A DNA stretch of 36,769 nucleotides from Jiulongibacter sp. (GTDB lineage: Bacteria; Bacteroidota; Bacteroidia; Cytophagales; Spirosomataceae), in the NCBI GenBank assembly GCA_024645245.1, contig JAHEBN010000021.1, positions 1 through 36,769 of the forward strand, in the 5' to 3' direction. Each line of letters begins with the position of its first letter. Within the stretch, counting starts at the first letter, position 1. The translations under genes and the position numbers were made by a program. The notes under the pieces were generated by a model. It saw nothing but the letters and a program-made list of their open reading frames with translations. It searched no databases and was not told where the DNA came from. Shown piece after piece: positions 1 to 36,769 of this stretch.

Positions 1-1
1 T

Positions 2-295
2 ATGGATGCCAACGACCAAATCAGTAGCCGCCCTTCCAGTTATTTTATTGAAGATGGCTCTTATTTTCGCTTAAGAAATGTGCAGTTAACCTATAGCTTG
101 CCATCAAGAATTGGCTCAAAAGCCGGGTTTAAAAATGCCCAGGTATATCTACAAGGCCAAAACTTAGTAACATTCACAAAGTACACCGGTTTAAACCCCG
201 AAATTCAAACAGGAGCAGACAATACGCTTGGGTTTGATGGTGGTTATATGCCTGTATCGAGAACAATGATAATAGGTGTCAATTTCTCATTCTAA
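2..295 (+). CDS. SusC/RagA-type TonB-linked outer membrane protein, C-terminal fragment
   Basis: Only the last ~97 codons are in the window; the gene begins upstream and the first methionine seen here is internal. The text matches the C-terminal barrel end of SusC/RagA transporters: a segment reading SYFRLRNVQLTYSLP, then VYLQGQNLVTFTKYTGLNPE, and a last strand ending in VNFSF with a terminal phenylalanine, as expected for an outer-membrane beta-barrel. The family imports glycans, peptides or other large nutrients through the outer membrane with TonB energy. The SusD partner starts 21 nt downstream on the same strand, so the two form the usual pair. The substrate cannot be read from this fragment. 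Family call is firm; transported compound unknown. Confidence 0.93.
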   Translation: MDANDQISSRPSSYFIEDGSYFRLRNVQLTYSLPSRIGSKAGFKNAQVYLQGQNLVTFTKYTGLNPEIQTGADNTLGFDGGYMPVSRTMIIGVNFSF

Positions 296-316
296 ATGAT
301 TTAAAATACTGAAAAT

Positions 317-2110
317 ATGAAGAATATAAAATTAAAATTAATTTCCGCTACGTCATTAGCAGTCTTAGGGACATTTATTTCTTGCAAAGATGACTTTTTA
401 GTAAGAGAGCCTCAAGGACAATATAGCCCAAATGCACTGGCAACTGTAGAAGGTATAGATGGCCTTTTGTTAGGTGCCTATGGCATGCTTGATGGGCAGG
501 GTTTGGATGGACAGGCTCCATGGAATAATGACATTACCAGTTGGGTTTTTGGAGGTATAGCCTCTGATGATGCCTATAAAGGGACAGATGCAGGTGATCA
601 ACCAGAAGAATCATTTATTGAAAAATACGATTTTCAAGCAACAAACGATCATATCACCAATAAATGGAGAGGGCTCTACAAAGGCATCGCAAGAACCAAC
701 GATGTGATTAACAGCTTAAAAAACGTAGAGAAAATAAGCGATAGCAAAAAAGCTCAAGTTATTGCCGAAGCACGATTCTTAAGAGGTTTGTTTCATTTTG
801 AGGCTCGTAAAATGTGGAAAAGCATCCCTTATATTGATGAAAACATATACAACCTCAATGATTTGGAAAGTACAAAAGTACCCAATGATAAAGAGGTATG
901 GCCTATGATTGAGGCAGATTTTCAAGCTGCTATGAATGTACTTCCTGAAACTCAGGCTCAAGTAGGACGACCAACTAAATATGCCGCCATGGCATTTTTA
1001 GCAAAAGCAAAAATGTTTCAGGGGTATGATCAAAGTACGGGAGCCGCTAAACCTGCCGTACTTCAAGCAGCAAAGGCATTGCTAGAGCAAATAGTAAACA
1101 GTGGTAAATACCAACTTACAGAAAAGTTTGAGGATAATTTCCGAGTAGCTACCAGAAACAATAAAGAATCCATTTTTGAGATTCAATATGCAGTATCTAG
1201 TGCTAATGGAGATGCGGCTACAGCTGGAGTAGGTCTGGCTCATCCTTACATAGATCCATGGGGATGCTGTGGTTTTTATCAGCCATCGCAAAATTTAGTT
1301 AATGCTTACAAAACCCAAAATGGACTTCCATTGGTGGATACCTTTAATGACACCGATGTAAAAAATGACCAAGGCTTAACCTATTCAACTCCTTTCGAAC
1401 CATACGATGGCCCCCTAGATCCTCGTTTAGATCATACGGTAGGTCGTCGCGGAATCTTATTTATTGATTTCAAAATTCATGGCAGTGATTTTATTCGGGA
1501 TCAAACTTACGCTGGCCCCTATTCTCCTAAAAAACACATAGCCGAAAAAGCAGGTTTTGGAATCAATGGATGGGGAAATCTGTCAAGCAACAATTACCGC
1601 ATCATGAGATACGACATGGTGCTTCTATGGCTTGCTGAATGCGAAGTAGAATTAGGAAATCTACAGCACGCACGCGAGTTGGTTAATCAAATAAGAACTA
1701 GGGCTGCAAATCCGGCAGGTTTTGTTCCAAAAGCGATTCAGGGGCCTGCATCCAGAGATGACTACAGCATTGCCAAAGATGCAAGTGGAAACGCAATTCC
1801 AGCCGCAAATTATGTTATAAAAACGTATGATGCAGCTTGGACAGACGCAGCTGCCGCAAGAAAAGCAGTACGTATGGAAAACAGACTTGAGTTTGCCATG
1901 GAAGGCCACCGTTTCTTTGACCTGCAAAGATGGGGCGTTTCGGCAGAGGTACTTAATGCATATTTAGCAAAAGAAGGCACAAAAAGAACCTACCTTTCAG
2001 GTGCCACCTTTAAGAAAAATAAAAATGAGTATTTCCCGATACCGCAACAAGCTATCGATCGATCATTTAAAGAAGGTACTGCAACCCTTAAGCAAGATCC
2101 TGCTTATTAA
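317..2110 (+). CDS. SusD/RagB family nutrient-binding outer membrane lipoprotein
   Basis: 597 residues, a normal SusD length. The N-terminus is a lipoprotein signal peptide ending FISC, with Cys at about residue 23 followed by KDDF. The Lys-Asp-Asp just after the Cys fits the Bacteroidota lipoprotein export signal for surface exposure (family knowledge). Typical SusD landmarks follow: an N-terminal helical/TPR-like part (TNKWRGLYKGIARTNDVIN; AEARFLRGLFHFEARKMW), a C-terminal RMENRLEFAMEGHRFFDLQRWG block and a closing YFPIPQQAIDRS. SusD proteins cap the SusC barrel and bind the substrate. It lies 21 nt after the SusC fragment and is followed by a strong terminator, so it ends this operon. No glycoside hydrolase or sulfatase follows, so the substrate cannot be inferred. 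Confidence 0.95.
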   Translation: MKNIKLKLISATSLAVLGTFISCKDDFLVREPQGQYSPNALATVEGIDGLLLGAYGMLDGQGLDGQAPWNNDITSWVFGGIASDDAYKGTDAGDQPEESFIEKYDFQATNDHITNKWRGLYKGIARTNDVINSLKNVEKISDSKKAQVIAEARFLRGLFHFEARKMWKSIPYIDENIYNLNDLESTKVPNDKEVWPMIEADFQAAMNVLPETQAQVGRPTKYAAMAFLAKAKMFQGYDQSTGAAKPAVLQAAKALLEQIVNSGKYQLTEKFEDNFRVATRNNKESIFEIQYAVSSANGDAATAGVGLAHPYIDPWGCCGFYQPSQNLVNAYKTQNGLPLVDTFNDTDVKNDQGLTYSTPFEPYDGPLDPRLDHTVGRRGILFIDFKIHGSDFIRDQTYAGPYSPKKHIAEKAGFGINGWGNLSSNNYRIMRYDMVLLWLAECEVELGNLQHARELVNQIRTRAANPAGFVPKAIQGPASRDDYSIAKDASGNAIPAANYVIKTYDAAWTDAAAARKAVRMENRLEFAMEGHRFFDLQRWGVSAEVLNAYLAKEGTKRTYLSGATFKKNKNEYFPIPQQAIDRSFKEGTATLKQDPAY

Positions 2111-2130
2111 AAGATCATAATTAATTATAT

Positions 2131-2171
2131 AAAACGCCTCGAAAATAGCAATACTTTCGAGGCGTTTTTTT
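2131..2171 (+). terminator. Rho-independent terminator after susD
   Basis: A perfect 14-bp inverted repeat (2131-2144 with 2155-2168, core ACGCCTCGAAA/TTTCGAGGCGT) encloses a 10-nt loop and runs into seven T residues. It lies 20 nt after the SusD stop codon, which is the expected place to end a susCD transcript. Confidence 0.93.
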
Positions 2172-2698
2172 ATGGGCAAGAAAAAATCAAATGATGATTT
2201 TAATCCGTTTTTTGATTTTGCCTGACGAGTATCTAACCAGAGATAAAAAAGAACGAATAATTTTTTAAAATAATTTGCAATATTATTTAAAACGAGATCT
2301 ATAAAATGAGTTAATACGAATTATTCAAATTATCTTATTTAAATCTATTCGCGATTTATCGGAAAGAAAGGGAATAAATTAGAATTATGCTGAGCTATAT
2401 AAGGGTAATCTATCTGGCCATTTAATGAGAATAACAAAAGCAATATCGTTTAGTTGAGCAATTTTTCAAAACGTCAACCTTAATCCCTCTCCCCTTCGAT
2501 AAACTCAGGGTAAACGTAAGAGGGTATATGGACGCTTAACTAAACGACATTGATAGCTAAAGTTTAATTGACTTTTAAACTGATTGGTGATAACCTAAAC
2601 TACATAAAAGAGAAGCATTTTGGGGTCGGAAAAGAATTTCTGGTAAATAAGTAGGGTTAAGTTATCAGATTGCCGGGAAATTTTGAACCGTCTCAATT
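2172..2698. other. Gene-free interval between susD terminator and histidine kinase
   Basis: 527 nt with no convincing open frame on either strand. The only structure I can point to is the palindromic element at 2441-2552, listed separately. The rest is AT-rich spacer without a recognisable promoter, tRNA or gene relic. Confidence 0.6.
2441..2552. repeat. Nested palindromic (MITE/REP-like) element
   Basis: Outer arms at 2441-2459 and 2534-2552 are inverted repeats of each other matching at 17 of 19 positions (shared core TCGTTTAGTT). Inside them CCCTCT (2485-2490) pairs with AGAGGG (2519-2524). Inside that lies CCCTTCGATAAACTCAGGG (2492-2510), where CCCT..GA can pair with TCAGGG. This inner word resembles the CCCTGAG...TCGAAGGG palindromes scattered through many bacterial genomes (from memory, not searched). 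No open reading frame lies inside, so any mobility would have to be supplied in trans. Only one copy is visible in this window. Confidence 0.55.
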
Positions 2699-3892
2699 TC
2701 AAACTACTATTCGAAAAGTAGTACCTACTCCAGGCTGCGAATCATACACATAAAGCCGGCCTTTGTGATAGGTTTCGATTATTCTTTTTGCCAAGGTAAG
2801 TCCTAATCCCCATCCCCGTTTTTTGGTGGAATATCCGGCATTAAACACTTTCCGGAAATTAGATTTCGGTATACCCTTACCAGTGTCTTTAATATCTATG
2901 ATTGTTTTTCCTTTGCTGTTTTCTGAAATACTGACAAATAACTCCCCAACTCCCTCCATAGCATCAACCGCATTTTTGCATAAATTCTCAATTACCCATT
3001 CAAACAAGTGTCGGTTTATTTTTACCATCTTTTCATGCGATAGCTGATTGTTAAAATGCCATTTTATTTTGGTGGAAATTCGGCGATGCAGGTAATTGGT
3101 GGTTTGTTCCAATACTTCGGCAATGTTTTCTTCTTTCATTGCCGGCACCGATCCGATATTAGAAAAGCGGGTGGTTATTGTTTCCAATCGGTAAACATCT
3201 TTTTCCATTTCATCGCCTATTCCCTGATCAAAATTTTCGTCAGCACGCAAAACTTCGATCCAACCCAATAATCCCGAAATAGGCGTTCCCAATTGATGGG
3301 CAGTTTCTTTTGCCAGTCCCACCCAAACGCGGTTTTGCTCCGCCCTTCGTGACGAACTATAAGCAATAAAAGCCAGCAAACCGAATATAAAAAATGTTCC
3401 TAAAATAATAAAAGGGAAAAACCGCAATTGCTTAAGAGTAATGGAATTAGAATAATATACATACGCCTTTTCAGCACCCATATCCACCTCAATAGGCGGA
3501 TGCTCGTCCGACATTTCGGCAATTTTGAGATATAGAAAATCCTTTTTCTCCTCTGCCGTCATAGCATTGGTGCTATCCGCTATCTCCGGAATATTTTCAC
3601 TGATATTTGGCTCCCCATTGATCACTAAAATGGTAGGAATGGTTTCATTTGCTTCCAGTAGTTCTTGCACAAATGTGTAGTCACAATCGCTTTCCAGGCT
3701 TTTTTCAAGAAAAAACCGAATACTTTCAGCATAAAGGGTGGCGTATTTTTTTTCCCTGTCTTCAAGTGCTTTTCCGAGCAAATTAAAATAATACAACACT
3801 CCGGCTCCGATAATCAAGAGCAAACTAATAACCACAATCCGCCATCCAGATAGCTCATTATAGATATTAAAAAATACGCGGTTAGATGCCAT
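2699..3892 (-). CDS. Membrane-bound sensor histidine kinase
   Basis: 397 residues. Two membrane segments (about residues 19-38 and 158-179) bracket a ~120-residue extracytoplasmic sensor of no family I recognise. The kinase core follows directly with no obvious HAMP linker: H-box AKETAHQLGTPISGLLGW with phospho-acceptor His199, N-box ENLCKNAVDAM (302-312), G1 DTGKGIP (336-342), F-box around FRKVFNAGYSTK and G2 GWGLGLTLAKR. All catalytic boxes are intact. No response regulator lies beside it, so it is an orphan kinase or signals to a distant partner. It is transcribed divergently from hemA across a 214-nt gap. The signal sensed is unknown. Confidence 0.9.
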   Translation of the reverse strand: MASNRVFFNIYNELSGWRIVVISLLLIIGAGVLYYFNLLGKALEDREKKYATLYAESIRFFLEKSLESDCDYTFVQELLEANETIPTILVINGEPNISENIPEIADSTNAMTAEEKKDFLYLKIAEMSDEHPPIEVDMGAEKAYVYYSNSITLKQLRFFPFIILGTFFIFGLLAFIAYSSSRRAEQNRVWVGLAKETAHQLGTPISGLLGWIEVLRADENFDQGIGDEMEKDVYRLETITTRFSNIGSVPAMKEENIAEVLEQTTNYLHRRISTKIKWHFNNQLSHEKMVKINRHLFEWVIENLCKNAVDAMEGVGELFVSISENSKGKTIIDIKDTGKGIPKSNFRKVFNAGYSTKKRGWGLGLTLAKRIIETYHKGRLYVYDSQPGVGTTFRIVV

Positions 3893-4080
3893 TTATAGTT
3901 TTTAAGTAGAAGAATTAATCTTTTTTGCTAAACCCAACGTTTATAAACCGACTAACGTCTATAATTCGGCACTCATTTTGTATTTCTCTTATAATAATGA
4001 ATACAAACCGTGTTTATTTAGATTTATTCTAAATTCAATTATGTGACTTTTGTCATAACAAATATATATGCTTATCAACG

Positions 4081-4088
4081 TAAATTTG
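4081..4088 (+). promoter_or_regulatory. Possible -7 element upstream of hemA
   Basis: TAAATTTG matches the Bacteroidota -7 consensus TAnnTTTG and ends 18 nt before the hemA ATG. No TTG-type -33 element lies at the usual 17-23 nt spacing; the nearest TTTTG (4048-4052) is 28 nt away, so support is partial. Confidence 0.35.
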
Positions 4089-4106
4089 CAAACGATTTAG
4101 AAGAAC

Positions 4107-5366
4107 ATGTACGGACAACTAAAAGCCATATCGATATCCTACAAAAATGCTCCTTTGAGCATCAGGGAAAAAATTGCACTTAACGAAGATGAATGCAAAG
4201 CACTAATGCTTAAAATTCGGGAAGTCTTTGATATTGCAGAAGTAGTAATTCTAAGTACTTGTAACCGTACAGAGATTTATTTTATATCCGATACAGATAA
4301 GACCAAAGAATTGGTTGGTTTATTGGCTTCTTTTAAAGGCAGCACTTCTGGCGAACTATTGCAATATGCTGATCTGATTACCGTGGAACAAAAAGCATTA
4401 AGTTATCTTTTTGAAGTGGGCACAGGTTTGCATTCCCAGGTAATTGGTGATTTGCAGATTCCAAATCAGATTAAAAATGCCTATCAATGGTCGGCAGATA
4501 TTCAAATGGCCGGGCCTTATATACACCGATTGCTACACACTGTATTTTTCTTGAATAAACGTGTGGTGCAGGAAACAGCTTTTCGTGATGGAGCAGCAAG
4601 TACATCTTATGCAGCCGTTGACACCATTGAAACTTTCCTCCCCTTACTTAAAGAACCTAAGATTTTAGTTTTGGGCCTGGGTGAATTAGGACGCGATGTA
4701 ATCAAAACCCTGGTACATAAAGGTTATAAAAACTTTACCGTTTGTAACCGTACTATCGAGAAAGCACAAGCACTTTCCAATGAAATTGGCTGTGAAATAC
4801 TTTCTTTCGAGAATCTGGAATCCAATATTCGTAATTACGATATCGTGATATCTTCCATTATGGCACCGGAGCCGGTAATAAGCCGCAGTATGCTGGAAAA
4901 TTCAGCGATGAAATCGGTGAAATATTTTGTAGACCTCTCTATTCCACGCAGTATAGATCCTGAAATTGAGAAAATACCTGGAATGGTGGTTTTTGATTTA
5001 GATGAAATACAACAGAAAGCCAATGAAGCTTTGGAAAAACGCAGAAATGCTATTCCTGATGTAAAAAACATCATTGCCGAAACGGTGAATGATTTCAGCG
5101 ATTGGAGCAACCAAATGATTGTTTCACCAACTATTCAGAAACTGAAAAATGCTTTAGAGCAAATCAGAAAAGAAGAGATGGCCCGCTATATGAAATCACT
5201 TTCAGAAGAAGAGGCTATCAAAATGGATAAAATAACCAGTAGCATGATGCAGAAAATCATGAAGCTGCCCGTACTACAACTCAAAGCCGCTTGCAAACGC
5301 GGCGAAGCTGAAACACTTATCGATGTGTTGAACGACCTTTTCGATCTGGAAAAGGTAGAAGCTTAA
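4107..5366 (+). CDS. hemA: Glutamyl-tRNA reductase
   Basis: 419 residues, the usual length. It reduces the glutamyl group of Glu-tRNA to glutamate-1-semialdehyde with NADPH, the first committed step of C5-pathway tetrapyrrole synthesis in the cytoplasm. The N-terminal catalytic domain carries the nucleophile Cys52 in STCNRTEIY. The GLHSQVIGDLQIPNQIK block corresponds to the family's GL-S---GE-QI--Q-K signature, with Asp in place of the more common Glu. The Rossmann NADPH loop is VLGLGELGRD (about 188-197), and a helical C-terminal dimerisation domain follows (ALEQIRKEEMARYMKSLSEEE). ATG start; a -7-like box lies just upstream. No hemC, hemD or hemE is adjacent, unlike many Bacteroidota, so it stands alone here between a divergent kinase and a convergent gene 9 nt downstream. 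Confidence 0.95.
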   Translation: MYGQLKAISISYKNAPLSIREKIALNEDECKALMLKIREVFDIAEVVILSTCNRTEIYFISDTDKTKELVGLLASFKGSTSGELLQYADLITVEQKALSYLFEVGTGLHSQVIGDLQIPNQIKNAYQWSADIQMAGPYIHRLLHTVFFLNKRVVQETAFRDGAASTSYAAVDTIETFLPLLKEPKILVLGLGELGRDVIKTLVHKGYKNFTVCNRTIEKAQALSNEIGCEILSFENLESNIRNYDIVISSIMAPEPVISRSMLENSAMKSVKYFVDLSIPRSIDPEIEKIPGMVVFDLDEIQQKANEALEKRRNAIPDVKNIIAETVNDFSDWSNQMIVSPTIQKLKNALEQIRKEEMARYMKSLSEEEAIKMDKITSSMMQKIMKLPVLQLKAACKRGEAETLIDVLNDLFDLEKVEA

Positions 5367-5375
5367 CAATTAATT

Positions 5376-5939
5376 TTATTTGAAAGTATAAAATAGTCCG
5401 ATTCCGCTTTTATTCGACAAGCTCCCATTTAATGAAATTTGGGTCACATCCTGAATTTTAGAAAATGATAAGTTTCCCTGACCGGTTTCCCCTGTAAGCA
5501 TAAAATTTTGGCCGAAATGATACATAAATCGTAAAGGATGGATATTGGCATTTAAACTAAGACCGTAAACATCCCCGCCGAAATGTCCATTAATATTTCC
5601 TCCAAAAGCGGGAGCGAAATAAAATTTATCCGCAATAGTTATGAATTTACCGTATTCCATATCCGGACCAAGCATCCAGTTGGCATCGGATTGCCGGCCG
5701 GTGCTATTCAGATTAGTTATCCCGAAGTTTCCTCCAACCGACAGATAAGTATTATTTTGACGAATTTTACCGTAAAGATTATTCAGATTGGTGGTATAAT
5801 TGGTACCACTTTCGCCTACAGAAAGTAAATTAAAATTAATATTGCCACTAATAATTTTTCTTCCAGGTAAATCTTGTGAGAAAATCGTTGTATTAAAAAG
5901 TAAAAGCAAAAACAGGGTAATTTGGTAGATTTTGAGCAT
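5376..5939 (-). CDS. Secreted outer-membrane beta-barrel-like protein
   Basis: 187 residues from the ATG at 5939. The longest frame opens 24 nt upstream at a TTG, but the ATG puts MLKIYQITLFLLLLFNTTIFSQ, a clean signal peptide, at the very start and is preferred. The mature part is rich in Gly, Asn, Phe and Tyr with alternating hydrophobic residues (YLSVGGNFGITNLNS, FYFAPAFGGNINGHFGG, SGIGLFYTFK) and ends in aromatic-x-Phe-Lys, typical of small outer-membrane barrels. I do not recognise a named family. It is convergent with hemA (9-nt gap), and no promoter box is evident. Secretion is well supported; the barrel is an inference from composition and strand pattern. Confidence 0.7.
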   Translation of the reverse strand: MLKIYQITLFLLLLFNTTIFSQDLPGRKIISGNINFNLLSVGESGTNYTTNLNNLYGKIRQNNTYLSVGGNFGITNLNSTGRQSDANWMLGPDMEYGKFITIADKFYFAPAFGGNINGHFGGDVYGLSLNANIHPLRFMYHFGQNFMLTGETGQGNLSFSKIQDVTQISLNGSLSNKSGIGLFYTFK

Positions 5940-6015
5940 ATTCCTATTTATATTTTGAATCAAGAAGATAATATATTTAGTTTAAGAGATTCTTTTATTC
6001 TAAAGGTTCAATTGC

Positions 6016-6837
6016 ATGATTTCTCCTAAAATTATATTAAATAACGGTATCGAAATCCCTCAGGTAGGCCTCGGGGTTTTTGAAGAAGATTTTGATATAA
6101 GCAAAACCAAAGAAGCAGTGAAATATGCTTTGGAAGTGGGCTACCGGCATATAGATACAGCTGCCGTTTATCAGAATGAAGAAGAAGTAGGAAAAGCTTT
6201 GAAAGAAACTACGGTGCCAAGAAATGAGATTTTTGTAACTACCAAAGTATGGAATTCGGAACAGGGTTATGACTCCACTTTACGTGCATATGAAAACAGC
6301 CTGAAAAGCTTGCAACTGGATTATATTGATTTATATCTTGTCCATTGGCCGGTAAAAAACAAACGAAAAGACACCTGGAAAGCCCTAGAAAAAATTTACG
6401 AGGAAAAAAGGGTAAGGGCAATTGGTATTTCCAACTACCTGGTGCCACATCTGGAAGAATTAAGCACCTATGCCCATATTATTCCTGCAGTAAACCAAAT
6501 TGAATTTACTCCCTATTGCAATGAAAAGGATACACTTGACTGGTGCAGAAAAAACGGCATTGCCCTCGAAAGTTATTCACCATTAGTACGTGGCCTAAAA
6601 AGAAACGACCCGCCTTTGTTAAAACTGGCAGAAAAATACGGGAAATCAACTTTCCAGATATTGATCCGCTGGGCGGTAGATCAGGGGGTAATTACCATTC
6701 CCAAAAGCAGCTCTCCAAATCGAATTTCCAACAACTTTGAAGTTTTTGATTTCTGTTTAAATGAATCAGATTTAGAAAGTCTAAGCCACTTACACGATGG
6801 CACACGAGTTGCTGACGATCCTATGGATTATTTGTAA
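6016..6837 (+). CDS. Aldo/keto reductase (2,5-diketo-gluconate reductase-like)
   Basis: 273 residues, a cytoplasmic NADPH-dependent (beta/alpha)8 carbonyl reductase. The catalytic tetrad is readable: Asp and Tyr in YRHIDTAAVYQNEEEVG, Lys in VTTKVWNSEQG and His in YLVHWPV. Signature stretches GISNYLVPHLEEL, VNQIEFTPYCNE and the cofactor segment VITIPKSSSPNRISNNFEVFDF are all present. The N-terminus (NNGIEIPQVGLGVFE) is canonical, supporting the ATG at 6016. It is a single-gene unit by spacing (72 nt to the next gene, which has its own -7-like box). The physiological substrate cannot be read from sequence; small aldehydes or sugar-derived ketones are common in the family. Confidence 0.93.
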   Translation: MISPKIILNNGIEIPQVGLGVFEEDFDISKTKEAVKYALEVGYRHIDTAAVYQNEEEVGKALKETTVPRNEIFVTTKVWNSEQGYDSTLRAYENSLKSLQLDYIDLYLVHWPVKNKRKDTWKALEKIYEEKRVRAIGISNYLVPHLEELSTYAHIIPAVNQIEFTPYCNEKDTLDWCRKNGIALESYSPLVRGLKRNDPPLLKLAEKYGKSTFQILIRWAVDQGVITIPKSSSPNRISNNFEVFDFCLNESDLESLSHLHDGTRVADDPMDYL

Positions 6838-6865
6838 GACTTTTTGATATGATTAATATCATTTT

Positions 6866-6892
6866 TTGAGGCATTCAGAAAATATAATTTTG
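6866..6892 (+). promoter_or_regulatory. Candidate promoter for the DoxX/DUF417-like gene
   Basis: TAATTTTG at 6885-6892 fits TAnnTTTG, and TTG at 6866-6868 lies 16 nt upstream, slightly shorter than the usual 17-23. The ATG follows 18 nt after the -7 box. Confidence 0.45.
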
Positions 6893-6909
6893 ACTCAAAA
6901 TAGTGATAA

Positions 6910-7368
6910 ATGGAATCAGTAACTGAAAAAGAAAAAATTAAATATATTTTAATTGAAGAAAATGGAACATTTTCAAACAAAATAGTTTGGATTAACCGGA
7001 TTTCACTTTTCGTAGTTTTCTTTTGGTTCGGTTTCTTAAAAATTGTTGGCCTTTCCCCTGCTGAATCTCTGGTTACTCATTTGCATGAAGTTACTATTTA
7101 TTCTGCGATATCTATAAATGATTTTTTAATCATTCTGGGTATAATTGAATGTACTATAGGTCTTTTATGGTTGATTCCTAAGTATACAAATATAGCTTTT
7201 GTCATATTCATTTTACACATGATAAGCACCTTTTTACCTTTGCTCTTCTTACGTACTGAAACCTGGCAAAATACCTTTGTGCTTACATTAACTGGTCAAT
7301 ATATTATCAAAAATCTCGTTTTAATCGCCAGTGCGTCTACAATTTGGGCCTGTATGAAGAAAAATTAG
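6910..7368 (+). CDS. DoxX/DUF417-like integral membrane protein
   Basis: 152 residues with four hydrophobic segments: about 29-47 (ISLFVVFFWFGFLKIVG), 65-85, 90-112 and 120-146. The first segment with FFWFGFLKIVGLSPAESL and the end with LTGQYIIKNLVLIAS resemble the small four-helix DoxX/DUF417 (YkgB) proteins, whose role is not firmly established. It has its own -7-like element 18 nt upstream. The next gene starts 71 nt downstream, so cotranscription is possible but not compelling. The membrane call is firm; the exact family assignment is tentative. Confidence 0.7.
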   Translation: MESVTEKEKIKYILIEENGTFSNKIVWINRISLFVVFFWFGFLKIVGLSPAESLVTHLHEVTIYSAISINDFLIILGIIECTIGLLWLIPKYTNIAFVIFILHMISTFLPLLFLRTETWQNTFVLTLTGQYIIKNLVLIASASTIWACMKKN

Positions 7369-7439
7369 GCTTTATGGATTTGTTCCTTATTAATTAAAAA
7401 TAAATATTATTTAACTTGCCACAATATCAACCCTGGCAA

Positions 7440-8123
7440 ATGAAAAAAATATATTTTTTGTTACCGGTAATTTTAATTACTGCCTGCTCTCCCCTAAAAA
7501 AATATGCCGATACCCGCTCACCCTGGGAAACCGAAGTGCAAAAACTGGAGCAATTAGATCAACAAGAAAGTTACCCGGACGATGCCATTTTGTTTTTGGG
7601 CAGTTCAAGCATCAGACTCTGGAAAAACATCAAAGAAGACATGGCTCCATACACGCCCATAAGACGTGGATACGGTGGGGCACATTTTACTGACCTTATA
7701 CATTTCACCGATCGTCTTTCTGATCCACATAAATTTCAGGCTATAGTGCTTTTTGTTGCGAATGACATCACAGGTGGCGACAAAGACCTGGAGCCAAAAG
7801 AAGTAGAAAGTTTGTTTAAATTTTTCATAAAACAAGTAAGAGCAAAACATCCCATTACCCCCGTTTTTTACATTCAGGTTACACCCACAAATAGCCGATG
7901 GACTGTTTGGGATAAAATACAAGAAGGAAATAACCTGATTAAGAACTACTGCCAAAAACACGATAATTTGTATTTCATTGAAACAGCTGAAAACTATTTA
8001 GGAGCAGATGGTAAACCAATCGCCGATTTATTCATTCAGGATCAGCTACATATGAAGCAGGCCGGTTACGATATCTGGAAAAGAGTAATTAAAGCTGAGC
8101 TGGATAAGGTTTTAAAAAAATAA
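7440..8123 (+). CDS. SGNH/GDSL hydrolase family lipoprotein
   Basis: 227 residues from the ATG at 7440. The open frame extends 24 nt further to a TTG at 7416, but the ATG gives MKKIYFLLPVILITACS, a textbook lipoprotein signal with lipobox ITAC, and is chosen. SGNH blocks are recognisable: block I ILFLGSSSIRLW (catalytic Ser in GSSS), Gly in RRGYGGAHFTD, block III as VANDITGGD (Asn), and block V as DQLHMKQAGY (Asp and His). These are esterase/lipase-type hydrolases acting on acyl or acetyl esters, often of carbohydrates. No acidic export signal follows the Cys, so it is probably periplasmic. The lactonase-family lipoprotein gene starts 16 nt downstream, so the two are likely one transcript. 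Confidence 0.88.
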   Translation: MKKIYFLLPVILITACSPLKKYADTRSPWETEVQKLEQLDQQESYPDDAILFLGSSSIRLWKNIKEDMAPYTPIRRGYGGAHFTDLIHFTDRLSDPHKFQAIVLFVANDITGGDKDLEPKEVESLFKFFIKQVRAKHPITPVFYIQVTPTNSRWTVWDKIQEGNNLIKNYCQKHDNLYFIETAENYLGADGKPIADLFIQDQLHMKQAGYDIWKRVIKAELDKVLKK

Positions 8124-8139
8124 TAAACAAGTAATTAAA

Positions 8140-9276
8140 ATGAATTTAAAATACGCTTTTACGTTTCTGTTTTCAGGATTGATACTTACGCTGGTATCTT
8201 GTCAGGAAAAATCCAATGATCAGCAGCAGCAAGTTGAAACACCTGTTAAAGATATTTCTTTGTTTGTAGGCACCTATACCAAAAAAGGTAGCGAAGGTAT
8301 CTATTATTATAAGTTTAATCCTAAGACCGGCGAAAGCAGGCAAGTCGCGATAGGAACCGATATTGAAAATCCATCGTTTCTCGCACTTTCCGCCGATGGT
8401 AAGTATTTGTATTCAGTTTCCGAAGCCGATGGTATCGGTGTGGTGGCATTTGCTGTTACCGATAGCTCCCTGATTAAAATAAATCAGGCAAAAGGTGCCG
8501 GAGGCTGCTACATAGCCATCGATAAAACAGGAAAATGGGCCATTACAGGAAATTACGGTGACGGCAGTCTTTCTGTATATCCTATTCTGGCAGATGGAAG
8601 TATCGGAGAATCTGTACAGACCGTAAAACACACAGGATCAGGACCAAATAAAGAACGCCAGGGTGCTCCACATGTGCATTCGGTTAATTTTTCACCTAAC
8701 AATAAAGATGTTTTTGTGCCGGATCTGGGCATAGACAAAGTGATGGCTTATCGGTTTAATGACAGCACCGGAATACTTACTGAAGGAAATTCTATCGCCG
8801 TAACGCCCGGCTCTGGCCCTCGTCATTTCACATTTTCTCCTGATGAAAAGCATGCTTATGTAATTCAGGAACTTACCAATAAGGTGACAGCATTTAACTA
8901 CAAGGATGGCAATCTGGAAGCGATTGAAGAAGTGAGCACCTTACCCGAAGGTTTCGACGATAAATCTTTCTGTGCCGATATTCACATTTCTCCCGATGGT
9001 AAATTCCTGTATGGCTCCAATCGTTACCACGACACTATAGTGGTCTTCGAAATAGACCCGGCAACAGGAAAATTAACACAAGTAAGTCACCACAGTGTGA
9101 TGGGTGCCGTACCCAGAAATTTTGCCTTAACTCCAGATGGCAAAAAAATACTCGTTGCTAATCAGGATACCGACAATATTGTAATTTTTGATCGCGATGA
9201 AAAAACCGGAAAAATTTCACCGACAGGTCAGGAAATTAAGGTTTCTATGCCGGTTTGTTTGGTTTGGGGGAATTGA
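8140..9276 (+). CDS. Lactonase-family seven-bladed beta-propeller lipoprotein (6-phosphogluconolactonase-like)
   Basis: 378 residues. The signal peptide MNLKYAFTFLFSGLILTLVSC ends in a lipobox Cys, so this is an exported form rather than a cytosolic Pgl. Propeller motifs recur: FVGTYTKKGSEGIYYY, NPSFLALSADGKYLYSVSE, GPRHFTFSPDEKHAYVIQEL, ISPDGKFLYGSNRYHDTIVVFEID, PRNFALTPDGKKILVANQDTDNIVIFD. The GAPHVHSVNFSPNNKDVFVPDLG stretch is characteristic of the lactonase (PF10282-type) family. Relatives hydrolyse 6-phosphogluconolactone or other lactones; with an envelope location the substrate is more likely an extracytoplasmic lactone or unknown. It lies 16 nt after the SGNH hydrolase and probably shares its transcript. 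Confidence 0.9.
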   Translation: MNLKYAFTFLFSGLILTLVSCQEKSNDQQQQVETPVKDISLFVGTYTKKGSEGIYYYKFNPKTGESRQVAIGTDIENPSFLALSADGKYLYSVSEADGIGVVAFAVTDSSLIKINQAKGAGGCYIAIDKTGKWAITGNYGDGSLSVYPILADGSIGESVQTVKHTGSGPNKERQGAPHVHSVNFSPNNKDVFVPDLGIDKVMAYRFNDSTGILTEGNSIAVTPGSGPRHFTFSPDEKHAYVIQELTNKVTAFNYKDGNLEAIEEVSTLPEGFDDKSFCADIHISPDGKFLYGSNRYHDTIVVFEIDPATGKLTQVSHHSVMGAVPRNFALTPDGKKILVANQDTDNIVIFDRDEKTGKISPTGQEIKVSMPVCLVWGN

Positions 9277-9326
9277 AAATTGATTAATTCTTTCAAAGAA
9301 ACCCTTACAGTGGCACATTTTTAGCC

Positions 9327-9334
9327 TAATTTTG
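9327..9334 (+). promoter_or_regulatory. -7-like element deciding the start of the next gene
   Basis: TAATTTTG matches TAnnTTTG. Transcription from it would begin at about 9341, so the GTG at 9340 that opens the longest frame could not be the start, while the ATG at 9373 would get a ~30-nt leader. No good -33 TTG is seen at the usual spacing. Confidence 0.45.
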
Positions 9335-9372
9335 TCGTTGTGAATGTGTGGCGAAAAAAATGCCAAGTACGG

Positions 9373-10278
9373 ATGAAGTTCAGATACCTGCTTTTAATAC
9401 CTTTTTTACAATCCTGTTTCTTGTTTGATGGGCCGGATCCGGTAGTACCACCTGTGGTTAAAGAAGACCTTCTTCCGGAATTTACCCAAACTCCTGATGT
9501 ATTTCCTATTCAAAGAGGTTTGATTGACGAGGCTTCCGGTATAACTGCATCTATTTCAATGCCAGGCAATATCTGGGTAGAACAAGATGGAAATACCCCT
9601 TCAGAAATCTATTTAATAAATAATTCAGGACAATATTTAGGGGCTTTTCCAATCCCTTTTTTCAATAGAGATTGGGAAGATATAGCCATGGGACCAGGAC
9701 CTGAAACAGGAGCCAACTACATTTATCTGGCTGAAACAGGTGATAATGCCGAAAATTACGAATATTACAAAGTTTACCGGTTTAAAGAACCTGCAAGTCT
9801 ACAAGAAAAAAATACCCTATTTGAAACCATTTCATTTCGGTATCCGGATACAAAAAGCTACGACACAGAGGCAATGCTAATAGATCCTGCCACAAAAGAT
9901 ATATACCTTATCACGAAACGACAATTTAATGTTAACGTGTTTCGTATTGCCTATCCGCAAAGTACTACTGATCTTAATACGGCCGAGTTTTTGGGTGCAA
10001 TACCTTATACCATAATTACTGCGGCTGATATCTCGCCTGATGGTACAGAAATTTTGCTAAAAAATTACGATGCCGTGTATTTTTGGCGTAGAAAAAAGGA
10101 TGAAACAATCATACAAGCTTTATCCCGAACCCGGGATGTGGGCCCGCCTTACCAACACGAAGAGCAAGGTGAAGCCATATGCTTCGATATCCATCAAAAA
10201 GGATTTTACACACTAAGTGAAATCGGACAAAGTAATGGTGTATCGCTATATTATTACGGTAAAAAGATCATTGATTAG
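9373..10278 (+). CDS. Lipoprotein of unknown function, beta-propeller-like
   Basis: 301 residues from the ATG at 9373. The frame opens at a GTG at 9340, but the ATG places MKFRYLLLIPFLQSC, a lipoprotein signal with lipobox LQSC, at the start, and a -7-like box at 9327-9334 makes the upstream codon implausible. The mature protein has repeated strand-turn patterns seen in propeller folds: SGQYLGAFPIPFFNRDWEDIAMG, YIYLAETGDNAENYEYYKVYRF, YDTEAMLIDPATKDIYLITKRQ, AADISPDGTEILLKNYDAVYFW and QGEAICFDIHQKGFYTLSE. I do not recognise a family with an assigned function. Its stop codon overlaps the convergent ffh stop by 4 nt. Confidence 0.75.
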   Translation: MKFRYLLLIPFLQSCFLFDGPDPVVPPVVKEDLLPEFTQTPDVFPIQRGLIDEASGITASISMPGNIWVEQDGNTPSEIYLINNSGQYLGAFPIPFFNRDWEDIAMGPGPETGANYIYLAETGDNAENYEYYKVYRFKEPASLQEKNTLFETISFRYPDTKSYDTEAMLIDPATKDIYLITKRQFNVNVFRIAYPQSTTDLNTAEFLGAIPYTIITAADISPDGTEILLKNYDAVYFWRRKKDETIIQALSRTRDVGPPYQHEEQGEAICFDIHQKGFYTLSEIGQSNGVSLYYYGKKIID

Positions 10279-11594
10279 CCAAACATTTTTCCCAAGCGGC
10301 CTGCACCCTGAAGCTTATTCATTTTCTTCATCATCTTACGCATCTGGTCAAACTGCTTAAGCAGATTATTTACCTGTTGGATACTGGTACCACTTCCGTT
10401 GGCAATTCGCTTTCTACGGCTACCGTCTATTAAATCCGGATTTTCACGCTCTTTGGGGGTCATAGATTGTATAACAGCCTCGATAGGCTTGAAGGAATCG
10501 TTACTAATATCTAAATCTTTGATTTGGGAACCCACACCGGGTAACATCCCCATCAGGTCTTTTACATTACCCATTTTCTTTATTTGCTGCAATTGGCCCA
10601 GAAAATCATTGAGGTCGAATTTATTCTCCCTCATTTTTTTATTCAGTCTCTTGGCCTCGTCTTCATCATATGCTTGCTGAGCCCGCTCTACCAGGGAAAT
10701 CACATCACCCATACCCAGAATCCGGCTCGCCATACGATCGGGATAGAAAATATCCAGATCTTCCATTTTCTCACCAGTACTGATAAACTTAATGGGCTTA
10801 TCTACCACCGCTTTTACAGAAAGAGCCGCTCCACCGCGAGAGTCACCATCGAGTTTGGTTAGTACAACTCCATCAAAATTCAGGCGTTCGTTGAAAGTTT
10901 TGGCCGTATTTACAGCATCCTGACCGGTCATGGAATCGACCACAAACAAAATTTCGGAAGGACTGATAGCTTTTTTAATATCTTCAACTTCCCGCATCAT
11001 CACTTCGTCTACAGCCAATCGACCAGCCGTATCGACAATAACGATGCTTTTGCCCTTAGTTTTGGCTTCTTTTATTGCATTTTGTGCAATTTCCACAGCA
11101 TTTTTGCTTTCAGGCTCGGCATATACATCCACGCCAATTTGCTCGCCCAAAACCTGTAACTGCATTATCGCAGCTGGGCGGTATATATCAGCAGCCACTA
11201 GCATTACCTGTTTGCCTTGCTTTTTCAGGTAAGAAGCAAATTTGCCGGAAAAAGTGGTTTTACCCGAACCTTGTAAACCCGCTATCAGAATCACAGCCGG
11301 TGTTCCTTTCAGATTTATTCCTTCGGCTTTACCACCCATAAGGGTAGTTAATTCTTCCTGTACAATTTTAGTAAATAATTGCCCGGGCTCCACGGCAATA
11401 TTGATTTTGCGATCAAGTGCTTCCTGCTTTACCCGGTCGGTTACATCCTTGGCTACTTTATAGTTTACGTCGGCATCCATCAATGCACGGCGAATTTCTT
11501 TAACTGTGGTGGCGATATTGACATCTGTAATGCGGCCCTGACCTTTCAGGGTACGAAAAGCCCCATTCAACTTATCCTGTAAACTCTCAAACAT
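10275..11594 (-). CDS. ffh: Signal recognition particle protein (SRP54 GTPase)
   Basis: 439 residues, normal for Ffh. It binds 4.5S RNA and hydrophobic signal sequences on nascent chains and delivers ribosomes to FtsY at the membrane. The N-domain (FESLQDKLNGAFRTLKGQG) is followed by the G-domain with P-loop GLQGSGKTTFSGK, DTAGRLAVDE, VVDSMTGQDAVNTA and TKLDGDSRGGAAL. The M-domain begins near GMGDVISLVERAQQAYDEDEAKR and contains the methionine-rich RNA/signal-binding region, including KMGNVKDLMGMLPGV, SGTSIQQVNNLLKQFDQMRKMMKKM. All motifs are intact. ATG at 11594; stop overlaps the convergent gene by 4 nt. Confidence 0.97.
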   Translation of the reverse strand: MFESLQDKLNGAFRTLKGQGRITDVNIATTVKEIRRALMDADVNYKVAKDVTDRVKQEALDRKINIAVEPGQLFTKIVQEELTTLMGGKAEGINLKGTPAVILIAGLQGSGKTTFSGKFASYLKKQGKQVMLVAADIYRPAAIMQLQVLGEQIGVDVYAEPESKNAVEIAQNAIKEAKTKGKSIVIVDTAGRLAVDEVMMREVEDIKKAISPSEILFVVDSMTGQDAVNTAKTFNERLNFDGVVLTKLDGDSRGGAALSVKAVVDKPIKFISTGEKMEDLDIFYPDRMASRILGMGDVISLVERAQQAYDEDEAKRLNKKMRENKFDLNDFLGQLQQIKKMGNVKDLMGMLPGVGSQIKDLDISNDSFKPIEAVIQSMTPKERENPDLIDGSRRKRIANGSGTSIQQVNNLLKQFDQMRKMMKKMNKLQGAGRLGKMFG

Positions 11595-11653
11595 AAAAAT
11601 GCAGTGTTGTAAAAATTAGGCCGCAATTTAGCTATTCTACCGCAGAATGCGAA

Positions 11654-11699
11654 CATAAAATAAAACAAACAGCCCTGCATCTGAAAAGATACAGGGCTG
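11654..11699 (-). terminator. Terminator of the small secreted protein gene
   Basis: On the minus strand CAGCCCTG (11699-11692) pairs with CAGGGCTG (11677-11670). An inner ATCT/AGAT stem and a GAAA-type loop follow, and the minus-strand text after it is T-rich (TTTGTTTTATTTTA). It lies about 60 nt after the stop of the gene at 11761-12132 and ahead of ffh. Confidence 0.85.
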
Positions 11700-11760
11700 C
11701 TACAAAGGTTTATGCGGAGATTATTTTTTGTTTAAATTTAACTGAGCAATATCCATGGTA

Positions 11761-12132
11761 TTATTTACTTAAGGAAACCGCCGATCTGTTTACACTTGTT
11801 GCTATTTCGAAAGGTTTCGAAACCGACTCAGATCCCGACTCCATCACGAAGGTATACTTACCATCGGGTAATGAAGAAAGATCAAACACTTTTACAAATG
11901 CACCGTCATTGTAATACTCTGAATACAGCACATTACCGCTATTATCTTTGATAGTTAAATATGTTTTTTTCTGCAAGTTGGTTGCAGTCAATTTAAATTT
12001 CAATCCTTCAAGCGTTTTCACATCCAAATCTGAATTTACCAGATTCACAATAGCCATCCCATCTGACGCTACCGAAACATTAGCAACTGATACTCCCATC
12101 AGTAAAGCCATTAACACAATTGATTTTTTCAT
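11761..12132 (-). CDS. Small secreted protein of unknown function
   Basis: 123 residues from the ATG at 12132. The open frame continues 42 codons upstream, but that stretch runs over the leader and ends near a good promoter (12237-12268), while the ATG gives MKKSIVLMALLMGVSVANVSVAS, a typical signal peptide. The mature ~100 residues form one predicted beta-rich domain (LKFKLTATNLQKKTYLTIKD; VLYSEYYNDGAFVKVFDLSS; LPDGKYTFVMESG) and look like the small immunoglobulin-like secreted domains (DUF3244-like) of Bacteroidota; that link is tentative. It is a single-gene unit with its own promoter and terminator, suggesting strong independent expression. Function unknown. Confidence 0.8.
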   Translation of the reverse strand: MKKSIVLMALLMGVSVANVSVASDGMAIVNLVNSDLDVKTLEGLKFKLTATNLQKKTYLTIKDNSGNVLYSEYYNDGAFVKVFDLSSLPDGKYTFVMESGSESVSKPFEIATSVNRSAVSLSK

Positions 12133-12236
12133 AATTTTCTTTGTTTGTTTTCTTTGGAAAAATTTTAATTTGATTTTGAAAATTTCTTGGTTTTTTACCT
12201 TTCTATTTTCACTTCCGCTGAAAACCTTTGTCGCTG

Positions 12237-12268
12237 CAAACATATACAGAATGCACAATACAAGTCAA
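12237..12268 (-). promoter_or_regulatory. Bacteroidota-type promoter for the small secreted protein
   Basis: On the minus strand TATGTTTG (12244-12237) fits the -7 consensus TAnnTTTG, and TTG (12268-12266) lies 21 nt upstream, within the usual -33 spacing. Predicted transcription starts near 12230, giving a leader of about 98 nt before the ATG at 12132. Confidence 0.6.
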
Positions 12269-12487
12269 TTAAGAAATTGTTAAGCCCAAAAGTTCTTCTC
12301 ACGATCCTAGCAAATTCACGGAATAGTACCATGAATAGAATAATTATACAAGAAGTACTTTATTTTATCCAATGAAAATATAAGATACTCACAAACAAGG
12401 TATTAGTGAGTAATCAAGAAAAAGATAGGATAAGGGAAACAAAGTATCCAATTCGTTTAAAGAATAGTGCAATTTGGTTTTTTGGGC

Positions 12488-12520
12488 AAAAAAAATCCCA
12501 CGGCTTTTGACCGTGGGAAA
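12488..12520 (-). terminator. Rho-independent terminator of fbaA
   Basis: On the minus strand TCCCACGG (12518-12511) and CCGTGGGA (12503-12496) form a perfect 8-bp stem with a 7-nt loop, followed directly by a run of eight T (12495-12488). It lies 20 nt after the fbaA stop codon. Between this and the promoter at 12268 (about 220 nt) I see nothing recognisable. Confidence 0.93.
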
Positions 12521-12540
12521 TAGCTAAAATTTTATAAAAA

Positions 12541-13623
12541 TCAGATCAAACCTTCGCAACGATTGATACAATTTAAGTCTTCGAATGCTACTTTTAATCG
12601 GGCAACCATGCTTTCTTCTCCCTTACGTAACCAAACTCTTGGATCGTAATACTTCTTATTTGGAGAATCAGGTCCTTCCGGATTACCCAATTGTGTTTGC
12701 AAATACGCCTCTTTTGCCTGATAGTATTTTAAAATACCTTCCCAGGTACTCCATTGCATATCGGTATCTATATTCATTTTTACAGCACCGTAATCAATTG
12801 CCTCCCGAATTTCGGCTCTTGACGAACCCGAACCACCGTGGAATACGAAATTCACAGGCAAATCACCAGTGCCGAATTTCTCTTTGATGTAATCCTGCGA
12901 ATTCTTAAGTATTTTAGGCTGAAGCGAAACATTGCCCGGCTTGTAAACACCATGTACATTGCCAAATGCAGCCGCAACAGTAAAGTTTGGTGAAATTTTA
13001 TTCAACTCCTCATATACATACGCCACTTCAGAAGGCTGCGTATACAATTTCGAGCTATCTACATCTGAATTATCCACGCCATCTTCTTCACCACCCGTAA
13101 TACCCAATTCGATTTCCAGCGTCATTCCCATTTTGGCCATTCTTTCCAGGTATTTGGCACAAATCTCAATGTTTTCTTCCAAAGGTTCTTCCGAAAGGTC
13201 AATCATATGTGAGCTAAACAATGGCTTACCATGTTGCTCAAAATATTTTTCACCCGCATCTAACAAACCGTCGATCCAAGGTAAAAGTTTTTTGGCACAG
13301 TGATCGGTGTGCAATACTACCGGAATTCCGTACATTTCAGCCATTTGATGAACATGCATAGCCCCGGAAATAGATCCGGCGATTGCTGCCTTTTGACCAT
13401 CATTCGGTAAACTTTTTCCTGCATAAAATACACCACCACCATTTGAAAACTGAATAATTACAGGTGAGTTAACCGACTTGGCGGTTTCCATTACGGCATT
13501 TACCGAATTAGTACCTACCACATTTACAGCTGGTAATGCAAAATTATTTTCGTTAGCAAAACGAAGCAATTGATTGAGGGCTTCACCCGTAACTACACCT
13601 GGCTTGATCAAAGATTGACTCAT
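12541..13623 (-). CDS. fbaA: Class II fructose-bisphosphate aldolase
   Basis: 360 residues, the length of the long (E. coli FbaA-like) class IIA enzymes. It is a cytosolic, zinc-dependent enzyme that reversibly cleaves fructose-1,6-bisphosphate to glyceraldehyde-3-phosphate and dihydroxyacetone phosphate in glycolysis and gluconeogenesis. Visible motifs are PVVLHTDHCAKKLLPW (catalytic Asp and zinc-binding His), EIELGITGGEEDGVDN (Glu-rich loop), FGNVHGVYKPGNVSL (His ligand), FVFHGGSGSSRAEI (His ligand and phosphate-binding glycines) and KMNIDTDMQWS. All are intact. Its own terminator follows. A minus-strand -7-like TACTTTTG at 13709-13702, without a matching -33, is the only promoter hint, 79 nt upstream of the ATG. 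Confidence 0.97.
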   Translation of the reverse strand: MSQSLIKPGVVTGEALNQLLRFANENNFALPAVNVVGTNSVNAVMETAKSVNSPVIIQFSNGGGVFYAGKSLPNDGQKAAIAGSISGAMHVHQMAEMYGIPVVLHTDHCAKKLLPWIDGLLDAGEKYFEQHGKPLFSSHMIDLSEEPLEENIEICAKYLERMAKMGMTLEIELGITGGEEDGVDNSDVDSSKLYTQPSEVAYVYEELNKISPNFTVAAAFGNVHGVYKPGNVSLQPKILKNSQDYIKEKFGTGDLPVNFVFHGGSGSSRAEIREAIDYGAVKMNIDTDMQWSTWEGILKYYQAKEAYLQTQLGNPEGPDSPNKKYYDPRVWLRKGEESMVARLKVAFEDLNCINRCEGLI

Positions 13624-13787
13624 GAATTTTATGTTTTGTATTTAAAATAGAATAAGTTTAACTATTGTCTGATGAATCTGTGGAACTGCTGAAAATGAGC
13701 ACAAAAGTACAATTTTGAAGTAAAATTACCTAGATCAGGAACAATTCTTTCACCAAACAATTTAAGAGAAAAGAAATTAAAATTGGC

Positions 13788-14504
13788 TTACTTTTCGGAT
13801 TGTTTCTTAAGAAAGCGGTAAAACTCAATTTTATCTTTAGTTAAATCTTCTGCTGCAATGGAAAGTACTTTCCGTGATATCGAAAAAATATTTTCCCTAA
13901 CAAAAATGTCAGCTTCTATATATCCCCCATTTTTAAATACTTCTCTTATCATCCAGCCCACAGCCTTTTGAAGTATATCCTGTTTTTCATCCAGCAGCAA
14001 GCCGCAAATTTTCAAAGCATCGGAATAGTCTCTGTTTTTTATAAATGTCCAGGTGGAAACTACAGCAATTCTTTTGATCCAGATCGATTCCTTTTTTGCC
14101 AATTCAAATAATACATCCCTAGGTCGACTCAATAAATAATCGCCCAGAATATCCCGGCAGGAGGTATCTACCAAATCCCAATTGTTTACAAATTCTATGT
14201 GTTCAAGATAAAAATAGACATATGGTTCAGGATTTGATTTCCTGTTTTTACGGTATTGTTTCACCAGAATTATCAATCCCGCCATCCGGTATTCGTGTAT
14301 TTCACTTTGAAGTAGTAGAGAAATTTCATCCAAAGGAATACTAAAGAAAGGTTTAATCAATTCACGTAACTTACTCACCTTTAAGCCAATAAACACATCA
14401 CCTTCGGCATATTCTCCTTTACGGGTTTTAAAAAAACGCTGCATAGCTTCCTTATCGGCAGCATTGGCATTTTGATTTAATAGCTCAGTAAGTTTCGTAT
14501 TCAT
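13788..14504 (-). CDS. DNA alkylation repair protein (AlkD-type DNA glycosylase)
   Basis: 238 residues of HEAT-like alpha helices, the AlkC/AlkD architecture. AlkD removes bulky or positively charged alkylated bases (3-methyladenine, 7-methylguanine) without base flipping. Key family residues are visible: the Trp and Asp pair in FVNNWDLVDTSCRDILG and the Arg in AVGWMIREVFKNGG. The FFKTRKGEYAEGDVFIGLKVSKLR N-terminus and HEYRMAGLIILVKQYRK helix also match. ATG start. It lies upstream of fbaA on the same strand, separated by 164 nt, so it is probably an independent unit. No ada or alkB neighbour is present. Confidence 0.92.
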   Translation of the reverse strand: MNTKLTELLNQNANAADKEAMQRFFKTRKGEYAEGDVFIGLKVSKLRELIKPFFSIPLDEISLLLQSEIHEYRMAGLIILVKQYRKNRKSNPEPYVYFYLEHIEFVNNWDLVDTSCRDILGDYLLSRPRDVLFELAKKESIWIKRIAVVSTWTFIKNRDYSDALKICGLLLDEKQDILQKAVGWMIREVFKNGGYIEADIFVRENIFSISRKVLSIAAEDLTKDKIEFYRFLKKQSEK

Positions 14505-14608
14505 TTAATGGGATAACATTTTGATTTAAGGCTTAAATCAGAAAATTTTGAACCTAAGCTAATGAATTTTGTTTTTTTGAAAAGCAAAAACCTTTTAAAG
14601 CTAATATT

Positions 14609-15142
14609 TTGAGTCAAAAAATAGGATTACTGATAGGTACTAACAGACCGGAAGCCATGTCGCTGGAAATGGCCGGCTATTATGAGAATAAATTAATAAG
14701 TTCAGGAGCTGAAATTATCAAAATTGATTTATCCAAATTACCCCCTGACTTTGCGTTTTCGGCCTTATATCACAATAAAGGCAAGCACGAAGATTTCAAC
14801 CTATTTCAGGAAAGCCTGGACTCTGTGGATAAACTTATTTTTTTTGTTCCGGAGTACAATGGTTCATTCCCCGGGGTATTGAAAACCTTTATTGATGGAT
14901 TACGATTTCCCGACTCTTTTCGTGATAAAAAAATAGCATTGGTAGGTTTAGCAAATGGTGTTCAGGGAAATGCAATTGGTCTGAGTCATATCGGCGACAT
15001 ATTGAGTTATATGGGAGCCAACGTAATGGGACTAAGAGTAAAATTGGGCGAAATAAGTAAGCATTTCGATGGTAAAGAACTGTCGCACCCAATGTATGAC
15101 CAATTTATAAATACACAAATTGAGAAATTTCTAAATTTTTGA
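14609..15142 (+). CDS. NAD(P)H-dependent FMN reductase (flavodoxin-like fold)
   Basis: 177 residues with a TTG start. The TTG is chosen because the flavodoxin-fold first strand and phosphate loop (KIGLLIGTNRPEAMS) begin right after it and no ATG or GTG lies in a suitable upstream position; the first in-frame ATG (14657) would delete that strand. The second flavin contact FVPEYNGSFPGVLKTFIDGL and the ALVGLANGVQGNAIGLSH segment are typical of the FMN_red family. These soluble enzymes reduce free or bound flavin, quinones or azo compounds with NAD(P)H. The gene ends 1 nt before the DsbA/FrnE-like gene, which implies translational coupling and a shared redox context. Substrate unknown. Confidence 0.88.
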   Translation: MSQKIGLLIGTNRPEAMSLEMAGYYENKLISSGAEIIKIDLSKLPPDFAFSALYHNKGKHEDFNLFQESLDSVDKLIFFVPEYNGSFPGVLKTFIDGLRFPDSFRDKKIALVGLANGVQGNAIGLSHIGDILSYMGANVMGLRVKLGEISKHFDGKELSHPMYDQFINTQIEKFLNF

Positions 15143-15143
15143 A

Positions 15144-15845
15144 ATGAAACAGAAAATCCAGATAGATATCGTGTCGGATGTAGCCTGTCCGTGGTGTTAT
15201 GTAGGAAAGAAAAGGCTGGAAAAGGCTCTTCTGAATTTACCGGAAGTAGAAGCTGAAATTAGCTGGCAACCCTTTCAGCTTGATCCCACTATTCCGGAAG
15301 AAGGACGACTTTTAAAAGAATATTACGAGGCTAAATTTGGCGGAGAAGATCAGGTGATCCGTATTCATGAAAAGATGGAGTCGGTGGGAGAAATGGAAGG
15401 AATTGCATTTGATTTTTCTAAAATGAAATACACCATGAATACCCTGTCACTGCATACTTTGATGCTGCAAGCAGATAAAGAAGGTTTTAAGAGTGAATTA
15501 AAAGAAAGGTTTTTTAAAGCCTATTTTGAAGATGCCATTAATCTCAATTTATCGGAAAATCTGGAAAAAATAATGGGAGAATTCAGCTGGAGACCTGAGA
15601 AAACGCAAGAAATACTGGGGGACGAAGCTTTAAAACAAGAAGTTAAAAAAACAATTGCTTTCTACCAGTCAATGGGCGTAACCGGCGTTCCTTTTTTTAT
15701 TTTTAATAAAAAGTATGCTTTTAGCGGAGCTCAGCCGCCAAAAGTAATTGTGGATACTATTCAAAATATTTTGAAAGAAGAAGCCGAAAAACAAGAGACG
15801 ATTTTGGAAGGAGAATCTTGCGATATAGCAAGCGGCGAATGTTAA
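15144..15845 (+). CDS. DsbA-family (FrnE-like) thiol oxidoreductase
   Basis: 233 residues with no signal peptide, so it is cytoplasmic. The thioredoxin-fold redox site is VACPWCYVGKKRLE (CPWC, residues about 14-17), followed by the helical insertion of the 2-hydroxychromene-2-carboxylate isomerase/DsbA group. A cis-Pro loop is visible in SMGVTGVPFFIFNKKYAFSGAQPP, a hallmark of FrnE-like proteins. The C-terminus has two extra cysteines in GESCDIASGEC, another trait of FrnE relatives in this phylum. The family acts in disulfide exchange and oxidative stress responses. It is coupled to the FMN reductase (1-nt gap) and followed by a terminator, giving a two-gene redox operon. Confidence 0.92.
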   Translation: MKQKIQIDIVSDVACPWCYVGKKRLEKALLNLPEVEAEISWQPFQLDPTIPEEGRLLKEYYEAKFGGEDQVIRIHEKMESVGEMEGIAFDFSKMKYTMNTLSLHTLMLQADKEGFKSELKERFFKAYFEDAINLNLSENLEKIMGEFSWRPEKTQEILGDEALKQEVKKTIAFYQSMGVTGVPFFIFNKKYAFSGAQPPKVIVDTIQNILKEEAEKQETILEGESCDIASGEC

Positions 15846-15868
15846 CTCCGGCTTTTTACTGACATTAT

Positions 15869-15902
15869 AAAAAAACCTGACCAAAAGCCAGGTTTTTTTT
15901 TT
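15869..15902 (+). terminator. Terminator after the FrnE-like gene
   Basis: AAAAAACCTG and CAGGTTTTTT flank a 9-nt loop and run into about ten T residues (15893-15902), 24 nt after the stop codon. The A/T-rich outer stem is symmetrical, so it may also stop transcription of the convergent tRNA on the minus strand, just past its 3' end. Confidence 0.85.
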
Positions 15903-15903
15903 G

Positions 15904-15975
15904 TAGCCCCGGGCAGAATCGAACTGCCACCAGAGGTACCGGAAACCTCCGTTCTATCCATTAAACTACAGGGCC
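15904..15975 (-). tRNA. tRNA-Arg (anticodon CCG)
   Basis: 72 nt read on the minus strand. Acceptor GGCCCTG pairs with CGGGGCT (one or two G-U pairs), with discriminator A and no encoded CCA. The D arm is GTTT-AATGGATA-GAAC. The anticodon arm GAGGT-TTCCGGT-ACCTC has anticodon CCG at 15942-15940, decoding CGG as arginine. The T arm is GGCAG-TTCGATT-CTGCC. All stems close. The likely promoter is at 16202-16230, beyond the decayed copy, so the primary transcript would include both. Confidence 0.93.
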
Positions 15976-16005
15976 AAAATATATAAGAACTAAATTACTT
16001 CTAAA

Positions 16006-16103
16006 AATCGAACTGCAAACAGTGGTACCGGAAATCCCCGGGGGCGGCCATCCGTTTCTATCCATTAAACTACAAGGCCAAAATATATAAGAACTAAATT
16101 ACT
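16006..16103 (-). pseudogene. Decayed tandem copy of the tRNA-Arg gene
   Basis: This 98-nt block repeats 15917-15999 (T arm through the 5' flank, including the shared 24-nt flank from 15976 on) with about ten changes and a 15-nt GC-rich insertion (around 16036-16050, containing CCCCGGGG) in the anticodon stem. The 3' acceptor strand is missing, the anticodon stem no longer pairs (GGGAT against ACCAC) and the T stem is damaged. It cannot fold as a tRNA and is a relic of a tandem duplication. Confidence 0.85.
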
Positions 16104-16426
16104 CCCAGAGAAAGAATAACATTAACAAAATTTCTGTTTCACCATTTTGAAAAGAAAATCAGCTAAACTTCTTAAAGTTCTTTTATAAATAAAACCGGAT
16201 GCAAAAGTAGTTTTAAATTTGGAAACCAAAAAGCACGAATTTGAAGTATTTTGGACTTAAAAAAGCATATTAATAGAAAATATTTAAAGAATTTGATGCA
16301 GTTGTTTACCACAATTCTATATTGAAAGCCAATCCTATTTTTTATTTTTCGGTCAAATCCAAAACATTAAATTTACTACTTTTGTTGGATAAATAATTCT
16401 ATACCACTCAGGACACTCATTTATCA
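16104..16426. other. Interval between tRNA relic and sugar dehydrogenase gene
   Basis: 323 nt without a gene. It holds a minus-strand promoter for the tRNA locus (16202-16230) and a plus-strand -7-like TACTTTTG (16377-16384) 43 nt before the dehydrogenase ATG, so it reads as a divergent promoter region. The -7 box at 16377 has no clear -33 partner. Confidence 0.55.
16202..16230 (-). promoter_or_regulatory. Bacteroidota-type promoter for the tRNA-Arg locus
   Basis: On the minus strand TTTG (16230-16227) and TACTTTTG (16209-16202) are 17 nt apart, a good match to TTTG-N17-23-TAnnTTTG. Transcription would start near 16195 and pass through the decayed tRNA copy before the intact tRNA at 15975-15904. 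Confidence 0.6.
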
Positions 16427-19400
16427 ATGAAAAAACATTTATCCCTGCTTTTATTTCTGATTTCCACAATTTCTTTTGCACAATTAGAAACCGGTTTTCA
16501 AAACACCTTAGTTAATAGCTCCTTTGAATATCCGGTAGGAATTACTTTTGACCATAATAACCGTGCATATGTATGGGAAAAACGAGGTAAGTTATGGATA
16601 ATGGAGAATGGGGTAAAACAAGCCAATCCGGTAATAGATATATCTGATGAAGTCGCTGATTATGGAGATTTAGGTCTTTTAGGTGTTGTACTTCATCCCA
16701 ATTTCAATGTCAATGGCTATATATACCTCGACTATGTGGTAGATAGATACTATCTTTTTCATTCGGGCGACGCTAATTATAATCCAGCCACAACTCAACA
16801 AGGTGCAACTATTTCACGCATAACAAGATATAAATTAGATGCTTCAAATAATTTTAATTCGATAGTACCAAATAGCAGGTTTATTTTACTGGGTGAAACT
16901 CCTTCCACAGGTGTACCAGAAACCGGAAAATGGCATGCCGGAGGAACTTTGATATTTGGACAAGACGGTACCTTGCTGGCAAGCTATGGCGACGGTACCG
17001 GTGCTGAGGATTATCAGGATCAGGCGGTAGCAGATGGTATTATTCCGCTTACTCACAAAATAGATAATTACCGGCCACAGCTATTAGAATCAATGAATGG
17101 AAAGATTTTGCGACTTGATCCCATCACGGGTGATGGACTTTCATCAAATCCATTTTACGAACCTGACAATCCCAGATCGGCCAAATCCCGGATTTGGGCC
17201 ATGGGTTTTCGAAATCCATTTAGAATACTTCTAAAGCCGGAAACTGGTCAGCATTCGCCCAGTTTAGGCCAACCAGGCACTATTTACGTCGGAGATGTAG
17301 GTAATAATACTTACGAAGAAATAAACGTAATTACTACACCAGGAAAAAATTATGGATGGCCGATTTACGAAGGCTTTAGTTTTATTCCATTTCCCGGAAA
17401 CCCGAATAATAATTTTTCAATAATTCACGAAAAGCCAAACATTCAATATAGGGCAGGTACTACAACAAAAGGTAAAATTGGTGGCGTAGAGGTTAGTATA
17501 GGTACTCCCCAATTTGCAGGAAACAGCCTGACAGGAAATAGTACAGTAGGTGGCGTATGGTATACAGGCTCATCATTCCCGGCCAATTATCATGATTCAT
17601 ACATTGCGGCGGATTATACCCCCGGATTTATAAATTCTATAAATTTTAATTCCGGAGATGAACCATTTAGGATAAACAGAATCTTAAACACTGCAGGAAA
17701 TGTAGTAGGCACGGCATTCAATGCAACCGAAGATGCCATATATTTTACACAATTTCCCAATGGCGGTGGGCATGGCGAAATAAGAAAAATCACTTACGAG
17801 CCTACTGGAAATATTGCACCAAAAGCCGAGTTTACATATAGTCCCGTCTATGGTAATACTCCACTTGTAGTAAATTTTGATGCCAGTACATCAACAGACC
17901 CGGAAAATGGCCCATTGACTTATTCCTGGCTATTTGGCTCTACCAGTGGAAGTGGTGTAAATCCCCAATTTACTTTTACCGGAACAAACGGTGTACCTCA
18001 AAAAGTAAAAACCAAGCTAACTGTAACCGACAATGGAGGAAAAACAGATACAATAAGTTATTATATTTCTTTAAATAATACTCCACCACAAATTCTAAGT
18101 ACAAGTATTTCAGCAATTGATACATTCACCAATGACAATAATTTTGTGGTAAACCTAAATGCAAATATTATTGATAATGAGCAAACAGCTCAACAATTAA
18201 GCTATCAGTGGCAGCAAATACTTCACCACAATGATCATATTCATATAGACTACTCCACAAACAATTTACAGGAAAGTGTACCTTTATATAGTGTACCTTG
18301 TGATGGAAACATTTATTTTTATGAACTCAAACTTACTGTAGACGATGGCTTTGGCCTCAAGGATGTTTATAGCAAATATATTTATCCCGATTGCAATTCA
18401 GGTAATTCACCACCTACCGAGCCGGTTTTGTCTGTTGCCTTTTTAGATAGTAAAAGATTCAAATTAAAATGGGAACCTGCTACTGATGCCGATGGAATTA
18501 TATCTTATGAAGTATTTGTAAACAATCAGTCAAAAGGAATCTTTGCGTCTTCTGTCCTTAATTATACATTAATTAGTCCGACTGACATTACTGGTGTTGA
18601 ATATGAAGCTTATATTCTGGCGAAAGATAACTTAGGAGCCACCACACCCAGTAGTATAATCAAATTTAAACTAAACCAAAGTTTTCCTTGTCAAAGTCAG
18701 GTTTATTTATCCAATTTAGTACCTACCAGTTCAACAAACGGATACGGACCGGTAGAATTTGACCAAACTAATGGTGGGCCAAATGCCAACGACGGAAGTA
18801 CTATAATGTTGGACGGAATAAGCTATCCAAAAGGAATTGGAATGCATGCCGATGCTTCTGTGAATTATACATTAGGCGGGAACTACACTACTTTTTATTC
18901 CAAAGTCGGTATTCCAGACAATAATGGAAGTTATGGTGATGTAATTTTTAAAGTTTTTGCCGAAAACATTGAGGTTTACAATTCAGGTAGCATAAAAGGT
19001 ACAGATCTGTCAAAAACAATCAATTTGAATATTTCAGGTGTCAATCTGCTAAGGTTAGAGGTAAATTCGAATGGAAATACCTCAGGCGACCACGCCGTTT
19101 GGGGGGGTACTTCACTTACAAGTTGTGGTAATACCAACGTAAACCCACCTACGGAAATTGGCAATTTGACCATTGTAAACTCTACCACTAAAAATGAATT
19201 GCTATGGTCGGCAACTTCTGATGATATTACTACTACCATTTATTATGAAATTGTTTTGGATGGTCAGATATTAGACACTATAAGTCAAACCACATTTACC
19301 CTTCCAGATCTTGCTGTCGGGCAACACGTGGTTCATATTCAAGCCTTTGATGGTAATAACAACACCACTGCTTCGAAAAAAATAAACATAGAGATTTTAG

Positions 19401-19618
19401 AGTGTCCGGAACATTTGGATTTTGAAAAAATAACAGATGATCTGTTAAATCAGGAAAAAGAATTCAAGGCAGAACATACTATAGAAGCCACAAATGTATT
19501 GGAAGGGCCATCTAGCCGTATAAAATACAGGGCTGAAGAGCATATTCAACTTAATCCTGGTTTTGAAATAAAAGATCAGGGTTATTTTGAAGCTACAATA
19601 GGAGCTTGTGAAAATTAA
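16427..19618 (+). CDS. Secreted PQQ-type glucose/sorbosone dehydrogenase with PKD, FN3, NPCBM and 3-coathanger modules
   Basis: 1063 residues. A signal peptide (MKKHLSLLLFLISTISFAQ) is followed by a glucose/sorbosone dehydrogenase propeller (about 20-460). It has the proposed catalytic His170 in KWHAGGTLIFGQDGTLLASYGDG, NGKILRLDP, MGFRNPFR and YVGDVGNNTYEEINVI, all typical of soluble PQQ sugar dehydrogenases. Then come a PKD domain (about 464-550: AEFTYSPVYGNTPLVVNFDAS), a second Ig-like part (552-655), an FN3-like domain (661-750), an NPCBM-type carbohydrate-binding domain (756-900: GMHADASVNYTLGG) and another FN3-like domain (905-992). A C-terminal 3-coathanger module (993-1061) shared with two proteins at the far end of the window closes the protein. 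Inferred role: oxidation of sugars or polysaccharide ends at the cell surface. PQQ use is inferred. Confidence 0.88.
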   Translation: MKKHLSLLLFLISTISFAQLETGFQNTLVNSSFEYPVGITFDHNNRAYVWEKRGKLWIMENGVKQANPVIDISDEVADYGDLGLLGVVLHPNFNVNGYIYLDYVVDRYYLFHSGDANYNPATTQQGATISRITRYKLDASNNFNSIVPNSRFILLGETPSTGVPETGKWHAGGTLIFGQDGTLLASYGDGTGAEDYQDQAVADGIIPLTHKIDNYRPQLLESMNGKILRLDPITGDGLSSNPFYEPDNPRSAKSRIWAMGFRNPFRILLKPETGQHSPSLGQPGTIYVGDVGNNTYEEINVITTPGKNYGWPIYEGFSFIPFPGNPNNNFSIIHEKPNIQYRAGTTTKGKIGGVEVSIGTPQFAGNSLTGNSTVGGVWYTGSSFPANYHDSYIAADYTPGFINSINFNSGDEPFRINRILNTAGNVVGTAFNATEDAIYFTQFPNGGGHGEIRKITYEPTGNIAPKAEFTYSPVYGNTPLVVNFDASTSTDPENGPLTYSWLFGSTSGSGVNPQFTFTGTNGVPQKVKTKLTVTDNGGKTDTISYYISLNNTPPQILSTSISAIDTFTNDNNFVVNLNANIIDNEQTAQQLSYQWQQILHHNDHIHIDYSTNNLQESVPLYSVPCDGNIYFYELKLTVDDGFGLKDVYSKYIYPDCNSGNSPPTEPVLSVAFLDSKRFKLKWEPATDADGIISYEVFVNNQSKGIFASSVLNYTLISPTDITGVEYEAYILAKDNLGATTPSSIIKFKLNQSFPCQSQVYLSNLVPTSSTNGYGPVEFDQTNGGPNANDGSTIMLDGISYPKGIGMHADASVNYTLGGNYTTFYSKVGIPDNNGSYGDVIFKVFAENIEVYNSGSIKGTDLSKTINLNISGVNLLRLEVNSNGNTSGDHAVWGGTSLTSCGNTNVNPPTEIGNLTIVNSTTKNELLWSATSDDITTTIYYEIVLDGQILDTISQTTFTLPDLAVGQHVVHIQAFDGNNNTTASKKINIEILECPEHLDFEKITDDLLNQEKEFKAEHTIEATNVLEGPSSRIKYRAEEHIQLNPGFEIKDQGYFEATIGACEN

Positions 19619-19630
19619 GTAGAAACTACT

Positions 19631-20146
19631 TTATATTCCAAAAAGTGCTTTTAGTTCTGATGCTTCTGAAGGTTGCATTCTACCGGCAAGTACAAGACGA
19701 AGTTGTCTTCTTCTTAACGCCCCGGCATAATATTCTTTTTCTTCATCTGTTTCAGGAATTAATTCGGGAACCTCAACAGGTCTCCTACTCTTATCTACCG
19801 CCACAAAAGTCAGGTAAGCTTTATTTGTATTACTTTTTTCGCCGGCCGGAATATTTTCGGAAAACACATTAACCACAACTTCCATGGAGGAATTAAACGC
19901 ACGGGTAACTTTGGCTTCCAGACTCACTACATTTCCCAGAGGAATAGATTCTACAAAAGACACATTATCCACCGATGCCGTAACTACTATCCGATTTGAA
20001 TGCTTTTGTGCTGAAATTGCCCCGACAATGTCCATCATCCGCATCAGGTTTCCTCCCATCAGGTACCCAAGTGTATTGGTATCATTTGGCATAACCATTT
20101 CGGTCATTATGGTTAGAGATCCTGAAGCTTTTTTTATTTTTGGCAT
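19631..20146 (-). CDS. Acyl-CoA thioesterase (hotdog fold)
   Basis: 171 residues, one hotdog domain plus a C-terminal tail. The block MVMPNDTNTLGYLMGGNLMRMMDIVGAISAQKHS matches the N...G.l.GG..m.wmD signature of YciA/ACOT-type acyl-CoA thioesterases, where the Asn and Asp serve catalysis. VVTASVDNVSFVESIPLGNVVSLEAKV and KAYLTFVAVDKSRRPVEVPELIPETDEE are also standard for the family. It hydrolyses acyl-CoA to free acid and CoA in the cytoplasm. Convergent with the large dehydrogenase (12-nt gap); no operon partner and no clear promoter box seen. Confidence 0.93.
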   Translation of the reverse strand: MPKIKKASGSLTIMTEMVMPNDTNTLGYLMGGNLMRMMDIVGAISAQKHSNRIVVTASVDNVSFVESIPLGNVVSLEAKVTRAFNSSMEVVVNVFSENIPAGEKSNTNKAYLTFVAVDKSRRPVEVPELIPETDEEKEYYAGALRRRQLRLVLAGRMQPSEASELKALFGI

Positions 20147-20383
20147 AATATTAAATGTATCTAACTAGAAGACTTACGAATTTCTAATAAAATGTTTTTA
20201 AAAATTTGACTCTAAATTCGTGCAAAGATTTATTAACTTCGGTATTATTGATCATTTTTTAAAATAATTTTTGAGCCCGCTAATGATTACAAAAGAATGA
20301 TTAAATGATGCGAAAGGAATTAAACTTCATGTAATGACCTTAAATCCCGATAATTTTGATCCGTCTCAAAACTGAATTCTAAA

Positions 20384-21503
20384 ATGCGATATTTACTGTT
20401 AGTAATTATTTTTATTATATCCTTTTTAGGCATCTGGCTGGGAATATATCATTTCAAAGGCTATTCTATTATTCCCGGATCACACTACCCAATATTTTCG
20501 GATCTAATGACATTGACTTATTCTGTGGATAGCATAAATTCGGGATTAAATCCTTATTTTGACACTTCACTTGACCCTTTACTCCGAACCTACAACTATC
20601 CGAAAATCTGGTTGGACCTATTTAAATTCTTAAATATAAGCGGTCAAAATACTTTTAAATCAGGGATTTGTCTGATTGAATTTTTTATGGAAATCTGGTA
20701 TATCTGCTAAAACCAAAAAGTAGAATCTTATTGTTTATAAGCACATTATTACTATTCTCACCTCCTGTGCTTTTATTAATTGAGAGATGTAATTCATTTT
20801 ATTACTGGTCATTGGCTTATATTTTACAGAAAAGTCAAAAAATATAAAAGAAATACTATTGTGTACTTTGATCATAATATCCACCTAGTTAAAAATTTAT
20901 CCCGTATTCATATTGCCCGTAATTTTATTTAATCCGAAAATTAACAATAAAAATATCGGCTACTTTTTAATCACATTTATAATTATCCTGGTTGATGCAT
21001 TCTTAAATCTGGAAGAGATGAAATTGGTATTGGGAAATACACCGAAATTAAATTTTCTGTCTTACGGGCGTAATGTTTTATTTCAAAAATATTATGCTTT
21101 TCATACGTCGAATTTTATTTCTATTGTGGTTTCGGCTTTTTGTATTTTGACTTCAGTTATCTTTATAAAACTTAATTATAGGGAAATCAATACACATTTA
21201 TCCCTATTTTTACAAACAACCTCCCTAAAGTTGAAATATTTCGAAACAGGTATTTTGATTTTTTGTGGCACATTTTTACTTGGTAATAACTGGGACTATC
21301 GCCTGATATTTTTGTTTTTAACGATACCTTTACTATTTGAAAAGCTCAAATCAAAGATTTTCCTTATCGCCTACTTCGGTCTTTTCTATTTCGATTTTAT
21401 TGCCAACCTGAAAATTTCAAAACAATTCGGCTTGTATGACTATTTTCATTCCATACACCAATTAGTCAGTTGGTTTATCTCATTATATCGCTACATATTT
21501 TAA
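20384..21503 (+). pseudogene. Broken polytopic glycosyltransferase-like (GT87/DUF2029-type) membrane protein
   Basis: Two open pieces (20384-20710 and 20913-21503) and an unopened middle join into one membrane protein when read across frames. The first piece begins with a signal-anchor and has NPYFDTSLDPLLRTYNYPKIWL, like the DP-GR-NYP-IWL motif of GT87/DUF2029-type proteins. The frame then shifts (by about 20704) to LFSPPVLLLIERCNSFYYW, hits TAA at 20845, and shifts again to KEILLCTLIIIST, a TAG at 20886, then LKIYPVFILPVILFNPK and the rest, with several more membrane helices. The SPPVLLLIERGN and LKIYPVF landmarks are common in the family. So there are two frameshifts and at least one in-frame nonsense codon. 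The intact relative would be a lipid-linked-sugar glycosyltransferase-like protein; that is inference. Confidence 0.8.
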
Positions 21504-21729
21504 ACATTAGGGCTTTTAAGAAAATTTCTGAATAAATTTCTCACATTTTACCCCTTCTTAAAACAATTCCACTCATACTTCCTGTTTTCATTCAAAAAAT
21601 TGGATTAAAAAGTATCCTGTTGTGACTTTGTAATTTTTCATCGTCCAAATTACAGAACTAAAAATTAAAGCTGTTCGTAACTCAAAAAGCACCATAAATT
21701 TTATCAATTTTTAAAACAATCATTAAAAA

Positions 21730-21940
21730 ATGAAAAAATCTGATGCTGGCAGCAAAACAGAAAAGCCTCCTTCAAAACTAAACGAATTTGGATTATTTAT
21801 CAAGTAAATCAGAAAGACCAGATCCGAATTTCAGACATGATTTTGGTGAAGAAGCAAAACAAATCACAAAGAAAAGAATAGGACGAAAATCCCTTAGCAT
21901 TTTTTGTAAATATTGGTCTGCTATTTTTCTAAAAAACTAG
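21730..21940 (+). pseudogene. Short frameshifted gene relic, unrecognised
   Basis: An ATG at 21730 opens MKKSDAGSKTEKPPSKLNEFG and stops at 21805. A shift of one base near that stop continues as KSERPDPNFRHDFGEEAKQ, then ITKKRIGRKSLSIFCKYW, to a TAG at 21938-21940. The joined ~70-residue product is basic and hydrophilic with a short hydrophobic end. I recognise no family. It could be a gene remnant or chance; the coherent amino-acid usage across both frames is the only support. Confidence 0.3.
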
Positions 21941-21986
21941 ATATTAACCACTAGCTAAAGCCCAAAACCCCTCCAAACCCCGCTTT

Positions 21987-22008
21987 AACCCCAGGTTATC
22001 GTGGGGTT
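21987..22008 (-). terminator. Hairpin after the Gfo/Idh/MocA gene
   Basis: AACCCCA (21987-21993) and TGGGGTT (22002-22008) form a 7-bp stem with an 8-nt loop, 5 nt past the minus-strand stop codon. No clean T run follows on the minus strand, although two further GGGGTTT words do, so this is a possible rather than clear terminator. Confidence 0.4.
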
Positions 22009-22012
22009 TCAA

Positions 22013-23398
22013 TTAAATTATCCTCATATTATCAGAATTCCACTTTACAGGAGCTTGTTTTTCAGCACTTATATTACAAGCAATAGATGGTCCGGCAGCT
22101 CGTAATCCAAACTCAGAATCTTCGATAATCAGACCCGGATTGTTTTCGCGTATAGCATTAAAGAATACTTTCATGTGATCGAGCCTGTCGTCATAACCTT
22201 CTTCAGGTACGTAATTAACCGGATTGGCCACCATTGGCTCTTGTGAAAGACCTTTATAAGTTGCCTTGTACCATTTCTCAAATTCCGTTTTTTGTTTTGC
22301 CGAAAAGCTATCGAAGGAGTCATAACCTCCATATCCCGGGGCCGCTGGTCGCTTTAGCGTGTGAACCCGAAAATCATTCCAACCTATATCTATTATGCCT
22401 TCTGTTCCAATTAGCGTACACCCAAAACCGCCCTCCAAAGCACCATTTGCCAGGTTTACCTGCGTGAAAAATTGAAATTCAGGATGAGTCTCCGTTTTGG
22501 GGTATTTCATTAATCCGCTTACCAGGTCATAAGCATTTCGTCCGTCTTTCCAATAGTTAATGTCACCCAGAGCATATATTTCTTCTGGTCCTTTAGAAGA
22601 AGTGATAACATGTACACCTGTTAATAAATGGACAAACAGATCACCTGCCACTCCGGTGCCGTATTCCTTGTAATTTCTCCACCTGAAAAACCTTTTCGCT
22701 TCAAATGGTACTATAGGAGCTGTACCCAGAAATGAATCGAAATCAACCGTTTCCGGACTTGCATCCGTAGGTATGGAATAGTTCCAGGCACCTTTTGCAT
22801 TCCACCTGTCAACTTTTGCCTGCACATTTGTAAGTTCACCTATAATCCCTTGTTGAAATAATTCACGGGCTTTTAAGATTGCCGCTGAACTTGCACGCTG
22901 GCTACCCACCTGAAATACTTTCCCACTTTTTTTATGAGCATCAATTATTCCCTGACCTTGCTCTATATATTGCACCATCGGTTTTTCACAATAAACGTTT
23001 TTTCCAGAGTTTAGAGCCTCAATGGCAATTTTCTGGTGCCAGTTATCTGAGGTGCAAATCAGAATGGCATCGATATCCTTTCTAATCAAAATCTCGCGAT
23101 AGTCACGTGTTGTAAAAATATCATTTCCCCATTTTTCTCTGGCTCTTTCTAACCGACCCGTATATAGATCACAAACAGCTTTTAGTTGAATACCGGGTAC
23201 TTTTAGTGCAGCGTCAGTATCATAATGACCGATAATGCCCGACCCTATTAAGGCAATATTGATGGTTTCTGCAGAGCTGGAATGGATTCTTGATTTCAGA
23301 ATTTGTATATTCCTGGCCTGCAGAGACTGTCCCGAGGCTACAGCTGCGGAAGTAAGACCAACTTTTCGAATAAAAGAACGACGCGAAGATTTTTTCAT
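22013..23398 (-). CDS. Tat-exported Gfo/Idh/MocA family oxidoreductase
   Basis: 461 residues. The N-terminus MKKSSRRSFIRKVGLTSAAVASG carries a twin-arginine motif (SRRSFIRK) followed by a hydrophobic stretch, so the folded, cofactor-bound enzyme is probably exported. The Rossmann NAD(P) loop is INIALIGSGIIGHYDTDA, followed by VCDLYTGRLERAREKWG, and DAILICTSDNWHQKIAIEALNSGKNVYCEKPM with the signature EKP. The C-terminal GFO_IDH_MocA domain includes YGTGVAGDLFVHLLTGVHVI. Such exported members act on sugars or glycosides, using tightly bound NAD(H), but the substrate is not readable. It is a single gene by spacing. Confidence 0.92.
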   Translation of the reverse strand: MKKSSRRSFIRKVGLTSAAVASGQSLQARNIQILKSRIHSSSAETINIALIGSGIIGHYDTDAALKVPGIQLKAVCDLYTGRLERAREKWGNDIFTTRDYREILIRKDIDAILICTSDNWHQKIAIEALNSGKNVYCEKPMVQYIEQGQGIIDAHKKSGKVFQVGSQRASSAAILKARELFQQGIIGELTNVQAKVDRWNAKGAWNYSIPTDASPETVDFDSFLGTAPIVPFEAKRFFRWRNYKEYGTGVAGDLFVHLLTGVHVITSSKGPEEIYALGDINYWKDGRNAYDLVSGLMKYPKTETHPEFQFFTQVNLANGALEGGFGCTLIGTEGIIDIGWNDFRVHTLKRPAAPGYGGYDSFDSFSAKQKTEFEKWYKATYKGLSQEPMVANPVNYVPEEGYDDRLDHMKVFFNAIRENNPGLIIEDSEFGLRAAGPSIACNISAEKQAPVKWNSDNMRII

Positions 23399-23532
23399 TG
23401 GGTTGAGTTAATTTGAACCTAAATTACTAAATAATAGCTTTTCCGGAATCTTTGTTTCGACAAATTATATTCTGGTAATAACTTAAAATATTTTTTTTAA
23501 AAAGATTCTTGTGGAATTGAAATATTACGCTT

Positions 23533-23551
23533 TACTTTGTACTTCAAAGTA
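23533..23551. promoter_or_regulatory. Operator-like inverted repeat before the DUF1361 gene (copy 1)
   Basis: TACTTTG (23533-23539) and CAAAGTA (23545-23551) form a perfect 7-bp inverted repeat with a 5-nt spacer (TACTT), followed by CTTTT. A near-identical copy lies before creD (25496-25514). It sits 10 nt before the ATG at 23562, a place where a bound repressor would block transcription or initiation. The left arm also resembles a shortened -7 box (TAnTTTG). Confidence 0.7.
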
Positions 23552-23561
23552 CTTTTTACAA

Positions 23562-24200
23562 ATGAAAATCAGCAGACCAACGTTGTCTCTTTTATTACTC
23601 ACAGCTGTATGCGGAATTCTTTTCGTTACACGATTTATCTTTACTCGTGAACTTCTAAGTTTTGCTCTTTTTTGGAATATCTTCTTAGCTTGGGTACCCT
23701 TGTTTTTAGCATTAATAAGCCGTAGGCTTTGGCAAACCAATTTTCAAAAGTTGGCATATTTTAACCTAGGACTTTGGTTATTGTTTTTTCCTAATTCTCC
23801 TTACATCGTAACCGACCTTATTCATTTAGACCATCTTGCCCATCACCTCTGGTGGTTTGATTCGCTTGGCATTTTTACAGCTGCACTTCTGGGCATTTCA
23901 TTGGGTATTTATTCCCTACATATTGTACATCAATTATTAAGAACCAGGTTTAGCAATTATGTAAGTTGGTTATTGGTATTTGGCAGTACATTTTTATGTA
24001 GTTTTGGTATTTATCTGGGTCGATTTTCGCGACTCAATTCCTGGGATTTATTTACGCGTCCAAGATTCACCCTGGCACATTCTTTACATCAAATGTTTAA
24101 TCCGCAAGCGATTCAAATAACCTTGGTATTTTCGCTGGTATTGACTGTGTTCTATATTGCCTTTAATAACCTGATTTTTAATGCGAATGAAAATAGCTAA
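23562..24200 (+). CDS. DUF1361 integral membrane protein
   Basis: 212 residues from the ATG at 23562. The frame opens at GTG 23511, but that extension is a translation of the operator-like repeat (23533-23551), so the ATG, which starts a membrane protein at MKISRPTLSLLLLT, is preferred. About six membrane segments; diagnostic stretches are LFWNIFLAWVPLFLAL and LWLLFFPNSPYIVTDLIHL, then DSLGIFTAALLGISLGIYSL and YLGRFSRLNSWDLFTRPRF, all typical of DUF1361. Function of the family is unknown. First gene of a coupled run: it overlaps the kinase gene by 20 nt. Confidence 0.88.
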   Translation: MKISRPTLSLLLLTAVCGILFVTRFIFTRELLSFALFWNIFLAWVPLFLALISRRLWQTNFQKLAYFNLGLWLLFFPNSPYIVTDLIHLDHLAHHLWWFDSLGIFTAALLGISLGIYSLHIVHQLLRTRFSNYVSWLLVFGSTFLCSFGIYLGRFSRLNSWDLFTRPRFTLAHSLHQMFNPQAIQITLVFSLVLTVFYIAFNNLIFNANENS

Positions 24201-24549
24201 AATGATAAAAAGCTTTTCTTACGCCGGCAAAGGGCTCTTTTCTTTAATAAAAAGCGAAAATAATTTTCAATTTCATCTCTTGGCCGCTTCTTTGGTTATT
24301 TTGGCTGGTTTTTATTACAATATAGAAAGATGGGAGTGGGCGGCTGTGCTTTTACAAATCGCACTCATATTTCTTGCCGAGGCCTTTAACACCTCCATTG
24401 AAAAAATAGCAGATTTTATACACCCGGATTTTAATGAAAAAATTGGCACCATAAAAGACATCGCGGCGGCCGGAGTTTTGGCGGCAGCACTAATTGCAAT
24501 TGCAGTTGCCTGGATAGTTTTTGGTGAAAGAATATTTAATTTGATATAA
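24181..24549 (+). CDS. Diacylglycerol/undecaprenol kinase family protein (DgkA-like)
   Basis: 122 residues, the size of a small three-helix DgkA. Motifs: ENNFQFHLLAA (Glu and Asn-rich interfacial helix), the core LIFLAEAFNTSIEKIADFIHPDFNEKIGTIKDIAAAGVLAAAL, with the Glu-Asn/Thr-Glu pattern AEAFNTSIEKIAD and the K-D-AAAGVL segment that binds ATP-Mg and lipid in this family. It phosphorylates diacylglycerol or undecaprenol at the inner membrane, feeding lipid carrier recycling for wall glycans. Starts at ATG 24181, 20 nt inside the DUF1361 gene; in-frame ATGs at 24187 and 24202 are alternatives. Ends 1 nt before the next gene. Confidence 0.92.
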   Translation: MRMKIAKMIKSFSYAGKGLFSLIKSENNFQFHLLAASLVILAGFYYNIERWEWAAVLLQIALIFLAEAFNTSIEKIADFIHPDFNEKIGTIKDIAAAGVLAAALIAIAVAWIVFGERIFNLI

Positions 24550-24550
24550 A

Positions 24551-25180
24551 ATGAATCAACATTTAAACGATCTTCAGGAAATCAGGAAAATAATGGAAAA
24601 GTCTTCCAGATTCCTATCGCTTAGTGGCTTATCCGGAGTTTCGGCCGGTGCAATAGCACTTATTGCATCGGCAATCGCCTGGTTTTCAAGACCAGATAAA
24701 GGCGATTATATCCATCAAAGAGGAGTGCATCATATGGCTAATTTGTATGGAGATTATATTCATTTTTTAATAAAATTAGGAGTAATTACGCTGGTATTGG
24801 CGATAATTTCCGGTTTGTATTTTACCTGGAAAAAAGCCGGTGGAATAAAAGAAAAAATGTGGAATGCAAGCAGTAAAAAATTGGTGGTAAACCTCAGTAT
24901 TCCACTTTTGGCTGGAGGATTCGTGGTGATATTTTTATTGCAAAATCATGTTTTTTGGATAATTCCGGAGCTTATGCTTATTTTTTATGGCTTGGCTTTG
25001 GTTAATGCCTCGCAAAACACCTACAGAGATGTATTTTATTTAGGTTTAAGCGAATTGGTTTTGGGTATAATTGCTTTATTTATAAATGGTTATTCCTTAT
25101 TCTTTTGGGCATTTGGATTTGGGGTACTGCATATTGTATATGGCATTGCCATGCATATGAAATACGAGCGTAAAAAATGA
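24551..25180 (+). CDS. Polytopic membrane protein of unknown function
   Basis: 209 residues. A short amphipathic N-terminus (NQHLNDLQEIRKIMEKSSRF) precedes five or six hydrophobic segments: about 24-45 (LSGLSGVSAGAIALIASAIAWF), 73-92, 115-135, 136-155 and 165-195 (possibly two). I recognise no functional family. It is wedged 1 nt after the DgkA-like gene and overlaps the HTH_34 regulator gene by 4 nt (ATGA), so translation is coupled. This tight pairing with the regulator suggests it may be a sensor or a main regulated output; that is inference. Confidence 0.8.
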   Translation: MNQHLNDLQEIRKIMEKSSRFLSLSGLSGVSAGAIALIASAIAWFSRPDKGDYIHQRGVHHMANLYGDYIHFLIKLGVITLVLAIISGLYFTWKKAGGIKEKMWNASSKKLVVNLSIPLLAGGFVVIFLLQNHVFWIIPELMLIFYGLALVNASQNTYRDVFYLGLSELVLGIIALFINGYSLFFWAFGFGVLHIVYGIAMHMKYERKK

Positions 25181-25470
25181 ATTTAGATAATTTTCATAAA
25201 GCATTTGAGAATAAAGCACGGCTTGGTATCATGAGTGCCCTGATGGTTAATGATGCCCTGAGTTTTAATGATTTGAAAGAATTGCTTGAACTCACAGATG
25301 GAAATCTGGCTTCACACCTGAAAGCTTTGGAAAAATTTGAATTTATCGCAATTCATAAAGAATTTATTGATCGCAAACCAAACACAACTTACCAGACAAC
25401 AGCAGCTGGAAGAAAAGCTTTTGAAGAGCATTTAGCGGCTTTGGAAGAACTCATTAAAAATCTGTCATAA
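25177..25470 (+). CDS. Winged-helix transcriptional regulator (HTH_34/ArsR-like)
   Basis: 97 residues, a one-domain winged helix. ARLGIMSALMVNDALSFNDLKELLELTDGNLASHLKALEKFEFIAIHKEFIDRKPNTTYQ contains the helix-turn-helix (FNDLKELLELTDGNLASHLKAL) and a wing (RKPNTTYQTTAAGRKAFEEH), the pattern of the HTH_34 family, which in Bacteroidota often sits beside creD. No metal-binding cysteines or sensor domain are seen. It overlaps the preceding membrane-protein gene by 4 nt. Likely target: the two identical inverted repeats at 23533-23551 and 25496-25514, so it probably controls both its own operon and creD. Confidence 0.9.
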   Translation: MNLDNFHKAFENKARLGIMSALMVNDALSFNDLKELLELTDGNLASHLKALEKFEFIAIHKEFIDRKPNTTYQTTAAGRKAFEEHLAALEELIKNLS

Positions 25471-25495
25471 AAGAAGGATTATTTTTTTATCTAAT

Positions 25496-25514
25496 TACTT
25501 TGTATTTCAAAGTA
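25496..25514. promoter_or_regulatory. Operator-like inverted repeat before creD (copy 2)
   Basis: TACTTTG (25496-25502) and CAAAGTA (25508-25514) form the same perfect 7-bp inverted repeat with a 5-nt spacer (TATTT), followed by CTTTT as in copy 1; the 24-nt blocks differ at one position. It lies 25 nt after the HTH_34 stop and 24 nt before the creD ATG at 25539. Confidence 0.72.
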
Positions 25515-25538
25515 CTTTTAATAAAGTATACAGAAACA

Positions 25539-26876
25539 ATGAAAAACAAAAATCAAACACTCTTAAAAGCAGGCATAAATGGAATGCTCGTAATGGTCAT
25601 GTTAATTCCGACCATGTTGATTCAGGGATTAATACGAGAAAGGCTTAACAGAAAATCGGATGTAATGCAGGAGGTGAATCAGAAATGGGCAGGAAACCAA
25701 ACTATTTCAGGCCCACTAATTCGAATACCCTATTACAAGAGGCAGGAAATAACTGTGAAAAATACAAAAACAGGTAATTACAAAGAAACCCAACGGGTAT
25801 TAACAGAAATCTACTTAACTCCTAAAAACCTTAAAATTGAATCAGTGATTAAACCTGAAAACCGTAAAATAGGAATTTCTGAGGCCATCGTTTATCAATC
25901 AGAAAATAAAATTTCGGGCTCTTATGAAAATATTAAAACAGCTTTGGGAGATATACTCGAAGAAGACATTTTATGGAATAAAGCCGAACTCATAATCGGA
26001 ATTTCTGACCTCAGAGGTATTAAAAATTTAAAGCAATTCAAGCTTAAAAATAAAATTTACACTTTTGAAGGAAGTAAATCATTAAATCCGGTAATGGGCA
26101 ATGTGATTATTTCACAACTCAATTCCAATATAAACAGCAATGAATCTATTCCTTTTGAAATAGATTTAAATCTAAATGGATCGGAAACGCTGAATTATAT
26201 TCCGATAGGAGAATCCAATTCTTTTGTTGCCAGGTCTACCTGGCCTAATCCTAAATTTTCCGGGAATTTTCTTCCTGACTCAAGAAATATAAACGATTCC
26301 GGGTTTGTGGCAAACTGGAACATTTCGCACTTAAACCGCAATCTTCCCCAAAAATGGAACGAGGAAAATTTTCCATCATTTATTGATAGTACATTAGGCC
26401 TTTCCCTGCTAAACCCCAACGACAATTACCAAAAAACTGAAAGATCTTTAAAATATTCCATCCTCATCATTTCATTAACTTTTCTTGCATTTTTCTTTTT
26501 GGAAATGATTCTGAAAGAAAAAATACACCCTTTACAATATGCTTTAGTGGGTGCTGCACTTTGCATTTTTTATACCCTTTTACTTTCGTTTTCCGAAATT
26601 CTGATATTTAATTATTCGTATCTGATAAGTACCTTAATGACCTTATTATTAATAACCTTATATACCCGATCTCTTTTCAAAAACACCAGAATGGCCTACT
26701 GGATCGCAAGCATTTTAAGCGTACTCTATTTATTTATTTTCATCATCATACAGTTGGAAGATACGGCTTTACTTATTGGTAGCTTGGGTCTGTTCTTTAT
26801 TCTTTCTCTTACCATGTATGTTTCCCGAAAAATCAATTGGTATACAGATGAAAATTCGGATTTGATTAATAATTAA
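25539..26876 (+). CDS. creD: Cell envelope integrity protein CreD
   Basis: 445 residues from the ATG at 25539. The longest frame starts at a TTG at 25500 inside the operator-like repeat, so the ATG (MKNKNQTLLKAGINGMLVM) is preferred. One N-terminal membrane segment (about 13-32), a ~280-residue extracytoplasmic region with GPLIRIPYYKRQE and YIPIGESNSFVARSTWPNPKFSGNFLPDSR, then a C-terminal bundle of five or six helices containing KIHPLQYALVGAALCIFYTLLLSFSE, the CreD hallmark. In Gram-negatives CreD is linked to envelope integrity and beta-lactam or colicin responses; the mechanism is unknown. No creB/creC two-component pair is nearby; an HTH_34 regulator replaces it. Confidence 0.94.
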   Translation: MKNKNQTLLKAGINGMLVMVMLIPTMLIQGLIRERLNRKSDVMQEVNQKWAGNQTISGPLIRIPYYKRQEITVKNTKTGNYKETQRVLTEIYLTPKNLKIESVIKPENRKIGISEAIVYQSENKISGSYENIKTALGDILEEDILWNKAELIIGISDLRGIKNLKQFKLKNKIYTFEGSKSLNPVMGNVIISQLNSNINSNESIPFEIDLNLNGSETLNYIPIGESNSFVARSTWPNPKFSGNFLPDSRNINDSGFVANWNISHLNRNLPQKWNEENFPSFIDSTLGLSLLNPNDNYQKTERSLKYSILIISLTFLAFFFLEMILKEKIHPLQYALVGAALCIFYTLLLSFSEILIFNYSYLISTLMTLLLITLYTRSLFKNTRMAYWIASILSVLYLFIFIIIQLEDTALLIGSLGLFFILSLTMYVSRKINWYTDENSDLINN

Positions 26877-26894
26877 TGCTTTATAACAAAAACA

Positions 26895-26930
26895 GCTAAA
26901 GTGGCCGACTTAATTGAAGGCTACTTTAGC
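26895..26930. repeat. 12-bp hairpin between creD and the DUF2809 gene
   Basis: GCTAAAGTGGCC (26895-26906) and GGCTACTTTAGC (26919-26930) pair along 12 bp with one G-U, around a 12-nt loop. No T run follows on the plus strand; on the minus strand TGTTTTTG follows. It may be a partial terminator or mRNA-stabilising stem after creD. The longest frame of the next gene starts at a GTG inside this stem, which is why its ATG is placed at 26949. Confidence 0.6.
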
Positions 26931-26948
26931 GAATTGAAAATTACCCCA

Positions 26949-27302
26949 ATGGCTCTTAATAAAATATATTTGCTGCTATTCTTTCTACTAATTTTGGTAG
27001 AAACCCTAATAGCTATTTATCTCCACGATGGCATTATTCGTCCTTTTTTAGGAGATACGCTTGCCACAATTGCTTTGTACTTTTTGCTATGCTCTTTTTT
27101 GCCATTTTCTTCAAGATCCATGATTATACTTGCATTGCTTATTTCATTCGGAATTGAATTTTTACAATACATGCACTTTCTGGAATGGGCAGGCTGGCAA
27201 AATATACGGATCCTGCGTATTGTATTAGGTAGCTCTTCTGATTTTCGGGATTTATTGGCTTATTCACTTGGTGCAATTCTAGTTTACTTTTTCGAAAAAT
27301 GA
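26949..27302 (+). CDS. DUF2809 membrane protein
   Basis: 117 residues from the ATG at 26949; the open frame extends to a GTG at 26901, but that codon lies inside the hairpin at 26895-26930. Four hydrophobic segments with HDGIIRPFLGDTLATIALYFLLCSFLP, then ALLISFGIEFLQYMHFLEWAGWQ and RIVLGSSSDFRDLLAYSLGAILVYF, matching the small four-helix DUF2809 (VanZ-like) pattern. Function unknown. Its stop overlaps the MpaB gene start by 4 nt (ATGA), so the two are translationally coupled. Confidence 0.85.
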   Translation: MALNKIYLLLFFLLILVETLIAIYLHDGIIRPFLGDTLATIALYFLLCSFLPFSSRSMIILALLISFGIEFLQYMHFLEWAGWQNIRILRIVLGSSSDFRDLLAYSLGAILVYFFEK

Positions 27303-28075
27303 AAACCAACGAACCTTACTTTGTAAACGAAAATTCGATTGTAAGAAAAATATGGGGTAGCTCAGATACTTTGCTCTTTATTTTTGGCGGTGCTTCGGCC
27401 GAATTCGCATTAAATAAAGCGGTTGATTGGCTGTATTTTACAGGTAAATTGCCTAATGACCCCTTGGGCAGACTGTTTTCAACCATGGAATATGCCCGCG
27501 TAATCATTTTTTCTGATCAAAAAACGGCGATAACTGCTATACATCGCATCGGTAAAATTCATGAAGATGTAGAAAGTGCCCAAGGAAAATCCATACCTGA
27601 TTGGGCATATCGCGATGTGCTTTATATGCTTATTTACTATTCCATTGCTTCTTTTGAGCTATTAAACAGGAAAATGAGCCGTGTAGAAAAAGTGGAAGTT
27701 TTCGATGTTTTTATGCAGGTTGGTAAATTAATGGATCTCAAAAGTCTTCCTGAAAATTACGACTTATGGCTGGTTGATCGGGACCTGCATTTACATGAAA
27801 ATTTAGCTGAAAGTAATTTTTCACAGGATTTATACCGGCAATACAGAAAGTATTTGGGTATGTTTAGATATACTATTTTATTGGAAGGTCAAAAACTTTT
27901 GGTACCGCAAAAAGTCAGACTTTTATTAAGAATGACAAATGTGTCTTTTTTAAAACCAGAGCTAAAAATTTATAAATTATGCAGAAAAACCAGAATTGGC
28001 ATTTTCTTTAAAACCGTACTTCTGCCCGAAGCCTATAAAGCCCGAATATTGGCTCTCGATATTTATGAAAAATAG
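27299..28075 (+). CDS. Oxygenase MpaB family protein (DUF2236)
   Basis: 258 residues, all-alpha. The N-terminus VRKIWGSSDTLLFIFGGASAEFALN, GRLFSTMEYARVIIFSD, and the block ITAIHRIGKIHEDVESAQGKSIPDWAYRDVLYMLIYYSIASFELL are diagnostic of the DUF2236/MpaB family, whose better known members (latex-clearing protein, fungal MpaB) are haem-b oxygenases that cleave C-C double bonds. A conserved His in AIHRIGKIHEDVE is a plausible haem ligand. It is coupled by a 4-nt overlap to the DUF2809 membrane protein, suggesting joint action at the membrane; substrate unknown. Confidence 0.88.
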   Translation: MKTNEPYFVNENSIVRKIWGSSDTLLFIFGGASAEFALNKAVDWLYFTGKLPNDPLGRLFSTMEYARVIIFSDQKTAITAIHRIGKIHEDVESAQGKSIPDWAYRDVLYMLIYYSIASFELLNRKMSRVEKVEVFDVFMQVGKLMDLKSLPENYDLWLVDRDLHLHENLAESNFSQDLYRQYRKYLGMFRYTILLEGQKLLVPQKVRLLLRMTNVSFLKPELKIYKLCRKTRIGIFFKTVLLPEAYKARILALDIYEK

Positions 28076-28128
28076 ATTCTTTTAATCGCTCCATTCTCTG
28101 AATATTTAATTCCTAATTTTTGTTTACT

Positions 28129-28136
28129 TACCTTTG
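28129..28136 (+). promoter_or_regulatory. -7-like element before the PurM-like gene
   Basis: TACCTTTG matches TAnnTTTG and ends 26 nt before the ATG at 28163. No -33 TTG lies at the usual spacing, so support is partial. Confidence 0.4.
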
Positions 28137-28162
28137 CCCACTGAATCTATATACCCATTACC

Positions 28163-29335
28163 ATGTCTGATCGCTATATGCAGCGGGGTGTTTCGGCCTC
28201 GAAAGAAGATGTCCACAAAGCCATAGAAAAACTGGATAAAGGCCTTTTCCCAAAAGCATTTTGTAAAATTTCACCTGATATTTTAGGTGGCGATCCCGAG
28301 TATTGCAACATCATGCATGCAGATGGTGCAGGCACTAAGACCTCGCTGGCATATCTGTATTGGAAAGAAACCGGCGATTTAAGTGTATGGAAAGGCATTG
28401 CACAAGATAGTATTATAATGAATACCGACGACCTGCTTTGCGTGGGTTGTACGGGTCCCATTTTGATGTCGTCTTCCATAGATCGAAATAAAAATAAAAT
28501 TCCGGGTGAAGTTATTGGTGAACTAATTAACGGCTCAGAAGAAGTGCTGGAAATGCTTCGTGAGAATGGGGTGGAAATCTACAGCACCGGTGGTGAAACT
28601 GCCGATGTAGGCGATTTGGTACGTACTATTACTGTGAATACAACAGTAATCGGCCGGATGAAAAGAGCCGACGTAATCTCCAATGATAATATTCAAGATG
28701 GCGATGTAATTGTGGGTCTGGCTTCTTACGGAAAAGCCAGCTACGAAACCGAATACAATGGCGGCATGGGCAGCAACGGACTTACTTCTGCACGCCACGA
28801 TGTGTTGGATAATAAATACGCCGAGAAATACAGGGAAAGCTATGATCCTGAAATTCACAGCTCCTTAGTATACTCCGGCAATAAACTGTTAACCGATAAA
28901 ATAGATATCGGAAATGGGGAAAAAGTAACCGCGGGTAAATTGATTCTCTCCCCTACCCGCACCTACGCACCGGTGGCCAAACAAATATTGGAGCAGTTGA
29001 AAGGGAAAATTCATGGCATGGTGCATTGTAGCGGCGGTGCACAAACCAAGGTCCTTCATTTTGTTGACAATGTGCATGTTATAAAAGATAATCTTTTCCC
29101 TATACCTCCTCTTTTCAAATTGATACAAGAGCAAAGCAGTACATCTTGGTCCGAAATGTATAAGGTTTTTAATATGGGGCATCGCCTTGAAATTTACCTT
29201 TCAGCCGAAAATGCAGCGAAAGTAATTGAAATAGCGAATTCGTTTCAAATAGATGCCCGTATAGTAGGCAAAGTGGAAAAATGGGAAGGTAAAAAACTAA
29301 CCATCGATTCCGAATTTGGTACATTTCAATATTGA
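28163..29335 (+). CDS. purM: Phosphoribosylformylglycinamidine cyclo-ligase (AIR synthase, PurM-like)
   Basis: 390 residues, longer than the ~345-residue classical PurM but usual for the Bacteroidota form. It converts formylglycinamidine ribotide to aminoimidazole ribotide with ATP in purine synthesis. N-terminal MSDRYMQRGVSASKEDV, IMHADGAGTKTSLAYLYWKETGD (the DG-GTK phosphate/ATP region), AQDSIIMNTDDLLCVGCTGP (D-V-MNTDD pattern) and GVEIYSTGGETADVGDLV (GGETA) are all clear. The C-terminal domain has ILSPTRTYAPVAKQIL and MVHCSGGAQTKVLHFVDN (in place of the usual HITGGG). A single gene by spacing; the altered glycine motif means a lineage-specific PurM or an AIR-synthase-related enzyme remains possible. 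Confidence 0.85.
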   Translation: MSDRYMQRGVSASKEDVHKAIEKLDKGLFPKAFCKISPDILGGDPEYCNIMHADGAGTKTSLAYLYWKETGDLSVWKGIAQDSIIMNTDDLLCVGCTGPILMSSSIDRNKNKIPGEVIGELINGSEEVLEMLRENGVEIYSTGGETADVGDLVRTITVNTTVIGRMKRADVISNDNIQDGDVIVGLASYGKASYETEYNGGMGSNGLTSARHDVLDNKYAEKYRESYDPEIHSSLVYSGNKLLTDKIDIGNGEKVTAGKLILSPTRTYAPVAKQILEQLKGKIHGMVHCSGGAQTKVLHFVDNVHVIKDNLFPIPPLFKLIQEQSSTSWSEMYKVFNMGHRLEIYLSAENAAKVIEIANSFQIDARIVGKVEKWEGKKLTIDSEFGTFQY

Positions 29336-29484
29336 TCCCTGATTTTACCCAAAAATGGGGAATTATTTCACCAAAACTTAACGGTCAACTGGATATATCA
29401 GACTCCTCCAAACTAAAACCAAAAAATGGAAATTTTTATTCTAAAAAATTTATAATCAACGCAATATAAAATTTTAAAATCCAT

Positions 29485-29492
29485 TATATTTG
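29485..29492 (+). promoter_or_regulatory. Possible -7 element for the DUF1800 operon
   Basis: TATATTTG fits TAnnTTTG, with transcription predicted near 29500 and a leader of about 130 nt before the ATG at 29628. No clear -33 TTG is seen. It is the only such match in the 292-nt gap before the operon. Confidence 0.35.
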
Positions 29493-29627
29493 GCTTAAAA
29501 TCATTTACAACGGAGCTTTCCTAAACATTCTGCTTGTAATTATAAACAAAAAATCCGCAATTGTTCATAAAGGAACAGTATTTGCATTACGTGCTTAAAG
29601 TCTTACCTATAAACCTAAAAATACCGG

Positions 29628-31505
29628 ATGAAGAAAATCTACATTTTTTGCATTTTCTATGGCATCTCCTTAATTTCAAAGGCTCAGGTTGCAGAAAAAT
29701 TTGGCCAGGGAAACATTGGAAGCATCACAGTCACGGCCAGCACAAATGCATCCAAAGGAATAAATACTTTACTCCGCGACGGTTACTTACCGAACTTAAA
29801 TTCTGCTTCAAGATTTCTTTCTCAAGCAACTTTAGGAGCAAATATGTCTCAGATCCAGCAGGTGGCCGACCAGGGAATTGAGAAATGGCTGGATGACCAA
29901 CTGAACATGCCCAATACTTTTAGCACCGAAAGTTTTATTCGCACTCTGCACCAAAGAATAGTAGACTCATTGAATTTAACAGGTCCGGTGGAGCCCTATA
30001 CTATTTACAATGTAAACCTGAGTGATTGGCATTTTGATATTGCCTGGTTTCAAGGCAGTATGACTGCCCCGGATTTACTGCGGTGGCGGGTGGCTCTTGC
30101 ACTTAGTGAAATATTTGTAACCTCGCGGATTTCAGGATTTGGAAATAACCCGTATGCGATGTCAGATTATTACGATATCCTCTTGAAAAATGCTTTTGGA
30201 AACTACCGTTCTATGCTCGACAGCATAACTTACAGCCCCGCTATGGCTGTATACCTTACTTACATGAATAACCATGCCACAGCCACCGTTAATGGAAACC
30301 TGGTATTTCCTGATGAAAACTACGCCCGTGAAATCATGCAACTCTTTTCAATAGGATTGTATAAATTAAATATTGACGGAACAGAACAGAAAGACGGACA
30401 GGGCAATTCAATACCTACCTATAATAATAACGACATAGCAGGACTTGCAAAAGTTTTTACTGGCCTAAGTTGGCACGATGCCGAATACCTTGGAGATCGT
30501 GAAAATCACGAACAGGATTATACCAAAAGACTGAAATTCTTCCCTTTGGATAGTAGCGATGCCAAGATACGTTGGTGGAAAACTAACCCGACCATAACAA
30601 ATGGCCATGAACCCGGGGGAAAAACATTTTTGGGAACTACTATAGGGCAAGGTCGCACGGTACAACAAGGCGAGGCAGACATTCAGGATGCTTTAAATGT
30701 AATATTTAATCACCAGAATGTAGGCCCATTTATAGCCAGAAGGCTCATTCAAAGGCTGGTAAGCTCTAACCCTTCCCCAGCTTTTATTTCAAGAGTTGCC
30801 AGTAAATTTAATAATAATGGGTCGGGAGTGCGTGGTGATTTGAAAGCTGTTATAAAAGCTATTTTATTAGATCCTGAAGCTCGACAATGCCATGGCCCTG
30901 AAGAAACAAGCACCGGAATGTTACGGGAACCATTTGTAAGGTACACAAACCTGGTGAAAGGCCTTAATCTAGTTTCTACCAATGGTACCTACCGAAATGT
31001 AATGAATGAGATTTATGATAATGCCGAACAGCGACCTCTGAACTCACCTACTGTTTTTAACTTTTTCCAGCCTGATTACATTCCGGATGGGGACCTAAAA
31101 AATGCAGGAAAATTTGGTCCGGAATTTCAACTACTTAATTCACAAACACTTACAGGTTATTTTAATGCCTTAAATGAATGGCTAATTAATAATGATCCGA
31201 TTGATTATTATGGATATTTTGGAAATGAAACTTACAAAGAAGCGGAAGAACCCAGATTTGATCTAACCGCAGATTTTCCTATTTGCAGCAATAAAAATCT
31301 TCCTCAATTGCTCGACAAGTATAATCTGATATTAGCACATGGAAGTCTTTCACAGCAAAGTTTGAATAATATAAAATATGCCATTGAAAACATGCCATAC
31401 CGGATTGATAATATGGGAGTTCCAAATCAGGATGATATGCTCAGAAGAATCCGGATTGCGATCTTTTTAATAATGGCTTCACCTGACTACCTTATAAACC
31501 GATGA
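29628..31505 (+). CDS. Secreted DUF1800 family protein
   Basis: 625 residues. A signal peptide (MKKIYIFCIFYGISLISKAQ) fits an exported protein and supports the ATG. DUF1800 landmarks in order: ASRFLSQATLGANMSQIQQVADQGIEKWLDDQLNMP (about 60-95), WRVALALSEIFVTS, NYAREIMQLFSIGLYKLNIDG (about 230-250), DIAGLAKVFTGLSWHD, VGPFIARRLIQRLVSSNPSPAFISRVA (about 367-393), LKAVIKAILLDPEAR and MLREPFVRYTNLVKGL. The family has no assigned activity and almost always sits next to a DUF1501 gene, as here (4-nt ATGA overlap). First gene of a four-gene operon of surface proteins. Confidence 0.93.
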   Translation: MKKIYIFCIFYGISLISKAQVAEKFGQGNIGSITVTASTNASKGINTLLRDGYLPNLNSASRFLSQATLGANMSQIQQVADQGIEKWLDDQLNMPNTFSTESFIRTLHQRIVDSLNLTGPVEPYTIYNVNLSDWHFDIAWFQGSMTAPDLLRWRVALALSEIFVTSRISGFGNNPYAMSDYYDILLKNAFGNYRSMLDSITYSPAMAVYLTYMNNHATATVNGNLVFPDENYAREIMQLFSIGLYKLNIDGTEQKDGQGNSIPTYNNNDIAGLAKVFTGLSWHDAEYLGDRENHEQDYTKRLKFFPLDSSDAKIRWWKTNPTITNGHEPGGKTFLGTTIGQGRTVQQGEADIQDALNVIFNHQNVGPFIARRLIQRLVSSNPSPAFISRVASKFNNNGSGVRGDLKAVIKAILLDPEARQCHGPEETSTGMLREPFVRYTNLVKGLNLVSTNGTYRNVMNEIYDNAEQRPLNSPTVFNFFQPDYIPDGDLKNAGKFGPEFQLLNSQTLTGYFNALNEWLINNDPIDYYGYFGNETYKEAEEPRFDLTADFPICSNKNLPQLLDKYNLILAHGSLSQQSLNNIKYAIENMPYRIDNMGVPNQDDMLRRIRIAIFLIMASPDYLINR

Positions 31506-33013
31506 ACAGACGAAATTTTCTGAAAACTGCCGGATGTGGAGCCATGAGCTCGGCAACTATGCTCAATACTATTGTTAACCTGGGTGCAATAAAAGGTGCC
31601 TTGGCAAATACACATTTTGCCGATACCCAAACTGAAGATTACAAGGCTCTGGTATGTGTAGTTTTAAGTGGAGGAATCGATTCTTACAATCTGCTGATTC
31701 CTCGTGGCACCACCGTTGGAGGTGATAATGGTTATAATGATTATATGGCCATGCGAACCGACCTCGGCATTAATAATGTAAACAATTTATTGGCCCTAAA
31801 TAATCCGCAATTGGTTGGCATCCGTGGGAAATCAAGTGCGTATTCCTCGTTTGGCTTACATCCCATGATGAGTGGAATGCAAACCCTATTTAACTCGGGT
31901 AAACTGGCCATGATGGCCAACATTGGAACACTGGTAGAGCCAATAATTGACGCCAATGATTTTGAAAACGGTAACAAAAAAATACCACAAGGTATCTATT
32001 CACACTCAGACCAGTTAATGCAATGGCAAACCTCTGTACCACAAAGCAGAGATGCGGTAGGCTTTGGTGGTCGACTGGCCGATTTGCTGCATGCCACCAA
32101 TACCAATCAGCAAATTTCAATGAATATTTCACTAGATGGAAAAAACCTTTTTCAAAGAGGAAACGATCTCGCCGAATATTCCATTCGAAATGATATCAAT
32201 GCAAACAATGTGGGGATTGAGGCTCTACCAAGTTGGTGGAGTAGCTCCGGATATATGACCGAATTACGTAATAATGCAGTAGATAGTCTGGTATCTCAAA
32301 CTTATGCTAATCTTTTGCAAAAGACCTATTCGGCAACTGCTAAAACTTCTATCGCATCTTTTGAAATATTTAAAGAAGCATTAAAAAAAGTGCCGTCTTT
32401 CACAACACCGTTCCCGACGACGCGGCTGGCGGATGACCTTAAGGCTGTTGCCAAAGTGATGAGTGTCCGTAACGATTTAGGTGCCAAAAGACAGATTTTT
32501 CTGGTAAATATTGGTGGCTGGGATATGCACGATAATCTTTTAAATGGTTTGAATTCCCTTTTACCTCAGGTTAGTCAGGCATTGAAAGCTTTTTATGATT
32601 TAACAGTAGAATTAGGGATTTCAGATAAGGTAACCACCTTCACTATTTCTGATTTTGCCCGTACCATTACTTCAAACGGACAAGGTTCTGATCATGCCTG
32701 GGGAGGCAATATGATGGTAATGGGTGGTGCTGTGAATGGTGGTAAAATTTATGGTGCTTTTCCCAAGATGGATATTTTTAACAATCCTCAGAATGTGTCA
32801 TTCCGGGGTAATTTTATTCCATCTGTTTCTACCGATGAGCTTTATGCCGAGCTGGCACTTTGGTACGGGGTAAGCCCCAGCGACTTATGCTACGCATTAC
32901 CTAATTTAGGTAATTTTTATAGTTATTCGGCAGGAAACTATCCACTTGGACTTATGAATATGTCGGGAGGAGTTTCCAATGTAGATCGACCACAAAATTG
33001 TTTGATTTATTAA
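31502..33013 (+). CDS. DUF1501 family protein with twin-arginine-like leader
   Basis: 503 residues. MNRRNFLKTAGCGAMSSATML is a Tat-type leader (RRNFLK). Family motifs: VCVVLSGGIDSYNLLIPRG (the GG-D-YN-L-P block), FGLHPMMSGMQTLFNSGKLAMMANIGTLV, YSHSDQLMQWQTSVP, FLVNIGGWDMHDNLL, and TFTISDFARTITSNGQGSDHAWGGNMMVMGGAVNGGKIYG near the C-terminus. The last block, with Asp-His followed by WGG, resembles metal-site regions of the alkaline phosphatase/sulfatase superfamily, to which I recall DUF1501 being linked; no activity is established. Starts 4 nt inside the DUF1800 gene and ends 3 nt before the PA14 gene. Tat export implies it folds, perhaps with a cofactor, before crossing the membrane. Confidence 0.93.
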   Translation: MNRRNFLKTAGCGAMSSATMLNTIVNLGAIKGALANTHFADTQTEDYKALVCVVLSGGIDSYNLLIPRGTTVGGDNGYNDYMAMRTDLGINNVNNLLALNNPQLVGIRGKSSAYSSFGLHPMMSGMQTLFNSGKLAMMANIGTLVEPIIDANDFENGNKKIPQGIYSHSDQLMQWQTSVPQSRDAVGFGGRLADLLHATNTNQQISMNISLDGKNLFQRGNDLAEYSIRNDINANNVGIEALPSWWSSSGYMTELRNNAVDSLVSQTYANLLQKTYSATAKTSIASFEIFKEALKKVPSFTTPFPTTRLADDLKAVAKVMSVRNDLGAKRQIFLVNIGGWDMHDNLLNGLNSLLPQVSQALKAFYDLTVELGISDKVTTFTISDFARTITSNGQGSDHAWGGNMMVMGGAVNGGKIYGAFPKMDIFNNPQNVSFRGNFIPSVSTDELYAELALWYGVSPSDLCYALPNLGNFYSYSAGNYPLGLMNMSGGVSNVDRPQNCLIY

Positions 33014-33016
33014 GCT

Positions 33017-35407
33017 ATGAAACAAAATTTACTTAAAACAGCCTTAATTATAATCATCTTATCCTTTTCCGGAAGGGTATTTTCTCAGAATTGCGTGGGC
33101 CCTGGCGGACAAGTGCAGTGGAGCTACTGGATGGGTTTTACGAGTTTTCCGGATAGTTCAGATCTGGCTATTTTAGAGACCTTTCCTTCCCGACCCGATG
33201 GTTTTCAAATGCTGGGCAAGCTTCAGACTCCACCAAATTTCAGTGACTATTTCACTTCCATGATTCGGGGTTATATAAGTGTGCCAACCACAGGAAATTA
33301 TTATTTCAATATCACCGGAGACGATGATTCCCGCTTTTTCCTCAGCACAAATGATTCGCCGGCAAATTTAAAGAAAAAGGCCTGGGTTTATTCTTACACC
33401 GGAATAGCAGAACATTACAAAGATTCAACTCAAACCTCGGTTTTGACGACATTAGTTGGCGGACAGAATTACTATTTCGAAATGTACAATTCGGAAGGAG
33501 GCGGTGGCGATCATATGACACTTTACTGGCGTAAACCAAATACGCCTGACCTGGATACCAATTGGCTCGTTGTGGATTACAATTACATTAAATCTTATAC
33601 CTGCACCCAGAATTGCCCTCCCAGAGGAACCAGCTGCAATGATAATAATCCCCTTACCAGTAATGATCAACAAGACGGGTTTTGTAATTGTGTGGGTGAT
33701 TATACCAGTAACAACTACTGCGTTGGAGAGCGTGGGAAAGTAGAAGCCTATTATTTTGACAATATTCCGGGCAATTACGTGGAATACGATTTGTTAAACT
33801 CTCCCAAATTTCCCCTGATGCCAGACCGAAAAGAGTACCTGAAAGGAGCATCTGGCCCATTGGAACCCTATACCCGCGATGAATATGGTACATTATTGCA
33901 GGGTTATATTACTGTTCCGGTCACTGGGCTCTATGAATTTGTAATTACCGGAGATAATCAGACATTTTTCTACATGAGCAAAAATGATTCGATAGAATAT
34001 AAACAATATCACCAGGCACTTGTATTCTATGGAATTGGTGAAACCGATATAAACAGTACATCTTTTCAATATATCTCACCCTTAACACTGGAAAAAGGCA
34101 AATATTATTACTACGAATTCAGGCACAAAGAAAACGGCTGGCGTGATCATTTTAACCTGTACTGGAAAACCCCTTTTCACGAACAAAAAACATGGAAACA
34201 GGTTCCGGCCTTTTACCTTTTTGACTACGATTGCGAATTATCCTGCATAGCTCAGGGCACCCCTTGCGATGACGGAAATGCATTTACCAATAACGATCAA
34301 TTTGATGCCAACTGCAATTGTGCAGGTACACCATGTAATGGACCGGATTGTGACGACAGTATGGCTAAATACAGCTTTTACGAAGAATGTGCATCCACAA
34401 ACAACCTGGTAACCGATCCGGCTTATTCCTGGTATACCTGTGCCGGCGGTCAGCCAAACCCTAATGCGGCAAGAAGTGCGAATACGCGTTGGATAAAATA
34501 CGACTTCGGGTATCAATATAAATTTCAGGGCAGTAGGATTTGGAATTACAATGTACTGAACGACACAGACAAAGGCTTTAAAAACGTGGTAGTAGATTAT
34601 TCTGTGGATGGAAATTCATGGCAGCCACTGGGTGGTACCTATAGCTGGCCTCAGGCACCGGGTAACTCCGATTACGGAGGTTTTCCAGGACCAAATTTTA
34701 ATGATATAAAGGCCAGATATGTCTTAATTTCTTCTATCGATAATTGGGGTGATGCAAGTTGCTCTGGTTTTAGCAAAATAACTTTTGATGCGATTCATTG
34801 CGACAATGATGGTACTCCGTGCGACGATAAGGATCCTTTAACTACTTACGATAAATTTGACAACAATTGCAATTGCAAAGGTATTGATATCAACTGTGCC
34901 AACGACACCTTAAATTTGAGTTATCCGAGTTTAGCTGATGGAGCTTTTAAGGCTAAAAAACAAATCACGGCCCAAAGTCTTGTGCCTGGTTCTAATAATA
35001 TTAGTTTTACAGCCGGAAATAGCATTGTGCTACTTCCGGGTTTTAAGGCCGACAATACTGCTGTTTTTTCTGCCAAAATTGAAGATTGTCTTCAAACAGC
35101 TTTTGTAAACAATGAAATCAACAGCTTGAACTCAATCGGGTCTGAAAACAAAACTATTTTGAACGATGACCCTGAAAATGACAAGATAAAAAAGATAATT
35201 TTCAGGTTAAATGAACCCGGAAATGTAACTTTAAAATTATTGGACAGTAAAGGTAAAAATATAGTAACTATTATTGACCAGTACTATGAATCATTAGGTA
35301 CACAAATAAAGCTTTTGCCGATTCAAAAACTATCGAAAGGAACTTATTGGATCGAATTAAATATTAATGGTAATACGGTAAAAGAAAAATTAGAAATTAA
35401 TGGATAA
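33017..35407 (+). CDS. Surface multidomain protein: two PA14, discoidin-like, 3-coathanger and T9SS type A sorting domain
   Basis: 796 residues. Signal peptide (LLKTALIIIILSFSGRVFSQ), PA14 domain 1 (about 26-190: MIRGYISVPTTGNYYFNITGDDDSRFFLS), a Cys-rich linker (204-227), PA14 domain 2 (235-400: GYITVPVTGLYEFVITGDN), a second linker (414-437), a discoidin/F5-8C-like domain (about 440-595: RWIKYDFGYQYKFQGSRIWNYN, VVVDYSVDGNSWQPLGG), a third linker (599-622), a 3-coathanger module (627-691) and a T9SS type A tail (about 725-796, NVTLKLLDSKGKNIVTIID, LSKGTYWIELNINGNTVKEKL). PA14 and discoidin domains bind carbohydrates, so surface glycan attachment or recognition is likely. It has no catalytic domain. 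Overlaps the next gene by 8 nt and follows DUF1501 after 3 nt. Confidence 0.9.
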   Translation: MKQNLLKTALIIIILSFSGRVFSQNCVGPGGQVQWSYWMGFTSFPDSSDLAILETFPSRPDGFQMLGKLQTPPNFSDYFTSMIRGYISVPTTGNYYFNITGDDDSRFFLSTNDSPANLKKKAWVYSYTGIAEHYKDSTQTSVLTTLVGGQNYYFEMYNSEGGGGDHMTLYWRKPNTPDLDTNWLVVDYNYIKSYTCTQNCPPRGTSCNDNNPLTSNDQQDGFCNCVGDYTSNNYCVGERGKVEAYYFDNIPGNYVEYDLLNSPKFPLMPDRKEYLKGASGPLEPYTRDEYGTLLQGYITVPVTGLYEFVITGDNQTFFYMSKNDSIEYKQYHQALVFYGIGETDINSTSFQYISPLTLEKGKYYYYEFRHKENGWRDHFNLYWKTPFHEQKTWKQVPAFYLFDYDCELSCIAQGTPCDDGNAFTNNDQFDANCNCAGTPCNGPDCDDSMAKYSFYEECASTNNLVTDPAYSWYTCAGGQPNPNAARSANTRWIKYDFGYQYKFQGSRIWNYNVLNDTDKGFKNVVVDYSVDGNSWQPLGGTYSWPQAPGNSDYGGFPGPNFNDIKARYVLISSIDNWGDASCSGFSKITFDAIHCDNDGTPCDDKDPLTTYDKFDNNCNCKGIDINCANDTLNLSYPSLADGAFKAKKQITAQSLVPGSNNISFTAGNSIVLLPGFKADNTAVFSAKIEDCLQTAFVNNEINSLNSIGSENKTILNDDPENDKIKKIIFRLNEPGNVTLKLLDSKGKNIVTIIDQYYESLGTQIKLLPIQKLSKGTYWIELNINGNTVKEKLEING

Positions 35408-36761
35408 AAAAGTCCTCTTTATTTTATTGTTTAATATTCAATTCATAAAAGCTCAGGTAAATACAGTTACCCTAAATCCAGCTAAAGACAATACAATTTT
35501 TTCTGAAAACAGTACGTATAGCGATGGAGCAGGTATTTTATTATATGCGGGTAAAATAAATAATGGGTCAGGAGTAAGACGTGCATTATTGCAATTTGAC
35601 CTGAGCTCAATTCCGGAGGATGTAATAATTAACGATGCAAAACTTGAACTCTATGTTTATAAATCTAAACAAGCATCAAGCACGGTTCATAATTTTTCAA
35701 TTCACCGGTTAAATGCAGATTGGGGCGAAGCAGGTTCAAATGGAAGTGGATCGGGTGCCCCAGCACAAAACGGTGATGCTACCTGGTCAGATAAATTCTA
35801 CCCCGGGCAAAATTGGACAGCTACCGGAGGAGATTTTAATGCAAACGCCTCTGCTACCACAACAGCCTTCTATTCATATGTTGAGTTAAAAAAATCTACC
35901 TGGACAGGAAATGATGTAATTGCTGATGTAAATTATTGGCTAACGAATCCTTTAAATAATTATGGCTGGATTTTGATTGGCGAAGAAAACAATAATGGGT
36001 CTGCCAAGGGTTTTGTTTCTCGCAATATGGGTAATCCATATACTTCTTTCAGGCCGGCACTTACCATTACATATACCCTTAATATTCCCGTTTCTGTTAT
36101 TATCAATGAAGTAAATTCTCAAAAAAAATGGGTGGAAATCTATAATCCAACCAGTAATCCGATTGACCTGAACGGATATTACCTGGCAAATGCAAATCAG
36201 GAAATACCTTTGAATGATATTGGCATCAAAATTCTCCACGGAAACCTCAATTTATTACCCGACCACTATCTGCTAATCGAATGGAGTGAAATTGGCAGCA
36301 CAACAGGTGAGCTTGCTTTATATAAAGGAAATCCGACCTCTTCTCAAATCATAGATTATTTGCAATATGGTGCATCAAAACAGATGCATTCGGCCGATGC
36401 GGTGACAGCAAGTGTATGGGATAATTCTTCTCTTTTTTTAACCCAGAATTCCGATTTAGAAAAAAGTTATTCCCTGGATACTCTACAAAATTACTTTAAT
36501 GGAAGTGCGACAAACAGTAGCAATTGGCAACTTCAATATGCCACACCAACTTTTAAAAATAACCCTTGTCCCGGTAGTTTATTCTTAACAGGTGATATAA
36601 TTCCTGCTTATTACCAAAGCAAAAATTCATCATCACTAAATGGCCTGATTGATAATAATGAGAATATCAGCCTTCGAGCTGGCAATTCCATATTGTTAAC
36701 TAACACTCTGGAGGTAAAATCGGGAGCTATTTTTAAGGCTGAAATTGGAGGCTGTCAATAA
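35400..36761 (+). CDS. Secreted DNRLRE / lamin-tail-domain protein ending in a GCX 3-coathanger module
   Basis: 453 residues. Signal peptide (KKVLFILLFNIQFIKAQ), then a DNRLRE-type jelly-roll (about 19-226: KDNTIFSENSTYSDG, RRALLQFDLSSIPEDVIINDAKLELYVY, VSRNMGNPYTSFRPALTITY), a lamin-tail-like (LTD) domain (231-388: VIINEVNSQKKWVEIYNPTSNPIDLNGYYLA, IIDYLQYG) and a closing ~60-residue module (390-453) that ends the protein at Gly-Cys-Gln. This Gly-Cys-X end is the hallmark, as I recall it, of the 3-coathanger stack domain. No catalytic domain and no T9SS type A tail. Its ATG overlaps the previous gene by 8 nt, so it is the coupled last gene of the operon; only 8 nt of window follow. Confidence 0.87.
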   Translation: MDKKVLFILLFNIQFIKAQVNTVTLNPAKDNTIFSENSTYSDGAGILLYAGKINNGSGVRRALLQFDLSSIPEDVIINDAKLELYVYKSKQASSTVHNFSIHRLNADWGEAGSNGSGSGAPAQNGDATWSDKFYPGQNWTATGGDFNANASATTTAFYSYVELKKSTWTGNDVIADVNYWLTNPLNNYGWILIGEENNNGSAKGFVSRNMGNPYTSFRPALTITYTLNIPVSVIINEVNSQKKWVEIYNPTSNPIDLNGYYLANANQEIPLNDIGIKILHGNLNLLPDHYLLIEWSEIGSTTGELALYKGNPTSSQIIDYLQYGASKQMHSADAVTASVWDNSSLFLTQNSDLEKSYSLDTLQNYFNGSATNSSNWQLQYATPTFKNNPCPGSLFLTGDIIPAYYQSKNSSSLNGLIDNNENISLRAGNSILLTNTLEVKSGAIFKAEIGGCQ

Positions 36762-36769
36762 AGAACCCC

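What the first reader, a model, noticed from the sequence alone, without database searches (positions are those of the whole stretch)
29628..36761. Four-gene DUF1800-DUF1501-surface-protein operon as a candidate undescribed surface system
Seen: four same-strand genes with 4-nt overlap, 3-nt gap and 8-nt overlap: a secreted DUF1800, a Tat-leader DUF1501, a PA14/PA14/discoidin protein with a T9SS tail, and a DNRLRE/LTD protein. Known: DUF1800 and DUF1501 usually sit together and have no assigned activity; PA14 and discoidin domains bind glycans; T9SS places proteins at the cell surface. Inference: the operon builds a surface complex in which a DUF1501 protein (possibly an alkaline-phosphatase-superfamily hydrolase) and DUF1800 act with two adhesive scaffold proteins, perhaps on a sulfated or phosphorylated polymer. 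DUF1501 appears to leave by Tat while the PA14 partner leaves by Sec/T9SS, so the pair would meet outside the inner membrane.
Basis: partly seen in the sequence, partly recalled or inferred. Interest (0 to 1): 0.68.

Follow-up and report, generated by a model that had tools for sequence, protein, structure and literature searches.

The report
DUF1800–DUF1501–discoidin surface operon
Three neighbouring bacterial genes of unknown function turn out to travel together in many Bacteroidota – a helical protein, a protein with the fold of sulfate- and phosphate-cleaving enzymes but an apparently altered active site, and a dedicated discoidin-type surface protein – while the fourth gene is only an occasional extra.

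Summary
The four genes and their spacings are exactly as reported. The conserved core is three genes: DUF1800, DUF1501, and a discoidin (F5/8C) protein. Gene 3 directly follows DUF1501 in 33 of 33 close operons; gene 4 follows in only 6 of 33. Of 77 readable named loci found by DUF1501 alone (best 80 of a capped list), 60 have an adjacent or fused discoidin/PA14 gene. The discoidin subfamily looks private to the system: 35 of 35 hits in 150 same-family genomes lie just downstream of this DUF1501, and the six strong hits in 395 genomes of the phylum are the six genomes with the matching DUF1800.

DUF1501 has an alkaline-phosphatase-superfamily fold (Z 18.6). Its active site seems altered: a metal-ligand position is probably an invariant Phe and the nucleophile position probably an invariant His (inference, one weak alignment disagrees).

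Export wiring differs from ordinary Bacteroidota pairs, where DUF1501 usually carries its own T9SS tail (16 of 21) and DUF1800 mostly has no leader. Here 0 of 81 DUF1501 have a tail. This shift happened about once on the tree.

Activity and substrate are unknown; a surface glycan is the best guess.

The parts
29628..31505 (+). gene 1: DUF1800 protein, 625 aa, Sec-type leader, mostly helical model without a PDB fold match
   Evidence: PF08811 275.6 bits; pLDDT 90.4
31502..33013 (+). gene 2: DUF1501 protein, 503 aa, alkaline-phosphatase-superfamily fold, no T9SS tail
31508..31525 (+). twin-arginine motif R3-R4-N-F6-L-K of the DUF1501 leader
   Evidence: R3, R4, F6 in 151 of 152 distinct DUF1501 proteins, the other a gap; TatC in the genome
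31679..31690 (+). D60..N63 of GG-x-D-x-x-N after strand 1 (mostly S and E/D in the 36 divergent DUF1501)
32003..32005 (+). H168, first residue of a predicted helix, at the inferred nucleophile position
   Evidence: 152 of 152; helix 168-177; equivalence to the nucleophile is inference from motif spacing
32519..32530 (+). W-D341-x-H343 motif
   Evidence: D341 and H343 in 152 of 152
32648..32662 (+). S-D384-F385-A-R387, directly after a strand; aligned with the DN/DH motif of sulfatases and phosphodiesterases in the better alignments
32690..32695 (+). D397-H398
   Evidence: D in 150 and H in 151 of 152
33017..35407 (+). gene 3: PA14-PA14-discoidin-GCX-T9SS-tail protein with a Sec-type leader, 796 aa
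33242..33541 (+). best PA14 stretch (aa 76-175); the other lies about aa 229-410
   Evidence: two stretches; second range is the query piece
34394..34801 (+). discoidin (F5/8C) domain, the partner domain
34946..35089 (+). GCX_COOH domain (aa 644-691)
35195..35392 (+). T9SS type A sorting tail (aa 727-792, below cut-off in this copy)
   Evidence: 41 of 62 gene-3 proteins match at E <= 0.01
35400..36761 (+). gene 4: DNRLRE + LTD + C-terminal GCX_COOH protein, 453 aa; optional accessory
   Evidence: present in 6 of 33 close operons

Best explanation
Genes 1-3 are a conserved three-protein exported unit of Bacteroidota. SHOWN by computation: fixed gene order, near-exclusive co-occurrence of this discoidin subfamily with this DUF1501/DUF1800 clade, one natural fusion, and the alkaline-phosphatase-superfamily fold of DUF1501 with a family-wide invariant polar set (H168, D341, H343, D/E384, H398). 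INFERRED: DUF1501 leaves folded by Tat with a bound metal, DUF1800 leaves by Sec, and the two form a complex. The discoidin protein is carried by T9SS to the surface, and its conserved discoidin face binds the complex or its polymer, taking the place of the T9SS tail that most ordinary DUF1501 proteins carry themselves. GUESSED: the complex modifies or tethers a cell-surface or extracellular glycan through metal-dependent phospho- or sulfo-ester chemistry; PA14 and gene 4 are add-on glycan-binding parts.
For: Order DUF1800-DUF1501-gene 3 in 33 of 33 close operons, DUF1800 visible in 32 (the other is a contig edge). 60 of 77 readable named loci found by DUF1501 alone have an adjacent or fused discoidin/PA14 gene; DUF1800 is directly upstream in 78 of 80. 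Discoidin profile A6: 35 hits in 31 of 150 genomes, all 35 downstream of the DUF1501; 31 of 32 genomes with that DUF1501 have it, G034 being cut at a contig end. Phylum: six strong hits, the same six genomes as the strong DUF1800 hits. Fusion discoidin-SprB-GCX-DUF1800 in L176. Fold: VIA Z 18.6, rmsd 3.3 over 250 residues, phosphodiesterases; hhalign match to the genome's own sulfatases at E 1.3e-8 for 36 divergent, mostly PSD1-neighbour DUF1501. Tail and leader: Pfam T9SS tail in 16 of 21 ordinary DUF1501, 0 of 81 in this survey; in 41 of 62 discoidin proteins; leaders.
Against: No physical or functional data. The tail label needs one change on the tree, support only 56, so 'the discoidin protein takes the place of the tail' rests on about one event. 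How a tail-less DUF1501 would reach the surface is unexplained; the pair could stay in the periplasm. Over 102 rows, 2 show both a tail and a neighbouring tail-like gene and 19 show neither, 13 of these outside Bacteroidota by title or at contig ends; the partner label there is loose. Direct hhalign of this clade with sulfatases or phosphodiesterases is weak (E 0.018 and 0.04), so kinship in this clade rests on the model, on the divergent relatives and on one of 81 members that hits PF01663 (E 0.0049). Foldseek TM-scores to its best PDB hits are low (0.24-0.49 in the rows shown, apart from short fragments lower still). The hydrolase residue set looks incomplete, so DUF1501 may only bind.
Confidence: 0.6

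Rival explanations
1. The discoidin/PA14 protein is an ordinary T9SS adhesin that is merely co-transcribed; DUF1501 and DUF1800 work as a periplasmic pair without touching it.
For: DUF1501 of this survey has no T9SS tail (0 of 81), gene 3 has its own leader and tail, and 12 of the 17 loci without a discoidin gene have titles outside Bacteroidota or without a phylum, so the pair can do without it.
Against: In the searches made the discoidin subfamily was found with the pair in 35 of 35 same-family hits and in all six strong phylum hits; one weak phylum hit (32 bits, G416) was not examined. Its loops are conserved across families, and it is fused to DUF1800 in L176.
Confidence: 0.25
2. DUF1501 is a catalytically dead or binding-only alkaline-phosphatase-fold scaffold; the unit is an adhesin or structural surface layer, not an enzyme.
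For: A metal-ligand position is probably Phe in 152 of 152; the nucleophile position appears to be His (inference).
Against: H168, D341, H343, D/E384, R387 and H398 are conserved in at least 151 of 152 sequences, 36 of them divergent, which is unusual for a mere scaffold.
Confidence: 0.3
3. All four genes form one obligate system.
For: 8-nt overlap of genes 3 and 4; gene 4 also follows gene 3 in L078, L079, L092, L093 and L105.
Against: Gene 4 does not follow gene 3 in 27 of 33 close operons, nor in any of the 80 named loci except L118.
Confidence: 0.05

Closest known systems
DUF1501 + PSCyt2/PSD1 (DUF1549/DUF1553) cassettes of planctomycetes, Verrucomicrobia and Bacteroidota
   Same: A DUF1501 gene next to a partner of unknown function. 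Five such loci lie in the same genome (C14, C115, C150, C159, C242: PSD1 by Pfam model; DUF1501 beside it). PSCyt/PSD proteins of Verrucomicrobia carry carbohydrate-binding modules including PA14, and F5/8C (figure legend in PMC5615132, passages read).
   Different: Partner here is DUF1800 without cytochrome c; the glycan-type domains sit on a separate T9SS-type protein; D60/N63 instead of mostly S/E.
DUF1501/DUF1800 pair in bacterial chitin synthase operons (Pectobacterium, Dickeya, Brenneria, Agrobacterium vitis; PMC5122149, passages read)
   Same: Same two families in one operon, twin-arginine motif on DUF1501, link with a polysaccharide.
   Different: No discoidin or T9SS partner in the passages read; chitin synthase was not looked for in the present loci.
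Ordinary Bacteroidota DUF1800-DUF1501 pairs (C146 of the same genome; L249-L268)
   Same: Gene order; RR leader on DUF1501.
   Different: DUF1501 usually carries its own T9SS tail (Pfam 16 of 21), DUF1800 mostly has no leader, no discoidin gene in the neighbours shown.
Nucleotide phosphodiesterases and sulfatases (alkaline phosphatase superfamily)
   Same: Fold and, for divergent DUF1501, profile similarity.
   Different: DH/DN motif probably D/E-F; no Ser/Thr/Cys at the inferred nucleophile position.

Membership tests
DUF1501 (PF07394) | Pfam score over the curated cut-off | tested here: met
   104.4 bits against 27
DUF1800 (PF08811) | Pfam score over the curated cut-off | tested here: met
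   275.6 bits against 26.1
Alkaline phosphatase superfamily (gene 2) | fold | tested here: met
   Foldseek E 4.6e-05; VIA Z 18.6, rmsd 3.3, 250 aligned
Alkaline phosphatase superfamily hydrolase (gene 2) | DH or DN metal-ligand pair after a central strand | tested here: inconclusive
   D/E384-F385 follows the strand and aligns with DN (E 1.3e-8, divergent DUF1501 against sulfatases) and with DH (E 0.0056), i.e. not met; the weak alignment of this clade with sulfatases (E 0.018) puts D397-H398 there instead, i.e. met
Alkaline phosphatase superfamily hydrolase (gene 2) | Ser/Thr/Cys nucleophile at a helix start | tested here: inconclusive
   motif spacing and helix start point to H168, but the profile alignments do not align that stretch reliably and no coordinates were at hand
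F5/8 type C (discoidin) domain (gene 3) | Pfam score over the curated cut-off | tested here: not met
   26.8 against 28.2 bits for the window itself; 60 of 62 gene-3 proteins match at E <= 0.01; the window scores 157 bits with profile A6, of which it is a member
T9SS substrate (gene 3) | C-terminal sorting domain | tested here: inconclusive
   window 22.4 and 18.6 bits, below cut-offs; 41 of 62 gene-3 proteins match at E <= 0.01; SprA in genome
Tat substrate (gene 2) | twin-arginine motif in the leader, and TatC in the organism | tested here: met
   RRxF in 151 of 152, TatC; but Pfam TAT_signal and TIGR01409 score below cut-off and export itself was not tested
PSCyt2-PSD1-DUF1501 cassette | PSCyt2/PSD1 partner | tested here: not met
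   partner is DUF1800; DUF1800 and PSD1 share at best a weak module
Chitin synthase operon | adjacent chitin synthase gene | not tested
   neighbours were not scanned for it

The most novel reading that the evidence does not exclude
DUF1501 is an alkaline-phosphatase-fold enzyme class with an invariant histidine at the nucleophile position and Phe in place of a metal ligand, working with a helical partner family (DUF1800 or PSCyt2-PSD1) on extracellular glycans. Bacteroidota have rebuilt its delivery: from one Tat- and T9SS-tagged protein carrying a leaderless partner to a split system in which a private discoidin protein supplies surface targeting in trans.
Probability: 0.22. Interest if true: 0.85.

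Novelty: new variant of a known kind. Interest (0 to 1): 0.6.

Why it matters
DUF1501 and DUF1800 are widespread and uncharacterised. A dedicated third partner, a fold with a defined set of invariant residues, and two alternative export layouts make the family testable: which residues to mutate, which protein to pull down, and in which compartment to look. If the leaderless DUF1800 of ordinary pairs really rides on a Tat- and T9SS-tagged DUF1501, it would be a folded complex crossing both membranes.

Tried and rejected
Four-gene obligate system: rejected, gene 4 in 6 of 33. PSD1 and DUF1800 as one family: only weak support (Pfam DUF1800 19.4 bits, below its cut-off of 26.1, on the PSD1 part of the C242 protein; hhalign E 0.012 and 0.016 over 80 and 74 columns; E 0.095 with the narrow profile, at another place), left as a lead. 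PDB relatives of gene 2 by sequence: none. PDB fold of DUF1800: no match at E <= 0.001, best Z 3.4; that does not show a new fold. Active-site geometry: not possible, no coordinates. Other hhalign pairs: ordinary DUF1501 against sulfatases E 0.0054; part of that output was cut, so the pair of the broad DUF1501 set with sulfatases was not seen.

Literature: DUF1501 10 papers, DUF1800 4, both 2, PF07394 1, PF08811 2, COG4102/COG5267 2, DUF1553/DUF1549/PSCyt2 2, Tat + T9SS + hitchhiking 1. Passages read: PMC5122149, PMC6653060, PMC7563939, PMC5615132, PMC6946804, PMC6329079, PMC4452313, PMC4960237, PMC2754498. Listing only: PMC4982196, PMC5418858, PMC5587647, PMC5888151, PMC3597751, PMC9251779. 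None of the passages read describes the discoidin partner; subscription papers are outside this library.

Rows dropped or passed over: alignment A5 held one wrongly placed row (L118, range guessed by me); it was rebuilt without it as A6. DUF1800 alignment A4 holds 71 of 80 loci, those with a copy of 550-700 aa. The 20 ordinary stretches are among the best remaining hits, one per genome; G293, G162, G280 and second copies were passed over; one stretch (L252) had no DUF1501. Gene-3 set A10 holds 61 ORFs with a stop codon plus the window; one of them (L144, 125 aa) looks truncated. The leader measure uses the longest ORF, so some starts may be wrong, and its 76 proteins are all long DUF1800 of the 80 named loci, including loci without a discoidin gene. 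The partner label counts any near same-strand gene with an xPNP motif near its end; at least L158 and L167 seem to be counted as partnered through stray motifs in unrelated small ORFs, so 66 is an upper figure.

Full report
OBSERVATION. The four ORFs and their overlaps are as reported, with the named domains. Some are slightly below curated cut-offs in this copy: F5/8C 26.8 against 28.2 bits, T9SS tail 22.4 against 27, LTD 33.9 against 34.3. The window is a complete contig that ends 8 nt after gene 4, so anything beyond cannot be seen. In the nearest relative (L078, DUF1501 73% identical) the next gene is on the other strand.

IS IT A UNIT? A search with the window's DUF1501 over 150 genomes of the same family found a compact clade in 32 genomes: the window's own, others at 61-73% identity over the full length, and two cut copies (G096, G034). 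After five copies at 45-46% come only much weaker matches (E 1.7e-18 and worse). In 31 loci of that clade holding 33 operons, the PA14/discoidin/GCX/T9SS gene directly follows DUF1501 in 33 of 33. DUF1800 directly precedes it in 32 of 33, the other being a contig edge. The DNRLRE/LTD gene follows gene 3 in 6 of 33: the window, L078, L079, L092, L093 and L105. In the 45-46% group (L108-L112) gene 3 is absent downstream in the four that can be read, and an upstream gene carries PA14 or GCX in three of five.

WIDER SURVEY. A scan of named genomes with a DUF1501 profile, blind to neighbours, kept the best 80 of 574 confirmed stretches, from Spirosomataceae and Leadbetterellaceae (Runella, Emticicia, Lacihabitans), Saprospiraceae, Flavobacteriaceae (Algibacter, Flavivirga, Hyunsoonleella) and others (some family names). 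DUF1800 is directly upstream in 78 of 80. The discoidin gene is directly downstream in 56, a contig-cut PA14 gene in 1, a discoidin gene upstream in 2, and fused to DUF1800 in 1; three loci end at the contig edge and 17 have none. Twelve of those 17 bear titles outside Bacteroidota or without a phylum (L142, L154, L158, L162, L167, L168, L169, L171, L173, L178, L194, L195), judged; MAG titles can be wrong. The five Bacteroidota among the 17 are L139, L174, L189, L190 and L192. Gene 3 varies in build: F5/8C in 60 of 62, PA14 in 26, T9SS tail in 41, GCX in 26. The smallest form (about 250 aa) is leader, discoidin, tail. The constant element is the discoidin domain, not PA14.

SPECIFICITY. The profile of this discoidin subfamily (A6, 36 rows) hit 35 places in 31 of 150 same-family genomes at E <= 1e-6. 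All 35 lie on the same strand downstream of the DUF1501: 34 within 1.8 kb, and the second copy of a duplicated gene at 3.9 kb. Of 32 genomes with this DUF1501, 31 have it; the exception, G034, is cut at a contig end. In 395 genomes of the phylum six hits scored 154 bits or more; these are the six genomes that had DUF1800 matches above 360 bits in a search of 296 genomes. One further hit was weak (32 bits, G416) and was not examined. Such searches score only part of their first candidates, so weak homologues may be missed. In L176 discoidin, SprB repeat, GCX and DUF1800 are one ORF.

WHAT THE PROTEINS ARE. DUF1501: AlphaFold model pLDDT 83.0, pTM 0.84. The best VIA match is a snake venom phosphodiesterase, Z 18.6, rmsd 3.3 over 250 residues, followed by NPP enzymes, with PafA and choline sulfatase lower; Foldseek's best are sulfatases and LtaS-type enzymes, at low TM-scores. 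A set of 36 divergent, mostly PSD1-neighbour DUF1501 aligns with the genome's own sulfatases by hhalign at E 1.3e-8, Prob 95.6; ordinary DUF1501 give E 0.0054 and this clade alone 0.018. One of 81 members hits PF01663 at E 0.0049. In 152 distinct DUF1501 sequences H168, D341, H343, F385 and R387 are invariant, position 384 is D or E in all, and H398 is found in 151. The D/E-F pair directly follows a strand and aligns with the DN motif of sulfatases and the DH motif of phosphodiesterases (E 0.0056), so a ligand His/Asn seems to have become Phe. Against this, the weak alignment of this clade with sulfatases (E 0.018) slides D397-H398 onto the DN motif. By motif spacing (C-x-P-S-R...T-G of sulfatases, recalled, against H-D-P-A...T-G of PSD1-type DUF1501) and by the predicted helix start at 168, the nucleophile position appears to be H168; this is inference. 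DUF1800: confident, mostly helical model (pLDDT 90.4), no PDB match.

EXPORT. Twenty stretches around other Bacteroidota DUF1800 hits were fetched; 19 of them hold 20 DUF1501 genes. With the genome's own C146 copy that makes 21, of which 16 have a Pfam T9SS tail. The C146 copy has no Pfam hit but looks tailed by eye. Of the 21 DUF1800 ORFs in those stretches, 16 have no 12-residue stretch of mean hydropathy 1.56 or more in the first 55 residues; five do, at 1.56, 1.67, 1.68, 2.27 and 2.87. Of 76 long DUF1800 in the 80 named loci 72 have one of 1.67 or more. None of 81 DUF1501 (the window and the 80 named loci) has a tail. Over 102 rows: tail without partner 15, partner without tail 66 (an upper figure, the label is loose), both 2, neither 19. 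The tail needs one change on the DUF1501 tree, support 56; the partner label needs 9. So the complementarity is striking but not replicated by independent events. It suggests that ordinary DUF1800 is carried by the Tat- and T9SS-tagged DUF1501, and that here the discoidin protein provides the surface end. TatC and SprA are present in this genome.

WHAT IS KNOWN. The library searched holds 10 papers naming DUF1501, 4 naming DUF1800 and 2 naming both. One discusses the pair: chitin synthase operons, function unknown (PMC5122149, passages); the other names both in a table of type 6 effectors (PMC6653060, passage). PSCyt/PSD proteins carry carbohydrate-binding modules including PA14, and F5/8C (PMC5615132, passages); five PSD1 genes of this genome lie next to DUF1501. 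No passage read describes the discoidin partner.

VERDICT. A real three-gene unit, not described in the papers found here, with an optional fourth gene. Coupling of the three genes is close to certain, surface location likely, enzymatic role open.

Noticed in passing
31535-31537 (C12 of DUF1501): A cysteine 8 residues after the twin arginines is conserved in 114 of the 115 sequences that have a residue there and in at least 90% of A3. It does not fit a lipobox (judged by eye), and its role is unexplained.
   Followed up: partly
L013:9793-11811 (C242 of the same genome): A PSCyt1-PSCyt2-PSD1 protein weakly matches the C-terminal part of DUF1800 over its PSD1 region (19.4 bits, below cut-off; hhalign E 0.012): the two partner families of DUF1501 may share a module.
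   Followed up: partly
L081, L088 (Emticicia-type), L101/L123: The DUF1800-DUF1501-gene 3 operon is duplicated in tandem in L081 and L088, and gene 3 alone is duplicated in L101/L123.
   Followed up: no
L136:11419 onward: After gene 3 two further GCX-bearing genes follow (1245 and 258 aa), another accessory extension.
   Followed up: no
L189, L192: DUF1800 without a visible leader, no discoidin gene and a tail-less DUF1501 in Puteibacter and a Lewinella MAG: a possible third layout.
   Followed up: no
L261: Two DUF1800-DUF1501 pairs of different type lie in tandem, separated by a 672-aa gene with a T9SS-like tail.
   Followed up: no
28163-29335: A gene that looks like PurM (name recalled, not tested) lies upstream; similar genes lie upstream of the operon in L078, L079, L097 and L107.
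   Followed up: no
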